This document shows positions 1 through 64,000 of a stretch of 64,000 nt of DNA, one piece after another. The stretch is taken from contig DYSP01000004.1 in assembly GCA_020718185.1 (NCBI GenBank), forward strand, positions 1-64,000. Direction: 5' to 3'. This stretch comes from Candidatus Odyssella sp. GTDB taxonomy: Bacteria; Pseudomonadota; Alphaproteobacteria; Paracaedibacterales; Paracaedibacteraceae. The number at the start of each line of letters is the position of its first letter. Position 1 is the first letter of the stretch. The notes under the pieces are model-generated. The model did not search any database, was not told where the DNA came from, and saw only the letters and a list, made by a program, of their open reading frames with translations. Both the position numbers and the translations under genes were made by a program.

Positions 1-565
1 GTTGACACGACTCTAATGCAGTTGCAAAATCAGATATCTGCGACACAAGTCGCATCCCCTTCCCCCCCCCACCATGGGTTGCTTTAATTAAAAGAGGAAA
101 ACCAATTAGGGTTGCTTTTTCCAACAAATGAGAGAGTTCTTGATTATCGCCCCGATATCCATTAATCACAGGCACCAAAACTTGCTCAGCAATTGCTTTG
201 GCTTCACTTTTTGAGCCCATAGCACGAATGGCTTGCGGATTAGGGCCGATAAAACAAATACCAGTTGCCTTTAATGCATCAGCAAAATCAGCATTCTCTG
301 ATAAAAACCCATACCCTGGATGAACAGCATCTACCTGATATTGCTTTGCAACTTCAACAATTTTAGCAATATTAAGATAGCTTTCTTTTACATTCGCGCT
401 GCCAATCACAATCGCTTGATCTGCTAATTTGACATGGGGTAGATCTTGATCCGCAGTTGAGGTAACAGCAATCGTTTCAATACCTAATCGTTGGCAAGTG
501 CGGATAACACGACAAGCAATTTCCCCACGGTTTGCAATCAATATTTTTTTGATGGATTGGATCAT
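1..565 (-). CDS. liuD: Methylcrotonyl-CoA carboxylase biotin-carboxylase subunit, N-terminal part (cut by window edge)
   Basis: Reading the minus strand from the ATG at 565 gives an uninterrupted N-terminal biotin carboxylase domain. It begins MIQSIKKILIANRGEIACRV and continues through VHPGYGFLSENADFA and GFPLLIKATHGGGGKGMR, the glycine-rich ATP-binding loop. The loop is encoded across a run of nine C on the plus strand (62-70), and the frame is intact through it. About 188 codons are visible and the rest lies off the left edge. The family carboxylates biotin with ATP and bicarbonate, and its partner is the carboxyltransferase encoded at 2358-3962. The start overlaps the stop of liuC (ATGA), so translation is probably coupled. 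Neighbouring liuC and liuB make leucine catabolism more likely than propionyl- or acetyl-CoA carboxylation. The substrate assignment rests on that context. Confidence 0.9.
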   Translation of the reverse strand, partial: MIQSIKKILIANRGEIACRVIRTCQRLGIETIAVTSTADQDLPHVKLADQAIVIGSANVKESYLNIAKIVEVAKQYQVDAVHPGYGFLSENADFADALKATGICFIGPNPQAIRAMGSKSEAKAIAEQVLVPVINGYRGDNQELSHLLEKATLIGFPLLIKATHGGGGKGMRLVSQISDFATALESCQ

Positions 566-1356
566 GTTTTAGCTCCCCAGCTTGGCACACGTTTTTCCAA
601 AAAAGCTTGCAATCCTTCTTTTCCTTCTTTTGAGGCGCGTGCCTCAGCAATGGCCTTAGCTGTTACTTCGTGAATCCCAGGTGACATAGGTCGGCTGCTA
701 ACCTCTGCAAACAATCGTTTTGTTTCCCGTTGCGCCATCGGCCCCCCCAAAAGCAGCGTATCTTGTAATTTTTCTAACACAGCAAGCGCGGTGCCTGTTT
801 GCACAACTTGATGAACCAGGCCAATATGACACGCATCGCTAGCTGTAAAGCGTTCACCCGTAATGGCATAGCGTTTTGCATAACGTTCACCAATAGCGCG
901 AATAATATAAGGTGAAATAACGGCTGGCATAATGCCCAACTTCACTTCTGAAAGAGAAAAAATTGTGTCTGCATCTGCAATCACAATATCTGCCGCTGCC
1001 ACAAGGCCAACACCACCACCAAAAATGCTTCCTTTTGCATGCACAATGATCGGCAATGGGGCTTTGTAAAGGGCGTCGTATAGTTCTGCTAATTTGCGCG
1101 CATCTGCTACATTTTCTTCAAAAGTATAAGACGCCATTTGGCGCATCCAACGAATATCTGCGCCAGCACAAAAACTTTTTCCTTCGCCTGAAAGTAAAAT
1201 ATAACGATTTCCAAGATCAGCCTGACATGATTGAATAGCCTCAATTAATTCTGCAATCATCACCTCATTAAGGGCATTGTGAACTTCTGGTCGGTTAAGA
1301 ACAATGAATACACCGGCATTTTGTTGCGTTACTCTTAATGTTTGATATTTTGTCAT
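562..1356 (-). CDS. liuC: Methylglutaconyl-CoA hydratase (enoyl-CoA hydratase family)
   Basis: This is a 264-residue crotonase-fold protein of normal family length. The oxyanion-hole region GEGKSFCAGADIRWMRQMA and the later FSLSEVKLGIMPAVISPYI resemble the AUH/LiuC branch, which hydrates 3-methylglutaconyl-CoA to HMG-CoA in leucine breakdown. The C-terminal FLEKRVPSW motif is also typical of crotonases. It lies between the two methylcrotonyl-CoA carboxylase subunits on the same strand and overlaps the downstream liuD by ATGA, so an operon is likely. The upstream space towards liuB is occupied by a transposase-family gene, which may disturb transcription from the liuB side. A general enoyl-CoA hydratase is the alternative, but context favours LiuC. 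Confidence 0.88.
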   Translation of the reverse strand: MTKYQTLRVTQQNAGVFIVLNRPEVHNALNEVMIAELIEAIQSCQADLGNRYILLSGEGKSFCAGADIRWMRQMASYTFEENVADARKLAELYDALYKAPLPIIVHAKGSIFGGGVGLVAAADIVIADADTIFSLSEVKLGIMPAVISPYIIRAIGERYAKRYAITGERFTASDACHIGLVHQVVQTGTALAVLEKLQDTLLLGGPMAQRETKRLFAEVSSRPMSPGIHEVTAKAIAEARASKEGKEGLQAFLEKRVPSWGAKT

Positions 1357-1410
1357 TCTTTAGCTTTCTATGTTTAAAAGGAACTCAGTAATTTAGTGCT
1401 CAATAAGGGA

Positions 1411-2286
1411 CTACACTTCCTCAATTGATAGGCCAGTTGACTCACTGATAGATCGAATATCCAATCCCATCTTCAAAAGACTACTTGCAATTTTCACTTT
1501 TTCTTCTTCTCTGCCTTTTTCTATGCCCTTTTCCATACCTTCTTCAAAGCCTTTGGCTTCATATTTTCTAAGAGTATTTGCTTCGATTCTCAACCACTTA
1601 AGGTGTGATTCATAGGCGTCTCTTTCTTCATCCCCGAAATTCATGACATCTAAAACAGTCAATGCTTTTTTAAGAGTTGGATTATTCCATTTTGTCGGCA
1701 AATTATCTCTATTGAATAAATCATTTCGTGTCAAAAAGGCGACCCAAACATCAAGAGAGTTTTTGACTCTGGCTACAATATCTTCAAGCTCTTCATTTAC
1801 ATCTTTAGAAAACTTTTTCAGTTCTATGGTATGAAGTTCCAAGTCCTTAAAGTATAATAATCCAGATTCTTTTTCACGTACGTGAAACACATTATGATAT
1901 TTATCGACGGATGGAATAGACGTAAAATTGAGGATATGAATACCAATAGCCTTGGGCAAACTCGCATAATCTTGTGATGCTTTTAGTTGTTCTGTATAAA
2001 GTTTTGCCCAATAATAGAGTGCTCTTTTATCATAATCTGCTTCATCGCTGATCTGAATTTCGATGTTGAACCTTTTCCCACTTTCTCCTTTTGCCTTAAT
2101 ATCCAAAATAGAAAGTTTATCTTGGGCAAAATTTTTAGGATTATATGGATTTAAAAGAGTGATATCTACAACTTGATCTTCTTCACTAACAATCGAATTA
2201 ATCAGCGAAATCAAAAGGTCTTTACTTTCTTCAACACCAAAAATTTTCTTAAAGGCGATGTCAACACGGGGATTAATTCTTTCCAT
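1411..2286 (-). CDS. PD-(D/E)XK nuclease family transposase (Rpn/PDDEXK_2 type)
   Basis: The 291-residue protein begins MERINPRVDIAFKKIFG, the typical opening of the Rpn/PDDEXK_2 family. A core LSILDIKAKGESGKRFNIEI supplies a D-x-K type catalytic signature, followed by RALYYWAKLYTEQL. The C-terminus carries the usual repetitive EGMEKGIEKGREE charged helix and a short terminal LDIRSISESTGLSIEEV segment. Related Rpn proteins of E. coli promote recombination and have endonuclease activity, and many copies per genome are common in host-associated bacteria. Here the gene lies in the middle of the liu operon in the same orientation. No flanking inverted repeats or target duplication were found. The family is clear, the activity unproven. 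Confidence 0.88.
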   Translation of the reverse strand: MERINPRVDIAFKKIFGVEESKDLLISLINSIVSEEDQVVDITLLNPYNPKNFAQDKLSILDIKAKGESGKRFNIEIQISDEADYDKRALYYWAKLYTEQLKASQDYASLPKAIGIHILNFTSIPSVDKYHNVFHVREKESGLLYFKDLELHTIELKKFSKDVNEELEDIVARVKNSLDVWVAFLTRNDLFNRDNLPTKWNNPTLKKALTVLDVMNFGDEERDAYESHLKWLRIEANTLRKYEAKGFEEGMEKGIEKGREEEKVKIASSLLKMGLDIRSISESTGLSIEEV

Positions 2287-2357
2287 CTTGCTTACTCGTC
2301 ATCATTATTTATATACTGTTTGCTTTTCAGGGAAAGCATATACCCAATTCAAAAGAA

Positions 2358-3962
2358 TTACATCCGAAATACGCCAAATTTCATTTCTAGTGGTGCCACA
2401 TTTAAAGAAGCAGCGATACTTAATCCCAAGACACGTCGGGTATCAACAGGGCTAATCACACCGTCATCCCATAAACGAGCAGATGCATAATAAGGATGCC
2501 CTTGACTTTCATATTGATTGCGAATTTCCGCTTTAAAGTCAGCAATTTCGTTTTCTGGCCAGACTTGTCCTTTTTGCTGATAACCGTCTTGGCGTATAAG
2601 ACTCAGAACAGTTGCGGCTTGCTCACCACCCATGACAGAAATACGCGAATTTGGCCAAGTCCACATAAAACGTGGGCTATAAGCCCGCCCGCACATAGCA
2701 TAATTACCAGCCCCAAAACTTCCGCCAATCACGACAGTAAATTTAGGCACATTCGCGCATGCGACCGCATGAACCAACTTAGCACCGTCTCTCGCAATAC
2801 CGCCGGCTTCATATTTGCGCCCAACCATAAATCCACTAATGTTTTGCAAGAAAACCAGGGGGATTTTTCGTTGACAACAAAGCTCAATAAAATGAGCTCC
2901 TTTTAGCGCACTTTCTGAAAACAAAATGCCATTATTCGCAATAATTCCAACTTGGTACCCATAAATCCTGGCAAATCCACACACCAATGTTGGCCCGTAC
3001 AACGGTTTAAACTCGTCTAATCGACTACCATCGACAATTCGAGCCATCACTTCGCGTACATCATAGGGTTGACGAGAATCTTGAGGAACAATTCCCAACA
3101 ATTCTTCTGCCTCATACAACGGTTCTTCTATTGGTTCTTGAGGCAGCCACGGTGTTGATTGAGGCAGTGTTTCAACAATTTGCCGAGCCAGATAAATCGC
3201 GTGCGCATCATCCATTGCTAAATGATCAACAACACCCGACGTTTTTGCATGAAGATCCCCCCCGCCAAGCTCTTCAGCCGTTACTTCTTCACCGGTTGCC
3301 GCTTTAACAAGGGGTGGCCCACCTAAAAAGATGGTTCCGTTTCCTTTCACAATAATAGCTTGATCAGACATGGCTGGTACATACGCCCCTCCTGCTGTGC
3401 AAGACCCCATTACTACCGCTAATTGTGGAATTGACGCTGCAGACATTAATGACTGATTATAAAAAATTCGTCCAAAATGGTCACGATCAGGAAAAACTTG
3501 ATCTTGATGGGGCAAATGCGCACCGCCCGAATCAACAAGATATAGACACGGCAATCGATTTTCTAAGGCAATTTCTTGCGCGCGCAAATGCTTTTTGACG
3601 GTCATTGGAAAGTAAGTGCCGCCTTTGACAGTGGCATCGTTTGCCACAATCATACATTCACGACCATGAATACGGCCAATGCCTGTCACAATGCCAGCAG
3701 CCGGCACAGATTCACCATACAGATTATCAGCGGCTAATGCCCCAACCTCAAGAAAAGGACTTCCCTTATCCAGCAAGGCATCAATGCGATCACGAGCCAG
3801 CATTTTACCTCTTGCTAGGTGTTTTTGCCGAGCTTTTTCACCACCACCAACTTGAATTTGTTGGATTTTCTCCTTAAAGTCAGTAACCAACGCTTCCATA
3901 GCAGATTGATTTTGTCGAAATGTTTCCGATTTTGTTGAAAGGTGCGACTTTAGCTCAGACAC
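2358..3962 (-). CDS. liuB: Methylcrotonyl-CoA carboxylase carboxyltransferase subunit
   Basis: This 534-residue protein matches the full length of acyl-CoA carboxyltransferase beta subunits. Visible landmarks are [23 protein letters not shown] near the N-terminus, [20 protein letters not shown], the first oxyanion region [16 protein letters not shown], and [20 protein letters not shown] with [16 protein letters not shown] in the second crotonase-like half. The protein transfers the carboxyl group from biotin to methylcrotonyl-CoA. Its partner is the biotin carboxylase subunit encoded at 1-565. It is the first gene of the liu cluster on this strand. The VDSGGAHLP and [11 protein letters not shown] motifs favour methylcrotonyl- over propionyl-CoA carboxylase. 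The start at [11 protein letters not shown] leaves a normal N-terminus. Confidence 0.93.
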
Positions 3963-4034
3963 GACGATTTCCTAATGCAAGAGGTACTGAGCAAAATTTA
4001 GAATATTTTTACCCATTGAATCAAGTATTGTTTA

Positions 4035-4328
4035 TTATTCACCCTCATCTATCCAATACTTCCTCCATCCTTTTGAGGTTTTTTCCATAAAAATTGCGTT
4101 TTCCACAACTATATTTGACGATGTATCTTTTGGCACAGAACATGATTTGCTGTGAATTTGAAGCCCTGATTGCTGAGGTTTTTCTCCATCATGATCCCAA
4201 GTTTTTGTCAAAACTTTTGTTGTGCTAAGGGGTGAATTGATTTGTTCATCTACTTCATCATTCAGAGAAAACGCTGAAGAATAACTTAGAAAAACAATAG
4301 TCAAAGAAATATAATATCGTATTTTCAC
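4035..4328 (-). CDS. Small secreted protein of unknown function
   Basis: A 97-residue protein with a clear Sec signal peptide (KIRYYISLTIVFLSYSSAFS; predicted cleavage near residue 21). The mature part is about 75 residues, polar, with a single cysteine and no recognisable domain. It ends in a charged tryptophan-containing segment, GWRKYWIDEGE. It sits alone downstream of liuB with its own upstream AT-rich region. I do not recognise a family. It fits the set of small exported proteins scattered through this window. Confidence 0.55.
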   Translation of the reverse strand: MKIRYYISLTIVFLSYSSAFSLNDEVDEQINSPLSTTKVLTKTWDHDGEKPQQSGLQIHSKSCSVPKDTSSNIVVENAIFMEKTSKGWRKYWIDEGE

Positions 4329-4498
4329 TTATTCAAATTCCTTTCTAATATAATTTTAATCCAAATTATTATTATGCCACAAAGTTCATTTAAATCTAAA
4401 TAAAACCATCAATTTTGCACATCAAAAAAATAATTAGAAAATTGGATGTGCAATATATATAGTAAGAGTAAACAAAATTTTTATTAGATTGATATAAA

Positions 4499-4783
4499 AT
4501 GGATACGGCTAAAAAAGCTCGAAAATCTATGCGTTTTAAAAAAATCCCAGTATGATATCTTGGCATTGTAATGCCCCTTGTTTCATCTTTTTTCATCTCT
4601 AGTATTATTTCTGGGATTTTCACCATTAAAAGCATTGGATTTCAACCACATACATTTTCTGTATGGTTAAATTCCTGGGCGCTGGCGTGGAACATTGCCT
4701 TTCCAAGTATTTTGGTTATGTTACCCATCGTCAGACGTATCGTAGGGTTCATTGTCGAATCACCAACCCATCATAATAAGTAA
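4499..4783 (+). pseudogene. DUF2798 membrane protein with an in-frame UGA codon
   Basis: The ORF opened by the ATG at 4571 encodes a two-helix membrane protein containing MPLVSSFFISSIISGIFT and SWALAWNIAFPSILVMLPIV, the hallmark of DUF2798. DUF2798 proteins usually begin with a basic KIP-type segment. Exactly that lies in frame upstream: ATG at 4499 gives MDTAKKARKSMRFKKIPV, then TGA at 4553-4555, then YLGIVMPLV. The natural reading is a full-length gene in which one codon (possibly CGA for Arg) has become TGA. There is no convincing ribosome-binding site before 4571, so the shorter form may not be made. Family assignment is fairly sure; whether the stop is real, read through or an error is open. 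Confidence 0.6.
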
Positions 4784-4795
4784 TGCCATCATCTT

Positions 4796-4921
4796 TTATT
4801 TATTGATAGCTGTCTTTTGAGTAGATATTTGTAAAGCAGGAATTCCATATATTCCCAGTCCTAGAACAGTAAATCCTAGGATAAAAACCAAACTCACCCA
4901 AAAAACCTTTATAAAAAACAT
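4796..4921 (-). CDS. 41-residue single-pass membrane protein downstream of fliJ
   Basis: A short minus-strand ORF starts at the ATG at 4921-4919, overlapping the stop codon of fliJ as TAATG. It encodes 41 residues beginning MFFIKVFWVSLVFILGFTVL, one transmembrane helix with a short polar tail (QISTQKTAINK). The stop/start overlap and the convincing hydrophobic helix suggest a translated, coupled gene. I do not recognise a family. It could be a membrane-anchored accessory of the flagellar operon, or chance. Confidence 0.4.
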   Translation of the reverse strand: MFFIKVFWVSLVFILGFTVLGLGIYGIPALQISTQKTAINK

Positions 4922-5364
4922 TATTTTTCCTTTAGTTTTAATTTATTAAGATGGAACCGCAATTCACTTAATTGATCAAGCACCTTTTGTTCTTCTTTGC
5001 TTTGTTGCATTTTTAACGTTGATTTTGCCGTTGTCAAAGTTTGATTGATTTTTTTTGAATCTTGAAATTTTTCAACTAAAATATCGTGCAGCTCATCAAT
5101 CTGTTGATTAATTTCATCCATACTAGTGCTCATTTCATGAATTGACTGCTGTGCCCATTGTTCATAAGAATTAAAAGTCATTCCATATTCAGGATTCCCT
5201 GTTATCCACGCACGTTCTTGTTGTTGCTGAGATTGGTGCGCCTGTAGATTTCGAGAAATTTGGTCAACATCTGATTGCAATTGTCCTAACTCTAGTTGTA
5301 TCTGATCCAATTCAAATTGCATGACTCGATCAATGACTTTCAAATTCTTGATGAATTTCTTCAT
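4921..5364 (-). CDS. fliJ: FliJ-like flagellar export chaperone
   Basis: A 147-residue protein, almost entirely charged and glutamine-rich alpha-helical coiled coil (for example LGQLQSDVDQISRNLQ and DEINQQIDELHDILVEK). This matches FliJ in size and composition. FliJ is the central stalk protein that links the FliI ATPase hexamer to FlhA and promotes flagellar protein export. The start overlaps the end of fliI by 35 nt, which supports co-translation with FliI. Sequence identity in FliJ is generally weak, so the call rests on size, coiled-coil character and position. Its ATPase partner FliI carries a damaged Walker A motif. Confidence 0.72.
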   Translation of the reverse strand: MKKFIKNLKVIDRVMQFELDQIQLELGQLQSDVDQISRNLQAHQSQQQQERAWITGNPEYGMTFNSYEQWAQQSIHEMSTSMDEINQQIDELHDILVEKFQDSKKINQTLTTAKSTLKMQQSKEEQKVLDQLSELRFHLNKLKLKEK

Positions 5365-6676
5365 AAAAGACTTCTCCTAATTGATCAAATGACTGATCAA
5401 TTGAAACTTTTTGCGCATGATGCTGATTTAAAAAAGCCTGTAATTGTGGTTGATATTGAATTGCCTCATCAACTTCTTTGTTACTACCACGACGATAGGC
5501 TCCCAAACGAATCATGTCAGTCATATCTTCATAGATTGACAAAAGCCCTCGTGCTCGACGAACGAGTTGTTGTTCTTCTTCCGAATGACACGCGGGCACA
5601 AGACGCGAGATGCTGCGTAATATATTAATGGTAGGATAATGGCCTCGTTCAGCGATAGATCGCTCTAATACAATATGTCCATCTAAAATACCTCTAGCCG
5701 CATCCGCAATAGGTTCATTGTGATCATCGCCGTCTACTAAAACCGTAAAAAAAGCGGTAATTGTTCCAGTTGAAATACCCGGCCCTGCTCGTTCCATCAC
5801 TTTTGCCAATTCAACAAAAACACTCGGGGTATACCCTTTAGTTGTAGGCGGTTCCATGGCTGACAACCCAATTTCACGCTGCGCCATAGCCAGGCGAGTC
5901 ACACTATCCATCAAGCAAAGAACAGATTTTCCTTGATCTCGGAAATATTCCGCCACACTCATTGTTAAATAAGCCGCGCGCCGGCGCATCAAGGGTGATT
6001 CGTCAGACGTTGCAATAATCAAGACACTTTTTTTTAACCCCTCTGCCCCTAACGTATCTTCGATAAATTCCCGTACTTCACGCCCTCTTTCGCCAATCAA
6101 CCCAATCACGCATACATCGCAATCTGTGTATTGGGCTAACATTGATAATAGCTTTGATTTCCTCACACCAGAACCTGCAAAAATGCCAAGCCGCTGACCT
6201 TTACAGGTCGTTAAGAAAGTATTAATTGCTTTTACACCAACATCAATACGATCAGTGATTTTTTGTCGCGCATGTGCAGACGGCGGGAGTTGACGAAGAG
6301 GAATAGCTTGTGCCCCTTGCCTTAACAAACCTGCATCATCTACAGGTTGACCAAGGCCATTAATAGAACGGCCAAGCCACCTTTCATGGGGATAAACTTC
6401 ACCTTGACTATCAAAAAAATCAACGCGCGCCCCAGGCCGCACACCTTCCATTGCCCCATAAGGCATAATAAGTGCTTGTCCTTCTTCAAACCCAACCACT
6501 TCAGCCATTAAAGGGTGACGATCTTCTCCAAGCACAATTTGACATTGGGTACCAACACTTACAACATTACTATTTGCAGTGGCTTTAATCATGAGTCCGT
6601 GAACAGAACGAACTGCACCAAAAATGGTTAAAACAGGAATCTGTTCAATTAAACTACAAACTGTTTCAAGTGACAT
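5330..6676 (-). CDS. fliI: Flagellar export ATPase FliI with altered Walker A motif
   Basis: Full-length FliI/YscN-type ATPase (448 residues). Visible motifs are GERGREVREFIEDTLG (catalytic Glu region), SVLCLMDSVTRLAMAQREIG (Walker B region), MEPPTTKGYTPSVF and the DGDDHNEPIADAARGILDGH segment. The family P-loop normally reads AGSGVGKST. Here residues 167-175 read AGSGVRKSK. The glycine before the catalytic Lys is Arg (codon AGG, 6161-6163) and the next Thr is Lys (AAG, 6152-6154). Each is one base from the expected GGG and ACG codons. That should impair ATP binding. The remaining frame is intact and the gene leads fliJ. A perfect TTAA-N7-TTAA site lies directly before the start codon. Confidence 0.93.
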   Translation of the reverse strand: MSLETVCSLIEQIPVLTIFGAVRSVHGLMIKATANSNVVSVGTQCQIVLGEDRHPLMAEVVGFEEGQALIMPYGAMEGVRPGARVDFFDSQGEVYPHERWLGRSINGLGQPVDDAGLLRQGAQAIPLRQLPPSAHARQKITDRIDVGVKAINTFLTTCKGQRLGIFAGSGVRKSKLLSMLAQYTDCDVCVIGLIGERGREVREFIEDTLGAEGLKKSVLIIATSDESPLMRRRAAYLTMSVAEYFRDQGKSVLCLMDSVTRLAMAQREIGLSAMEPPTTKGYTPSVFVELAKVMERAGPGISTGTITAFFTVLVDGDDHNEPIADAARGILDGHIVLERSIAERGHYPTINILRSISRLVPACHSEEEQQLVRRARGLLSIYEDMTDMIRLGAYRRGSNKEVDEAIQYQPQLQAFLNQHHAQKVSIDQSFDQLGEVFYEEIHQEFESH

Positions 6677-6679
6677 TAT

Positions 6680-6694
6680 TTAAAACTTATTTAA
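6680..6694. promoter_or_regulatory. Candidate CtrA-type site (TTAA-N7-TTAA) before fliI
   Basis: TTAAAACTTATTTAA fits the palindromic CtrA recognition pattern exactly and lies 4 nt upstream of the fliI start codon and about 140 nt upstream of ctrA. CtrA controls flagellar genes and itself in other alphaproteobacteria. The position overlaps the expected ribosome-binding region of fliI, which is odd for an activator site. The motif is frequent by chance in AT-rich DNA. Confidence 0.35.
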
Positions 6695-6833
6695 AATCAG
6701 CGTAAATTATGGTATACATAAATTCGTAAAGAATCTATTAAGAAATAGTAAAAAAAATAAAAAAATTCCGATAGTTAAATTGAATTTTATTTGTTACGAT
6801 AAACTAAGAACTTTGTTATTCCAGGGATTTACG

Positions 6834-7619
6834 ATGCGGATACTCCTCATAGAAGATGATTCAGCCACATCCAGAACGCTGCAATCAATGCTCAAAAACG
6901 AAGGTTTTGTATGTGATACAACTGACCTTGGTGAAGATGGCTTAGAAATTGGCAAGCTTTACGAATACGATATTATTATTTTGGATCTTATGTTACCTGA
7001 CATGAACGGCTATGAAGTTCTTAAACGACTTCGCGCTGCCAATGTTAAGACACCTATTTTGATTCTTTCAGGCCTTAAAGATACAGATGATAAAGTTAAA
7101 GGCCTTGGTTTTGGGGCTGATGATTATATCACTAAACCTTTTAACAAGACTGAACTTTTAGCACGCGTGCATGCTATTATCCGTCGTTCATGCGGCCACC
7201 CAGACTCTATCATCAAAACAGGTCGACTTGCTCTTAACTTACAACAACGTACCGTTTCAATTGACGATGGCATCATCCACCTTACTGGCAAAGAGTATGC
7301 TATTCTTGAATTACTTTCGCTTAGAAAAGGGATTACGCTAACCAAAGAAATGTTTTTGAATCATTTGTATGGCGGCATGGATGAACCTGAATTAAAAATC
7401 ATTGACGTATTTATTTGCAAACTACGTCGTAAGCTATCCGAAGCATTGGGTGGCGTTGATTGCATTGAAACTGTTTGGGGACGTGGCTATGTTTTAAGAG
7501 ACCCGCAGCCCAATCAAAGTCTTGATACACGGCGAGAAATTCCCGTGACTAGTCAAGAGATAAATGCAGGAAAAACTGAAACACCTAATGATAAACTGAG
7601 CGCTAACTCATATCGTTAA
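6834..7619 (+). CDS. ctrA: Cell cycle response regulator CtrA
   Basis: OmpR-family response regulator. The receiver domain begins [17 protein letters not shown], with acidic pocket residues at 8-9, the phospho-acceptor Asp51 in [11 protein letters not shown], a Thr/Ser switch region in ILILSG and the conserved Lys in YITKPF. A winged-helix DNA-binding domain follows ([18 protein letters not shown], then [10 protein letters not shown] and GRGYVLRD). The N-terminus and linker are those of CtrA, the master cell-cycle and flagellar regulator of alphaproteobacteria. The start at 6834 is chosen over the in-frame codon at 6780 because MRILLIEDD is the family N-terminus and an AGGG lies upstream. It adds about 30 residues of unstructured tail. 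A repeat element begins just after the stop. Confidence 0.93.
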
Positions 7620-7660
7620 ACTATGCGGATAAAGAAGAGAGCCAAAAAATGAAAGAATCC

Positions 7661-7750
7661 GTCATTACGAGAGGCATCGCCCCGTGGTAATCCATGTATT
7701 TTCTGGATGGCCGCGTCACTACGCTCCTCGCCATGACGATTCCTTTTTGT
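7661..7750. repeat. Palindromic dispersed repeat (family A), copy 1
   Basis: The block starts ATCCGTCATTACGAGAGGC and ends CGCTCCTCGCCATGACGAT, so its ends are inverted complements. The centre contains GTAATCCATGTATTTTCTGG. A related block sits at 21308-21420 and a degenerate fragment at 31009-31056. This resembles the small palindromic intergenic repeats common in alphaproteobacteria. It lies between ctrA and the next element. Confidence 0.65.
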
Positions 7751-7762
7751 TTTTCTAAACTT

Positions 7763-7797
7763 TAAGTTGTTTCTTACATCTAACTCACGTTAAATGA
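7763..7797. repeat. Terminal-repeat motif (family B), reverse-oriented copy
   Basis: TTTCTTACATCTAACTCACG followed by TTAA. Its reverse complement, TTAACGTGAGTTAGATGTAA, is shared by short segments at 17929, 21262, 21432 and 31870. At 21262-21457 two opposed copies bound a palindromic repeat, so this motif is probably the end of the same element type. Confidence 0.5.
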
Positions 7798-7857
7798 GGA
7801 TTTAAGGATCGCATTGATACTGTTAAGGGCTCAAGATATCTCATCTTGCAATGGCCT

Positions 7858-8028
7858 CATATAGTTAAAGCAACATAATTATGTCACATTTTATGATGCA
7901 GTTTTGATCGAAATTTCAAGCCTCAAAATCCGCGAATAGTTAGTCTCTTTAAGGATTTTGAGGTGCCGAAAGTTCGACAAAAATCAATCTAGAAAATTGA
8001 TGAAATTATGTTGCTTTAGCTATATATA
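7858..8028. mobile_element. MITE-like long imperfect hairpin of about 170 bp
   Basis: The two halves are imperfect inverted copies along about 75 bp. The outer arms are ATATAGTTAAAGCAACATAA (7859) and TTATGTTGCTTTAGCTATAT (8007-8026), with one mismatch. The inner stem is GCCTCAAAATCC paired with GGATTTTGAGGTGC around a loop near 7931-7951. No ORF is present. The structure is that of a small non-autonomous element (MITE) or its relic. With the two repeats above it fills the 440-bp gap between ctrA and cvpA, in which I see no gene. Confidence 0.6.
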
Positions 8029-8060
8029 GCGAAAGCAAAAGACGCTGGTTTGACAAAGTT

Positions 8061-8915
8061 CTATTGATTGATTTGGACAAGCCTATCAAGGTCACGACGT
8101 TGACGTTTGTTATAGTCACCATCATTGCCTTTAACATCCATTGCTTGCGGCGTAAGATTCGCTAATGATTCCGCTGTTTTTTCAGTGTCTTCTGGAGGCT
8201 TTGACGTTGTCACAACAACTGCATTTGGCTGAGGTTGTGACTGAAGTGCAGGCGTGGGCTGATTTGGATTCAAGAAATTTTGCACGGCTTGTGATTGATT
8301 ATTAACAACGCTATCCGTGACGATATTTTGAGCAGCATTAGCCAAAATATTTTCCAATGAGTCAGCCTTAGGATTTAAGACAGGGGCGTTGGGCTGCGTT
8401 TTAGACATCGATTCTGATTGTTGTGTTGCAATAAATTCGCGTACATTTTGGGGCAACCAAATAATTAAATTATCCGCAGCACGGCGAATCATCGGGGTAA
8501 AACGCGCCATCTGAATTGTGCTTGATTGATTAGGGCGTAAGGTAAAGGTACTGAAAAGAATTTCTATACTGCAAACAATGACAACCGCCCGAACAATACC
8601 AAATGAGACACCAAGCGCGCGGTCAATGCTGCCCAAATTGCTACGCTTAACTGAGTTTGAAACGGCACCACTAATCAGACTAAAGATAATTAAAAAGATG
8701 ATGAACAAAACAACTGCAGTTACCGCATCGGCAATCATTGGGTTAGCAATGTGGCCTCTGGCGATGCCGCCCATCAAGGGAACCGCGATATAGGTGGCAA
8801 GCGTTGAGCCAAACCATGTAAAAAGACCCAAGATTTCACGAGTAAATCCACGCATAAATCCTGCTAAACAGGAAATACCAAACACAATTAGAATGGCGAT
8901 ATCCACCGAATTCAT
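8061..8915 (-). CDS. cvpA: CvpA family membrane protein
   Basis: A 284-residue protein. The N-terminal half has four hydrophobic helices and the CvpA signature VDIAILIVFGISCLAGFMRG with FTREILGLFTWFGS, followed by a region with GSIDRALGVSFGIVRAVVIV. The C-terminal 110 residues are Gln/Asn/Pro-rich and probably disordered. This fits the colicin V production family, linked to envelope homeostasis and, in alphaproteobacteria, often found near radA and purF. It is followed on the same strand by no close partner and preceded by radA 30 nt away, so radA-cvpA likely form an operon. The biochemical role of the family is not settled. Confidence 0.85.
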   Translation of the reverse strand: MNSVDIAILIVFGISCLAGFMRGFTREILGLFTWFGSTLATYIAVPLMGGIARGHIANPMIADAVTAVVLFIIFLIIFSLISGAVSNSVKRSNLGSIDRALGVSFGIVRAVVIVCSIEILFSTFTLRPNQSSTIQMARFTPMIRRAADNLIIWLPQNVREFIATQQSESMSKTQPNAPVLNPKADSLENILANAAQNIVTDSVVNNQSQAVQNFLNPNQPTPALQSQPQPNAVVVTTSKPPEDTEKTAESLANLTPQAMDVKGNDGDYNKRQRRDLDRLVQINQ

Positions 8916-8945
8916 CGAATCAACTCACTTTGTTTTTTATCATAC

Positions 8946-10322
8946 TTACTTGGTTTCAATATGGGACTGATTGCGATAAATGTCCAATAATTCTACCGTA
9001 TATCCTAAATTTTGTTGATTAAGTGTGGATTTTGCATCAACAATTTTGCTGCGATTGGCAAAAAAACCTGTCTCAAACCCTAGCTTTTGACTTTCTTTAA
9101 TACGCAAATCTGTTTGATGAACAGGTCTAATTTCTCCCGATAACCCAATTTCACCAAAAAAGACACTTTGAGGCGGAGAAGGAATGTTGGTTAAGGCAGA
9201 AACAAGCGCTGCTGCTACGGCTAAATCGGCGGCAGGTTCATAGATTTTAAGACCGCCAGCAATATTTAAATAGACATCTTTATTCGCAAACGAAACGCCG
9301 CACCGCGTTTCTAAAACTGCAATAATCATTGAAAGTCGACTTGAATCCCAGCCAACGGAGGTGCGTCGCGGTGTTGCTAAATAAGAAGGAGCCACAAGCG
9401 CTTGAATTTCCATCAAAATAGGTCGCGTTCCTTCAATACCTGCAAAAATAGCCGATCCACTAACAGGAAATTCATGATTATTTAGAAACAATGCTGAAGG
9501 GTTGAGAACTTCTTGAAGACCAAGCCCCGTCATTTCAAAAACACCAATTTCGTCAGTGGCGCCAAAGCGATTTTTAACAGAGCGTAAAATCCGGTAATGA
9601 TAATTTCGATCACCTTCAAAATACAACACCGTATCCACCATATGCTCTAGAACGCGAGGACCTGCAATCACCCCTTCTTTGGTTACATGCCCCACTAGAA
9701 CAACGGTGATATTTTTTTTCTTAGCCATATTAATAAGCTCATACGTGCAAGCACGCACTTGCGATACAGTGCCGGGTGCAGAATCTACTCCTTCACAGGT
9801 AAGCGTTTGGATAGAGTCAATAATGGCAATTTGCAATTTTTCTGGATGTGATTCAATGGCTTGAACAATTTCTTGAACATTTGTTGCTGCGGCCAACTGC
9901 AAGGCAGAGGTGTGATGAACGTTGAGGCGTTTTGCCCGCATTCGAATCTGCGAAACTGCTTCTTCGCCAGAAATATACACGCATCCGCCATGATGGGAAT
10001 AAGCAGCCACCACTTGTAATAAAAGAGTTGATTTACCAATGCCCGGGTCACCCCCAACTAGCAAAACAGACCCTGGAACAAGACCACCACCACAAACGCG
10101 ATCAAATTCCCCTAGGTTTGTTTGAAGGCGTGGCAGGTCTTCTGATGCTGCATCAATGGCGACAAATTGGGTGTGAGGCTGCGGTGAGAAGGTTGTCTTT
10201 TTCGCTTGAACAATTTCTTCTGTAAGAGTGTTCCACGCACTGCACCCTTCACACTTTCCACCCCATTTTGAATGCCATGTACCGCATTCTTGACAAACAT
10301 ATTTGACTGCTGCTTTTGCCAT
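8946..10322 (-). CDS. radA: DNA repair protein RadA
   Basis: The 458-residue protein has all RadA landmarks: an N-terminal four-cysteine zinc finger (CQECGTWHSKWGGKCEGC), a RecA-like ATPase with Walker A GGDPGIGKSTLL, the RadA-specific KNRFG motif in LRSVKNRFGATDEIGVFEM, and a C-terminal Lon-protease-like domain (GVSFANKDVYLNIAGGLKI). RadA is a RecA-related helicase that processes recombination intermediates and branch migration in the cytoplasm. It is 30 nt upstream of cvpA on the same strand, a common alphaproteobacterial arrangement. No anomalies seen. Confidence 0.97.
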   Translation of the reverse strand: MAKAAVKYVCQECGTWHSKWGGKCEGCSAWNTLTEEIVQAKKTTFSPQPHTQFVAIDAASEDLPRLQTNLGEFDRVCGGGLVPGSVLLVGGDPGIGKSTLLLQVVAAYSHHGGCVYISGEEAVSQIRMRAKRLNVHHTSALQLAAATNVQEIVQAIESHPEKLQIAIIDSIQTLTCEGVDSAPGTVSQVRACTYELINMAKKKNITVVLVGHVTKEGVIAGPRVLEHMVDTVLYFEGDRNYHYRILRSVKNRFGATDEIGVFEMTGLGLQEVLNPSALFLNNHEFPVSGSAIFAGIEGTRPILMEIQALVAPSYLATPRRTSVGWDSSRLSMIIAVLETRCGVSFANKDVYLNIAGGLKIYEPAADLAVAAALVSALTNIPSPPQSVFFGEIGLSGEIRPVHQTDLRIKESQKLGFETGFFANRSKIVDAKSTLNQQNLGYTVELLDIYRNQSHIETK

Positions 10323-10555
10323 TGCTTATTCTTTGTTAAAAAACCTTTTACCATACTATAAGGGAAGTGAGGACATAGATAAATCTATAAGTTTAAAAGA
10401 TCATTTGGCACTCTTTATGCATAAATATGAAGAATTTACAGATATATAGGATTTATCAGGTACTTTTCAGGAAAAAAAGCTTCAATTTCAAATTGCCAAA
10501 CATCAATCTTTTTTATATCTTATTGCAAATACAAGATTTGAATACAGAGATCGTC

Positions 10556-11509
10556 ATGTTTACTCGAATATTCTATATACTAATCTACTGCTCATTTTTA
10601 TTGGAATTTCCTAATTTATCTCAAGCCGCGGATAATGATATTATACAACAGGAAAAGCAAGGTAAACTATGTCCTTCAAAATCAAAGATTATCGACATAA
10701 ATTTTTGGGAAGAAGACTTAGAAAGTTCATGGTATATAGCTATTAACTATCTTTCGTATATGGAGAAAAATCGCGCAACCCTTGAAACTAATAAAGATTT
10801 TTTAAATTGCGTAAGAGCTTCTTTTCTTCGAATAAATTATAGATTGATAGATTCTGCTGATCTTCAAGGACAAGCTGTTACTGTTAGAAGGTTTGAGCCT
10901 CTTCTTGCAATGCTTCTAGATAATCAAATCTTTCCTATAGGATCATTATGGTTAAAAGAATTATCTGAAATTTATGCAGATTTTGATTGTGATAACGGAA
11001 GAATGTACATTCAGAATCGTGAATCTCCACCAAGATTCTTGACAAGACTACCTTCTTCTTATCAAGGCACTTATTTATTAATTGGAGGAGAAAGAAACAG
11101 TGACAACCCTCATCAAGATAAGTTCATTATTAATATAGATAAAAAACAAAACCCTGACATGCTGGCAGATGGAGGAAGTGAACATACTTTCACAATTTTT
11201 CCTGATAACAAATTTGAAGAAATCTTTTTTGATCATATAGGCCATGTAGCTTTAACCGGAGAAACTTCTGGAGATGCTTTACAAGAATGCTATAGAATTT
11301 TGAAAGTCGGGAGTTTTTTCAAATTCAAAACAGAACATGGTCCTAAAGGTTACTATACAGATTTATTAAACAGTAAAGGAATACTAAGCACAATAAGGGC
11401 TAAGTTAACTGAAAAAGGTTTTAGTAACGTAAGGGTTTATTTAAGAAAAGAGACAAATCCCGAATGGACGACTAATCCTTTTTATATTGAAGCAGAAGCA
11501 GCTAAATAA
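10556..11509 (+). CDS. Exported methyltransferase-like protein
   Basis: The ATG at 10556 opens 317 residues with a Sec signal peptide (FTRIFYILIYCSFLLEFPNL, cleavage near SQA-AD). The in-frame ATG at 10427 would put a 43-residue extension before it, so the later start is preferred. The C-terminal half resembles a class I SAM-dependent methyltransferase core. TYLLIGGERNSD takes the place of motif I, FIINIDKKQNPD is an acidic-loop-like strand, and TIFPDNKFEEIFFDHIGH plus ALQECYRILKVGSFFKF mirror the PFPDNSFD and EIYRVLKPGG pattern of UbiE-type enzymes. The glycine-rich motif I is poor, so activity is doubtful. A methyltransferase fold with an export signal is unusual. No partner gene is evident. 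Confidence 0.55.
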   Translation: MFTRIFYILIYCSFLLEFPNLSQAADNDIIQQEKQGKLCPSKSKIIDINFWEEDLESSWYIAINYLSYMEKNRATLETNKDFLNCVRASFLRINYRLIDSADLQGQAVTVRRFEPLLAMLLDNQIFPIGSLWLKELSEIYADFDCDNGRMYIQNRESPPRFLTRLPSSYQGTYLLIGGERNSDNPHQDKFIINIDKKQNPDMLADGGSEHTFTIFPDNKFEEIFFDHIGHVALTGETSGDALQECYRILKVGSFFKFKTEHGPKGYYTDLLNSKGILSTIRAKLTEKGFSNVRVYLRKETNPEWTTNPFYIEAEAAK

Positions 11510-11591
11510 GTAAGATAACATGTATAATTAGCACTTATTTAATAATTGCTTGTTAAAATATAATCTCAAATAAAGATGATGAGGGATGGCC

Positions 11592-12341
11592 ATGCATAAA
11601 CATATTATAGGGCTTATTTTTGTAAATATCCTAAATACAGGAACGGCCTTGGCTGATTCATGCCCTGAAACAATCAGTATAACACAACTTTCTTCGCTTA
11701 ATACTGACGGGCAGATTATCATCAATGATGTCTTGTTTGATGCTATAGATCGAGAGAACATTAAGGCGATCACCCCCAGCATCTACCATCTTTCTTCTTG
11801 GACAGCATTAGCGAAACTACGTAAGAGTGAGATTATAGACAATCATCTTTCCTGTCATTATGGATATAAAAGCAGTGTAGGGAATGTGACCGCTAAACTA
11901 GATAATAGTCCAAAAGAAGCACTTAATGAAAAGTACGACTATACATTTACTATTAGACATCAGTTGTCAACAATAGAGTCTCCCGTTACAACGACAACTG
12001 AAACAACAATTGAGACTGTAGAAAAAGACGTCCCTACAGATGATAGTTTGAATAAGTCCTCAGCGACAACAACCACTGAAATAAAGACTGAGACAATAAC
12101 TGAATTGCCTCCGATAGAGACAATTGTCATTACAAAAGAAGAAATTGCCAAGAACATAAACTTGCGTAATAATTTAGAGCTTCTTAACATAAAGAATTTA
12201 AAAGTCACAGAAAAAATAGTTGATTTACAATATAAATTGCTTGTTGCACAAGCTAACAGCAATTCAATAGATCTCACTGAAATTAATCAAGCATATGAAT
12301 ATATTAAGCAATACTTTGTGAATAAGCATAACCAGTTATAG
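11592..12341 (+). CDS. Secreted protein with Thr-rich linker and C-terminal helix
   Basis: The start at 11592 is chosen because GAGGG lies six bases upstream; it gives MHKHIIGLIFVNILNTGTAL, a signal peptide. The mature protein (about 225 residues) has an N-terminal region with two cysteines, a repetitive Thr/Glu linker (TTTTETTIETVEKD and SSATTTTEIKTETITEL, roughly residues 135-180) and a C-terminal helical, coiled-coil-like segment (AKNINLRNNLELLNIKNLKV). I do not recognise a family. It lies 80 nt after the exported methyltransferase-like gene and ends before a clear terminator at 12368. Confidence 0.55.
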   Translation: MHKHIIGLIFVNILNTGTALADSCPETISITQLSSLNTDGQIIINDVLFDAIDRENIKAITPSIYHLSSWTALAKLRKSEIIDNHLSCHYGYKSSVGNVTAKLDNSPKEALNEKYDYTFTIRHQLSTIESPVTTTTETTIETVEKDVPTDDSLNKSSATTTTEIKTETITELPPIETIVITKEEIAKNINLRNNLELLNIKNLKVTEKIVDLQYKLLVAQANSNSIDLTEINQAYEYIKQYFVNKHNQL

Positions 12342-12367
12342 TGTGTTGCGGATATTCCACGTGGTGT

Positions 12368-12395
12368 AGAGTGTCGTGGGTGGCGACATTCTTTT
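12368..12395 (+). terminator. Rho-independent terminator
   Basis: AGAGTGTCG and CGACATTCT form a stem around a seven-base loop, followed by TTTTAT. It lies 27 nt after the stop of the secreted Thr-rich protein. Confidence 0.7.
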
Positions 12396-12592
12396 ATACT
12401 ATCAATATTTTAAATCTTTTATAAGATTTTCTGAAATAAGTTTAAATATCTGAAAAAGAAATGTTCGTCCCAGAGAAATAAAACCATCTTTTCCCTTACC
12501 AATTCTTTTCTAAAAAAAGTAAGTTGAATTTATTAATTCCTGATTTTCCTTTACAGATTTCAGAATTTAAGTTTTATAAAAAGGAGAAACTG

Positions 12593-13036
12593 ATGAATAT
12601 AAAAACACAAACTTCTGCATGCCTGTTAGCTCTATTATTGAATACGGCTGCATTTTCTTCCACAAGTACTGTGCTACAAGATAAAAACGCGGCAATGTCG
12701 TCTGGCACAGTGAATGTTATCAATGAAAATTTTAAAGACTTGGTTGTTATCATTGCAGCACAAGGCAACACGCCAGCTGGAAATACGCTTGTCACCTACG
12801 ATCAAAAAATTGGGGCAGGAGAAGAAACAAAATTTAATATCAGGTATTTAGGTGGGGCTCAATTTTATTCTATTACCGGATTTCTTGTTAAAGGAACTAC
12901 AGTGCCGTTCACCACAAGCACCTGTACAAACTTAAATGTTGACCAACATTACAAAGTGACTTTTACAAAAATTGATGATGTTGTTGCACATTGCAAAGCA
13001 CAATTGCTTGATGAAGCAGGTCAAATTGTGAAATAA
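12593..13036 (+). CDS. Secreted protein of unknown function
   Basis: The ATG at 12593 follows a strong AAGGAG site and starts a 147-residue protein with a signal peptide (NIKTQTSACLLALLLNTAAF). The mature part is rich in beta-type alternation (VNVINENFKDLVVIIAAQG, AQFYSITGFLVKGTTVPF) with two cysteines that could pair. No domain is recognised. A compact extracytoplasmic beta protein is the most that can be said. A terminator at 13071-13105 closes the unit. Confidence 0.6.
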   Translation: MNIKTQTSACLLALLLNTAAFSSTSTVLQDKNAAMSSGTVNVINENFKDLVVIIAAQGNTPAGNTLVTYDQKIGAGEETKFNIRYLGGAQFYSITGFLVKGTTVPFTTSTCTNLNVDQHYKVTFTKIDDVVAHCKAQLLDEAGQIVK

Positions 13037-13070
13037 AATAGCTTCTCTAATAACTTCTATCGTGTATCAT

Positions 13071-13105
13071 AAAAGCAATTCCTTTATTGGGGTTGCTTTT
13101 GTTTA
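13071..13105 (+). terminator. Rho-independent terminator
   Basis: AAAAGCAATTCC pairs with GGGGTTGCTTTT around a short loop and is followed by a T-rich tract (GTTTATTTC). It sits 35 nt after the stop of the secreted protein and before the GST gene start at 13147, which argues against the longer GST start at 13087. Confidence 0.75.
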
Positions 13106-13146
13106 TTTCAACAAGTGCAACCCAAACCAAAAAGCAGAGGCAACGA

Positions 13147-13770
13147 ATGACCATTACCCTTCCTATTTTGTATTCTTTCCGACGTTGTCCCTATGCTATG
13201 CGCGCACGATTAGCTCTTTATTCAGCAAAAATTGTGCATGAGCATCGCGAAGTTGATTTAAAAAACAAACCTCTTGCGATGTTAAAATTATCTCCTAAGG
13301 GGACAGTACCGGTATTGCAGTTAAAAGAGGAACGTGTTCTTGAACAAAGTTTAGATATTATGAATTGGGCTCTTAAAACCCCTGCTTTATCTGTAGAAAA
13401 CACACACCTCATTAGCGAAAATGATACCACATTTAAACAAGCATTAGATCGATATAAATACCCGGGCAGATATCATGAAGAACTTGGGGAAAACTATCGC
13501 CTTACATGTGAACGATTTTTAAAAAAAATTGAAGGCTCACTTATGCCTTTTTTGGCAGGAAATACAATAACCCTTGCTGATATGGCGATATTCCCGTTTA
13601 TTAGGCAATTTTCCATGGTTGATCTTGATTGGTTTGAAGAACAGACTTACCCGAGATTGAAAACTTGGCTAGCCTTTTTTGCTTCGAGTTCTTTGTTTGA
13701 ACAAGTTATGCAAAATTACTCACCATGGTCTGCTGTAGATCAACCAACTGTGGTGACATTTAACGAATAA
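13147..13770 (+). CDS. Glutathione S-transferase family protein
   Basis: A 207-residue protein with an N-terminal thioredoxin-like GST domain (LPILYSFRRCPYAMRARLAL, where the Cys-Pro-Tyr site resembles omega/zeta-type GSTs; then LSPKGTVPVLQL with the cis-proline and LEQSLDIMNW with the glutathione-binding region). A helical C-terminal domain includes GNTITLADMAIFPFIRQF. The family conjugates or reduces glutathione adducts in the cytosol. The start at 13147 is chosen over 13087 because an upstream terminator hairpin covers 13071-13105 and AGAGG precedes 13147. The precise substrate is not predictable. Confidence 0.85.
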   Translation: MTITLPILYSFRRCPYAMRARLALYSAKIVHEHREVDLKNKPLAMLKLSPKGTVPVLQLKEERVLEQSLDIMNWALKTPALSVENTHLISENDTTFKQALDRYKYPGRYHEELGENYRLTCERFLKKIEGSLMPFLAGNTITLADMAIFPFIRQFSMVDLDWFEEQTYPRLKTWLAFFASSSLFEQVMQNYSPWSAVDQPTVVTFNE

Positions 13771-13876
13771 TAGTTTCTAGCTCCCTATTCCCTTTAAAGT
13801 ATTGATTCAAAAGAGCAGAAGCATAAATGTGCATGACCAATAACGGCTTCACTTTATGCTTCCGGAATAATGACAA

Positions 13877-14137
13877 CTAGTCTTTTTCCTTGCTTCCACC
13901 AAAACAAGAAAAACATGAAGATTTCTTCTTTTTCGTTGGCACTGTGGTGTGTTCGTCAATCACAGTTGGAGCATCATCCCCTTTTGGCTGTGAAATGGGT
14001 TCATCATCTTTTACAACAACTGTTTGTGTTGATAGGGAAGTAGTCGGATCTTCTATCACTTTATCTTGGTCAGCAGCGTAAGTCATTGATTGGATAGCTA
14101 AAAGGGAAACGGCAAGAATCATGCATTTTTTTAACAT
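13877..14137 (-). CDS. Small secreted protein with polybasic and cysteine-rich C-terminus
   Basis: The ATG at 14137 gives an 86-residue protein with a signal peptide (KKCMILAVSLLAIQSMTYA). A short acidic, Thr/Pro-rich mature chain follows, ending in PTKKKKSSCFSCFGGSKEKD. The track-length form starts 30 nt earlier, but the later Met begins the natural signal peptide. The tail combines four lysines with two closely spaced cysteines next to phenylalanines. In eukaryotic membranes such patterns can be palmitoylated or help membrane attachment; that is only a suggestion here. No family recognised. Confidence 0.6.
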   Translation of the reverse strand: MLKKCMILAVSLLAIQSMTYAADQDKVIEDPTTSLSTQTVVVKDDEPISQPKGDDAPTVIDEHTTVPTKKKKSSCFSCFGGSKEKD

Positions 14138-14293
14138 ACTATTGAACTCCATAAACAAATAAAACACTTCTCTTAATGAGAGTGAAAATAGGGTACGAAA
14201 TAATTATTAGACATTTCTTTTTGAAAAATCCATCTATTTTATTTTAAAATTTTGGTAAATAATGAATAAATTATTTTAAATATGCTCCAAAAT

Positions 14294-14320
14294 AGTTCTG
14301 TGAATTATCTTCACAGAACT
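14294..14320. terminator. Perfect 11-bp stem-loop between csrA and the secreted-protein gene
   Basis: AGTTCTGTGAA and TTCACAGAACT form a perfect stem with loop TTATC. On the minus strand it lies about 130 nt after csrA and is followed by CTATTTTG, a weak U-tract, so it may end csrA transcription. A regulatory stem is also possible. Confidence 0.45.
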
Positions 14321-14341
14321 ATCACTTTCACAGGGGGAGAA

Positions 14342-14401
14342 ATGAAAGCTTTATATAATCCTCTTAATAGTGGACGATTTAAACGTCCGTATCAAAATTA
14401 A
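14342..14401 (+). CDS. 19-codon ORF with strong ribosome-binding site
   Basis: GGGGGAG lies a few bases before ATG at 14342 and the ORF encodes 19 residues (MKALYNPLNSGRFKRPYQN). The strength of the ribosome-binding site is unusual for a chance ORF. It sits in the gap next to a perfect stem-loop and opposes csrA. A small peptide or leader peptide is possible; no homology is recognised. Confidence 0.25.
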   Translation: MKALYNPLNSGRFKRPYQN

Positions 14402-14448
14402 ATTCTACTTTCATTTTTTTCTTTGATTTTTTTACATTTTTTTTATTA

Positions 14449-14709
14449 TCAGCACTTTTCTTTGAGCTGTTTAGTGAATGATTGCAAGCTTTGCGTCAAA
14501 TTATCATCTGCAGTAACAGATACGGCAGCAAGTTTATTTTCTTGTTCAATCCGATCAAACACTTCTTTGCGCAAGACTTCTACGCCAGTGGGATAAGAAA
14601 AGCTCAGCTTTACACTATTGCCTTTTATTTCAGTAACGGTGACAACAATTTCTTTGTCAACAACGATGGATTCGCCCAATTTTCGCGATAAAAATAGCAT
14701 TTCATTCAC
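14449..14709 (-). CDS. csrA: Carbon storage regulator CsrA
   Basis: The first 60 residues are a clear CsrA: MLFLSRKLGESIVVDKEIVV followed by VTEIKGNSVKLSFSYPTGVEVLRKEVFDRI, aligning to the RNA-binding beta strands and the VHR-type site (here VLRKE). A 30-residue tail follows that is absent in most CsrA proteins (total 86 residues). The true start may be the Met four codons in. CsrA binds GGA in mRNA leaders; in many bacteria it controls flagellar genes, which fits its position divergent from flgB. The conserved binding Arg (VLRKE) is present. Confidence 0.88.
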   Translation of the reverse strand: MNEMLFLSRKLGESIVVDKEIVVTVTEIKGNSVKLSFSYPTGVEVLRKEVFDRIEQENKLAAVSVTADDNLTQSLQSFTKQLKEKC

Positions 14710-14745
14710 AATTAAATAATTTTATATTTACATTTTACACATATT

Positions 14746-14760
14746 TTAATTTTTTATTAA
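14746..14760. promoter_or_regulatory. Candidate CtrA-type site (TTAA-N7-TTAA) in the csrA-flgB gap
   Basis: TTAATTTTTTATTAA fits the CtrA palindrome exactly. It lies 60 nt upstream of the flgB start and 37 nt upstream of csrA, a good promoter position for both. CtrA controls early flagellar genes in related bacteria. The local AT content makes a chance match quite possible. Confidence 0.45.
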
Positions 14761-14819
14761 TTACTTTTTTTTAACCTGAAAGAAGATCGCTATAAACCGT
14801 TATAATAGGTAGAAAATGT

Positions 14820-15176
14820 ATGTTTGAACCTACAAAACTTTTAACTCTTATGGCCAATAAATTAGAATGGCATAAGGAAATGACCCATCGCATTGGTCAT
14901 AATATCGCCAATTCTGAAACGCCCGGGTTTAAGCGAGTTGATCTGAAAAGTTTTAATGACATTTTAAAATCAAACGCTTCATTATTTAAAAAAAATCAGT
15001 CTTCTTTAACGCCGATTATGCCGATCAATAATCGTCATCAAATTCAAACACGCGATGAAGTTAAGCGTGATGTTGAGTCGATGATCATGGCGGAAAATTC
15101 TGTGAATCACCAAGCGAACCTTCAGCTTTATAAAAAATATTTGGGGTTAATGAAAACGGTAGTTGCCAAAACATAG
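14820..15176 (+). CDS. flgB: Flagellar basal-body rod protein FlgB
   Basis: A 118-residue proximal rod protein. The N-terminal helix motif KEMTHRIGHNIANSETPGFKRVDLKSF is the signature of the FlgB/FlgC/FlgF/FlgG family, and the C-terminal VESMIMAENSVNHQANLQLYKKYLGLM is the matching helix. It is shorter than typical FlgB (about 130) but complete at both ends. It forms the rod crossing the periplasm. It starts the flgB-flgC-fliE cluster; flgC follows 22 nt later but is broken. Confidence 0.93.
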   Translation: MFEPTKLLTLMANKLEWHKEMTHRIGHNIANSETPGFKRVDLKSFNDILKSNASLFKKNQSSLTPIMPINNRHQIQTRDEVKRDVESMIMAENSVNHQANLQLYKKYLGLMKTVVAKT

Positions 15177-15198
15177 GTTTATCAAAGAGGAGATTTAA

Positions 15199-15634
15199 AT
15201 GAGTTTTAGTGGAAATATTTCTGCTCCTTTATCAAAATCGCTGTTGGTTTCAGCACGAGGAATGGACGCGCAAGGAGCTAGATTTTTAGCCATTTCCCAA
15301 AACTTGGCTAATGCGTCGACGCGCCCTACTGCTCCTGGTCAAATGCCTTATCGTCGAAAGTTAGTAAGTTATACAAACCGGCTCGATTTTAAAAAAGGGA
15401 TTAATCTGATTCATTTAAAACCGATGCAGTTTGTAAATCACCGTTTAAATCGGTTTATGACCCCACTGACCCAGCAGCAGATGCAAAAGGGTATGTTCAG
15501 AATCAAACGTTAAGCCGTTGATTGAAATGGCCGACATGCGTGAGGCAGGCCTAACCTATGATGCCAACTTAAAAGCTTATGAACACTCTCTTGGAATGCT
15601 TAATAATACCATTGGGCTTTTAAGAGCCACGTAA
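15199..15634 (+). pseudogene. flgC: Flagellar rod protein FlgC with two frameshifts
   Basis: The intact-frame part (104 codons, to 15513) has the family N-terminus (SARGMDAQGARFLAISQNLANASTR). It then loses frame after HRLNRF. The next frame continues the protein as YDPTDPAADAKGYVQNQTLS, and a third frame ends it with PLIEMADMREAGLTYDANLK and a stop at 15632-15634. Each jump is explained by loss of one base in a short run (TTTT to TTT near 15455, CCC to CC near 15515). All parts of FlgC are thus present in three frames. flgB and fliE on either side are intact. Either real decay or base-calling errors could explain it. Confidence 0.85.
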
Positions 15635-15659
15635 AATATCTAACTTCAAGGAATATGTT

Positions 15660-15980
15660 ATGGCACTCATTAGTCCAACATCAACTTTTGCAAACTATCA
15701 ACAAATCTTGGGAATGGGCAGCATGAAAGGTGCAAGTGAATCACAAGCTGCAGCTACGGCCGGTCCTAGTTTTGATGATGTGATGAAGAAAACATTTGCG
15801 CAAACAGCTGATTCTTTACGCCAACATGACAAGTTATCGATGGAACATGCGATTGGCAAAGAAGATCCAACCAAAATAATTACCAGTGCCGCAGAAATAG
15901 ATGTGACTGTCAATACAGCTGTTGCTTTACGTGATAAGTTTGTGGCTCTTATTGATACGCTTCAAAAAATGCAAATTTAA
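15660..15980 (+). CDS. fliE: Flagellar hook-basal body protein FliE
   Basis: A 106-residue FliE: SFDDVMKKTFAQTADSLRQHD in the middle and the conserved C-terminal IDVTVNTAVALRDKFVALIDTLQKMQI. FliE joins the MS ring to the rod. It follows flgC by 25 nt on the same strand in the common flgB-flgC-fliE order. The reading frame is intact, in contrast to flgC. Confidence 0.93.
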   Translation: MALISPTSTFANYQQILGMGSMKGASESQAAATAGPSFDDVMKKTFAQTADSLRQHDKLSMEHAIGKEDPTKIITSAAEIDVTVNTAVALRDKFVALIDTLQKMQI

Positions 15981-16048
15981 GTTGATTTCTACTGGCTTAT
16001 GCTGAAAGGTATGTGTATCAATTCATTTTTAAATAGCAACACAATCGT

Positions 16049-16396
16049 ATGACAAATATCACTACTTGGCTTCTTACAAAAATTCGTGGTCAATTGATTG
16101 GCATGGACGCGTATGGCAATAAATATTATCAAGATAACCGTGTTCGAGATAATGGAAAATGCCGCCGATGGGTGATTTATTATGGTGATGTTGAAGCCAG
16201 CAAAGTGCCTGCAGAATGGCATGCTTGGCTGCATTATGTCGTTGATATAGTCCCTGAAAAAATCCATCCTTATCCATGGGAAAAGCCCCATCAACGCAAC
16301 CTTACAGGAACTAAATTTGCCTATAGACCCAGCACGTGGGTTATGACTGGCTTTGTGGATGTGGTAGATTATGAAGCATGGAAACCAAAGCCATAA
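16049..16396 (+). CDS. NDUFA12-family NADH:ubiquinone oxidoreductase accessory protein
   Basis: A 115-residue protein with the NDUFA12 core: GMDAYGNKYYQDNRVRDNGK, RRWVIYYGDVEASKVPAEWHAWLHY and PYPWEKPHQRNLTGT. The family is the 17.2-kDa accessory subunit of mitochondrial complex I; alphaproteobacteria carry the homologue. It likely acts in complex I assembly or stability at the inner membrane. The gene stands alone after fliE. A palindromic stretch follows the stop (GTGGAAAGCC and GGATTTCCAC, 16420-16451). Confidence 0.92.
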   Translation: MTNITTWLLTKIRGQLIGMDAYGNKYYQDNRVRDNGKCRRWVIYYGDVEASKVPAEWHAWLHYVVDIVPEKIHPYPWEKPHQRNLTGTKFAYRPSTWVMTGFVDVVDYEAWKPKP

Positions 16397-16480
16397 ATTT
16401 AACGCAAATTCCATAAAGAGTGGAAAGCCATAGTTGATGACGGATTTCCACAAATTTTATCATTCAATTAGCCGTATGAG

Positions 16481-16498
16481 ACCATTGCATTATTCATC
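16481..16498. repeat. Dispersed motif ATGAGRCCATTGCA (family C)
   Basis: GTATGAGACCATTGCATTAT at this place matches ATATGAGAAACCATTGCATA at 27792 and the reverse of TTGCAATGGCCTCATATAG at 7847. Only short end-like pieces are seen; they may be relics of an insertion element end. Confidence 0.35.
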
Positions 16499-17611
16499 AT
16501 CATCACCATTCATTATATTATAATAAGCTTTGAATACTGTTGCCTCATCAAAATTACGATCTGCTATTGGAATAATTGCCCAGATTTCATTAAACGATGG
16601 TTGCTTATTGCCTTTCTTATATAGTTCGTTTATATATTTACCAACCACAAGAGTAGCATTTCCAAGATTATCCTTTTTTTCCGCAGGTACAGAGATTGCG
16701 GGCTTAGAAATCGAAGCACTTGATCCTTGACCCGCTCGTGAAGCCTGAAGGGCGAACTCAAGATTCCTTTTATCTTCTTCTTGCTGAGCTTCATCCATTT
16801 TTAGAGATTCTGCAATGGCTCGTTGCAGGTCATCTTCAGAACTATCATAGGGAGCATTACTACTGCTTGCTTGAGGCACTGTGGATGGAGATGCATGCAA
16901 TGGAGCACGTGGATTGGGACAATAGTATGTTGTACTGCTCCCTGACGGAGTGAGTGGTTTTGCGCCAAGTGGATTGCTAATAGTCTCAGCTGTCTTTCTT
17001 AATGTACGTTGATTATCTAGTGATTCATTGCCGCTAAATCCCCATGTTTTTACTGCGTCATGTAATTTGATAATATTCTTTCTACCTTGGTCATTTTTAA
17101 TAATTTCAGCAAGCCATTGGCTTATTAATTTCGGATCTATTCCTCGTATATCTCTCCATATATTAACTAAATCGTCTTCCTTCATTTCTGTATATGAAAT
17201 TTGGTTTTGATAGACGTTCAAATCAATTTGAGATTGGTCAGTTTTTCTTGTTTGAGCAATTTGGTCAGGAATCGCAGGAGTCAAAGTAAAAGAGAACGAT
17301 AATTTGGGCCACCCAGTCATTAAACTTTTTTCTAACCCGTTTTCTCGATTATATATACCTTTGTTATTATAATCATTATAAGTTGCTATAAACGTGTCTT
17401 CTTGATAAGGATTTATGTTATATCTGAAGCGACAAAATGTTATTTCTTGGTTTAATCTTCGTTGAACATCTTGAACAACAATCTCACTTTGAATAACAGG
17501 CATGTTTGATTGTAATAAAGGGTAGATATATATAGATTCAAACTCTGTATTTACAAAATTATTAAATGTGTACCTGTCTGATAAAAAGAATCTGTTTTCT
17601 TGTATAGACAC
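16490..17611 (-). CDS. Protein with ubiquitin-interacting motifs (main frame)
   Basis: A 373-residue frame opened by GTG at 17611. No enzyme domain is recognised in residues 1-210. Residues 258-272 read SEDDLQRAIAESLKM, which fits the ubiquitin-interacting motif pattern L-x-x-A-[IL]-x-x-S-[LM] preceded by acidic residues. Residues 279-294 (EDKRNLEFALQASRAG) form a weaker second copy. A Ser/Pro-rich linker precedes them, and a helical C-terminal segment (PSFNEIWAIIPIADRNF) ends the chain. UIMs are eukaryotic ubiquitin-binding helices, and in host-associated bacteria they mark candidate effectors. The frame extends upstream in register without a start (HRFPDGTYWVLNAVPQTYL) to near 17733, where a signal peptide lies in another frame (17730-17855). 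The real gene is probably about 450 residues with a one-base insertion. Confidence 0.65.
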   Translation of the reverse strand: MSIQENRFFLSDRYTFNNFVNTEFESIYIYPLLQSNMPVIQSEIVVQDVQRRLNQEITFCRFRYNINPYQEDTFIATYNDYNNKGIYNRENGLEKSLMTGWPKLSFSFTLTPAIPDQIAQTRKTDQSQIDLNVYQNQISYTEMKEDDLVNIWRDIRGIDPKLISQWLAEIIKNDQGRKNIIKLHDAVKTWGFSGNESLDNQRTLRKTAETISNPLGAKPLTPSGSSTTYYCPNPRAPLHASPSTVPQASSSNAPYDSSEDDLQRAIAESLKMDEAQQEEDKRNLEFALQASRAGQGSSASISKPAISVPAEKKDNLGNATLVVGKYINELYKKGNKQPSFNEIWAIIPIADRNFDEATVFKAYYNIMNGDDDE

Positions 17612-17729
17612 CGGAAAAATATGACTAGATAGGTTTAGATAGGTTTGAGGAACAGCGTTTAATACCCAATATGTTCCATCTGGAAAACGGTGTGGTTTCC
17701 CCAGACCATTCTTTGTATAACCACCCCCA

Positions 17730-17855
17730 TCATATCATTCGCATGAGTGCTGCTGGTGTTAGATGTGCAGCCGGACATTGTGGGGTGTCGTCAATCGCAT
17801 AAGCAGCCGTCGTTATTAAAGAAATGACCGCAATCGTCTTTATTTTAAATTTCAT
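17730..17855 (-). pseudogene. Signal-peptide segment of the UIM protein, out of frame with the main ORF
   Basis: ATG at 17855 follows GGAATAAAAA and encodes MKFKIKTIAVISLITTAAYA, then IDDTPQCPAAHLTPAALMRM before TGA at 17730-17732. Removing one base after the ATG codon at the end would continue as YDGGGYTKNGLGKPHRFPDG in the frame of the UIM ORF. The signal peptide plus continuing protein-like sequence in the other frame argues for one secreted protein broken by a single-base insertion. Confidence 0.6.
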
Positions 17856-17985
17856 TTTTTATTCCTTATTTTTAAGAAATAATGCCCCACTCTTAAAATA
17901 TTAACTATTATAATATTAATTTATTATTAATGTGAGTTGGACATAAGAACTACCTAAGTTATTATACATGAGGCAATGGCCTACA

Positions 17986-18912
17986 TCACGCTGCATCTTT
18001 TAAAGATTGTTCTAAAGCCACATGAGATGTGATCTTGCGTTGTGATTTTTTGATTAAAACTAAGACATTCCCTAAAAAAATAAATCCTACCCCAACACAA
18101 GCACTGAAAGACCAAGAAAAATTTTCAAATATTGTTGAAATAACAAGCGCGACTACAGGTGTTAATAGTAAAGCATATGCTGCCTTACTGGCACCAATGC
18201 GCCCCAACAGCGTTAGGTAACACCCAAAGGCCACAATCGATCCCAAGAAACTTAGATAAAAAAGAGATCCTACATAAGAAATAGACCAATCAAATGTCAT
18301 AGGCACACCCTTAATAGCAGCCACGATTAAGGTAAACAAACCACCATAAGCCATCGCATATGCATTTGATTCCATCACTGGTAGGTGGTTTTTTTGATTG
18401 CGCGCTGATAGCATATTTCCCCATGACGCACTGCCTGCTCCTGCCAGCCCAAGTAGCATGCCAACCATTGTGCCACTTGAAAAATCAAGCGTCACGAGTT
18501 GTGGCCAAAAGATAATCGCAATTCCACATATCCCTAAAATAGCACCAATCACAACAGGCAGATTTACAGAAGTTCGATAAAAAACAGCAGAATTAACAAT
18601 GTTAAAAATCATAATGGTTGAAAACACCACAGCATTAAGGCCACTGGCAAGATAGTTCGTTGCCCAATAAAGACACAAGTAATTTACTGAAAAAAGAAAT
18701 ATTCCTTGCGTTATAAGAAACAAATGATTTTTTAAAGAAAATCGCAGATTAAGTCCGCGAAAAGAACACCAGAAAAAAAGAATAAGTGATGCTAAAATAA
18801 AACGATACCCAACAGAGACATCCGGCGACACAACGCCTAGTTGATACTTAATTGCATACCAGGTCGACCCCCAAGATAAAACGGTTCCTAAATAAAGCAA
18901 TATATTTTGCAT
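17986..18912 (-). CDS. EamA/DMT-superfamily transporter
   Basis: A 308-residue inner-membrane protein with about ten hydrophobic helices in two repeats, the RhaT/EamA arrangement. LYLGTVLSWGSTWYAIKYQL opens the first repeat; GRIGASKAAYALLLTPVVAL near the C-terminus is the typical end of the second. Such transporters export or import small metabolites; the substrate cannot be read from sequence. It stands alone, and a GNAT-gene relic lies upstream. Confidence 0.85.
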   Translation of the reverse strand: MQNILLYLGTVLSWGSTWYAIKYQLGVVSPDVSVGYRFILASLILFFWCSFRGLNLRFSLKNHLFLITQGIFLFSVNYLCLYWATNYLASGLNAVVFSTIMIFNIVNSAVFYRTSVNLPVVIGAILGICGIAIIFWPQLVTLDFSSGTMVGMLLGLAGAGSASWGNMLSARNQKNHLPVMESNAYAMAYGGLFTLIVAAIKGVPMTFDWSISYVGSLFYLSFLGSIVAFGCYLTLLGRIGASKAAYALLLTPVVALVISTIFENFSWSFSACVGVGFIFLGNVLVLIKKSQRKITSHVALEQSLKDAA

Positions 18913-19035
18913 GGTTTTTACTCTTTTTTGAGCTACCCTTACTATAGATCAAATCATCTGAAATTGTAAGATATGTCGATACAATATTTTTCACTAATAA
19001 AAAAAACATACTGACTATTTTTTACTCTTCAAAAA

Positions 19036-19286
19036 TTATACCGATTTTAACAACGAATCATAAGTTCTTATCCAACACTTAAGCCTATTTTCTTCCTCTT
19101 TCACCGATCCGTCTGATTGACACGTATTATAAGGTGTTAAGAAATTAAATCCTTGTTCTTGAAAATGATATTTTCCCCATAATACAAATAGGGGAAGTTA
19201 TAAAATTCGCTCACGCGCATCTGAGATAAAACACGTAAATATGGCTCTATCGTCTTTCCTTTAAAAACAACAATACGAAATGCCAT
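19036..19286 (-). pseudogene. GNAT acetyltransferase remnant, frameshifted
   Basis: ATG at 19286 gives MAFRIVVFKGKTIEPYLRVL and a GNAT-like EFYNFPYLYYGE motif (compare FREFPYLYDG in acetyltransferases). The frame then fails, and the next frame continues KYHFQEQGFNFLTPYNTC to a stop at 19036. The central acetyl-CoA-binding part is missing, so this is an eroded gene. Outside this remnant the gap between 18913 and 19454 holds no gene that I can see. Confidence 0.5.
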
Positions 19287-19454
19287 TACTATTTCCTCTA
19301 AAATTACAATAGGTTTTTGTCAATTTTATATTACTTTATTGTGTTCTCACAACAACAATCTATTTAAAAAAAAGAACCTTCCCCATAGCTTTATTGTATC
19401 AAATAATTATTTTCTTTAATTTTATGAATACTAACTTCTATTTTAGGAAATATA

Positions 19455-20123
19455 ATGAAAAACAAAATTATATTCGCTTCTTTATTGAGCATATTGCCAC
19501 TTGCTTCTGTAAATGCGAGTCAATGCGGAACATGGTCTGCTGGTATTCAAATGAGCACACTTGGTGCTGGCGCCCACTTGGCCTATAAATTTAATGACTA
19601 TTTCAAATTGAGAGGTATGGTTAATTACTTTCAATATAACAAGTCAATTAGCGCGAGTGACTTTGACATAGATGGCAAATTGAAGTTTTTAACAGTTGGT
19701 CTACTCGGTGATTTCCATTTGTTACAAAACGGATTTCGCGTGACAGCGGGTTTGGTTTATAATGACAACCGCGCCACCTTAAATGCAAAAACGATTAAGT
19801 CCTTTACAGTTAATGGCAGAACTTATACCCCTGCAGAAATTGGCCAAGTAGATGGCTCTATAGATTTCCGCCCATTTGCTCCTTACTTGGGAATGGGTTA
19901 TGATAGCGGTCATAATGATAGAGCTGGCCTTGGATTTACCGCTGATGTTGGCGTTTTATTCCAAGGGAAAGTCCGCGGAAAAGTTAATAACATTACTGGT
20001 TTACTACGAAACGATCCTCAAGCTATCAGTGATGTAAAAGACGAAGTTGTCAATGAAGTCAATGATAAAACATGGATAAAAGCCTATCCTGTTATTTCAC
20101 TCGGTGTTAACTATAAGTTCTAA
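19455..20123 (+). CDS. Outer membrane beta-barrel protein
   Basis: A 222-residue protein with a signal peptide (KNKIIFASLLSILPLASVNA) and alternating hydrophobic strands typical of small porin-like barrels: HLAYKFNDYFKLRGMVNYF, FLTVGLLGDFHLL and FAPYLGMGYDS. It ends in SLGVNYKF, a terminal Phe that fits recognition by the Bam machinery. AGGA precedes the start. A strong terminator follows. The specific role is unknown; an adhesin- or OmpW-like surface protein is possible. Confidence 0.75.
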   Translation: MKNKIIFASLLSILPLASVNASQCGTWSAGIQMSTLGAGAHLAYKFNDYFKLRGMVNYFQYNKSISASDFDIDGKLKFLTVGLLGDFHLLQNGFRVTAGLVYNDNRATLNAKTIKSFTVNGRTYTPAEIGQVDGSIDFRPFAPYLGMGYDSGHNDRAGLGFTADVGVLFQGKVRGKVNNITGLLRNDPQAISDVKDEVVNEVNDKTWIKAYPVISLGVNYKF

Positions 20124-20134
20124 AAATAAAAGAG

Positions 20135-20168
20135 AGCCAAGCCTTATTCACACAGGCTTGGCTTTCTT
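20135..20168 (+). terminator. Rho-independent terminator
   Basis: AGCCAAGCC and GGCTTGGCT form a perfect nine-base stem with loop TTATTCACACA, followed by TTCTTTG. It ends the outer membrane protein gene 11 nt after its stop. Confidence 0.9.
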
Positions 20169-20176
20169 TGTAAAAC

Positions 20177-20563
20177 ATGATTAACTGGATTTACTTACTA
20201 AAAACAGTTAGAGTTTTGATGGTTTATTTTATTAGCACAATAGGGCTTCTGATTCTTTCAAATGTTTTTATGACCTATGCCTGGTTTGGTCATCTTAAAG
20301 ATTTTTCAAAAAGCCCTCTATGGATGGTGATTCTTCTAAGCTGGTTAATTGCAGGCCTAGAGTATATTTTCCTTATTCCAGCCACCCGCATTGGCTTTTT
20401 TCAGGCCCATTTAAATTTAACACAACTTAAAATATTACAAGAATTGATCACTCTAGCTGTTTTTATTCCTTTTTCTTTTTACTATATGGGGCACCCCCTT
20501 ACCTTAAACTATCTTTATGCTGGCCTATGTTTAATGGGGGCTGTTTACTTTATCTTTAAATGA
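20177..20563 (+). CDS. DUF486 family membrane protein
   Basis: A 128-residue, four-helix protein. LLILSNVFMTYAWFGHLKDF, LLSWLIAGLEYIFLIPATRIG, LTQLKILQELITLAVFIPFS and LYAGLCLMGAVYFIFK are the DUF486 signatures; the family is usually about 115 residues. A start at the second Met (20219) would give that length, so the first 14 residues may be extra. The family belongs to the small drug/metabolite transporter clan and has no established substrate. Confidence 0.88.
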   Translation: MINWIYLLKTVRVLMVYFISTIGLLILSNVFMTYAWFGHLKDFSKSPLWMVILLSWLIAGLEYIFLIPATRIGFFQAHLNLTQLKILQELITLAVFIPFSFYYMGHPLTLNYLYAGLCLMGAVYFIFK

Positions 20564-20654
20564 ATTAATTTAAAGAGTAGAAAAAATTAATTGTAAAAAT
20601 CTATATTCAATGCATAAAGTCATCTGAATAAAAACCTTAGGATTCAATTTAAAA

Positions 20655-21263
20655 ATGAGCACTTTTAACAACGTGCATATCAATCATCTATTAATCTTAA
20701 GCTTATTTGTTTGCCCCTTAGCCTTAGCAAAAATACATCCTGATAATAGTTTATGTGGAAAATACATAGAAACTGTTGCCCAAGAAACAAATGTGCCACC
20801 AGAAGTTATTTGGGCGGTTGCACGTAGCGAAAGCAACCTTGGCAAACTAGGCCCTTGGCCGTGGACTATCAACATTCATGGAAAAGGGTATTATTTTAAA
20901 TCTAAGAAAGAAATGCTTACATTCATACATAAAAAAACCAAGAAAAATCGATACTTGAGCATTGATATTGGTTGTATGCAGTTAAACACCATCTATCACA
21001 AGCACAAATTTAAAAATCTTGAAGAAATGGCAGATATTCATAAAAATATGTTGGTTGCTGCACGATATTTACGAGAACTTTATGAATCAAACAAACGAGA
21101 ACGTGCCCATAAAAAGTTACCTAGCAGCAGAATATGGGGTTATGCTGTTGGTGATTATCATTCTCAAAGAAGTTTAAGAGGTGCTAAATATATTACCCGC
21201 ACCTCAAAGTTTTTAATGACTCACCCTGCATGGTATGACGGTCTTTTTCCAGATATTAATTAA
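20655..21263 (+). CDS. Lytic transglycosylase (SLT-type)
   Basis: A 202-residue protein with a signal peptide (ending in PLALA). The SLT core shows PPEVIWAVARSESNLGKLGPWPWT with the catalytic Glu in SES, a TINIHGKGYYF segment, SIDIGCMQLNTIYHKHKF and MLVAARYLREL. Such enzymes cleave peptidoglycan and often open the wall for secretion systems or pili. No obvious partner genes are next to it. A repeat element starts immediately after the stop. Confidence 0.9.
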   Translation: MSTFNNVHINHLLILSLFVCPLALAKIHPDNSLCGKYIETVAQETNVPPEVIWAVARSESNLGKLGPWPWTINIHGKGYYFKSKKEMLTFIHKKTKKNRYLSIDIGCMQLNTIYHKHKFKNLEEMADIHKNMLVAARYLRELYESNKRERAHKKLPSSRIWGYAVGDYHSQRSLRGAKYITRTSKFLMTHPAWYDGLFPDIN

Positions 21264-21457
21264 CCTGAGTTCGATATAAGAATTGCAGAAAATGTATAAA
21301 AACGAAGAAATCCGTCATCACGAGGCTCCGAAGCTTTAGCGAAGGAGACGCGGATCCATGTATTAACAGTCTGGATCGCCACACTGCACTTTGTTTCGTT
21401 CGCGATGACGCGGATTTTCTAATCTTTCATGACTTCTTACATCGAATTCACGTTAAT
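21262..21457. mobile_element. MITE-like element: palindromic repeat bounded by inverted 23-bp ends
   Basis: The left end TTAACCTGAGTTCGATATAA-GAA begins at the stop of the transglycosylase. The right end TTCTTACATCGAATTCACG-TTAA is its inverted near-copy. Between them lies the family A palindrome (ATCCGTCATCACGAGG at 21310 and CGCGATGACGCGGAT at 21402). Single end-motifs also occur near 7765, 17929 and 31870. No ORF is present. A non-autonomous mobile element is likely, though no target duplication is evident. Confidence 0.6.
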
Positions 21458-21520
21458 TAGGCTCTATTCTCTTAATTTTGCTCTGGTTTTTAGTAAGCAA
21501 AGATTATTTATTGATAATTT

Positions 21521-22892
21521 CTATTTTATTCCTGTTACATTTCCTTCTTGATCGACTTGAAATTTGTTAGATATCAAAATTTCAGGTGATTCTTTTGCTT
21601 GTTTTGCCGTGGTATTAAAGCAGAGGGTTAAGCTTTTTAACTTTGACAAAGCACTTTTATTTTCATCTAAAATTTTTGCATTCTCAAGGCGTTTTATTTG
21701 AGATTCATGATCATTCATCACATTTAAAATAAAGGTTAGACCGTGATTGAGTGCAAAGGAAAGTCTTTCTTCAGGCGTGCTTCCGCATTTAGGATTATCT
21801 TTAAAATTCAATAACACAGCTGGTATATAAGTAGGTGTTCTGCCTAACCAACCTGTCAATGGATCAAATCCTTCAAGAATCACAGATTGCTGTTTCAGTT
21901 GAAGAAATGCGTCTTTAAGCATATCACCTTGTTGCGACGTATAAAACCGCATCATTGCACCAATTCTGGTAAGAATTCGCCCCTCTTTTGTTTCTGGGTT
22001 AAGCCCTAACCACTGTGCTCTTTTTTTAATATAATATTTTAGGACTGCAGGCTCATCTTGCATTGCTAAAAGTTTTAATGTTTCACCAATAACAATCATT
22101 GTTTGATGGATATTTTCATTGTATGTCAGTGATCCTTCAGAATTAACATGAGCTAAAGCACCTGCAATGTCGCAGCTATGAACAAACAGAAAAAAATCAA
22201 TCACTTCTGGGTTTGTTTTTGCAACATCAGTTTTTTTAAGAAGAGTTAGCATTTCTGGCCCGCCTTCCAAATGGGTCAAATGACCTAAGTGTATAGGAAA
22301 TTCTTTTTTTAGCCATTCCTTAACCGTGGGTGAAAGTTTTTTATAACTTGGAAAAATATCGGGGCATTTATCTAAAACAAGATGAAGAAAATGATCATGA
22401 TCTGGTTCTTCAATACCATATTCTTTTGCCAATTTTCGTGCTTCTTTTGTTTTACTCATGTCACCAAAAATCAAAGCCATCTTCATAGCGTCGTGCAGAT
22501 CAGTATTTTGTTTGATAAGGGCTCTTGCTGCATCCCCAGCTGCTTTAAAACTTGCAAAGGTAAGGGCAGTTTCAGCAGGTTGATTTTTTGTAAAATTTTG
22601 TACGCTTCTTCATCGGCTTGTAAAAATAACTCAAGATCTTTAAGCGTATGAAGTGTGCGATCTAGTTCATCATAGGACTTGCCAAACAATAATTGTGATA
22701 ACTTAATGTGCTGTGAACGCTTGTCCCTTCTTGCGCTTGACGAACATCTTTATCAGCAAGCCAATAAAGTTCTGAGTAGGTTTCAAGCTGCGCATTGACC
22801 CAAGCGAGATCCCCAACAGTGGCACCAAGCGGCGTTGCTTTGATCGCAAGTAAAGTAATAAATAGAAGTTGGAATAAAGATTTTTTAATCAT
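21521..22892 (-). pseudogene. Secreted protein of unknown function, broken into three frames
   Basis: Three consecutive frames read as one protein. It begins with ATG at 22892: signal peptide (KKSLFQLLFITLLAIKATPLG), then ATVGDLAWVNAQLETYSELY. Frame 2 continues DKRSQHIKLSQLLFGKSYDE, and frame 3 continues NQPAETALTFASFKAAGDAA to the stop at 21521. The jumps are explained by loss of one G in GGGG near 22730 and one A in a seven-A run near 22590. The C-terminal piece of 321 residues is helical and contains VHSCDIAGALAHVNSEGS, an HD-like cluster. I recognise no family. The whole would be about 450 residues. Confidence 0.65.
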
Positions 22893-22933
22893 TTAAACAG
22901 TATCTTTCTCGTTAAAACCTCAGATTCAATTGC

Positions 22934-23530
22934 TTATAGAATCCCTCGACGTGCTTGAAAGGCAGTAAATAAAGTGCCTTCATCCAAATAATCCAATTCA
23001 CCCCCAATAGGCACCCCATGTGCGAGTGCTGTCATGATGACGGGAAAATCTTTTAATTGATCTGTCAGATAATGGATAGTTGTTTGTCCATCAACCGTCG
23101 CACTAAGTGCAAGAACAACTTCCTTGATCTCTGATTTTACAAGACGTTCTAGTAAACTGTTGATAGCAAGTTGTTGGGGGCCGACCCCATCGATGGCTGA
23201 TAATACGCCCCCTAAAATATGATAGTATCCCTTAAATATGTTGGCACGTTCAATCGCCCACAAGTCTGAAACATCCTCAACAACACATAATAAAGTTGGG
23301 TCTCGACGTGTATCTTGGCATACGTTACAAGGATCACTGGCATCTAAATTATGACAAATAGTGCATGTAACAATTTTTGCCTCTGCATCTTGCATTGATT
23401 GAATGAGGGGGAGAAAAACTTGTTCCCGTTTTTTTAAAAGATGTAGTGCCAGACGCCGTCCAGAACGTGGGCCAAGGCCAGGAAGCTTGCTTAAAAACTG
23501 TATAAGCCGTTGAATTTCATTGTTTTTCAT
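22934..23530 (-). CDS. recR: Recombination protein RecR
   Basis: A 198-residue RecR with an N-terminal helix-hairpin-helix (KLPGLGPRSGRRLALHLL), a four-cysteine zinc site (CTICHNLDASDPCNVC) and a Toprim domain (LCVVEDVSDLWAIE, then EVVLALSATVDGQTTIHYL). It loads RecA with RecF/RecO. The start overlaps the radC stop by ATGA, suggesting radC-recR coupling. Confidence 0.96.
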   Translation of the reverse strand: MKNNEIQRLIQFLSKLPGLGPRSGRRLALHLLKKREQVFLPLIQSMQDAEAKIVTCTICHNLDASDPCNVCQDTRRDPTLLCVVEDVSDLWAIERANIFKGYYHILGGVLSAIDGVGPQQLAINSLLERLVKSEIKEVVLALSATVDGQTTIHYLTDQLKDFPVIMTALAHGVPIGGELDYLDEGTLFTAFQARRGIL

Positions 23531-24255
23531 AATAACCCCATTGACTTAAATGACTTATGTTTGCCTTTGCCGATGACAATGTGATCATGTAGGCGAATAC
23601 CTAATTGTGACCCAATTTCTTGAATTTTTAAGGTTAGTTCAATATCTGCACGTGAGGGAGATGGGTCACCACTTGGATGATTATGCACCAAAATAATCGC
23701 ACAAGCATTGACCTCTAAGGCTCGACGCATCACTTCTCGGGGATAAATAGGTGTATGATTCACGGTTCCTATTTGTTGTACTTCGTCACAAATCAGCTGA
23801 TTTTTTTGGTCTAAAAATAATAATCGAAGTTGTTCTTGATGATTATACGACATTCTTGCTGTACAATATTCAATCACTTGATGCCAGCTTTGCAACACCA
23901 TTTTGCCTTGTAAATTTTCCTGCATCGATCGTCCCATCAAACTATAAACAAGTTTGATGACATGAATGACAGCATCACCGACGCCGCTTATTTCCTTTAA
24001 GGCTTGAGGGCTTGCACCAAAAACACCAAGTAGGCTTCCAAATTTTGCAAGCAAATTTTTGGCAATTAGTTTTACATCTGCTCTTGGAATTCCACAAAAC
24101 AGCAATAACTCTAATAGTTCATAATCATGCAGAGCCTGCTCACCGGATAAATTAAATTTTTCCTTTAGACGTTGACGATGCCCCGTATAATGCGGAGCTA
24201 CGGCTTTTGAAAGCTCAGGCTTAGCTTTCACTAACGGTGAAGATTTCACAACCAT
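23527..24255 (-). CDS. radC: RadC/MPN-domain DNA repair-associated protein
   Basis: A 242-residue RadC with an N-terminal helix-hairpin-helix region (LKEISGVGDAVIHVIKLVYSL) and the MPN+ (JAMM-like) metal motif HNHPSGDPSPSRAD, with the upstream Glu-bearing region (DEVQQIGTVNHTPIYPREVM). The family was once linked to DNA repair; its biochemical role is unresolved. The start overlaps the methionine aminopeptidase end by 35 nt and recR follows with an ATGA overlap. Confidence 0.94.
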   Translation of the reverse strand: MVVKSSPLVKAKPELSKAVAPHYTGHRQRLKEKFNLSGEQALHDYELLELLLFCGIPRADVKLIAKNLLAKFGSLLGVFGASPQALKEISGVGDAVIHVIKLVYSLMGRSMQENLQGKMVLQSWHQVIEYCTARMSYNHQEQLRLLFLDQKNQLICDEVQQIGTVNHTPIYPREVMRRALEVNACAIILVHNHPSGDPSPSRADIELTLKIQEIGSQLGIRLHDHIVIGKGKHKSFKSMGLL

Positions 24256-25060
24256 TGGCGGTAACCCCTAAGGTATGTTCAAATTGCGCCGATAAAGATC
24301 GATCACGCGTAACCGCTGTCCACCCATCTTCTAAAATTTTTACCTGATATTTGCCTGCATTGATCATTGGTTCGATGGTAAAAAACATGCCTTGCTTAAG
24401 CTCTAAGCCCGTGCCTGGTTTACCGTAATGCATAACGTTGGGGGCTGTGTGAAAAATACGACCAATACCATGCCCACAAAAATCGCGAACAACAGAAAAC
24501 CCTTGTTTTTCAGCAAAGCTTTGAATTGCATAACCAATATCACCCAATGTTGCGCCTGGTTTTACAACTTCAATCCCGCGCATCATGGCTTCATAGGTGG
24601 TATCGATCAACTTGCGCGCGCGCAAATTAATCTTGCCAATGCTAAACATACGACTAGTATCCCCATACCAGCCATCCAAAATAACGGTGACGTCAATATT
24701 GAGAATATCCCCTTCCATTAATCTTTTATCGCCTGGAATACCGTGGCAAACAACGTGGTTAATTGAGGTGCAAATCGATTTTGGATATCCGCGATAGCCA
24801 AGTGGTGCGGGCACTGCGCCATGGGCTAAAATATAGTCATGGCATAGTTTGTCAAGTTCACTCGTTGTTACCCCGGCTTTGACATGGGGTGTAATAAAAT
24901 CAAGTGTTTGTGAAGCTAATCGACCTGCTTTACGCATTCCTTCAAAATCTTGATCGCCAAATAAATAGATAACTTCTTCTTCGTGATGGTGGTCATGATC
25001 GTGATTACACGATGCGCTGTGTTCATGATGGTGGTGTTGAGCTTTAATCATCATTGTCAT
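24221..25060 (-). CDS. map: Type I methionine aminopeptidase with His-rich N-terminal extension
   Basis: The catalytic domain is complete. The metal-ligand sites are visible as DVTVILDGWYGDTSRMF (two Asp), CGHGIGRIFH (His), FTIEPMI and FEHTLGV (Glu). The first 30 residues are odd: AQHHHHEHSASCNHDHDHHHEEE, about half His/Asp/Glu, ahead of the usual FEGMRKAGRLASQTLD start. Such a tail could bind the active-site metal or store Zn/Ni. The protein removes the N-terminal Met from nascent proteins. A Met in the usual place is not obvious, so the extension may be real. The end overlaps radC by 35 nt. Confidence 0.95.
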   Translation of the reverse strand: MTMMIKAQHHHHEHSASCNHDHDHHHEEEVIYLFGDQDFEGMRKAGRLASQTLDFITPHVKAGVTTSELDKLCHDYILAHGAVPAPLGYRGYPKSICTSINHVVCHGIPGDKRLMEGDILNIDVTVILDGWYGDTSRMFSIGKINLRARKLIDTTYEAMMRGIEVVKPGATLGDIGYAIQSFAEKQGFSVVRDFCGHGIGRIFHTAPNVMHYGKPGTGLELKQGMFFTIEPMINAGKYQVKILEDGWTAVTRDRSLSAQFEHTLGVTANGCEIFTVSES

Positions 25061-25194
25061 TTATTCTCATTTTTTGGCGACTCTCATTCAATTCCCTACA
25101 ATATAATGAAGCAAGTCAAAAGTCCAGTCAAACCCTTCCTATTGCTAATATATGAGGCAAGAAAGGCAACATGCATAGCGTAGCAAGGAGCAAT

Positions 25195-25226
25195 ATGGAT
25201 AGGAGAGTCAATGGATAGGAGAGTCA
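25195..25226. repeat. Tandem duplication of a 16-bp unit
   Basis: ATGGATAGGAGAGTCA occurs twice back to back between map and lpxC. A GC-rich stem (CGGGGCTCAACCCCG, 25231-25245) follows. No gene is evident in this 210-bp gap; it could be a small repeat relic or transcription end. Confidence 0.55.
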
Positions 25227-25272
25227 ATTGACGGGGCTCAACCCCGCATTAACTCTATATCAAAATTTACCC

Positions 25273-26226
25273 TTAAGCGTAAGTCCAGGCATCCAAGTCA
25301 TCAAATAGAGCACGTAAGATTTGGTTGTTTAGTCCGTGACCAGAATTATGACCGTGAAAGTGACCGATCAATCGAACGCCAGCCAACATCAAATCGCCAT
25401 ATGCATCTAGTATTTTATGGCGAACGAATTCATCTTCGTAACGCAAACCACCATCATTCATAATTTGATCTTCGTCAATGACGATTGTATTGCCGAGACT
25501 TGCGCCTCTGGCTAAGCCCATAGCACGAAGTTTGTTACCATCTTCTAAGAATCCAAATGTCCGAGCCTCAGATAACAGGGTTGTAAAATCATCTTCTTCT
25601 GGGAAGTAGTCAAATGTCCAACTGGTAGAAAAACGACCAAAGCCATCAAAGTAAATCGAAATGCGTGATTCATTAGCCGGCAATAACCAGGCTTGACCTT
25701 TGTCTTGAAGCACATGAATTGGTTTTAATATACGAATCTGCTTTAGAGGTTTTGAGAGAGGTTTAATGCCGCCACCTTGTTGGATAGCACGAATAAATTC
25801 AATCGAACTGCCGTCCATAATTGGTACTTCTGGACCGTCAATTTCAATAAGGGCATTATGGATGCCGACGGCGCGAAAAGCAGCCATTAAATGCTCAATA
25901 GTGGAAACGCTTACACCTTCGTTGTTGGCGATTTTCGTGCACATTGATGTGTCAATAACTGTATCCCACCGGGCAGGCACACGATTATTGGCTGTTAAAT
26001 CTGTACGGACAAATATAAAGCCTGCATCCGCAGCAGTAGGTTTAATTTTTAATGTCACATCTGCGCCAGAATGAATGCCAATACCTTTGCAAATGACAGT
26101 TTTTCTAACTGTATGTTGCTGCATAGCTGTTGCAAGGGCGCTCTTAACTTTTGAAGCTAGAGTAGGCCTGTTTGTTGTTATTGGTTGTATACTTGCAACA
26201 TTCTGAAGCATAATAAGTCTCCTCAA
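25273..26226 (-). CDS. lpxC: UDP-3-O-acyl-N-acetylglucosamine deacetylase
   Basis: A 317-residue LpxC with the zinc-ligand motifs: HLMAAFRAVGIHNALIEIDGPEVP (first His), VRHKILDAYGDLML (His/Asp) and HFHGHNSGHGLN (catalytic His). The protein performs the committed step of lipid A synthesis in the cytosol. Here it is not next to ftsZ. The start (MRRLIMLQNVA) has in-frame alternatives a few codons later. Its presence shows that the organism makes lipopolysaccharide. Confidence 0.97.
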   Translation of the reverse strand: MRRLIMLQNVASIQPITTNRPTLASKVKSALATAMQQHTVRKTVICKGIGIHSGADVTLKIKPTAADAGFIFVRTDLTANNRVPARWDTVIDTSMCTKIANNEGVSVSTIEHLMAAFRAVGIHNALIEIDGPEVPIMDGSSIEFIRAIQQGGGIKPLSKPLKQIRILKPIHVLQDKGQAWLLPANESRISIYFDGFGRFSTSWTFDYFPEEDDFTTLLSEARTFGFLEDGNKLRAMGLARGASLGNTIVIDEDQIMNDGGLRYEDEFVRHKILDAYGDLMLAGVRLIGHFHGHNSGHGLNNQILRALFDDLDAWTYA

Positions 26227-26434
26227 TTTTAATTGTGCCTTAAAAGAGAAGTAGAATGCTAGAATTAGTATATTACAAAGTGTTACATCTACAGTTGAAC
26301 TAGTTCCCCCTGCAAAAGCATGTCCAATTCCTCAATACTCATTAATTTTTAATAAATATTTATGCAGAATACTGTTTGAAAATTTGCTGTTTATTAGTCA
26401 AATTAATTAACACTAAATGCCTACGTACAGAATA

Positions 26435-26596
26435 ATGAAAAAAAATAAAACAAAAGGACTGGCAATGCTTTCGCGTAATCATGACTCTATGTCAACAACT
26501 AAAGAATTTATACTCGCTATGTTTAGCGTGACTTTGATTTTTTCTCTTATCGCTTGGTCTAACATCCCCCAAAAAGCGCTAGAGTTAGTGGGCTAA
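26435..26596 (+). CDS. 53-residue single-pass membrane protein
   Basis: ATG at 26435 gives 53 residues with a basic N-terminus (KKNKTKGLAMLSRNH), one hydrophobic helix (FILAMFSVTLIFSLIAWS) and a short tail ending QKALELVG. It has a typical positive-inside layout. No family recognised; coding is plausible but not proven. Confidence 0.4.
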   Translation: MKKNKTKGLAMLSRNHDSMSTTKEFILAMFSVTLIFSLIAWSNIPQKALELVG

Positions 26597-26736
26597 AATT
26601 TCAAAAACACATAATTCACAAATTAATTTATAAACAACATAACCGTAGATTGCAAAATGCTGTATTATAATGATTAGCTAGAAACATATCCTGATTTTTA
26701 ATCAAGTGTTTTAATTATAATTAAAGAGAAAATCAC

Positions 26737-26943
26737 CTAAGAATGGGGGCCTAAATGGAATAATATAAGAAAGATAACGACTAATCCTAAAATTGATAAT
26801 ATATTGACTCGATTTCCTGAAGATTCATTGTATCTTTCTGTAATAATGTCTCTTGCTTTCTTTCTAACTCTCTTTTTCTTTAATGCACGAAATTTATTCA
26901 CTTGCCTTTGAGGATAAGGATAAATATTTGAGTTGGCTTTCAT
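26737..26943 (-). CDS. Small basic membrane protein
   Basis: A 68-residue protein: an arginine/lysine-rich N-terminus (NKFRALKKKRVRKKARDI) followed by one transmembrane helix (VNILSILGLVVIFLILFHL). No family is recognised. A basic cytosolic part and a membrane anchor could allow nucleic acid or membrane binding, but this is speculative. Confidence 0.4.
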   Translation of the reverse strand: MKANSNIYPYPQRQVNKFRALKKKRVRKKARDIITERYNESSGNRVNILSILGLVVIFLILFHLGPHS

Positions 26944-27088
26944 AAGTAAACTCCTACTGCACAGCAGATAACTAATTTTATAGGCTTATTATTCTTTAAA
27001 ATTAATTTCTGGTTAAGTTGATATTTTCACTATATTTCTCGCCTTCATTATTTCTTCAAAAATATCTCTTTATACTCTCGCAATAAAA

Positions 27089-27775
27089 TTATTTTGTAAG
27101 ATGATTTCGAATTCTTTCAATTTCTTTCTCAACCATTCCTTCGACAATTGGGAAAAGATTTTGATCAAGCCACTCTTTAATCATCGGACGCGCCAAATTT
27201 GCAATTAACGTGTCTAATGTCAATGCTCCAATACTTTCCAAAGCATGTTGTTCATTTTGGATTTCAGTAAGTCGAGACAAGGCCATCGCCGAAGCTGAAA
27301 TAGCCGACTCAGCTGCTATTCCCTGCTCAAAAGGCTGATGATGAGAATATTTTTCAGAATGAGGCGTATGCGGCGGCTCATGGTGGGCACGTCTATCTGA
27401 TGGATAATTTTCTCTTCTTTCTTTCGGTTCTTCTGGCATTCCTCCAAAATATGGCTCTTCTGGTGCATAAGAAGAAAGAGGTGTTTCGCTCATTACCGCC
27501 TGATCTTGAAGCATTTCATTGGTGTTATAAGGCTCATCATAATTTGTCATCTGTGGCGCAGAAGGAGGAGATTCAAAATTTGATTGCAAAGGAGGAGATG
27601 GCTCAAACCGTGTCGATTCTCTAGGCGCCGCTGGCTGTTGTTTAACTGGCTGAGTCTCGCGCTGTGGGCTCTGATCCTCTGTAACATAGCGACGAATAGA
27701 GGCAAGAATCTCATCCATTGTCATATCTTCTTCATCATGTTTTGTCACTGTTTTTTTCCCCCAACCTAATACCAT
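27089..27775 (-). CDS. popZ: DUF2497 / PopZ-like polar organizing protein
   Basis: A 228-residue protein with the two conserved parts of PopZ. The N-terminal helix is MTMDEILASIRRYVTEDQ and the C-terminal part ESIGALTLDTLIANLARPMI with KEWLDQNLFPIVEGMVEKEIERI. Between them is a long proline- and acid-rich linker (about residues 40-160), also typical. PopZ builds a polar matrix that tethers the chromosome origin in Caulobacter. The pcm-rhodanese-tolC-DUF2497 order is alphaproteobacterial. The linker sequence is not conserved, so function is inferred from the ends. Confidence 0.85.
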   Translation of the reverse strand: MVLGWGKKTVTKHDEEDMTMDEILASIRRYVTEDQSPQRETQPVKQQPAAPRESTRFEPSPPLQSNFESPPSAPQMTNYDEPYNTNEMLQDQAVMSETPLSSYAPEEPYFGGMPEEPKERRENYPSDRRAHHEPPHTPHSEKYSHHQPFEQGIAAESAISASAMALSRLTEIQNEQHALESIGALTLDTLIANLARPMIKEWLDQNLFPIVEGMVEKEIERIRNHLTK

Positions 27776-27858
27776 TGTTTATTCCTTCAATATGAGAAAC
27801 CATTGCATAATGACTCTTTCGAGTCTTTATTTTGTCAACATAAAACGAACCGTCTCTC

Positions 27859-29475
27859 TCAAATCTTATTTTTAATTTCTTGATAATGGGCAGTCGCATC
27901 ATAATGATCAACTTGAAGCTGCAAGGATTTTGCTGTCAACATCCCCATCAATACAATAATCTTATAAGCAGATGCATACAAATTTTGTTCAACTTGTACA
28001 AGAGTTTGCTGTGCATTTAGCAGTTGATTTTGTGCATTAAGAACATCTAACAGAATCTTAGAACCCACTAGCATTTCTTGCCTTGTGCCCTCTACACTAA
28101 TCTCGTTAGCACGAACTTGTTCAGCATAGAACTTGAGATTGCTTTTAGCAGCTTCATATTCGTGAAAAGCTTGAATAAGTTGTTGTTCAATTTGTCGGCG
28201 AGCAACTTCAATTTGAATTCGATTTTGTTCCGCATCTTCAATTGCCTGACGTTTTTGTGATCGAATAGTGCCTGCTTCATACACAGGAATCCTTACATTT
28301 ATTGTCACCTTATGATCAACTGTGAAATCTGTCGTTGCTCCTGTCGTATTGCCAATACCAGACACATTCGTCTTATGTACTCTTGCTTGTGTCAGATTTG
28401 AACTACCTTCTAAATCTACCTTTGGTAGCAGGCCACCATTTACTTGCTCTACCTTGCGACGAGCAGCTATTTCTGCATACTGAGCTTTTAAGATTGTTGG
28501 ATTATTTAGGCGTGCTTTATCCAGCGCCTCTTTCACATTTTTTGGCATCCATTTTGGCAATGTTGGTTTTTCTAAATTGCCAGGCGATCTTCCAACAACT
28601 TGCTCATAAGTTGCAATTTTAGCCCCAAGCTGCGCTTCTGCCGTTTGACGTTTAGCGGTTGCCTCAGCAAATTGAGCTTCGGCTTGAGCCACGCTGGTTC
28701 GCGTTTCTTCACCCACATTAAATTTATCTTGAGTGGATTGTAGCGTAACTTTAAGAAATCCTTCGTTAGTACGTAAAACTTCTAGTTGAGCTAACTGGGT
28801 AATCAATTCTAAATAGGCTTGTATCGCGGCAAGCAACGTATTTTGCTCAGTTTCAATCAACCCAGCGCGCTGCGATTTGATGCCGGCCTTAGCACTTTCT
28901 GTTTGCGCAACTGTTGCCCCACCATTAAATAAATTTTGAGATACGGTTAATTGAGCCGTTTGCAAATGCCCATCACTAAGTGATGGCGTAGAACTACCCC
29001 CTGCTGCTGCAGAATCTACAGCATCACCTGTAAACCGTTGCTTCTCATAACCATTAGAAACAGTCGCATTAATGCTTGGTCGCCATCCTGCTTTTGCTTG
29101 AACAATATTTTCATCAGCGGACCGAACTGCCGCGCGTTGTGTTAAGATATCAGGGTTAGCTTTATAAGTAGCTTCCATTGCTTTTTGAATGCTATCTTGC
29201 AAGGATGTTGGTTTTGAAAGATAGGGTTTTAATAACTCTCCGCTTCTTGCTGCAATCGTTTCAAAAGTCACTAAAGGTGCAGCTTTAATGTTATTTTCTT
29301 GTGCAACATCAACATCCTCAGTTTTAGAAACACGTTCATCCTGAGTTGTTGATGAGGATACTGGTGTTGACGTCGATGGTGGTTCTAATGCACCGCTTTC
29401 AAAACTCCCTGCGGTAAGGAGTAAAAATAAAGCTGCCGAGCGGTATGTTGTTATTATTGTATGTTGACGAGGCAT
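27859..29475 (-). CDS. tolC: TolC-family outer membrane efflux protein
   Basis: A 538-residue protein with a signal peptide-like N-terminus (YRSAALFLLLTAGSFESGAL), a long low-complexity linker, and the repeated helical coiled-coil halves of TolC: LQTAQLTVSQNLFNGGATVA in the first half and HKVTINVRIPVYEAGTIRSQ in the second. TolC trimers form an outer-membrane channel for type I secretion or drug efflux. It sits in a run pcm-rhodanese-tolC-popZ. No inner-membrane pump genes are in the window. Confidence 0.92.
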   Translation of the reverse strand: MPRQHTIITTYRSAALFLLLTAGSFESGALEPPSTSTPVSSSTTQDERVSKTEDVDVAQENNIKAAPLVTFETIAARSGELLKPYLSKPTSLQDSIQKAMEATYKANPDILTQRAAVRSADENIVQAKAGWRPSINATVSNGYEKQRFTGDAVDSAAAGGSSTPSLSDGHLQTAQLTVSQNLFNGGATVAQTESAKAGIKSQRAGLIETEQNTLLAAIQAYLELITQLAQLEVLRTNEGFLKVTLQSTQDKFNVGEETRTSVAQAEAQFAEATAKRQTAEAQLGAKIATYEQVVGRSPGNLEKPTLPKWMPKNVKEALDKARLNNPTILKAQYAEIAARRKVEQVNGGLLPKVDLEGSSNLTQARVHKTNVSGIGNTTGATTDFTVDHKVTINVRIPVYEAGTIRSQKRQAIEDAEQNRIQIEVARRQIEQQLIQAFHEYEAAKSNLKFYAEQVRANEISVEGTRQEMLVGSKILLDVLNAQNQLLNAQQTLVQVEQNLYASAYKIIVLMGMLTAKSLQLQVDHYDATAHYQEIKNKI

Positions 29476-29476
29476 C

Positions 29477-29803
29477 TTAGTAACGCTCCATTTTTGGATT
29501 TATATCTCGAGCCCAGGCATCTACGCCACCTTGCAGGCTTATTACATTTTGATATCCGCATTGTTCAAGAAGAATAGCGGCTTGCTTACTTCTTACTCCA
29601 TGATGACAAATAGTAACAAGGTCTTTATCATCTGGCAATTGCGTAGATGCTTTGCCTAAATCGCCCAAAGGAATATTAATACTATTAGGCAAGTGACAAA
29701 TGTCAAATTCCCAAGGTTGGCGAACATCTAACAAAACATATTCGTGATCTGTATTCAACAATGAGTGTAACTCTTGCGGAGAAACTTCTTTAACCATACA
29801 CAC
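29477..29803 (-). CDS. Rhodanese-domain protein
   Basis: A 108-residue single-domain rhodanese. YVLLDVRQPWEFDICHLPNSINIPLGDL and the active-site loop CHHGVRS are visible, with a catalytic Cys. It may move sulfane sulfur or act as a GlpE-like thiosulfate sulfurtransferase. It is directly upstream of tolC on the strand, with 1 nt between genes, and downstream of pcm by 4 nt. Confidence 0.93.
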   Translation of the reverse strand: MCMVKEVSPQELHSLLNTDHEYVLLDVRQPWEFDICHLPNSINIPLGDLGKASTQLPDDKDLVTICHHGVRSKQAAILLEQCGYQNVISLQGGVDAWARDINPKMERY

Positions 29804-29807
29804 CTCG

Positions 29808-30476
29808 CTATAAAGAAAACGTCTTTTTCAATTTAAATCCCGTCAATGGCGGGACATAAGTATCAAATATTTTATTTAACGTTACTATATCTATATTTTT
29901 TTGCCAAATGCATCCACTTCCCATTAAATAATTCTTATTGTAGACTGTGACCAAAGAACCACCTTCTGACAATTGGTCAACTATTTTTTGGGGAATAATC
30001 TCGACGCCCCCCTCAATCAAAATCCAATCGAATAATGTTGATTCTGGCCATCCATCTTCTAAACGTCCTTGATGAATAGATTGATTTTCTGTTGCATTAT
30101 TACTCAGAATTTTATAACAAGCAGGCTCTTGTTCAACCACACAAACAGTCGTGGATAAAGATGACAATACCGCAGCGCTATAACCGGTTAACCCACCAAT
30201 AATAAGACACCGATCTGTGGGTTTAATTTCAACTAAATTTATTAAGCGTGCTAAAACAAGAGGAGATAAGAACAACCGCGACTGTTCGGCAGGAAGATTT
30301 GCATCAATATAAGCAAGCGATTGATATTTCACAGGCAAAAAATCAACGCGATTAACAGTAGCGAAGGCGTTCAGCAACGCTGAGTTCAAAACTTTGTTAG
30401 GGCGAAGCTGGCGTTGAATAAAATTTTGAATCGTTTCATCTAAATCATTTCTTACAATATTTGCTTTCATACTCAT
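29808..30476 (-). CDS. pcm: Protein-L-isoaspartate O-methyltransferase family protein
   Basis: A 222-residue protein with LIIGGLTGYSAAVLSSLST (motif I region; PCMT usually has GTGSGYQAA), DANLPAEQSRLFLSPLVLAR ahead of it and WILIEGGVEIIPQKIVDQL afterwards. The family repairs isoaspartate residues in old proteins. In alphaproteobacteria a diverged form is encoded beside tolC, as here. The motif I change (GGLTGYS) means that activity is less sure than the family call. Confidence 0.82.
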   Translation of the reverse strand: MSMKANIVRNDLDETIQNFIQRQLRPNKVLNSALLNAFATVNRVDFLPVKYQSLAYIDANLPAEQSRLFLSPLVLARLINLVEIKPTDRCLIIGGLTGYSAAVLSSLSTTVCVVEQEPACYKILSNNATENQSIHQGRLEDGWPESTLFDWILIEGGVEIIPQKIVDQLSEGGSLVTVYNKNYLMGSGCIWQKNIDIVTLNKIFDTYVPPLTGFKLKKTFSL

Positions 30477-30503
30477 CTACTCTTGGAAGTGAATAACTTT
30501 TTC

Positions 30504-30532
30504 TTGACCTTTTCGTTTAAGAGTACTATACG
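30504..30532 (+). promoter_or_regulatory. Sigma70-type promoter for tRNA-Cys
   Basis: TTGACC and TATACG are separated by 17 nt, 65 nt before tRNA-Cys. Spacing and sequence fit a housekeeping promoter well. Confidence 0.5.
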
Positions 30533-30596
30533 GTAAAAAGAGAAGAGATCATATACCCTTCATAAGTTAATCTTGGGAAATGCATCTTAGTTTTTA

Positions 30597-30670
30597 GGCC
30601 GGATGGCAGAGTGGTCATGCAGAGGACTGCAAATCCTCGAACGTCGGTTCAATTCCGGCTCCGGCCTCCA
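30597..30670 (+). tRNA. tRNA-Cys (anticodon GCA)
   Basis: GGCCGGA pairs with TCCGGCC to form the acceptor stem, followed by TCCA. The anticodon arm GAGGACTGCAAATCCTC carries GCA, and the T-arm reads GTCGGTTCAATTCCGGC. CCA is encoded. All four arms fold in a standard way. Confidence 0.95.
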
Positions 30671-30811
30671 CCCCTTCCCAATATTTTACAAGGCTCTGAT
30701 TTCTTTCTTCTTCTCTTTTAATTTCAGAATCCAAAATCAGAATCCAAAAAAGGAACAAAACGCGGTGGACATGTTTTTTTATAAGAAAAATCAAATTGAC
30801 GAAAAAATGTG

Positions 30812-30840
30812 TTGTACCGCAAAATAAAAACGTGTATAAG
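30812..30840 (+). promoter_or_regulatory. Sigma70-type promoter for tRNA-Glu
   Basis: TTGTAC and TATAAG are 17 nt apart, with the -10 ending 14 nt before the tRNA, giving a start site just ahead of the mature 5' end. Confidence 0.55.
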
Positions 30841-30854
30841 ATCAATTATCTTTA

Positions 30855-30930
30855 GTCCCCATCGTCTAGAGGCCTAGGACACTGCCCTTTCAAGGCGGCA
30901 ACACGGGTTCGAATCCCGTTGGGGATACCA
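30855..30930 (+). tRNA. tRNA-Glu (anticodon TTC)
   Basis: GTCCCCA pairs with TGGGGAT to form the acceptor stem, and CCA is encoded. The anticodon loop CCTTTCAAG carries TTC, and the T-arm CGGGTTCGAATCCCG is canonical. Confidence 0.95.
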
Positions 30931-31008
30931 AATCAACAAATTTTATTCGCATTCACTATCATTTAAAACATCTATAATCGATTTGATTAACAACTATCTT
31001 GTTATGGT

Positions 31009-31056
31009 CAAACACATAGTAATCCATGTATTAATAACATGGATTACTCCGCTTCA
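31009..31056. repeat. Degenerate family A palindrome
   Basis: TAGTAATCCATGTATTAATA followed by ACATGGATTACTCCGCTTCA resembles the centre of the palindromic repeats at 7661 and 21308, with only the core retained. Confidence 0.5.
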
Positions 31057-31094
31057 CTCGCAAAATCGATAAGAAACTTAAAGGTTTATAAGGT

Positions 31095-31706
31095 TTATTT
31101 GGGTAATTGCGCTTCCACAAAATCCCAATTGATCAGATGTTTTAAGAAAGTATCTATATAATCAGGGCGTCGATTTTGATAATCTAAATAATACGCATGT
31201 TCCCAAACATCACACGTCAACAAAGCAACACAATCATGAGCCATCGGCAAATCAGCATTACTTGTTTTTAAAATCTTTAACTGACCACTTTGATCGACCA
31301 CAAGCCATGCCCAACCACTTCCGAATTGAGTGACTGCTGCTTGCTTGAACTCTTCACAAAACTTCTCATATGAACCAAACGTTTCTTCTAGCTTTTTCTT
31401 AAAAGCATTGCTTGGCTTGCCACCACCATTTGGCTTCATACAATGCCAATAAAAAGTGTGGTTCCAAACTTGAGCAGCATTATTGAAAATCCCCATCATA
31501 TCAGCCTTACCTACTGACTTTACAATGACTTCTTCAAGCGACGCATTGGCAAGCGGATGGTCTTTTAACAAGTTATTGAGATTTGTGACATACGCCTGAT
31601 GATGCTTTCCGTAATGAAATGAAAGCGTATTTGCTGTAATATATGGTTCTAATGCATTCATTTCATAAGGCAATGTTGGCAATTGATGTGTCATTTTTTT
31701 CTCCAA
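31095..31706 (-). CDS. sodB: Superoxide dismutase (Fe/Mn type)
   Basis: A 203-residue SOD with the metal ligands visible: FHYGKHHQAYV (His), VWNHTFYWHCM (His) and DVWEHAYYLDYQNRR (Asp, His). The LPTLPYEMNALEPYI start and ALLTCDVWEHAYYLDY motif are those of bacterial Fe-SOD. It detoxifies superoxide in the cytosol. Metal choice cannot be settled from sequence alone. Confidence 0.95.
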   Translation of the reverse strand: MEKKMTHQLPTLPYEMNALEPYITANTLSFHYGKHHQAYVTNLNNLLKDHPLANASLEEVIVKSVGKADMMGIFNNAAQVWNHTFYWHCMKPNGGGKPSNAFKKKLEETFGSYEKFCEEFKQAAVTQFGSGWAWLVVDQSGQLKILKTSNADLPMAHDCVALLTCDVWEHAYYLDYQNRRPDYIDTFLKHLINWDFVEAQLPK

Positions 31707-31869
31707 TTATAGATCGTCATGCTAAAACTACTCCATATTGAAGGCTCAAACAACCCTCTACTTCTCATGGTCTCTCACGAAAATAAAGGAATATGGAACT
31801 AGAAAGAAAAAGTGAGGAATAAATTCTTTGTTTATAACTCACAATTATGCATTATCATTTAACTTTAAG

Positions 31870-31892
31870 ATAACGTGAGATCAACATAAGAA
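31870..31892. repeat. Family B end-motif
   Basis: TAACGTGAGATCAACATAAG-AAA matches the family B consensus (TTAACGTGAGTT, then GATATAAGAA). It lies just past the rsmE stop, on the opposite side from sodB. Confidence 0.4.
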
Positions 31893-31900
31893 ACGTTAAT

Positions 31901-32623
31901 CTACGTCCAATCCCCTCTCAAAGATTGAAAACAGGCAATACCCGCTATAGCTGCTGTTTCCGCACGCAAAATGCGTGATCCCATTCGGCAAAAACGCACA
32001 AACGAATGAGTAGATAACAGAGCAATATCTCGGGCACTCAATCCACCTTCTGGACCTACAAGAAAAGCGACTTCCTGCATTACGTTTAATTGCTGCAATA
32101 ACGAAGCGATAGGCAAAGATTCTTGGCGTTCCAAACAAACAATTAATATTTTATTTGGTGGCCATGTTTGCAAAATATCACTTAATGACTGTAACGGATT
32201 CATGATAGGCACAGACAGACGTTCACATTGTTGCGCTGCATCCACACAATACCGCCCTATCTTTTCAGTATTTAGTTTGTGGATTTGTGTAAATTCCGTT
32301 GTTACTGGCTGCAAACAGCTAACACCTAGCTCTGTCGCTTTTTCAATTAGAAAATGCATTGCTTCTTGCTTTAGCGGAGCAAACAATAATGTGACGTTTG
32401 CCTCAACAATCGGTGCTCTTAAACATTGCTGAACCCGCACTTCTGCTTTAGATTTTGTACATGTTTCCAGCATTCCCTGCCATTCACCATCTCGTCCATT
32501 AAACAATTGAACCAAGTCATTCATTTTTAACCGTAAAACATTCCGCAAATAATGTAATTGATGCTCTGGCAACTCAATCAATTTTCCCGTATCTAAATGA
32601 CTATCGATGTATAAACGAACCAT
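31901..32623 (-). CDS. rsmE: 16S rRNA (uracil1498-N3)-methyltransferase
   Basis: A 240-residue RsmE. It has the N-terminal PUA-like part (HYLRNVLRLKMNDLVQLFNGRDGEW) and the SPOUT knot region with EKATELGVSCLQPVTTEFTQ and VGPEGGLSARDIALLSTHSF, then GSRILRAETAAIAG. It methylates uracil 1498 of 16S rRNA in the 30S subunit. Lengths and motifs are normal. Confidence 0.95.
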   Translation of the reverse strand: MVRLYIDSHLDTGKLIELPEHQLHYLRNVLRLKMNDLVQLFNGRDGEWQGMLETCTKSKAEVRVQQCLRAPIVEANVTLLFAPLKQEAMHFLIEKATELGVSCLQPVTTEFTQIHKLNTEKIGRYCVDAAQQCERLSVPIMNPLQSLSDILQTWPPNKILIVCLERQESLPIASLLQQLNVMQEVAFLVGPEGGLSARDIALLSTHSFVRFCRMGSRILRAETAAIAGIACFQSLRGDWT

Positions 32624-32639
32624 TATTATTCTTTATTGA

Positions 32640-33309
32640 GAGTTTTCTTAAAGTATACTTTAAAATCATTACGAACTTACGCAAACAAAAAAATATCGTA
32701 TACAAGAAATTACCTGGATTTACTCTTATTGAATTATCAATTGCACTTATCATTGTGGGCATTATTATGGCCGCCGCTTTTAAAGGCACAGAGCTTCTTG
32801 AATCAGCCAGGTTGCAAGCATGTATGAGTGATTTAAATCGTTATCATCTAAGTATTATTAATTACCACGATCAATATGGTCAATGGCCCGGTAATGATAC
32901 CGGAGCGAAAAATCGATTTGGAAATAATACTGAAGATGGGGACGGCAAGGGACTTATTCTCAAAAATGAACAACCTCTTGTATGGCAACATTTGTATTTT
33001 TCCAAACTCGTTGATTCCCCCCACCCACCCAGTGCACGGATTGGTGGTTCAATTAGTGTGATATCAAATCCAACAGATGAACTACAAGGAAATTTCCTGA
33101 TTCTATCAAAAACACCAGGGACACTTGCACCGCTCTTAACCCCACATCAAGCCATGATTTTAAAGTCAAAAGCGGGTGAAAAAAAGGCAGATAGCGGCAC
33201 ATTCATTGTCTTGGCTGGTGAAGGTGTTGGTGGTGATAGTTGCGTGAAAAATGGCGAATTTAATCTTGCTTATAAAAACCCAAGCTGCATTATTGCTTTT
33301 GGTTTTTAA
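32640..33309 (+). CDS. Orphan prepilin-like protein (type IVa/T2SS class) without a clear start codon
   Basis: The frame contains the class III prepilin motif KKLPG-FTLIELSIALIIVG, with peptidase cleavage expected after Gly and Glu at +5. A soluble region of about 170 residues follows (LQACMSDLNRYHLSIINYH, QWPGNDTGAKNRFGNN). No ATG, GTG or TTG lies in this frame upstream of the motif. The next Met (32767) is inside the helix, so the annotated start at 32755 is too late. A TTG at 32636 in another frame would supply a 20-plus residue leader if one base were restored in the seven-A run near 32690. No T2SS or T4P operon is adjacent. Confidence 0.6.
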
Positions 33310-33398
33310 AAAATGTGGGATGACGGGACATAGATTTTTTTGAGAATGACTAGATTACACCGCGGTGGAAAGTTTTATTGTTAAATGGGAAAACAAAT

Positions 33399-33839
33399 AT
33401 GTTTAAAAATATAGGTTTTATGATAACGCTTTCACTTGCAATCCTCTTACCTGTTTTTGCAAACGCACCTGTTACTGCAATTACCAAACTTAAGATAGAG
33501 ACGAAAGAAGGAAATTTAAAATTATCTGATATATTGAGTTCTTGTAAAGAAATCGCACAAAGCACTTCAAGTCGATTTGTTAACCTATCTATCACCGGAA
33601 AAATTTTAAATATTAAAGGGAAGACATACGAAATACGGTATTTTAGCTTTGAAGACACAAGAAGTGTTATGCTTTTAAACACTAATTTTTCTTCCTATAT
33701 TGAAAAAAATAATCTATTAGATATGCAAAGCTTAACAACCATGCCTTTACCGGGCATTTTATTTGAAAGTTTTGATTTTAGAAGAGCAAATAAAGAAGAT
33801 GGTGTTTACTTTAGCATGGCTTTACGTATTATAGAATAA
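33399..33839 (+). CDS. Secreted protein of unknown function
   Basis: The ATG at 33399 opens a 146-residue protein with a signal peptide (FKNIGFMITLSLAILLPVFA, then NA). The mature part has one cysteine (LSSCKEIAQSTS) and beta-rich stretches (VNLSITGKILNIKGKTYEI). No domain recognised. The earlier TTG start at 33378 would only extend the signal peptide. Confidence 0.5.
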   Translation: MFKNIGFMITLSLAILLPVFANAPVTAITKLKIETKEGNLKLSDILSSCKEIAQSTSSRFVNLSITGKILNIKGKTYEIRYFSFEDTRSVMLLNTNFSSYIEKNNLLDMQSLTTMPLPGILFESFDFRRANKEDGVYFSMALRIIE

Positions 33840-33949
33840 ATAAGGTGGAGAGTGTTTTATTTTAGTTATGTTTCATAGGTCATTTTATGAAATTTAAATC
33901 TAAAAAATGACACACTCCATATTAAAATTTAACTTATCACTACAAAATC

Positions 33950-33978
33950 TAGACAACGCTCAAACTCTGAAGTAGGAT
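33950..33978 (+). promoter_or_regulatory. Sigma70-type promoter for HU
   Basis: TAGACA and TAGGAT are separated by 17 nt, about 30 nt before the HU start codon. The -10 is weak but the spacing is ideal. Confidence 0.4.
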
Positions 33979-34003
33979 TTTTTATAAACTAAAAAATGGA
34001 GAT

Positions 34004-34285
34004 ATGGAAATGAACAAGGAAGACCTCGTCAAAGCAATTGCCTCAAAAACGCAATTGACTAAAGAAAATGCAAATAAGGCCTTTGATGCGCTTATTCAAA
34101 CAATTACGCAAAGCTTGAAAAACGGCGAATCTGTTGCCCTTGCTGGTTTTGGATCTTTTAAAGTAACAAAGCGGGCGGAACGTCAAGGCCGCAACCCAAG
34201 AACTGGTGCGGCGATCACTATTGCTGCAGCAACTGTTCCTTCTTTTACTGCTGCTAAAGCTTTGAAAGATGCAGTAAAATCTTAA
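34004..34285 (+). CDS. hup: DNA-binding protein HU
   Basis: A 93-residue HU protein (MNKEDLVKAIASKTQLTK, ALAGFGSFKVTKRAERQGRN-PRTG, then VPSFTAAKALKDAVK). It bends and compacts DNA. GGAG precedes the ATG at 34004; the canonical N-terminus MNKEDL begins two codons later. A single-copy HU with a strong terminator behind it suits a high-expression gene. Confidence 0.96.
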   Translation: MEMNKEDLVKAIASKTQLTKENANKAFDALIQTITQSLKNGESVALAGFGSFKVTKRAERQGRNPRTGAAITIAAATVPSFTAAKALKDAVKS

Positions 34286-34304
34286 GTCCTATTTAAGCAT
34301 CGGT

Positions 34305-34352
34305 ATTCCCCCGAATAATGCCTCTTTTTACAGGTATTTGGGGGAATTTTAT
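34305..34352 (+). terminator. Rho-independent terminator after hup
   Basis: ATTCCCCC and GGGGGAAT form the stem, followed by TTTTATTTA. It may also serve the convergent esterase gene on the minus strand. Confidence 0.85.
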
Positions 34353-34357
34353 TTATA

Positions 34358-35263
34358 CTATTTATTTTTAATATTTGTAACTTCCCTTATAAAACATGCC
34401 ACTTTTTCTATCAGTTTACGGCTACTTTGACTTTTAGGAAAAAGGATAGGTTGCACATGAAATTGTCCCTGACTGATTTCAAGATGAACCTTTACACCTT
34501 TTTCTTGGGCTTTCTTCGTAAATAAGAGTGTGTCATCCAAAAGTATTTCTCTTGTCCCTACCTGCATAAATAGGGGTGGAAGTCCTTTAAAATTTCCATG
34601 AATGGGAGAGACCAAAGGATCATTTCTTTGAATACACTGTGGAACATACACCTTTGCCACATGAGACAAATGACATTCAGTAATAAAAGGGTCTTTTTTT
34701 TCACGCCTCACATCATTTAAGTTTCGCGGCGTTAAATCTAACCATCCAGAAAAAATTACAGCCCCAGCAGGCATGCAGATTGCTTCTTCTTTTGCAGCAA
34801 GCAATGTAGATATAGCTAGATTTCCCCCTGCTGAATCTCCAGCAATGATAATTAAAGCTGGATTTGTTGTTTTTAAGAGAGCTTTATAAGCATTTAGGGA
34901 TTGATTGAGGGCAATAGGAAATGGATTTAAAGGAAGCAAGCTATAATCTATTAAAATAACTTGAGCATTACATGCATTAGCAAGCAAGCAGGAAAATCTT
35001 CTATAAATATTATTTAACCCCATCAAAAAAGCACCCCCATGCACATAAAAAATTGTAACTTGCGGCGTATCTCTTTTTGAACAAACGATCTCTATGGGTG
35101 TACCGTCGAGTTTGCTTTTTTGTATGGAAAAGCCTGTAGGTACAAAAACAAAGATATTCAAGAACTTTAAATACTTGTGAAATACCCTATATGCTTTCAC
35201 AGGGTCTTTTATTTTTTTCCCTAAACTCAACAATAAATGTATAAAAAACCTAAAAATTAGCAA
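34358..35263 (-). CDS. Alpha/beta hydrolase (HSL-type esterase)
   Basis: A 301-residue hydrolase. VTIFYVHGGAFLMG supplies the HGG oxyanion motif, IIAGDSAGGNLAIS the nucleophilic Ser in GDSAG, and LDDTLLFTKKAQEKGVKVH with GQFHVQPILFP the Asp/His region. This is the hormone-sensitive-lipase branch. N-terminal residues LLSLGKKIKDPVKAYRVFHK look amphipathic. Substrate is unknown; lipid or short-chain ester cleavage is typical. Confidence 0.88.
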   Translation of the reverse strand: MLIFRFFIHLLLSLGKKIKDPVKAYRVFHKYLKFLNIFVFVPTGFSIQKSKLDGTPIEIVCSKRDTPQVTIFYVHGGAFLMGLNNIYRRFSCLLANACNAQVILIDYSLLPLNPFPIALNQSLNAYKALLKTTNPALIIIAGDSAGGNLAISTLLAAKEEAICMPAGAVIFSGWLDLTPRNLNDVRREKKDPFITECHLSHVAKVYVPQCIQRNDPLVSPIHGNFKGLPPLFMQVGTREILLDDTLLFTKKAQEKGVKVHLEISQGQFHVQPILFPKSQSSRKLIEKVACFIREVTNIKNK

Positions 35264-35399
35264 AATTAATGCTCTTTCGTTCGTTTTGTATTGATTATCT
35301 GTACACCGCTAAGGTAAAAACACAAAGGTAAATGCTCTCTTTTGGTTATTTTTGACCTCATTTTCTTAAAATCATAAGCTCAGCTTAACTCTTTATAAT

Positions 35400-36548
35400 A
35401 TGAATGGTATCCGTGTAATGACTAAGTATAAAAAAACGAATTCATCCTTTAACTATTTATATTTGTTAGGAATAGTGGGTTTGTTGATGCAGTCAAGTTG
35501 GGCAGAAACAAATTCTTATACTCCAGAATATCTTAAAGGATATATCCACGCTATTATTGATGAACTTTTACCAGAAGAAGAAGTGACATATGGCATTAAT
35601 AGCAAAATGGCGACAATCACAATTTTAAACAAATCACTTTCTTTTCAAGAAGAAGAAAAATTAAAAGAACGCATTAATAAAACAAATTTATTTTCTAATG
35701 TTATTGTTACTTATCAAAATTACTCGCCTTCTACTGCAACGACTGCTGATGCCATAGTAAGTCGCCCTGCAACGGCAGTCGATGAATTACTTCCTAATGG
35801 TGTTATCTATGATGCACCTATCGCGGATCAAAAATGGCCTAAATTTTTAGTGGGGTATCAAAAACACTTTAGAAATAATTATGGAACAGATATATTTAAG
35901 CTTTCTTTTGGTGAGAACTTGGCTCTTTTTCGTTCTAAATCACAATACTGGACTTATGAAGTTGGTATACAAGCTGGACTTTTTGGGATTATGGATTTCA
36001 GCTCTAAACCTTCACGGTTAATTAATTCTGATTACTTCGTGGGGTTAGGCTTTTCTTTGATGTATAATGATAAGTGGCAAAATTTATTTCAACTCTCTCA
36101 CCAAAGTTCCCATTTAGGGGATGAATTCCTTATTTCTAAACCAGCTTATTTAAACAAACGCATTAATTTAAGTTATGAAACATTAAAATGGTATACAGCT
36201 TATAAATTTGAGATGTTCCGTCCGTATTTAGGAATAGGATATTTAATCGACAAAGACCCTTCTTATTTAAAATCTCTTACCTGTGAAATAGGACTAGATT
36301 ACATTTCAAAAACAAAGTTTTTTTGGGATAAAACAAATTTCGTTTTTGGCATTCATTCATTTTTTTGGCAAGAAAATAGATTTAACCCGACCATTAATGT
36401 CAGCACCGGATTGCAACTAGATACACCCGTGTGGAAAGGGCGAAGTATTCGATTGCTACTTGACTATGGCCATGGACCTTCACAACAAGGTCAGTTATAT
36501 GTCAAAAAGGAAAACTATGTTGGGCTAAGTATTTCTATTTCTAGCTAA
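35400..36548 (+). CDS. DUF1207 outer membrane protein
   Basis: A 382-residue protein with a signal-like N-terminus (LLGIVGLLMQSSWA) and an N-terminal BON-like alpha/beta part (about residues 45-110). A DUF1207 beta-barrel-like domain follows. Its family marks are LPNGVIYDAPIADQKWPKFL, LFQLSHQSSHLGDEFL and LNKRINLSYETLKWYTAYKF. The HQSSHLGDEF motif is distinctive. DUF1207 proteins are presumed outer membrane; their role is unknown. It ends in SISISS and is closed by a stem at 36593. Confidence 0.85.
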   Translation: MNGIRVMTKYKKTNSSFNYLYLLGIVGLLMQSSWAETNSYTPEYLKGYIHAIIDELLPEEEVTYGINSKMATITILNKSLSFQEEEKLKERINKTNLFSNVIVTYQNYSPSTATTADAIVSRPATAVDELLPNGVIYDAPIADQKWPKFLVGYQKHFRNNYGTDIFKLSFGENLALFRSKSQYWTYEVGIQAGLFGIMDFSSKPSRLINSDYFVGLGFSLMYNDKWQNLFQLSHQSSHLGDEFLISKPAYLNKRINLSYETLKWYTAYKFEMFRPYLGIGYLIDKDPSYLKSLTCEIGLDYISKTKFFWDKTNFVFGIHSFFWQENRFNPTINVSTGLQLDTPVWKGRSIRLLLDYGHGPSQQGQLYVKKENYVGLSISISS

Positions 36549-36592
36549 GAGAAAACACTGTCCGCCCAATACATTAGTAATGATAAAATTTT

Positions 36593-36617
36593 AATAGGGG
36601 GGATGCTTTCCCCTATT
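36593..36617. terminator. Stem-loop between convergent genes
   Basis: AATAGGGG and CCCCTATT form a perfect eight-base stem between the DUF1207 gene and tadG-like gene. The following CTTAATTT is a modest T-tract, so it may act in both directions. Confidence 0.6.
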
Positions 36618-36650
36618 CTTAATTTCAAATTAGCTAAATCAATAATATCA

Positions 36651-38081
36651 TTACTTAACAATCGTAATTTGTTTGATTTGATTCGCGATAAAAAAGAATT
36701 GATCTGCAAGTTCATCTGAATCATCAGCAGTTAATGCCCATTCTGGCTTTGTTGCACAAGCGGCATATAGTTGCTTAGCAGTACTATTAGAAACCTGAAA
36801 GGTAACTGTAAATACTTGAATGCCTTGTGCTTTCATTTTTGTACAAAGATCTGTTACTCGCGCATTGATTTTAGCTGCTGCTTGAGACATAGTGGTTACC
36901 CCTAACTTTCCTTCAGGAGGTCTGCCATAGGCTGAAAAGGCACCTGTACTAGGATTCGCATAACTACCCCAAGAGTTCTCACCATCCGTTACAATAACAA
37001 TCGATTTCTGAGTCGATGTAGAATATGGTTTTGGTTGAATGGTAGAAGCAGGCCATTGATTAGTCCACCTTCCCGAAATTGTATTCCACCCCCAAACTAT
37101 ACCAAGATTACCAAAAGTACCCGCACTGCCAACGGCCAATGTTAATCCATCAATTTTGGCTAATAGAGTATCTCGATTATTAGTAAGTGGTAAAAGTGGT
37201 TGAATACAGCCTTTATTTGGCCCTACATCATCCGCTACAGACATAGCGGTAATCGTCCCATTGCTATTGAGTCTCCAATCATTATCTGCAGCTTTGGTAC
37301 CATAAAGACCATATGTGGTAGGCACAAAGTAGACAGGCCATTTGCGAACACTGGGTGGGTCGTCAGTATCCATAACTGTTTTGGTGTCTGCCGCGGCAAC
37401 GCAGCCTCTCCACGGTACTTGGCTTGGAAATGTTGTTGATGTCATATCAGAAAGCCAACTTTTATTTTCCGTACCAACATTGACAGCAGAAGCAAAAGGA
37501 ACAATTGAAATGGCCGTATTCTCTACTGTTACATTATTTTCATAAATGGCATTAACAAGACCTTTAGCGGCCACTTTTAACCCCGCAAATTTGTTATTAT
37601 CTGCCATGGACGTTGTTACGTCGAGAACAAGAGCGACTTCTATATTATCAATGTCTCTGCGAACTTGTGAAAACCCACTGACTCTTAAAGATAAAATATT
37701 AGTAATCTTACTAAAAGATGAAGGCATACTGGCCACAGCTGAAACACTGACATATTTGTTATCAGAAGAAAGAGCAACCGTCGGTGTAACCGATAAATTA
37801 CTGCTAATTAAGGGAGAATAATTAGCATAAAAAATTCTTAAAGCATTCGCTTGCACATCGGCAAGGCTATAACGCGCACCCGCAATTGCGGCAGCATCAC
37901 ACGCATAAGCAAGCTGCGTATTGATGTAGGTTTGACGTGAAAGTTCTACCGCCATTGCCGTTAAAAACATTAAGGGAACAAGTATAAGAGCAAATAAAGC
38001 CAATACGGTGCCATTTTCTTTTTCAATAAAGAAATCTTTAGTGTCTCTTTTTTGTTTGAAAAAATGTTGTAGGCGTTTCAT
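36651..38081 (-). CDS. tadG: TadG-like pilus protein with VWA domain
   Basis: A 476-residue protein. Residues 20-65 are a TadE/F/G-type N-terminal hydrophobic helix (NGTVLALFALILVPLMFLTA, then AVELSRQTYINTQLAYACDAAAIAG). A von Willebrand A domain follows (VALVLDVTTSMADNNKFAGLK), with the Asp-x-Thr-x-Ser MIDAS-like motif and ITVKFTVTF-like strands. It is the last gene of the minus-strand Tad arm. In tad loci TadG anchors pilus biogenesis at the membrane; its exact role is open. Confidence 0.85.
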   Translation of the reverse strand: MKRLQHFFKQKRDTKDFFIEKENGTVLALFALILVPLMFLTAMAVELSRQTYINTQLAYACDAAAIAGARYSLADVQANALRIFYANYSPLISSNLSVTPTVALSSDNKYVSVSAVASMPSSFSKITNILSLRVSGFSQVRRDIDNIEVALVLDVTTSMADNNKFAGLKVAAKGLVNAIYENNVTVENTAISIVPFASAVNVGTENKSWLSDMTSTTFPSQVPWRGCVAAADTKTVMDTDDPPSVRKWPVYFVPTTYGLYGTKAADNDWRLNSNGTITAMSVADDVGPNKGCIQPLLPLTNNRDTLLAKIDGLTLAVGSAGTFGNLGIVWGWNTISGRWTNQWPASTIQPKPYSTSTQKSIVIVTDGENSWGSYANPSTGAFSAYGRPPEGKLGVTTMSQAAAKINARVTDLCTKMKAQGIQVFTVTFQVSNSTAKQLYAACATKPEWALTADDSDELADQFFFIANQIKQITIVK

Positions 38082-38086
38082 TTTAT

Positions 38087-38650
38087 TTATCCTCCACCAA
38101 GCAACGTCGTCATGCTACCAACTCGAGGCACATAAACGGATGTTTTATAAAGCGTAGAATTGCTATAAAACCCTTGAAAAACAATAGGCGTATAATTAAA
38201 AAAAACTTCCGTTACAATAATGGCTTGATCACTAAGCACTGTAATATTGTTGGGTAGGTTTTTTGGAAGACTTCCTGCAGCACCAAAATTACTAGTGGCA
38301 CCATTGACTTGTTGTTGCCAGGTAATCGTCATTTTTGTCGGATCTGTTGTTGCTCCCTTATTGGCAATTTGGGAAACGACAACACGTATTTGTTGATTCT
38401 TATTATAAGGGATCATAACAGCATCAACTGTTTGCATAAGGGCAATTAAATTTGCTCTGGTCAGATTCTGGCGGGAAACCATGTCGCCCAAAACACCCGC
38501 TGCCCGCGCAAGCTTATTATTGATTAAAGAATAATTGGAAAACTCGAAAATACCCGAAATAATCAAAATGAGAATAGGCAGTGTAATCGCACTTTCGATA
38601 AGAGCGGCTCCTTCTTCATTTTTTACAAATAACTGCCGAATCTTTATCAT
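38087..38650 (-). CDS. tadE: TadE-family pilus protein
   Basis: A 187-residue protein with one N-terminal membrane helix preceded by EEGAALIESAITLPILILII, the TadE pseudopilin-like motif (Gly-Ala-Ala-x-x-Glu). The rest is an extracytoplasmic domain. TadE proteins are pseudopilins processed by TadV. It is the second of two such genes; stop-to-start spacing to the neighbours is short. Confidence 0.85.
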   Translation of the reverse strand: MIKIRQLFVKNEEGAALIESAITLPILILIISGIFEFSNYSLINNKLARAAGVLGDMVSRQNLTRANLIALMQTVDAVMIPYNKNQQIRVVVSQIANKGATTDPTKMTITWQQQVNGATSNFGAAGSLPKNLPNNITVLSDQAIIVTEVFFNYTPIVFQGFYSNSTLYKTSVYVPRVGSMTTLLGGG

Positions 38651-38665
38651 CTACCAACCTCTTAT

Positions 38666-39229
38666 CTAATAAGATTCATTCACAATGGGTGTTACACCTT
38701 TTAAGACTATTGTTGAAGAAGTACCAAAAATAGGAAAAAGAGTATTCCAAGTATAACTTATTTCATAACGGACAGCCTGCCCTGCTACGCCAAAAGTGTT
38801 ACTTACGGGTGTACCATTTGCATCTAGACTTGGTAAATTTGGATAGGCACCCACAGTGATAGTAACATTAAGGGGATTGACAATTCCTTGTGTGTAGGTA
38901 TTTAAAACACTTAAAACTTTATTTTTAATGGCAGTCTCTCTTGGAACATTTGGATCTTGTTGAGCCGTTATCCCATAACGTGATGCTTCACGAGCAGCTG
39001 CTTCAAGAGCATTTTGCACAAACATAATTAAACATATTTGAAAAGCTGCAAAAACAACGAGAATGAAAAAAGGAGCAACGAGGGCAAATTCCATAACAGA
39101 CCCTCCCTCTTCTTTTAAGGCTAATAGCTTAGATTTTGCTATTGAATATCTTTTTAAAAATAAAAAAGATAGTCTCAAGTGGCAATTTTGATTTTTTATC
39201 ATAAGCTTTTGAGCCTCCTTACTCATCAC
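38666..39229 (-). CDS. TadE-family pilus protein
   Basis: A 187-residue protein. The pseudopilin-like motif lies after about 40 residues: LKEEGGSVMEFALVAPFFIL, then VVFAAFQICLIMFVQNALEAAAREASRYG. The N-terminal 35-residue basic extension is unusual, and the true start could be a later Met. It shares the layout of its neighbour at 38087. The pair plus TadG and Flp form the Tad pilus structural arm. Confidence 0.83.
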   Translation of the reverse strand: MMSKEAQKLMIKNQNCHLRLSFLFLKRYSIAKSKLLALKEEGGSVMEFALVAPFFILVVFAAFQICLIMFVQNALEAAAREASRYGITAQQDPNVPRETAIKNKVLSVLNTYTQGIVNPLNVTITVGAYPNLPSLDANGTPVSNTFGVAGQAVRYEISYTWNTLFPIFGTSSTIVLKGVTPIVNESY

Positions 39230-39350
39230 AAAGTAAAGTATAATCCTAAATACTAAGTATATAGGCTCAATCCATCACAAAAAACATCTTTGTATTAGCT
39301 GACTGAAAACACCTAAATAAATTTATAGCTCTACAGCCAACCAATAAACT

Positions 39351-39394
39351 AAAGGCCACTCCTTTCTATCTTTTCTAACAGAAGAGTGGCCTTT
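39351..39394 (-). terminator. Hairpin between flp and tadE on the minus strand
   Basis: AAAGGCCACTC and GAGTGGCCTTT form a perfect 11-base stem with a 20-base loop. It lies 10 nt after the flp stop, with only a weak T-tract after it. It could be an attenuator that keeps pilin expression higher than that of the downstream genes. Confidence 0.55.
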
Positions 39395-39403
39395 CTCTTT
39401 TAA

Positions 39404-39574
39404 TTAACTGCCAGCAATTGCAGTTTTTATCGATGTAAATTTAGCACTAATAGCTGATCCCAACGATGTCATTGTCACAATTGCAACTACAGCAATTAAG
39501 GCAATCAAGAGACCATATTCCGCAAGAGAAGCACCATTTTCATCTTTTAGAAATTTTAATAAATTATTTGTCAT
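39404..39574 (-). CDS. flp: Flp-type pilin
   Basis: ATG at 39574 gives 56 residues: MTNNLLKFLKDENG followed by ASLAEYGLLIALIAVVAIV. This is the Flp/PilA class IVb pilin motif with cleavage after Gly and Glu at +5 and Tyr at +6. Short hydrophobic and tail regions complete the protein. This is the main fibre subunit of the Tad pilus and would be processed by the peptidase encoded at 40689. It leads the minus-strand pilus arm, and a hairpin follows. Too short for standard ORF filters but very clear. Confidence 0.9.
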   Translation of the reverse strand: MTNNLLKFLKDENGASLAEYGLLIALIAVVAIVTMTSLGSAISAKFTSIKTAIAGS

Positions 39575-39702
39575 CGCATCCTCCTATTTAAATCTAAGAT
39601 ACTACCCGCATTACAAGATATAGATCAAAAGTGTAAAAAAACTATTAATTTTTCAAGTACAGGTATATTTTATGTTAATTAACCTAATTTTTTCTTAATT
39701 AC

Positions 39703-40437
39703 TCACTTTAGTGACTTTAAAGTTGCCAAATTTGTCTTAACTTCACTGCTGCTAAGTTCTTGAGAAAAAATTTCTTCTGCTTTTGTTACCTGTCCATCAA
39801 GTGCATAAGCAATGGCCAAGTTATGCTGCACATTCGCAGAAGGATTTTGCTCTTTTGAAAGAGGCAAAAGCAGCGCTATACCTTCTTTTGGTGTGCCGCT
39901 AAGCGCTAAAGATAAGCCCAAATTACATTTAGCATTACTATTATTAGGGTTATCTTGCAGTGCTTTTTTATACCAAGATTGAGCTTCAGTATGTTGGCTT
40001 TCCATATCTAAACATACGCCTAGCCCATTCATGGCAGCTGCATTTGTAGGACTAATGGCAAGAAGTGATTTATATGTTTTCATTCCTTCTTGCGCCATAT
40101 TAGCCGCAATATAAGACTTTCCTAATTCTTCAAGGTACATTGCAGAATTAGGATTTTGTTTTAACTTATCTTCAAAGAAATTGATTGCTTCGTTTGATTG
40201 GTTTGTTTGCCTTAAAGATGTACCAAGGCCTTTAATTGCTGGTTCAAATTCGGGGTTCGACAAAAGGATTTGATGATACAGCCTTGCAGAAGTTGCATGA
40301 TCGCCTGATTTTTGCAATGATTCAGCCACACGATGAAGAGACTCTGGTGATTTATTATTACCGCCATCCGTCATAGAACAAGAGCATAAAAGCGCTGTTA
40401 CCGCACTTATAAGAGTAAATTTTGTCAAATTTATCAT
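39703..40437 (-). CDS. tadD: TadD lipoprotein with TPR repeats
   Basis: A 244-residue protein with a lipoprotein signal ending TALLCSCSMTDGG (likely Cys lipobox LLCSC) and tandem TPR repeats (ALKGL-type segments such as AAAMNGLGVCLDMESQHTEA and NAKCNLGLSLALSGTPKEGI). TadD is a pilotin for the secretin in the Tad system. It is divergent from tadV, sharing the 250-nt regulatory gap that holds a CtrA-like site. Confidence 0.85.
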   Translation of the reverse strand: MINLTKFTLISAVTALLCSCSMTDGGNNKSPESLHRVAESLQKSGDHATSARLYHQILLSNPEFEPAIKGLGTSLRQTNQSNEAINFFEDKLKQNPNSAMYLEELGKSYIAANMAQEGMKTYKSLLAISPTNAAAMNGLGVCLDMESQHTEAQSWYKKALQDNPNNSNAKCNLGLSLALSGTPKEGIALLLPLSKEQNPSANVQHNLAIAYALDGQVTKAEEIFSQELSSSEVKTNLATLKSLK

Positions 40438-40560
40438 ATCGTTATCATTTCATTAAGATAATCCACAACCAAACAAAAAAATTTACATTAAATTCTACGT
40501 AAAGAACCTAAGTATTCTAATAATTAACCATAAGAAACGCATAATTAAAAGAGAAATAAA

Positions 40561-40575
40561 TTAAAACTTTATTAA
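40561..40575. promoter_or_regulatory. Candidate CtrA-type site (TTAA-N7-TTAA) between tadD and tadV
   Basis: TTAAAACTTTATTAA fits the palindrome exactly and lies in the divergent gap, 124 nt from the tadD start and 114 nt from the tadV start. It nearly matches the site before fliI (TTAAAACTTATTTAA). In Caulobacter CtrA controls pilA. A chance hit is possible in this AT-rich stretch. Confidence 0.45.
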
Positions 40576-40688
40576 AGTTAATTGTTTTTTTTTTAAATAT
40601 CGTTAAACTTTGTATATACAACCAAGAAAAGTTCTAAAGCAGAGATGATTTCCATAATGAAATTATATTATTTGGAGGAAATTCTAGG

Positions 40689-41243
40689 GTGAATACGGCG
40701 TTTTATATAGCATTTGGAATTTGTGCACTTATTATTGGAATTTTTGATTTTTTATTCTATCGCATTCCTAATTTATTTGTATTGGTTCTTATAGGTCTAT
40801 TCTTGGGATTATCCCTCACGTTAGGAGACAGTAAATTTTTCATCGCAGCTAGCATCACAGGAACGATCGCTCTTTTAAGCTGTTATCTTTTGTATGTCTT
40901 TGGATGGCTTGGCGCTGGCGATGTCAAATTTATATTTGCAGCATCGCTTTGGGCTTCTCAGGTTAATAGTCTTATCTTTTTTCTATCTATCTCTCTTGCG
41001 GGAGGGATTTTAGCCCTTATATATATTAATTTTTCTGCATACATTGACCAAGCTCGTCTTTTTCTGATTTCGTTTTTAGGAAAACATTTCAATAAAAGCC
41101 AGTTTTTTAGACGTTACAGTGAAGCACCATTTATCTATGCAACAGCAGTTCCAACAAAAGAAACCAAAATTCCATATGGAATAGCGGTAGCCATGGGATG
41201 TTTGTTAGTAACCTATCTTACACTATTTGGGCATGTAATCTAA
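40689..41243 (+). CDS. cpaA: Prepilin peptidase TadV/CpaA
   Basis: A 184-residue aspartyl prepilin peptidase. Two Asp motifs are visible: IFDFLFYRIPNLFVLVL and GWLGAGDVKFIFAASLW (GxGD). It removes the leader of Flp and the TadE-type pseudopilins at the membrane. The start is GTG at 40689 with GGAGG 12 nt upstream. cpaB starts on the stop codon (TAATG). It leads the plus-strand Tad arm. Confidence 0.92.
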   Translation: MNTAFYIAFGICALIIGIFDFLFYRIPNLFVLVLIGLFLGLSLTLGDSKFFIAASITGTIALLSCYLLYVFGWLGAGDVKFIFAASLWASQVNSLIFFLSISLAGGILALIYINFSAYIDQARLFLISFLGKHFNKSQFFRRYSEAPFIYATAVPTKETKIPYGIAVAMGCLLVTYLTLFGHVI

Positions 41244-42049
41244 TGAAACAAAAAAGAACATTTTTTCTTCTTGGCTCTTTGATTGCCTCTCTTGTTATCG
41301 TTTTTTCGATAAGCAGTTGGCTAAGCACAAAATCTTCTGTAGAGCCAACAGGCCCAAAAACAGAACCCATTTTAGTTGCCTCAGAAAATCTAGCAGAAGG
41401 CGCTATTGTTTTAGTCGCAAAAATGACTTGGCAAGAATGGAACATTGCCGACATTAAACCTGATTATATTGTCAAAAAGAATAACGAACAAATTAATACT
41501 GTTGATGGAGGCGTGGTTCGCACACCTATTTTCAAAGGGGAGCCTATACTTGCTTCAAAAGTCATTGCAACCCATGGAAAAAGCGCGATTTCTGCAATCA
41601 TTAAAGAGGGGATGCGTGCGGTTACCGTTCCTTATGCTAAACTTGCCAATGCCCCATCACTAATTGCACCGGGTGATATTGTTGATGTGATTATTCCAAA
41701 AAAGACCCAAGGGACGAATGAAGATTATTTCGGTCAAACAATCTTAGCAGGTATTCGCGTGCTAGCTGTTAATAATGAACTTCAAAAAGTAGGCAGCGAG
41801 GAAAGCAATAGCTCTAATGCAAAAACAATTACATTAGAAGTAACTGCTATTCAAGCCGAAGATCTAGCAGGTGCGATAAGAGATGGTCAAGTCGTTATTA
41901 GTATGCAAAGCATCTTTGCAGGAACAACAAAAAGCACGCCTGCAAAACCAACGCCCAAGGTTGAATCCCCCCCAGCCACAAAAGTGATTACAATAATGCG
42001 TGGATCAGAAAAGAAAGATATGACTTTTAATAATGTAGGAAAGCAATGA
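41243..42049 (+). CDS. cpaB: Pilus assembly protein CpaB/RcpC
   Basis: The start at 41243 (MKQKRTFFLLGSLIASLVIV) overlaps the stop of cpaA and gives a 268-residue protein, more natural than the earlier 41198. A membrane anchor is followed by a SAF domain (PILVASENLAEGAIVLVAKM), a second part ending RGSEKKDMTFNNVG, and GMRAVTVPYAKLANAPSLIA (RcpC/CpaB family motif). It sits in the periplasm with the secretin. The stop overlaps cpaC (ATGA). Confidence 0.9.
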   Translation: MKQKRTFFLLGSLIASLVIVFSISSWLSTKSSVEPTGPKTEPILVASENLAEGAIVLVAKMTWQEWNIADIKPDYIVKKNNEQINTVDGGVVRTPIFKGEPILASKVIATHGKSAISAIIKEGMRAVTVPYAKLANAPSLIAPGDIVDVIIPKKTQGTNEDYFGQTILAGIRVLAVNNELQKVGSEESNSSNAKTITLEVTAIQAEDLAGAIRDGQVVISMQSIFAGTTKSTPAKPTPKVESPPATKVITIMRGSEKKDMTFNNVGKQ

Positions 42050-43497
42050 TGTCACTATTTAAAATCAATACAAGTTATTTTCATATTTTTTTTAAAATAG
42101 CTCATTTTTTGGTATTAGCAAGCGTGCTTTCTACAAACACTTATGCCAAAGTAATCAAGCAACAAAAAAACACTCATGTAACCATCGAACAGAATAATGC
42201 GGAAGCTATTCCTTTAACTGAGGCAGTGAGTGAAGTATTTGTAGCCAATCCTGAAATTGCAGATATTCAATTAAATGGCCCATCTACGGCTTATGTATTT
42301 GGTAAAAAATCTGGAAATACAACCATCTTTGCAACTAATAAAAGCGGTAAAATTGTTTTAAAATTGCAATTGCGCGTTACACACAATCTTAAACAGCTAG
42401 ATAAAACAGTCCAATCCTCTTTCCCTAATGAAAAAGTAAAATTCGACTCTACACCTGCCGGCATTATTATTAATGGCAAGCCATCAAGCCCACTTGTTGC
42501 TAAAAACATTGAAAATATAGCGTCTGGATTTATGGAAAAGGGCGATAAACTTACCAACAGTATGGTGATTAATTCCCCTACTCAGATATTATTAAAAGTC
42601 AAAATTGCTGAAATTAACCGTAGTGTTTTGCATAAATTTGATATCAACTGGTCAGCCTTAATTAACTCACCAAAAAACTTTACCTTTGGATGGCTTATGG
42701 GACGAGAACCTATGACAGCAGCAGGTGGCTTTCAAAGGTCATCATCCATTCCTCAATCAAATAGTTATGGCGCACAATATAAGAATGGCAACAGTACTTA
42801 TGCAGCTCTTCTTGATGCATTAGATCAAGAAGGACTTGGAACCGTGCTTGCAGAACCAAATCTTATTGCCGCATCTGGAGAAACAGCAAGCTTTTTAGTT
42901 GGTGGTGAAATCCCTTATCCTGTACCTCAAGACCGAAATGTAACAATTGAATTTAAACAATTTGGGATTAGCCTTGCCTTTACCCCCACTGTACTTGCTT
43001 CTAATATGATTAATCTTCGTGTACGCCCAGAAGTAAGTGAACTTGATACGCAAAATTCCATTAATATTCCAATTGCTGACGGCACTGCATCTGTTAGTGT
43101 TCCTGGTTTAAAAACAAGACGCGCTGAAACATCAGTAGAGTTAGGAGACGGACAAAGCTTAGCGATTGCAGGATTAATATCTTCTTCAGTTGCCAACAAT
43201 TATTCAAGCCTTCCAGGCGTAGATAATATTCCAATTCTCGGAGCCCTATTTCGTTCAACAGCTTTTAAACGAGATCAAACAGAATTAGTTATCATTGTCA
43301 CACCTTATATTGTTAAGCCCACTGACCATCCAACAGATCTTAGTTTGCCTACAGATAACATACGACATGCATCAGCACTAGAAACATTGTTTTTTCAACG
43401 CTTAAATCGTGTTGAATGCACATTTTTGGGGTCAGATAATGCAGATTGTAAAGAAGGATGTTTTTATGGCGCCGCTGGTTTTAACGTTAGTGAATAA
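42046..43497 (+). CDS. cpaC: Pilus secretin CpaC/RcpA
   Basis: A 483-residue secretin with a signal peptide (HFLVLASVLSTNTYA), an N-terminal BON/T2SS-like domain (IPLTEAVSEVFVANPEIADI), and the secretin domain: VLAEPNLIAASGETASFLVGG, FGISLAFTPTVLASNMINLRV, and the ending RRAETSVELGDGQSLAIAGL with FKRDQTELVIIVTPYIV. It forms the outer-membrane pore of the Tad system. It overlaps cpaB and precedes cpaD by 9 nt. Confidence 0.95.
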   Translation: MMSLFKINTSYFHIFFKIAHFLVLASVLSTNTYAKVIKQQKNTHVTIEQNNAEAIPLTEAVSEVFVANPEIADIQLNGPSTAYVFGKKSGNTTIFATNKSGKIVLKLQLRVTHNLKQLDKTVQSSFPNEKVKFDSTPAGIIINGKPSSPLVAKNIENIASGFMEKGDKLTNSMVINSPTQILLKVKIAEINRSVLHKFDINWSALINSPKNFTFGWLMGREPMTAAGGFQRSSSIPQSNSYGAQYKNGNSTYAALLDALDQEGLGTVLAEPNLIAASGETASFLVGGEIPYPVPQDRNVTIEFKQFGISLAFTPTVLASNMINLRVRPEVSELDTQNSINIPIADGTASVSVPGLKTRRAETSVELGDGQSLAIAGLISSSVANNYSSLPGVDNIPILGALFRSTAFKRDQTELVIIVTPYIVKPTDHPTDLSLPTDNIRHASALETLFFQRLNRVECTFLGSDNADCKEGCFYGAAGFNVSE

Positions 43498-43506
43498 GGA
43501 AAGACA

Positions 43507-44151
43507 ATGAATTTTCACAAAATCCTATACCCTATTCTTTTGATGAGTCTATCGGGTTGCAGTATGCTTAATGAAGAACCAAGGCCTGTAAAATGGGAAA
43601 CAAAAGCAGAGAAAATCTCAACCCCCATTGATATAAACTTTAAACGGAGCAGTTCTAAACTCTGCTCATCCACAAAAAATGCGATTAGAGCTGCTATGTC
43701 AACGCCACGAGAGACTTATTTTCGTCTTTATATAGAAAATATGAATGCGTCAAAAGCTCTGACAAAAACACGTATCAATAATATTATTGCCTATTTACAC
43801 GCATTAGACGTACCAAACGAAAACATCGATGTCTTTAAGCAGTCTGACGATATTGCCACCCTGCCCAATAGCATCACTTTAATGATCGATCATTATCAAG
43901 TGATTCGACCAAAATGTCCAGGATGGCAGCAAAAAATGAATGCTACTGTGCCTCCGGAAGGAGAAATTAATTTCCGTTGCACCAATGAGAGTAACTTTTC
44001 AGCAATGATAGCAGATCCACGCGTGCTCATTACTGGCAGTCAACTAGCAGGCTCAGATGCTAATCGATCGACTAAAGCTGTTGATGCTTATCAAGCAGGT
44101 ACGGTCAAAGAGATTAAAATTGAAAAGATTGAAAATAAAAGTGGTGCGTAA
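43507..44151 (+). CDS. cpaD: CpaD pilus lipoprotein
   Basis: A 214-residue lipoprotein (signal ILLMSLSGCSMLNEEP with lipobox SGC) belonging to the CpaD family: KPVPENINFRCTNESNFSAMI-like part (VPPEGEINFRCTNESNFSAM) and ADPRVLITGSQLAGSDANRS. It is periplasmic/outer membrane and works with the secretin. It follows cpaC by 9 nt on the same strand. Confidence 0.88.
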   Translation: MNFHKILYPILLMSLSGCSMLNEEPRPVKWETKAEKISTPIDINFKRSSSKLCSSTKNAIRAAMSTPRETYFRLYIENMNASKALTKTRINNIIAYLHALDVPNENIDVFKQSDDIATLPNSITLMIDHYQVIRPKCPGWQQKMNATVPPEGEINFRCTNESNFSAMIADPRVLITGSQLAGSDANRSTKAVDAYQAGTVKEIKIEKIENKSGA

Positions 44152-44220
44152 CAATAGACCTTTTATCTAACCAAAAATATTGGTTCCTGAAAATAGGTCT
44201 CATAAAAAGTAAGGTCGGCA

Positions 44221-45462
44221 ATGTCTAATGTAGATTCGATGCAAACAAGAAAACTATGGGCTTTTGTCACTGATAAAGAATCAGAAATTCTTCTTCAGGC
44301 AATTTCGTTTAAAGAATATAATATTTCCCCTGAAATTTATATAGGAGACATGAATATTGCGATTAAGCATATAAAGGAACATCATTCTCCTGAAATTTTG
44401 ATTGTCGATATTTCTAAGTCATCAATGCCTATTTCTGACGTTGCTGCTCTTTCAGAAGTTTGTGAACCTGGGATTGATGTTATCGTTATTGGCGAAAGAA
44501 ATGATGTTAGTATTTTTCGTGATCTTGTCAAAGCTGGGGTGCGTGATTATTTAGTAAAACCGTTACCTGTTGAGTATTTTCTAAAAGATCTTGAAGCTAT
44601 TTGCGGTATTACTACAACAGATAGCAGATCAAGTGCTTTTTATAAATCTGGTCGATTAATTGGGATTATTGGTGCTTCAGGAGGCAGCGGTGTTTCCACA
44701 ATTGTTAGTAACCTTGGCTTAATTTTATCTGAGATGTATTTAAAACGTACTTCTATTGTTGATTCTGATTTACAACTTGGTACAATTTTCCAATTTTTTG
44801 ATATGGAACCATCTTCTGGCTTCCCCCAACTTTTTGAAGCTCCTGACCGTATAGATCAAGTTCTTGTTGATCGTTATATCAATTTTCACAATCCAAACCT
44901 TGGTGTTTTAAGCGCCCAATTAGGTCTCCCAAACCCACCTCAAATTAAAACAGAAGCAGTTGATAGTCTATTAGACATTTTAACGTCTCATTTTCATTTC
45001 ACACTTGTTGACTTATCACGCAATTTTACAAATGGACTTAATTTTCATATTTTTGAAAAAGCAAACCTTGTGTTTATTGTCACCGAGTATTCGATCACCG
45101 GACTAAAGGACACGAAACGCATCTTAGAAGTATTAAAAGCCTATCCAATGCTTAAACACGGTGCCATTATTGTTGCTAATAAAGTTGGCCAATATCCAGA
45201 AGGAGAGATAAGTCGTGCGGCTTTTGAAGAAGCCCTTCAAGTGCCTGTTTCTTTTGAAATTAGTTTCGACAAAGTCTATGCTATGAAAGCTTTAACAGAA
45301 GGTATTCCTGTGGCAACTCATAAATCGGCACCTCTTTCTGAAGGGATTGATAATCTTGCACATTATTTACTTGGGCTTCCAAGCGCTCAGAAAACAACAG
45401 CAAATATCTTTAATTTTTTGAAAGATAAACTTTTTACCAGTGATTCTACAAAAAATGACTAG
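44221..45462 (+). CDS. cpaE: CpaE/TadZ pilus assembly ATPase
   Basis: A 413-residue protein with a receiver-like N-terminal domain and a MinD/ParA ATPase domain. The deviant P-loop is IGIIGASGGSGVSTIVSNLG (no Lys, as in CpaE). DSDLQLGTIFQFFDMEPSSG follows as the Walker A' region. TadZ places the Tad machine at the cell pole. It precedes cpaF by 14 nt. Confidence 0.9.
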   Translation: MSNVDSMQTRKLWAFVTDKESEILLQAISFKEYNISPEIYIGDMNIAIKHIKEHHSPEILIVDISKSSMPISDVAALSEVCEPGIDVIVIGERNDVSIFRDLVKAGVRDYLVKPLPVEYFLKDLEAICGITTTDSRSSAFYKSGRLIGIIGASGGSGVSTIVSNLGLILSEMYLKRTSIVDSDLQLGTIFQFFDMEPSSGFPQLFEAPDRIDQVLVDRYINFHNPNLGVLSAQLGLPNPPQIKTEAVDSLLDILTSHFHFTLVDLSRNFTNGLNFHIFEKANLVFIVTEYSITGLKDTKRILEVLKAYPMLKHGAIIVANKVGQYPEGEISRAAFEEALQVPVSFEISFDKVYAMKALTEGIPVATHKSAPLSEGIDNLAHYLLGLPSAQKTTANIFNFLKDKLFTSDSTKND

Positions 45463-45476
45463 ATGGAGAATGAATC

Positions 45477-46874
45477 ATGAGCGGATTTGGTAAAAAAACT
45501 ACACCTGAGTCGGAAAAGTCTGTAATTAGGAATGAACCCGAGATAAAATTTCCCGTTTACAGTAAAATGGATGCTAAATATCCAATTTTTCAAACAAAAG
45601 ATTATAAGGATGCTCCCTTAGTTCTTGAATTTAAAGAGCGTGTATTTGATTTACTTATTAAACAAATCGACTTAAATGCTGCATCAAAGATGTCTCGCCC
45701 TGAATTAAGAGGACAAATTGAAAAGTATTTATTTGAGTATGCTGAGGAAATGAAGGTTCAAATTAATTACAAAGAACTTCAGCATATCGTCGATGACATT
45801 ATTAATGACATGGTTGGTCTTGGGCCTTTAGAAATATTACTTAATAATAAAAACGTTAATGACATCATGGTTAATGCACCCAATCAAGTTTATATTGAAC
45901 GAAAAGGGATTTTACAGTTAACAGATGTTACTTTCCGTAATGAAAAACACGTCTTTCAAATTGCACAACGTATCGCCAACCAAATTGGTCGCCGCATTGA
46001 CGAATCCAGCCCTATGGTAGATGCACGACTAAAAGATGGTAGTCGTGTGAATATTATCATTCCTCCTATCTCGTTGGAAGGAACAACAATTTCTATTAGA
46101 AAATTCTCTAATCATTCCATTCATCTACAAGATATGGTTGTGACTAAAAATTTATCACAAAAAATGTTTGAATTTTTAAAACTTGCTGCATTCAGTCGTA
46201 TGAATATCATTATATCAGGTGGAACGGGAGCAGGAAAAACAACACTTTTAAATGCGCTTTCTGAACTCATCGACCCACGCGAACGCATTGTTTCCATTGA
46301 AGATGCTGCAGAGTTAAAATTAATGCAGCCGCATGTTGTGCGATTAGAAAGTAGGCCTTCTAATATTGAAGGAGAAGGAACAATTACCATCCGTGATCTG
46401 GTAAAAAATGCGCTACGTATGCGTCCAGATCGTATTATTATTGGTGAGTGTCGTGGAGCTGAAGCGTTTGACATGTTACAAGCGATGAATACAGGTCATG
46501 ATGGATCTATGTCTACTTTGCACTCTAATAGCTCTAAAGAAGCAGTTAATCGTTTGGAAAATATGGTTATTATGTCTGGCTATGAACTTCCTAATGAAGC
46601 CATTAAAGATTACGTTACCGCCGCAATAGACATCATTATTCAAATTGCCCGCATGCGCGATGGGGTGCGTCGGATCGTTCAGGTAACAGAAGTTATTGAT
46701 TATGACAAACAAACGATCCACATTCAGGATATTTTTACTTTTCAACATACCTCTTCTCTAACCAATGAAATAGAAGGAAAATATGTGTTTCATGAAATTT
46801 CGCTTAAACTAAAAGCCAAAATTACAGAAGCTGGATTGGAAGAAGAATTCAATAAATTCATGGAAGGGATATAG
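45477..46874 (+). CDS. cpaF: Pilus assembly ATPase CpaF/TadA
   Basis: A 465-residue secretion ATPase. The Walker A GGTGAGKTTLLNALSELID, the Asp-box ERIVSIEDAAELKLMQPHV, and MNTGHDGSMSTLHSNSS (His box) are intact; the N-terminal domain ends with the LGPLEILL region. TadA powers pilus extension and retraction. In frame and full length. Confidence 0.95.
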   Translation: MSGFGKKTTPESEKSVIRNEPEIKFPVYSKMDAKYPIFQTKDYKDAPLVLEFKERVFDLLIKQIDLNAASKMSRPELRGQIEKYLFEYAEEMKVQINYKELQHIVDDIINDMVGLGPLEILLNNKNVNDIMVNAPNQVYIERKGILQLTDVTFRNEKHVFQIAQRIANQIGRRIDESSPMVDARLKDGSRVNIIIPPISLEGTTISIRKFSNHSIHLQDMVVTKNLSQKMFEFLKLAAFSRMNIIISGGTGAGKTTLLNALSELIDPRERIVSIEDAAELKLMQPHVVRLESRPSNIEGEGTITIRDLVKNALRMRPDRIIIGECRGAEAFDMLQAMNTGHDGSMSTLHSNSSKEAVNRLENMVIMSGYELPNEAIKDYVTAAIDIIIQIARMRDGVRRIVQVTEVIDYDKQTIHIQDIFTFQHTSSLTNEIEGKYVFHEISLKLKAKITEAGLEEEFNKFMEGI

Positions 46875-46876
46875 CA

Positions 46877-47860
46877 ATGCAACATACCTTTGTGTTACTT
46901 GCAATGGTTGGTGTATTGTTTGTAATTTTTTATACCTGTTATTATTTAGTTGAAGATAAAAAGCAGATGCAAAAAATAAAAAACAGAATAGATTCAGTTA
47001 ATTTAGTTGCAGGGAACAATGCTGCCCTTCATTCAATGGCAGACATTAGAATTAACAGAGAAAGTCTTCTGGAAAAAAAATTAAACGCCATGTTTTCAGC
47101 TAATAAAACAGGAGAAAATCTGCTTCAACTAAAATTTTATCGGTGTGGTATCAAACTTGATTTCAAAAAAATAGGTACCTTTTTATTCATAACGTATTTT
47201 ACATTTTTTATTATTGTCGATCTTTTGACTCCAATAGGACTGATCTATAGCATTTTAGCAAGCCTGGGAGCCACAGCAGGCTTTTCCTATATGTTGTTAA
47301 ATTTTCTTGAAAAACGCCGGCGCAAAAAAATATTAGGTCAACTATCCATAGCCGTAGACATTATTTTAAGAGGGATTCGATCAGGTAGTTCAGTTGAGCG
47401 AACTTTTCACATTGTATCCAGAGAATTAACATATCCCTTAAAAGACGAATTTAACCAAATTACCAAAGAACTTGAATTTGGTGTTTCCTTTGAAAAGGTG
47501 CTGCATAATGCTGCTACACGAATAAATGTCCCAGAATTTTATTTCTTCACAACAGCTCTCATGATTCAACGTAAATCAGGAGGAAGTTTGACAGATGTTT
47601 TAGAAAACATCATCCATTCGCTAAATAGAATTCAAGAAATTCGGATGAAAATTAAAATTTATTCTTCAGAAGCAAAAACTTCTGGTTATGTTTTAGCCTG
47701 TTTGCCCGTGATTATTTGGGTAATTCTTATGAATATTAAGCCTGAACACATTGCATTTTTTCACGAAGATCCATTCGGCAGAAAAATCTTAATGATTGCA
47801 ATAGGGTTATTCCTCAGTGCCTTCGTCATGATTAAGCGCATGGTAAATCTAGAGGTATAG
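46877..47860 (+). CDS. tadB: Pilus assembly inner-membrane protein TadB
   Basis: A 327-residue type II/IV secretion GspF-like protein. The core shows VDIILRGIRSGSSVERTFHI, FEKVLHNAATRINVPEFYFF and MIQRKSGGSLTDVLENIIH, flanked by membrane helices at both ends. TadB and TadC form the inner-membrane platform for the TadA ATPase. It begins 2 nt after the cpaF stop. Confidence 0.93.
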   Translation: MQHTFVLLAMVGVLFVIFYTCYYLVEDKKQMQKIKNRIDSVNLVAGNNAALHSMADIRINRESLLEKKLNAMFSANKTGENLLQLKFYRCGIKLDFKKIGTFLFITYFTFFIIVDLLTPIGLIYSILASLGATAGFSYMLLNFLEKRRRKKILGQLSIAVDIILRGIRSGSSVERTFHIVSRELTYPLKDEFNQITKELEFGVSFEKVLHNAATRINVPEFYFFTTALMIQRKSGGSLTDVLENIIHSLNRIQEIRMKIKIYSSEAKTSGYVLACLPVIIWVILMNIKPEHIAFFHEDPFGRKILMIAIGLFLSAFVMIKRMVNLEV

Positions 47861-47869
47861 GAGCCGATA

Positions 47870-48829
47870 TTGTCCAAAGGAATGATTAGTATTATTTTGC
47901 TCGTCAGCGTACTTGTGCTTACGACAATTCTTTTTTTCTGGTACACTCGATTCATAGCAAAAAAAGATATCAACCGTCGTATATCTCATGTGGCAAGCTA
48001 TAACTATATGCAAACGTCAGACCATATTTCTAATACGCGTGCAAGCAAAAAAATCTATGAAACAATCAAAGCATATGGATTAAAGTTAGGTGATACTTTT
48101 TTTGGATTTACCCGAGAAACCTCTGCTCACTTTCGATTGCGTTTTGAAAAGGCAGGACTATCTGTTGAAAGTGCGCCAACAATTACTCTTCTTATTAATT
48201 GCGCAATGGTTTTTATTGGATTCATCCTTTATCTATTTGCTTTACTGCATTTTAAGAACATAGCTGAGCAACCTCTTTTTCTTCAAATATTACTATTACT
48301 TATTATTTCATTCGTCTGTTTTAGGCTCTTTGAATATGGATTAGATTATCTTATTTCCCGTCGTTATAAGCGTATTCAAAACATTTTATCCTTTTGCGTT
48401 GATCTTTTGATTATTTGCACACGCGCCAGTTTTACATTAGATCGTTCCTTTGAGAAAATTGCAGAAGAAGTCGCCCCTTTTAGCCCCGAGGTTTGTAAGG
48501 AATTTGCTAAAATTTCCATTGAGCTTAGCGTTATTCCAGATCGCACCGAAGCATTAAGAAATTTTGCCAAACGAGTAGATACACCAACCGTCAATTTACT
48601 CGTTAGTGGGCTTGTCCATGCAGAAGAGCAAGGAACGTCTTTAGGACAAACACTTACAGTCCTTTCTCAGGAAATTTCTAAACAAAAACTTTTAGAAATT
48701 GAAGCAAAAGCCGCGCGCTTGCCTGTGCTTTTAACAATACCCCTCGCCTTATTTTGCTTACCAGCAATGTTAATGATCCTGATGGGGCCTGTTATTGGCA
48801 ATGTTATGAACTCATCAATATTTAATTAA
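47870..48829 (+). CDS. tadC: Pilus assembly inner-membrane protein TadC
   Basis: A 319-residue GspF-like protein. FCVDLLIICTRASFTLDRSF, VNLLVSGLVHAEEQGTSLGQ and C-terminal helices (ARLPVLLTIPLALFCLPAML) are visible. TTG at 47870 or the ATG at 47882 may be the start. Follows tadB by 9 nt and ends the plus-strand Tad arm. Confidence 0.92.
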   Translation: MSKGMISIILLVSVLVLTTILFFWYTRFIAKKDINRRISHVASYNYMQTSDHISNTRASKKIYETIKAYGLKLGDTFFGFTRETSAHFRLRFEKAGLSVESAPTITLLINCAMVFIGFILYLFALLHFKNIAEQPLFLQILLLLIISFVCFRLFEYGLDYLISRRYKRIQNILSFCVDLLIICTRASFTLDRSFEKIAEEVAPFSPEVCKEFAKISIELSVIPDRTEALRNFAKRVDTPTVNLLVSGLVHAEEQGTSLGQTLTVLSQEISKQKLLEIEAKAARLPVLLTIPLALFCLPAMLMILMGPVIGNVMNSSIFN

Positions 48830-48843
48830 GCTTTGGCATAAGT

Positions 48844-50319
48844 TCACAATATTTTTTGCATTTGAACTTTGATTTTCTCGAACAGATGCAAAACGTGTTC
48901 ATCTTTTAAAGGTGTTTTTTCGGTCACATAAAGTTCACGCTCTTTATCGCGGATTGCTATAATTTTTGCAATCGTATCAACGAGCTCTGGATGTTCATGA
49001 AAAATGGGAATTATATCTTCCCGACGGATCTCTATAATAAAAAGATCTGTTTTTGCGACTACCGTGCTATTTCTTGGCTCATTGAGATACAATCCTCTTT
49101 CTCCAAAAAAATCAAAACTGCCAAGGACAGCAACCATATTTTGATCCTGAGAGTTTTGAGTATGATCGGCAAGCGCCTTTAAATCCGAGGATTTTTCTTC
49201 TAGTTGTAATTGGATATTTACGGCTCCTTCAGCAATTAGATATAATGAATTACTAGATTCTCCTTGTTGAAGAATAATTGACTCTTCGGTATATTGCTTA
49301 AAGTTACCAATTTTAGCAATTTTGGAAATGATCGTCTCTTCCGAATTTTGAAATAATTTATTTAATCGAATGTAGTCGTAAAGAGTTAGTGTTTGATCCT
49401 CTTTTAAATCACTATTTCCTTCATTTTTGATATATTCTATGACAGTCGTCGATGTTTCTATATGATGTGTTACCATGGCTTTTGACACAGCATCTAAAAC
49501 TTTATGCCGCACACTTCGCCACACACTGCGATCAGGTATCATATATTTAATAACGTAAGTGACACTTCCACTTTCTATTTGATAAGCAAACACCTGAGCT
49601 TGGTGATTATATATGCATGAAAGCTCCATTGTCGCTGCTTCTAAAATACGCTTTACACGTGCAATAGGAATCGCGCCATCAAGTGTCAGAGATATCTCTT
49701 CCTTTAAATAAGAATGGGGTTGACTAAGATTATTGACTTCTTCACTAATCATCATGCTGTTTGGCACATGAACGATGGTTTGATCATGGGTAAGGAGAGA
49801 TGTTTGTCGCCAGCTAATATGTTCCACTTTACCTTCTATACCGTTGCTTAACTTTAGCCAATCACCAATTTTATAAGGCACATCAATATCAATAACAAGA
49901 GATCCAAAAATGTCTTGAATAACGCCTTGCAGTGAAATCGCCAACGCAGCGGTAATTAATCCTCCTGCCGCCGCAACACTAAAGATAGATTCTTGAAAAA
50001 TATAAACAATAGTAACAAAAATACCAATGATTATAATAACAAAATCAGTCATATCTATGATAAGATGCGGAACTGCTTTCCCTTTTTTTTCTTCATAAAG
50101 TGGCCAGATAATTTTCCTGAAAACATGTAAAGTCGTCCATGTAGCTAACATAATAATAAAGGTTTGTGTGAATTGCTCGAGATAATAATATGTACCCTTA
50201 TTAGTAACGCTAATCACATCAGCAATTAAAACGAGAAATGCTAAAAATATAAGCCACAGAACAAAGGGTAAAATTTTATGTTTCATCTGCATAACTTCAA
50301 CAAAGTAAATTATCTTCAA
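48844..50319 (-). CDS. MscS mechanosensitive channel with cyclic nucleotide-binding domain
   Basis: A 491-residue protein. Four N-terminal helices are followed by the MscS pore and beta domain (AAGGLITAALAISLQGVIQD, FGSLVIDIDVPYKIGDWLKL). The C-terminal 140 residues form a cNMP-binding fold (EESIILQQGESSNSLYLIAE, FFGERGLYLNEPRNSTVVAK). The form is typical of a cyclic-nucleotide-regulated mechanosensitive channel in the inner membrane. It is convergent with tadC. The first Met codon at 50319 may be a few codons upstream of the true start. Confidence 0.92.
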   Translation of the reverse strand: MKIIYFVEVMQMKHKILPFVLWLIFLAFLVLIADVISVTNKGTYYYLEQFTQTFIIMLATWTTLHVFRKIIWPLYEEKKGKAVPHLIIDMTDFVIIIIGIFVTIVYIFQESIFSVAAAGGLITAALAISLQGVIQDIFGSLVIDIDVPYKIGDWLKLSNGIEGKVEHISWRQTSLLTHDQTIVHVPNSMMISEEVNNLSQPHSYLKEEISLTLDGAIPIARVKRILEAATMELSCIYNHQAQVFAYQIESGSVTYVIKYMIPDRSVWRSVRHKVLDAVSKAMVTHHIETSTTVIEYIKNEGNSDLKEDQTLTLYDYIRLNKLFQNSEETIISKIAKIGNFKQYTEESIILQQGESSNSLYLIAEGAVNIQLQLEEKSSDLKALADHTQNSQDQNMVAVLGSFDFFGERGLYLNEPRNSTVVAKTDLFIIEIRREDIIPIFHEHPELVDTIAKIIAIRDKERELYVTEKTPLKDEHVLHLFEKIKVQMQKIL

Positions 50320-50468
50320 TAGTACAAAAGAAAAATTAAAATTACGTTAATAAATGACTATATTCTGATAACTTAATTATATGCGCAATTGATATAAAGT
50401 GTATGATTCGTAGAGATAGTTTCATTTTAGATTTATTTTTAATAAGTAATCATCTTTGATTTTTAATG

Positions 50469-51031
50469 TTATTCTTTTTTATGAATAAAACAATGACTAG
50501 AATGGTCATTTACTAGCCCTACTGCTTGCATATACGCATAATAGTAGTTCCCACAAAATTCATTCCACGCTTTTTTAAATCTTTTGATAAAGCATCAGAT
50601 TCAGAAGTTTTAGCAGGTGTATCTTTTGACGTTTGAAGATAATTTATTATAGGTTTTCCTTCAACAAACGCCCAAACATAAGCATTAAATGTGCCATATT
50701 CTTCTTGTATTTTTAAAAAAATCCGAGCATTTCTTCGGGTTGAATATATTTTTAGACGGTTGCGGATAATATCACTATTAACCATAAGACTTTCTAGATA
50801 AGAATCCGACATTGCTGCTACCTTGATCGGATCAAATGATTCGAAAGCTTTTCGATATCCTTCACGCCTTTTAAGAATTGTGTACCAACTTAGCCCTGCT
50901 TGCGCTCCTTCAAGAATTAATATTTCAAAATGCTTATTGTCATCATAGAGGGGGACTCCCCATTCGTTGTCATGATACGCAACATAGTCTGCTTTATCTA
51001 AGGGAACCCATTCACAACGTTTTTTTAACAT
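50469..51031 (-). pseudogene. tag: DNA-3-methyladenine glycosylase I, frameshifted near the C-terminus
   Basis: The main frame (50519-51031) is Tag: RCEWVPLDKADYVAYHDNEW, ILEGAQAGLSWYTILKRREG, SESDALSKDLKKRGMNFVGT. It then diverges as TIMRICKQ and stops. The next frame gives YAYMQAVGLVNDHSSHCF and ends at 50469, the missing C-terminus with His/Cys zinc ligands (NDH-x3-C pattern). Restoring one T (TT to TTT) near 50532 repairs the frame. In the known Tag fold Cys4, His17, His175 and Cys179 bind zinc, so the present frame loses two ligands. Probable pseudogene or base-calling error. Confidence 0.85.
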
Positions 51032-51229
51032 TTTATACTTCGCTTTTATCTAAATACCCCTTAATCGCTTATAGTTCTCTAATAAAAAGACGGTATTTTT
51101 AATGGTGCAAAAACACTTAAATTAATAGAGGGGAGCGACATTAATTCACATGGTATTTATCTTAAGCAATTATTATCTTTTTTACGTTGAGTAATCAAGT
51201 TTTCGTCCGTCGAAGTCGAACCATCTTAT

Positions 51230-52036
51230 ATGTCTATTCAAATTCAAGATCATTTAACTGCTTATGAAATATCTAAAGATACTGCATTTGTGATTAAAGA
51301 TTCTTCATTCATTTCTCCTTCCCCTGCTCTTGCTTATTCTATGGTTTTCTTTATGCCTCCTCAAGACATTGTCATTATAGATACATCTTATACGCCAAAT
51401 AACATGGAAGCAGTCTTAAAATGGATTGATGAAAAATTTGGAAAAGACAAAAAAATTACAGTCATTAATACTCATCATCATGTTGATCGTTTAGGGGGAA
51501 ACAAGGTATTAATAGATCGTAATATTGATGTTTATGCTAGCAAATTGATAGATGAATTACTGGATAAAAAAGAAGATAAAGTCATTACGGGCTTTAAAGA
51601 AATTTTTCTCAATACCTCCCAAAGCCAGTATTTACAATTTACGCCACCCAATAAATCTATTACTCTCACGCAAAATGTACCTTATGCTTTTAAGATAGAT
51701 ACAAACCCAGAAGCTATCTATCTTTTGTTCCCAGAGCATGCTCACAGTGAAGACAAGATTGTCGTGTTAATTTCTGATCTAAAAATCTTATTTGGTGGAT
51801 GTATGATTTTTTGTTTGGAGCGAAAAAACTTAGGTTATTTAAATGAAGGAAATATGACTCAATGGAAAGAATCGTATAAGAATCTTATATCCTTTATCAA
51901 AAATTTTCCTTCCATAGAGTATGTTATTCCAGGCCATCCTTTGCCAGAATACATTGATTTTTCTTCAAAAATGCTTGAATATACAAATATACTCATTGAT
52001 GAAGAATTGGCAAGAGATAAAAACCTCATTCAATAG
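51230..52036 (+). CDS. Metallo-beta-lactamase-fold hydrolase, B1-like
   Basis: A 268-residue protein without an obvious signal peptide. Zinc-ligand motifs follow the subclass B1 pattern: THHHVDRLGG (His82, His84, Asp86), HAHSEDKIVV (His172), FGGCM (Cys191) and IPGHP (His236). Such a set, including the Cys after GG, is that of B1 beta-lactamases rather than the wider hydrolase family. The lack of a signal peptide and the diverged flanks mean that a true antibiotic role is uncertain. Located between the broken tag gene and lpd. Confidence 0.7.
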   Translation: MSIQIQDHLTAYEISKDTAFVIKDSSFISPSPALAYSMVFFMPPQDIVIIDTSYTPNNMEAVLKWIDEKFGKDKKITVINTHHHVDRLGGNKVLIDRNIDVYASKLIDELLDKKEDKVITGFKEIFLNTSQSQYLQFTPPNKSITLTQNVPYAFKIDTNPEAIYLLFPEHAHSEDKIVVLISDLKILFGGCMIFCLERKNLGYLNEGNMTQWKESYKNLISFIKNFPSIEYVIPGHPLPEYIDFSSKMLEYTNILIDEELARDKNLIQ

Positions 52037-52070
52037 TCAACCCTTATAGGCTATGAATGATAGTCGGTAA

Positions 52071-52092
52071 TCCCTCTACACACAAAGAGGAA
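52071..52092. terminator. Weak stem-loop between convergent genes
   Basis: CCCTCT and AGAGG pair around ACACACAA between the metallo-hydrolase and lpd stops. There is no good T-tract, so only weak support. Confidence 0.3.
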
Positions 52093-52101
52093 TGGTGTGA
52101 A

Positions 52102-53514
52102 TCATACATTAATCGGCTTATCAAAAGCCGCAAGAGCTGCTTCTTTTAATGCTTCTGAAAAAGTTGGATGCGCATGGCATGTACGCGCAATATCTTCAGC
52201 ACAAGCATGAAATTCCATAGCTAAAGTAGCTTCTGCGATCATATTACCAGCTTGTTCCCCAATAATGTGAACACCCAAAATCTGATCTGTTACTTTATCA
52301 GTTAGAACTTTAACAAATCCTGTTGTTTCATGAACAGTTTTGGCACGTGAATTTGCCAGAAAAGGAAATTTACCAATACTATATTCAACTTGTGTTTCTT
52401 TAAGCTGTTCTTCTGTTAAACCCACAGTTGCTACTTCTGGGGATGTGAAAATAACGGCTGGAATCGCCTTATAGTTGACATGCCCTGCTTTACCAGCAAG
52501 CAATTCTGCTACAGCCACACCTTCTTCTTCAGCTTTGTGTGCCAGCATCGCCCCTGGAATAACATCCCCAATCGCGTAAACGCCCGGGCAACTGGTTTGA
52601 TATGTGTGGTCAACAGTAATAAATCCGCGCGCATCCGTTTGGACTCCAATCTTATCTAGCCCTAAATCTTTGGTATACGGGCGACGCCCCGTTGCCAATA
52701 AAACAGTGTCACAAACAAGTGTTTCAGCTGTTTTAACACCAGTAGCAGCAGCAAGAGATACTTCCAACATTTTGCTTTTGGTCTCTACTTTTAAAACTTT
52801 TTGTTGTAATTTAAAGTCAATTCCTTGACTCACAAGAGCTTTATGTAATGCCGTTCCAACTTCATGATCCATCATTGGAACAATACGATCAAGAAACTCA
52901 ACGACTGTTACTTTTGCCCCTAAACGTGCCCAAACCGATCCAAGTTCAAGCCCAATATATCCCCCACCAATCACAATTAGATGGGTAGGAATAGCAGCTA
53001 AGGCTAATGCACCTGTTGAAGAAACAATACGGGTTTCATCTACCTCAACACCTGGCAGGGAAGCAGGTTCTGATCCTGTGGCAATAATAACATTCTTTGC
53101 GCGGTAAACTTGATCTTCACCTGTTTGTGTTATCACTTTAATTGAATCAGCTGTTAAAAACTCAGCTGATCCTTGAATAAAAGTGATTCCATTTTTCTTG
53201 AATAAAAATGCAATACCTTTAGTTAAATCGCTCACAACTTTGTCTTTATTCGCAAGCATTTTAGGTAAATCAAGGCTAATTTTTTCAATCTGAATTCCCA
53301 ATGATTCATACTGAGTTTTAGCCTCTGCATACTTATGTGAAGTGTTGAGTAGAGCTTTTGAGGGAATACAACCAATATTTAAACAAGTGCCACCAGGAAG
53401 CGGTTTTTTATCAATCACCACGACTTTTGATCCAAGTTGTGCCGCTTTAATAGCCGCTACATAACCACCAGGACCAGCTCCGATAACAATTAGGTCAAAT
53501 ATTATTTCTGTCAT
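52102..53514 (-). CDS. lpd: Dihydrolipoyl dehydrogenase
   Basis: A 470-residue enzyme from the preferred ATG at 53514 (MTEIIFDLIVIGAGPGGYVA). Motifs: GGTCLNIGCIPSKALL (redox CxxxxC), IGGGYIGLELGSVWARLG (NAD-binding), and HAHPTFSEALKEAAL (catalytic His-Glu). It oxidises the lipoyl arm of 2-oxoacid dehydrogenase complexes. It ends the suc operon. Confidence 0.96.
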   Translation of the reverse strand: MTEIIFDLIVIGAGPGGYVAAIKAAQLGSKVVVIDKKPLPGGTCLNIGCIPSKALLNTSHKYAEAKTQYESLGIQIEKISLDLPKMLANKDKVVSDLTKGIAFLFKKNGITFIQGSAEFLTADSIKVITQTGEDQVYRAKNVIIATGSEPASLPGVEVDETRIVSSTGALALAAIPTHLIVIGGGYIGLELGSVWARLGAKVTVVEFLDRIVPMMDHEVGTALHKALVSQGIDFKLQQKVLKVETKSKMLEVSLAAATGVKTAETLVCDTVLLATGRRPYTKDLGLDKIGVQTDARGFITVDHTYQTSCPGVYAIGDVIPGAMLAHKAEEEGVAVAELLAGKAGHVNYKAIPAVIFTSPEVATVGLTEEQLKETQVEYSIGKFPFLANSRAKTVHETTGFVKVLTDKVTDQILGVHIIGEQAGNMIAEATLAMEFHACAEDIARTCHAHPTFSEALKEAALAAFDKPINV

Positions 53515-53533
53515 TATACTTTTCCTAGATTTT

Positions 53534-54730
53534 TTATATTTCGAATAACATGCGTTCAGGATTTTCAAGATTTTCTTTAATGCGAACCAAGAATGTCACG
53601 GCTTCACGCCCATCAATCAACCGATGATCATAGGATAAGGCAACATACATCATTGGCCTGATTTCAATTTTACCATCGATAACCACCGGGCGATCTTGTA
53701 TTTTATGCATTCCCAAAATCCCACTTTGCGGGGGATTTAAAATTGGCGTAGACATCAAAGATCCAAAAACGCCACCATTGGAAATGGTAAACGTACCACC
53801 AGCCATATCTTCAAGACTTAATTTACCATCTTTTGCTTTGATACCCAATTCACCAATTTTTGCTTCAATTTCCGCAAAAGACATCGTATCAGCATCTCGC
53901 ACAATCGGTACAACTAAACCCTGAGGTGCAGAAACAGCGACCCCAATATCATAATAATTTTTGTAAATAATTTCGTCTCCATCAATTTCTCCATTAACCG
54001 ATGGAATTTCTTTTAACGCTTGAATTGCGGCTTTCACAAAAAAAGACATGAAGCCCAGGCGAACATTGTATTTCTTTTCAAATTTTTCTCTATACATTGC
54101 GCGACATGCATTAATGGCTGACATATCGACTTCATTAAACGTGGTCAAAATTGCCGCTGTATTTTGTGCATATTTCAGACGTTCTGAAATACGCTGACGC
54201 AAGCGCGTCATTCGTACTCGTTCTTCTTGTGTATTGCTTTGAACAGTCAATTTTGGGGTCACATCATTAGCCGAAACAGCTAAATGAGTAAGAACATCGG
54301 CTTTTGTCAATCGACTATCTTTACCTGTACCAGCAATTTCCGCAGGATTAATTTTTGTTTCGGTCACTAACCGACGTACAGCTGGCGATAAACTATCTAT
54401 ATCTGTTACAGGAGAAACAATCGTTGCAATAGAAGCCGGCGTAGATACTGTTTTAGTGGACATATTTTCCTTAGTCGTTGCTTGCCCACCTACTTCTACA
54501 ACACCAAGAATTGAACCAATAGAAACGGTTGTGCCTAAGGCTTGCGTAATGGATTTCAAAACACCTCTGCCGGGTGCTGTTATTTCAAGTGTAACTTTGT
54601 CTGTTTCTAACTCAACAAGGACCTCGTCAGCAACAACAGCATCGCCTGGTTGTTTGGTCCAACGAGCAACAGTTGCCTCATTTACAGATTCGCCAAGAGG
54701 GGGAACTTTAACTTCACGATTTTCTGACAT
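53534..54730 (-). CDS. sucB: Dihydrolipoyl succinyltransferase (2-oxoglutarate dehydrogenase E2)
   Basis: A 398-residue E2. Lipoyl domain ([19 protein letters not shown] with lipoylated Lys), peripheral-subunit-binding domain ([20 protein letters not shown]), and catalytic domain with [18 protein letters not shown]. The His-Asp catalytic pair is present. Placed between sucA and lpd, in a standard operon. Confidence 0.96.
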
Positions 54731-54744
54731 TGCTGGATCTCCAA

Positions 54745-57615
54745 TTAGAACGCTAATATTTTATTTAATTTTTTTTCATCACGAACAAGTGCATCTTGCA
54801 ATAACTGCATTTGCTCAGCTTCATGACGTTTACTATTACCCGTAGCCGGTGATGCAGCAGGGACACGTCCCGCATAATAGAACTGTGTTTGTTTAGAACC
54901 AATACGCCGTAAGATTTGGTCAAATCGGCGGTCTAAAAAGGTCCATGCGCCCATATTCATAGGTTCTTCTTGACACCAGAAAAATTCGCAGTTTGCATAT
55001 GGTTTTAAACAGTCAACAAGTGGTTCTTCTGGAAAGGGATAGTATTGTTCTAAGCGAACTAGGACAATATCTTGCAATTCCAATGCTTCGCGTTCTTGTA
55101 GTAACTCATAATAAATCTTGCCACTGCAAATCACAACACGCTTAGCTGCAGATTGTTTTATGATTTTATCACCAAAAACAGGTGTAAAGGTTGTTCCCGT
55201 TTCCATCTCTGCAAAAGATGAAACTGCCAATTTATGCCGTAACAAAGACTTTGGCGCCATGACAATTAAAGGTTTTCGCGTTTCACCACATAATTGACGA
55301 CGCAAAGCATGAAAATAATTGGCTGGTGTTGTACAATTCACCACTCGCATATTACTTTCGGCACACAGCTGTAAATATCTTTCCAATCGTGCAGATGAAT
55401 GTTCTGGTCCTTGACCTTCAAATCCATGAGGTAACAACATCACCAAACCTGAAAGACGATTCCATTTGCATTCACCAGAAGCAATAAATTGATCAATAAT
55501 GACTTGCGCGCCATTAGAAAAATCACCAAATTGCGCCTCCCATAACACCAACACTTCAGGATCTGCCAAGCTTACGCCATATTCAAACCCAAGAACAGAA
55601 GCTTCAGCAAGCGGACTATCAATAACTTCAAATCGACTTTGATGATCATTAAGATGATTCAAGGGGATATATTTAGTTTCAGTTTCTTGGTCAACCCAAA
55701 CCGAATGTCGATGAGAAAATGTTCCACGGCTAACGTCTTGGCCACTCAAGCGAACCCTTCGCCCCTCAACCAACAAACTGCCAAATGCCAATGCTTCACC
55801 TGTCGCCCAATCAATATCTTGCCCAGAGTCAATCAGTTGTTTTTTTGTATTTATCAACCGCAAAAGTCGCTGATTAACAATAAGATTTTCTGGAATTGTG
55901 GCAAGAACGTTTCCAACTTCTTTTAACACAGCTTGGCTAACTCCTGTTTCAGGAGTCATATCTTGTAGTGGATTTTTATTATTAGGGGGTTGAATATGTT
56001 GCCAAACACCTTGCAGCCAATCAGAAGAAGAAATAATTTTTTTAGTTGTTTCTTCGTTTAGCCCTTCAAGTTCTTGACGCATTTCTCTTTCATAAGTACT
56101 GATGATGTTCTGTACAATTGACGGTTCTATTTTAGCTGATTGGATAAGATAATCTGCATAAATTTTCACAGTAGAAGGATGAGTTGCAATCGCTTTGTAC
56201 ATTAATGGTTGCGTAAAACTGGGTTCATCAATTTCGTTATGGCCATGACGACGATAACAAACAAGATCAATCACCACATCATGCGCAAATTGACGTTGAA
56301 AATCCACTGCTAGCCGAGTTATCCAAACAACAGCTTCTGGATCATCTGCATTCACATGAAAGACGGGGGCTTGAATAGCCTTTGCCATATCAGAACTATA
56401 GGGTGAAGAACGTGAATGAGGCGGGCTTGTAGTAAACCCTACCTGATTATTCGTAATCACATGAACTGTTCCACCGGTACGATACCCTTTAAGAGCTGAA
56501 AGTTCGAGAGTTTCGGCAACTAACCCCTGACCTGCAAAAGCAGCATCTCCATGAATCAATACCGACATAATACGGCGATGATTTTTATCACCGGCGGCTT
56601 CTTGCTCAGCTCGCACTTTTCCTAAAACCACAGGATTCACAGCTTCTAAATGAGAAGGGTTAGGCATTAGGGAAAGTTTAATCTGTTTACCATTAACTTC
56701 GGATACAGATGAAAAGCCAAGATGATATTTAACATCTCCGCTTCCTTGAACAGATTTTGGATCAACATCACCGCCTTGAAATTGCGCAAAAATCTTATGA
56801 AAGGGTTTTTTCAAAACGTTTGCAAGAACACTTAAGCGTCCACGATGCGCCATACCAAAAACAATTTTTTCAACGCCTTGTTTACTGGCTCGTTCAATAA
56901 GGAAATTTAATGATGGAATAAGACTTTCGCCTCCTTCAAGCCCAAATCGCTTAGCACCTGGATATTTCACATGCAAAAATCTCTCAAATGAATCTGCAGC
57001 GACGAGGTTTTTTAAAATCTCAAGCTTATCAACGCCGTCAACGCGCGCAGTGCTAAGCGTATTTTCTACCCGCTCCTGAATCCAGCTTTTTTGATCTGGA
57101 TGCTGGATATGCATGAATTCCACCCCCACATTGCCGCAATAAGTCTCTTTAACTTTTGCCATCACCTGTCGCAACGTCGGATTTTCTAATCCAAGAACCC
57201 CATCAAGGAACAATGGTTTATCTAAATCACTTTCAGTAAAGCCATAACTTTCTAGTTTAAGTTCAGCATGATCCCCGCACTTTTCTAACCTTAATGGATC
57301 TAATGTCGCATTTAAATGACCACGAACTCGGTACGCTCGAACCATTATCAATGCACGAATCGATAAACGAATATCTTCTTGAGAAGGGGTGCTTTGTAAA
57401 CTTCTATCAGCAGCTGTTTTTTTTGTCCAAACAGGTGGTCGATCATCATCTGACACTAGATAATCTCGCTCTTCAGCCGTTAATGAGCCGAAGAATTTTT
57501 GCCAATCTGCCGCCACACTACTATGATCATTTAAATAGTTTTGGTACAAATCAATAACGAATGTGGTGTTTCCCCCATTCAAAAAGCTTTCTTGTAGAAT
57601 TTGTTCTCGGCTCAT
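54745..57615 (-). CDS. sucA: 2-oxoglutarate dehydrogenase E1
   Basis: A 956-residue E1. [40 protein letters not shown] and [20 protein letters not shown] (ThDP-binding and His loops), and [20 protein letters not shown] are visible. It decarboxylates 2-oxoglutarate with ThDP. It follows an unknown secreted protein gene in the operon. Full length, no damage seen. Confidence 0.97.
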
Positions 57616-57629
57616 TATTTTATACTCTT

Positions 57630-58127
57630 TTAAACATCGCGTTCATCGATTAATTGTTGGGATGGTTTATCAAGCGGTGGCTTTCGCCCCATATCTGGAA
57701 TACCTTCTCGGGAAATCAGCAAACCCCAAACATTTTTTGTTAAAAGAATTGCTGAATCTTTGGAAATGTAACCTTTATTATAGAGAATTCTAAAGACGTC
57801 CCCTACTTTTACTTCGGATTCAAAGCTTAGCCCACGCTCTTTACGCAACCATAAAATAATGTCACGTGCCCAAAATTTGTAGGTATAGTTAGGTTCTGTT
57901 TTCCCAGACTTAAAATTCTTCCATACTCGCAAAGCATCTTCATGAATATCAGGATAGTGTTTTTTCTGATAAGCTAAAGCAGCCTCAACATCTTTTACCG
58001 TAATTGTTTTATCGGCTAATGGCTGACTTTCTTTTATCAGTGTTGATTCAAAAGTCAGTGGTACCCTTGCTTGAACAGGTATTTTCCCCATCAACATTAG
58101 AATCACAACTACTCTCCACATGATCAT
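57630..58127 (-). CDS. Secreted unknown protein inserted between sucD and sucA
   Basis: A 165-residue protein with a signal peptide-like start (IMWRVVVILMLMGKIPVQA) followed by polar helices (VKDVEAALAYQKKHYPDIHE, KFWARDIILWLRKERGLSFE). No known domain is recognised. Its start shares a base with the sucD stop (TAATG), and sucA starts 15 nt after it, so it is translated as part of the TCA operon. An extracytoplasmic protein inside this operon is unexpected. Confidence 0.6.
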   Translation of the reverse strand: MIMWRVVVILMLMGKIPVQARVPLTFESTLIKESQPLADKTITVKDVEAALAYQKKHYPDIHEDALRVWKNFKSGKTEPNYTYKFWARDIILWLRKERGLSFESEVKVGDVFRILYNKGYISKDSAILLTKNVWGLLISREGIPDMGRKPPLDKPSQQLIDERDV

Positions 58128-59038
58128 TAATGCGCTGCCCTTTTGCCTGAAGAATCACCCTTCATTGCCTTAAGCATTGTTTGCCCTAAAACAGCTGGAG
58201 ATTCAGCCACATTCACACCCACGGCTCGTAAAGCATCCATTTTTTCGACCGCTGAGGCACCTGCACCTGAAATAATAGCACCTGCATGCCCCATCCGTCG
58301 CCCTGTAGGTGCTGTTGCGCCAGCAATAAAAGCAACTACGGGTTTATAACGTCCCTTGGTATATTGATGTTTGATGTATTCAGCCGCGCGCTGTTCATCA
58401 TCACCCCCAATTTCCCCAATAAATAAAATGCCTTCAGTGGCTGAATCTTCCCAAAATAAGTCTAGCACATCTGTAAAGTTCATACCGCGCACAGGATCTC
58501 CCCCAATACCCACACAAGTGGTTTGACCAAGTCCTGTTGCTGTTGTTTGTGCAACAGCCTCATAAGTCAATGTACCAGAGCGTGAGACAATACCAATTTT
58601 CCCAGGTTTATGAATAAACCCCGGCATAATCCCAATTTTACATTCATCTGGTGTGATAATGCCAGGGCAATTAGGTCCAATCAGTCGAATCGAACTGCCA
58701 CGAAGAGCACGCTTAACTTGAATCATATCGTGAACGGGGATTCCTTCCGTGATGCAGACAATCAATTTTACACCTGCATCAGCAGCTTCAAAAATGGCAT
58801 CCGCTGCATAAAGAGCAGGTACGTAAATAACCGAGGCGGTCGCCCCTGTTTTATGAACCGCATCGCCAACGGTATTAAAAACAGGAAGATCTAAATGCGT
58901 TGTACCTCCTTTACCTGGTGTTACGCCTCCCACCAGTTTTGTCCCATAAGCCAAAGCTTGTTCCGAATGAAAAGTGCCGTGTTTACCAGTAAATCCTTGG
59001 CAAATAACTTTTGTTTGATGATTAACGAGAATCGACAT
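58127..59038 (-). CDS. sucD: Succinyl-CoA synthetase alpha subunit
   Basis: A 303-residue alpha subunit: [20 protein letters not shown] (CoA-binding), [20 protein letters not shown] and [20 protein letters not shown] with the phospho-His. It shares its start with the sucC stop. Full length. Confidence 0.97.
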
Positions 59039-60207
59039 TATGCAGCCTCCTTTACAGCTTTAACAACACTGGCTGCAGCTTTAGATAAATCATCTTCAGC
59101 AATTATTTTCAAGTTAGAATCTTTTAGGATTTTCTTTCCTAACTCGCCATTTGTTCCTTGTAGTCGAACAACCATAGGCACAGAAAGCTGAACTTCTTTA
59201 GCTGCCGCAACAATGCCCTCAGCGATAATATCGCAGCGCATAATGCCCCCAAAAATATTAATCAAAATGGCCTGAACATTTTGATCAGCCAAAATTAGTT
59301 TAAAGGCTGTTGCAACTTTTTCTTTGGTTGCCCCACCACCGACATCTAAAAAGTTTGCTGGTTCTCCACCGTGCAACTTTATGATATCCATAGTGGCCAT
59401 CGCCAACCCGGCGCCATTTACCATACACCCAATACTACCATCAAGCTTGACATAGCTCAATTCATGTTCATGGGCTTGCGTTTCTGTTGGGTCTTCTTCA
59501 TCCGTATCACGTAAAGCTTCAAGCTGTGGATGGCGTATTAAAGCATTGTCATCAAACGTCACCTTTGCATCAAGAGCAATTAGATGACCTTGCTTCGTCA
59601 ATACCAATGGATTTATTTCCACTAAGTCACAATCAAGTTTAATAAATGCTGTATAAAGATTACCTAACATCGTGATCATTTCACGCAGAGCCACACCTTC
59701 AAGACCTAACGCAAAGGCTGCTTTGCGCCCATGAAATTGTTGAAAACCAGAAACGGGATCAATCGAAAATGTCAAAAGCTTTTCTGGCGTTTTTGCCGCC
59801 ACTTCTTCAATATCCATTCCACCTGCTTTTGAAACCATCACAGATACTGATTCTGTCTGACGATTCACAATCATGCTCAAGTAAAATTCTTTATCAATTT
59901 CGCACCCCTGTTCTACATAAACTTTGCGCACCAATTGGCCTTTTAATCCTGTTTGATGAGTAATCAACGTTTTGCCCAAAATCTTATCTGCCGCTGTTTT
60001 GACTTCGTCGAGAGAACGTGCAAGGATTACACCGCCGGCTTTGCCGCGACCTCCTGCATGAATTTGCGCTTTCACAACCCAAATCATCCCCCCTATTTCT
60101 TGGGCAGCTTTAACGGCATCACTAGCTGAAAAAGCAACTTTTCCCTTAGAAACGGGAATATCGTACTCTTTTAGAATTTGTTTGGCTTGATATTCATGAA
60201 TATTCAT
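59038..60207 (-). CDS. sucC: Succinyl-CoA synthetase beta subunit
   Basis: The ATG at 60207 ([20 protein letters not shown]) is the normal start; the frame is open further to 60276 but those residues lie over the mdh end. ATP-grasp motifs [20 protein letters not shown] and [20 protein letters not shown] are visible, with [11 protein letters not shown] near the C-terminal CoA-binding part. Makes ATP or GTP from succinyl-CoA. Confidence 0.96.
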
Positions 60208-60220
60208 TATTATTAACCTT

Positions 60221-61875
<1,655 letters not shown>

Positions 61876-61931
61876 TCAATTCATAAATTTTTACGATAGT
61901 TTTTTTACTTTACTCCTTTCTTTACAAGCCT

Positions 61932-62373
61932 TCAAGATGCTAACAGTAGGGAAAGAGAAAATAATATGGCTGGCGTAAAAGGATATTCTTTTTCTCCATA
62001 ATATTTGCACCAAAATAAAGATGTGACTACGCCAAAAACACCACAAAAAATTAGAAACAACGGAATTTCTTCAACATGAATCCAAGCAAAACAACAAGGA
62101 ATTAATAAACAATGCAAAACAACAAGGAATTAATAAACAATCAGCAAAACCCAGCATTTTTTTATAAACCAGGTAACGCAATATAACAAAGCTGCCACTC
62201 ACCAAAATTGCCATCGTTTGCCAATCAGAGTGCGTCATTCCCCCATAAATTACTGAAAGACATCCAAACAATAACAGCAAATAAAGAGGAACAGCTTTGT
62301 ATCGCCAATCATATATAATAATTACACATCCATTAAGAATGGCACTGCACAATATTCCTTGTAACAAGTCCAT
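61932..62373 (-). pseudogene. A24-type prepilin peptidase disrupted by a 28-bp tandem duplication
   Basis: From ATG at 62373 the frame reads MDLLQGILCSAILNGCVIII, then YDWRYKAVPLYLLLLFGCLS and MLGFADCLLIPCCFA, two Asp motifs of A24 peptidases (the second usually GxGD, here GFAD). It then runs into FINSLLFCLDSC and stops. A 28-bp unit (beginning GCAAAACAACAAGG) is present twice at 62086-62113 and 62114-62141. Removing one copy joins the frame to WIHVEEIPLFLIFCGVFGVV and on to LFSLSLLLAS, a typical last helix. The gene is thus broken. It would be a second peptidase besides cpaA. Confidence 0.8.
62086..62141. repeat. Perfect 28-bp tandem duplication
   Basis: Two adjacent identical copies of a 28-bp unit beginning GCAAAACAACAAGGAATTAA. 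The length is not a multiple of three, so it shifts the peptidase frame. Perfect identity suggests a recent event. Confidence 0.9.
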
Positions 62374-62377
62374 CTGA

Positions 62378-62902
62378 TCAACCAAACTCATCCACCTCAA
62401 TGGTTTCAATTAATAACGAAGAGGAATTTACAGGTAATTTCTCAACTCTTTCTTTCTTAAAACTTAAGCTGGTCACTTGAGGGTAAGACTCACTTACATT
62501 TGTAGATCCCCTTGGAATGGGTATAGGTAAACTTGAACCAAGGCGAATATTTAATTTGGGTAACTCAGGCTGTTCCAAAATACTTCTTTCGACCTCCCTC
62601 TCTACACTCAGTGATAACAAGCCAATACCTGCATTATTTTCTTTTTTTTCTTTACTTAATTCAGGATTGATATCAAAAACGACTGAACACAAAGTGATCG
62701 GCGTAAAAAGTATAGTTGACCCAAAGATTTCGGGTAATCTCTCTCTGTAATAACTAAGATCACGACCAGTTTTACCATAAATTAATACGCTTTCAGGCTG
62801 GTTTAAAAACTCAAGAGTTTGAAGAACCTTATCATACACTCTCAGCACATCTTTAGCCATTGCATTGTCTTTTTTGGCTTTTTTCTGCAACCAACTCATC
62901 AT
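62378..62902 (-). CDS. Unknown protein upstream of the prepilin peptidase
   Basis: A 174-residue polar protein (start SWLQKKAKKDNAMAKDVLRV) with no signal peptide or membrane helix. It overlaps the next gene at its stop and its own start shares a base with the preceding gene. It contains a predicted helical N-terminus, and a Ser/Pro-rich tail (SSLPIPIPRGSTNVSESYPQ). Unrecognised. Its position in a tight three-gene set with a pilin peptidase suggests a secretion/pilus role, not shown by sequence. Confidence 0.5.
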   Translation of the reverse strand: MMSWLQKKAKKDNAMAKDVLRVYDKVLQTLEFLNQPESVLIYGKTGRDLSYYRERLPEIFGSTILFTPITLCSVVFDINPELSKEKKENNAGIGLLSLSVEREVERSILEQPELPKLNIRLGSSLPIPIPRGSTNVSESYPQVTSLSFKKERVEKLPVNSSSLLIETIEVDEFG

Positions 62903-63315
62903 TATAAAATTTTCTCTATATTCAGGCTAAGGATAGCAATAGATGTTTTATTATAAATAACGTGCGCATTTGCAGTTAACATTCGGTGTCCTACACCTTT
63001 TTTAGTCTTTATTTCTTGATTACCTTTTATTCTTTCAATTTTTTCAATAGCTTGTTGAGCAAGAATCTGTAAATCCTCTTTTTGCTCATTAAAAAGATAT
63101 CCATTAAAAAGATATTCATTCAATGAAACATTATTTTCTGCTAGCGGTTCTAATAAGTTTATTGAACTAAGAACAGCTTGTTGTTTTTGGGGAGGATCAA
63201 GATCGACCTCAAAAATACCGTCTCCCGCTTGCCCTTGAGTTATAAGCCTTCCACCAAACAGCAAAAAGAAATAAAACAACCCTAATAGCGTTATATATCT
63301 ACATTTGAAATACAT
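62902..63315 (-). CDS. Unknown membrane-anchored or exported protein
   Basis: A 137-residue protein with an N-terminal hydrophobic helix (YITLLGLFYFFLLFGGRLIT) that may be a signal anchor. The extracytoplasmic part includes the duplicated NEYLFNGYLFNEQ and a charged helix (QEIKTKKGVGHRML). First gene of the cluster that ends with the peptidase. No domain recognised. Confidence 0.5.
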   Translation of the reverse strand: MYFKCRYITLLGLFYFFLLFGGRLITQGQAGDGIFEVDLDPPQKQQAVLSSINLLEPLAENNVSLNEYLFNGYLFNEQKEDLQILAQQAIEKIERIKGNQEIKTKKGVGHRMLTANAHVIYNKTSIAILSLNIEKIL

Positions 63316-63447
63316 TTAACCTCCTTATATTGAAATATAATTTCTATTTACTTCAAAAATAAATTAAATTATAATTAAATTAAATAAAAAAATCATTTTT
63401 TCGATACAATACTTATTAAGAGGTATGTATTTTATGTTTGATGATCG

Positions 63448-63828
63448 ATGCTAATTCATTACCTAAATATTGGGCTAGGCGGCGCACTTGGTGCTGTAAC
63501 GCGTGTTTTACTAGCCAATGCACTTCCTTCAACTATCTTTCGGTATATTCCTTTACAAATTCTCGCTATTAATGTTCTTGGGTGTTTAACAATGGGTCTT
63601 TTAACCGGGTTGATGACATTTTACTGGCAACCTAGCATTAATTTTAGATCTTTTCTCACTACAGGTTTTTTAGGCGGCTTTACAACGTTTTCAGCTTTTG
63701 CTCTTGACTTTGGGCTACTTATTGAGCGTGGGCTCACTTTTTATGCGTTGTTATATGTCATTTTAAGTATTGTCTTAAGCCTTAGTTGCTTTTTTCTTGG
63801 CCTTAAAGCTATTGCAATTTGCTCTTAA
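63448..63828 (+). CDS. crcB: Fluoride channel CrcB (Fluc)
   Basis: A 126-residue, four-helix protein with GGALGAVTRVLLANALPSTI, NVLGCLTMGLLTGLM and FLTTGFLGGFTTFSAFALDF (the Na-binding and fluoride-pathway motif). Fluc dimers export fluoride. Length and motifs are standard. Confidence 0.95.
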   Translation: MLIHYLNIGLGGALGAVTRVLLANALPSTIFRYIPLQILAINVLGCLTMGLLTGLMTFYWQPSINFRSFLTTGFLGGFTTFSAFALDFGLLIERGLTFYALLYVILSIVLSLSCFFLGLKAIAICS

Positions 63829-63851
63829 ATTCTTTACAAACAAGACAATGC

Positions 63852-64000
63852 ATGGGGGAAAAAGCAGTTAAATCTATGTCTCATTGGTCAACAATAAAAA
63901 CTCAATACGATATCTTTTTTGTCGATTTAGTGGGCGTGATTTATGATGGCATTACGGCTTTTCCACAGGCTATTCAAGCATTAAATCAACTAGAGCCTCA
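63852..64000 (+). CDS. HAD-superfamily phosphatase, N-terminal part (cut by window edge)
   Basis: The frame from ATG at 63852 (or 63876) reads MGEKAVKSMSHWSTIKTQYD, then IFFVDLVGVIYDGITAFPQA and IQALNQLEP. DLVGVIYDG is the first HAD motif (DxDGVIYDG) of class IIA sugar phosphatases, but with Leu-Val at positions usually Asp/Trp. It runs off the right edge, so family detail is unclear. Confidence 0.75.
   Translation, partial: MGEKAVKSMSHWSTIKTQYDIFFVDLVGVIYDGITAFPQAIQALNQLEP

Follow-up and report, generated by a model that had tools for sequence, protein, structure and literature searches.

The A24 type IV leader peptidases (PF01478/MEROPS A24), among them PilD and GspO, provide the closest described counterparts of the gene examined here. 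The likeness lies in a domain match, two invariant aspartates, the second of which is in a G-x-x-D motif, and a multi-helix membrane protein. Unlike PilD and GspO, the peptidase is short (∼150 aa) and has no N-terminal cysteine domain, most of its orthologues carry GxAD instead of GxGD, and its gene is frameshifted in the present genome. The associated machine resembles the MSHA type IV pilus (MshL, MshE, MshG) in a secretin whose best match is MshL, an ATPase with an MshEN domain, a PilC/GspF-like protein and N_methyl pseudopilins. It differs from the MSHA pilus in that the scores are below the curated cut-offs, only two pseudopilins were found, the genes are scattered, and the set is broken in the present genome. 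In Holosporales, type IV pili are reported to be incomplete in most members and Tad pili to be present in some families (PMC9992710). Both features recur here; in contrast to those reports, the loss appears to be in progress, with broken genes that are still readable.

Short tandem duplications have been described both as switches and as plain mutations. In pneumococcal capsule genes, phase variation by short duplications is credited to Waite (2001, 2003, as cited in PMC4022640). That case shares with the present one an out-of-frame tandem duplication in a surface-structure gene; going by the citing account, a switch was reported there, whereas here the partner genes are broken too and a one-copy form is not known. 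In Xenorhabdus lrp, tandem duplications of 26-116 bp caused loss of function, and the variants that were tested showed no genetic reversion (PMC6786866). The lrp duplications arose under laboratory selection on a regulator, while the setting here would be the genome decay of a symbiont. A literature search combining prepilin peptidase with tandem duplication found nothing relevant.

The 28-bp duplication and the divided peptidase frame

Direct comparison in the window (the whole 64-kb stretch of DNA that was analysed) identified two adjacent and identical 28-bp copies inside the A24 gene (Table 1). Because 28 is not divisible by three, the peptidase frame is lost: ORF 1, 112 aa long if counted from the first possible start, ends at a stop 15 bases past the second copy, and ORF 2 (61 aa) continues the peptidase in a different frame. 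No 28-bp tandem copy appeared in 100 dinucleotide-preserving shuffles, and the duplication was the best-scoring tandem array in the window (score 116; the next scored 68). Exact tandem duplications with a unit of at least 14 bp were otherwise limited to two, of 16 bp each, in the ∼112 kb of this genome that was examined, neither of which lies within a gene listed or compared; 87 kb of the nearest relative, Candidatus Paracaedibacter symbiosus PRA9, contained none. By eye, the unit ends (in gene sense) in GTTTTGC, and GTTTTGC also stands directly before the unit, 2 bp out of register, which suggests an origin by slippage, although not a clean one. Elsewhere in the window, an exact 16-bp tandem duplication is located at 25195-25228, in an intergenic position before the ORF at 24221-25060.

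Table 1. Positions of the peptidase remnant, the duplicated unit and the pilus genes in the window.
Feature	Position	Strand	Remarks
Prepilin peptidase (A24, PilD-like), probable pseudogene, whole remnant	61932..62409	-	PF01478; both frames match intact orthologue
ORF 1, N-terminal part, putative catalytic Asp in YDWR and GFAD, out-of-frame tail	62071..62409	-	
ORF 2, C-terminal part in another frame, conserved YPFTPA motif	61932..62117	-	
28-bp tandem unit, first copy in gene sense	62114..62141	-	exact match
28-bp tandem unit, second copy in gene sense	62086..62113	-	exact match
Pseudopilin 1	32602..33309	+	PF07963; 64% identical to Ca. P. symbiosus orthologue; class III signal PGFTLIE at ∼32713-32735
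Intact CpaA-like A24 peptidase (Tad pilus) with GAGD motif	40689..41243	+	PF01478, 41.9 bits
Tad (Flp) pilus genes, 12 compared, each in one frame; control	36651..48829		

ORF 1 carries the A24 domain PF01478 with an E-value of 3.2e-5 and 24.8 bits (cut-off, 26.5); in a second profile search it reached 26.5 bits, above the cut-off. Ca. P. symbiosus PRA9, a relative of the same genus, has an intact peptidase of 157 aa at the same place (PF01478 at 30.9 bits vs. the cut-off of 26.5), and the order crcB, an unknown gene, peptidase, esterase, mdh, sucC, sucD is common to the two loci. ORF 1 aligns to residues 24-107 of this orthologue (55% identity) and ORF 2 to residues 99-157 (63%), the two jointly covering nearly the whole protein. 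In this comparison, no lesion besides the 28-bp duplication was found in the peptidase coding sequence. Order-wide, 27 of 42 genomes matched the peptidase profile, and every one of these orthologues is in a single frame except that of the present genome, the only one in which the gene is split. A single-protein query against the genome contigs gave a match only in Ca. P. symbiosus. A weak match in another genome (G028), with two TAG codons, was dropped from consideration because it runs antisense to another ORF.

The preliminary description of this locus, which placed an exact, out-of-frame 28-bp duplication in a prepilin peptidase next to two genes of no known family, agrees with these results; neither neighbour gave a family match above cut-off. 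It had also proposed a search for orthologues with one copy, and the orthologues found are in single frames. At the place of the two neighbouring ORFs (174 and 137 aa, at 62378-63315), Ca. P. symbiosus carries a single gene of 361 aa. The C-terminal third of that gene is matched by the 174-aa ORF (33%), and the 137-aa ORF has no clear match; judged from sequence, the pair is possibly a split or rearranged gene. A 15-bp tandem repeat (2.3 copies, 94%) lies in frame at 63087-63120, inside the 137-aa ORF that adjoins the peptidase.

A structure model of the intact orthologue contains six helices (pLDDT 81.5), and a Foldseek search with this model returned no significant PDB match. In eight orthologues, D42 and D98 are invariant, mostly with GxAD or a similar motif and not GxGD, and both aspartates fall in ORF 1. 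An invariant glycine and an FPFxPA-like motif, shared by the same eight orthologues, are both in the severed part of the broken gene. One could imagine that a working enzyme is still made from the two ORFs, either as a split protein or via ribosomal or polymerase slippage, with both putative catalytic aspartates supplied by ORF 1 and the conserved motif retained in ORF 2. We find this scarcely credible, as the 56-nt zone where the frame would have to change has neither a slippery heptamer nor a homopolymer of five or more, and the only in-frame restart is a TTG at 62117. Restart at that codon was rejected because it has no ribosome-binding site. Rescue by poly-A slippage at an A7 run (62163) was rejected as well, because the frame that is needed meets a stop in the first 28-bp copy. 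Translational rescue of the peptidase looks unlikely on the evidence of these nucleotides.

The MSHA-like machine and the Tad pilus

The small type IV pilus-like set of the relatives examined comprises two N_methyl pseudopilins, one PilB-like ATPase, one PilC-like protein and the peptidase, with an MshL-like secretin in most. Nine machine genes were recognised, scattered over the genome. The PilB-like ATPase of Ca. P. symbiosus has an MshEN domain. MshL is the best model for the secretin, but TIGR02519 scored 220.9 bits in Ca. P. symbiosus vs. a curated cut-off of 250.2, short of the equivalog score, and we therefore use the label "MSHA-like" only. Across the order, the secretin was detected in 39 of 42 genomes and at least one pseudopilin in 40 of 42. 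In most genomes of this reduced-symbiont order, a secretin is kept along with two N_methyl pseudopilins, as a rule at separate loci. In one relative with an otherwise complete genome (G022, C41:54480-54935), the secretin match is confined to profile positions 38-168 within a 193-aa open frame, and this fragment is possibly another broken copy.

In the present genome, the MshL-like secretin gene (contig C47:68190-69792) occupies three frames relative to a 534-aa orthologue, with two separate small lesions. Its two main parts are 75-78% identical to that orthologue, and the gene is single-frame in nearly all relatives. Three small genes of no family (369, 286, and 120 aa) follow pilC in Ca. P. 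symbiosus; by their position, we take them to recall mshI, mshJ, and mshK of MSHA operons. Compared with Ca. P. symbiosus, two of them on contig C20 (4743-6417 of stretch L052), those of 369 and 286 aa, are each split over two frames. Counted together, the partner lesions come to at least four frameshifts in three genes, two of them in the secretin and the others in the 369-aa and 286-aa genes. Pseudopilin 1 has no in-frame ATG, GTG or TTG before its PGFTLIE signal; either its start was lost or a rare start is used, and ATT or ATC starts could serve. The type IV pilus set is not in frame throughout: the ATPase (pilB) and the platform (pilC) are open, as are the 120-aa gene and pseudopilin 2, the secretin is split, and pseudopilin 1 is left with no canonical start.

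In the syntenic stretches compared, 4 of 9 machine genes were split vs. 0 of 36 other genes (Fisher p = 8.5e-4), and 0 of 12 Tad genes were split in the window, the control set being a small one of 36 genes from four syntenic neighbourhoods plus the 12 Tad genes. A multi-frame match inside odhB (L010_16675) turned out to be an antisense shadow ORF and was excluded from the counts with three more shadow ORFs. The genome is a draft (88% complete, 1.56 Mb, 52 contigs), in which single-base frameshifts may include errors, and one partner lesion sits in a T7 run. The second 28-bp copy, and perhaps the other frameshifts, might on these grounds have come from assembly or sequencing and be absent in the cell. 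We consider this unlikely, because the clustering of the lesions in one machine speaks against a random or general sequencing error, and most of them are outside long homopolymers.

As had been suggested earlier, the broken peptidase is additional to CpaA; a separate and intact CpaA-like A24 peptidase is present in the window. Apart from the broken gene, no PilD-type (non-CpaA) prepilin peptidase was found in this Paracaedibacter-like bacterium, a relative of the amoeba symbiont Paracaedibacter. If CpaA handled its substrates, the peptidase alone would be dispensable and the pilus machine could still work. The intact GAGD motif of CpaA and the open pilB, pilC and both pseudopilin domains would fit such a take-over. 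It is nonetheless extremely improbable, given that the secretin and two more genes are broken. In addition, the two peptidases have been retained together in five relatives (G002, G003, G004, G006, and G010), an argument that cleavage of the prepilins of the MSHA-like machine is not normally carried out by CpaA.

Age and reversibility of the duplication

The preliminary description regarded the duplication as fresh and perhaps reversible. The identity of the two copies is consistent with a fresh event, but 28 identical bases per copy only bound neutral divergence at ∼3/56, or ∼5% per copy (95%; our own calculation). The downstream part of the gene is well kept (63% vs. 55% upstream), suggesting that the duplication is recent relative to the genus split. 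Further lesions, which the same description had named as evidence against its reading, are missing elsewhere in the peptidase and present in the partner genes.

Under phase variation, slippage or recombination would add or remove the 28-bp unit and so turn the peptidase, and with it the pilus, on or off. Perfectly identical copies and a coding sequence otherwise undamaged on both sides of the repeat are compatible with this, one copy could physically be lost, and pneumococcal capsule genes with internal duplications (Waite 2001, 2003, to the extent cited in PMC4022640) are a published precedent. The state of the partner genes speaks against the reversible reading. Three of them carry at least four unrelated small frameshifts and a pseudopilin is without a canonical start; with the secretin and two further genes broken, losing one 28-bp copy would restore nothing. 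Moreover, contingency loci do not typically consist of two copies of a 28-bp unit, and the repeat is absent from the orthologues, the Ca. P. symbiosus locus being free of exact tandem duplications with units of at least 14 bp. Tandem duplications of 26-116 bp also arise as plain knock-outs, as in Xenorhabdus lrp (PMC6786866). Phase variation is very unlikely for these reasons. We give hardly any credence to the broader proposition that the duplication is recent, polymorphic and reversible, that the other frameshifts are assembly errors or switchable as well, and that this symbiont phase-varies a widely kept pilus machine.

Probable loss of the MSHA-like machine

The peptidase is most probably a pseudogene, and the 28-bp duplication one lesion among several in a pilus machine undergoing loss, that is, a case of ordinary gene loss. 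The duplication puts the peptidase out of frame and severs its C-terminal transmembrane part, from which we infer a loss of function. Deprived of the PilD-type peptidase, the class III prepilins of the minimal MSHA-like machine would stay unprocessed, unless CpaA cleaves them. The machine would be off selection and on its way out, with the parallel Tad pilus and its own CpaA kept; relaxed selection is the presumed cause, and the order of events given here is likewise presumed. Since pilB, pilC, the 120-aa gene and pseudopilin 2 are open, the loss of the machine would be recent or incomplete.

Taken alone, the peptidase lesion is an ordinary pseudogene. It carries the lesson that partner genes should be checked before a perfect short tandem duplication is read as phase variation. 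The case exemplifies reductive evolution. Its value is modest, as a snapshot in which an MSHA-like, two-pseudopilin machine that is kept in most genomes of an order of intracellular symbionts appears to be caught mid-loss in one lineage, with the lesions in four genes still readable and the parallel Tad pilus spared.
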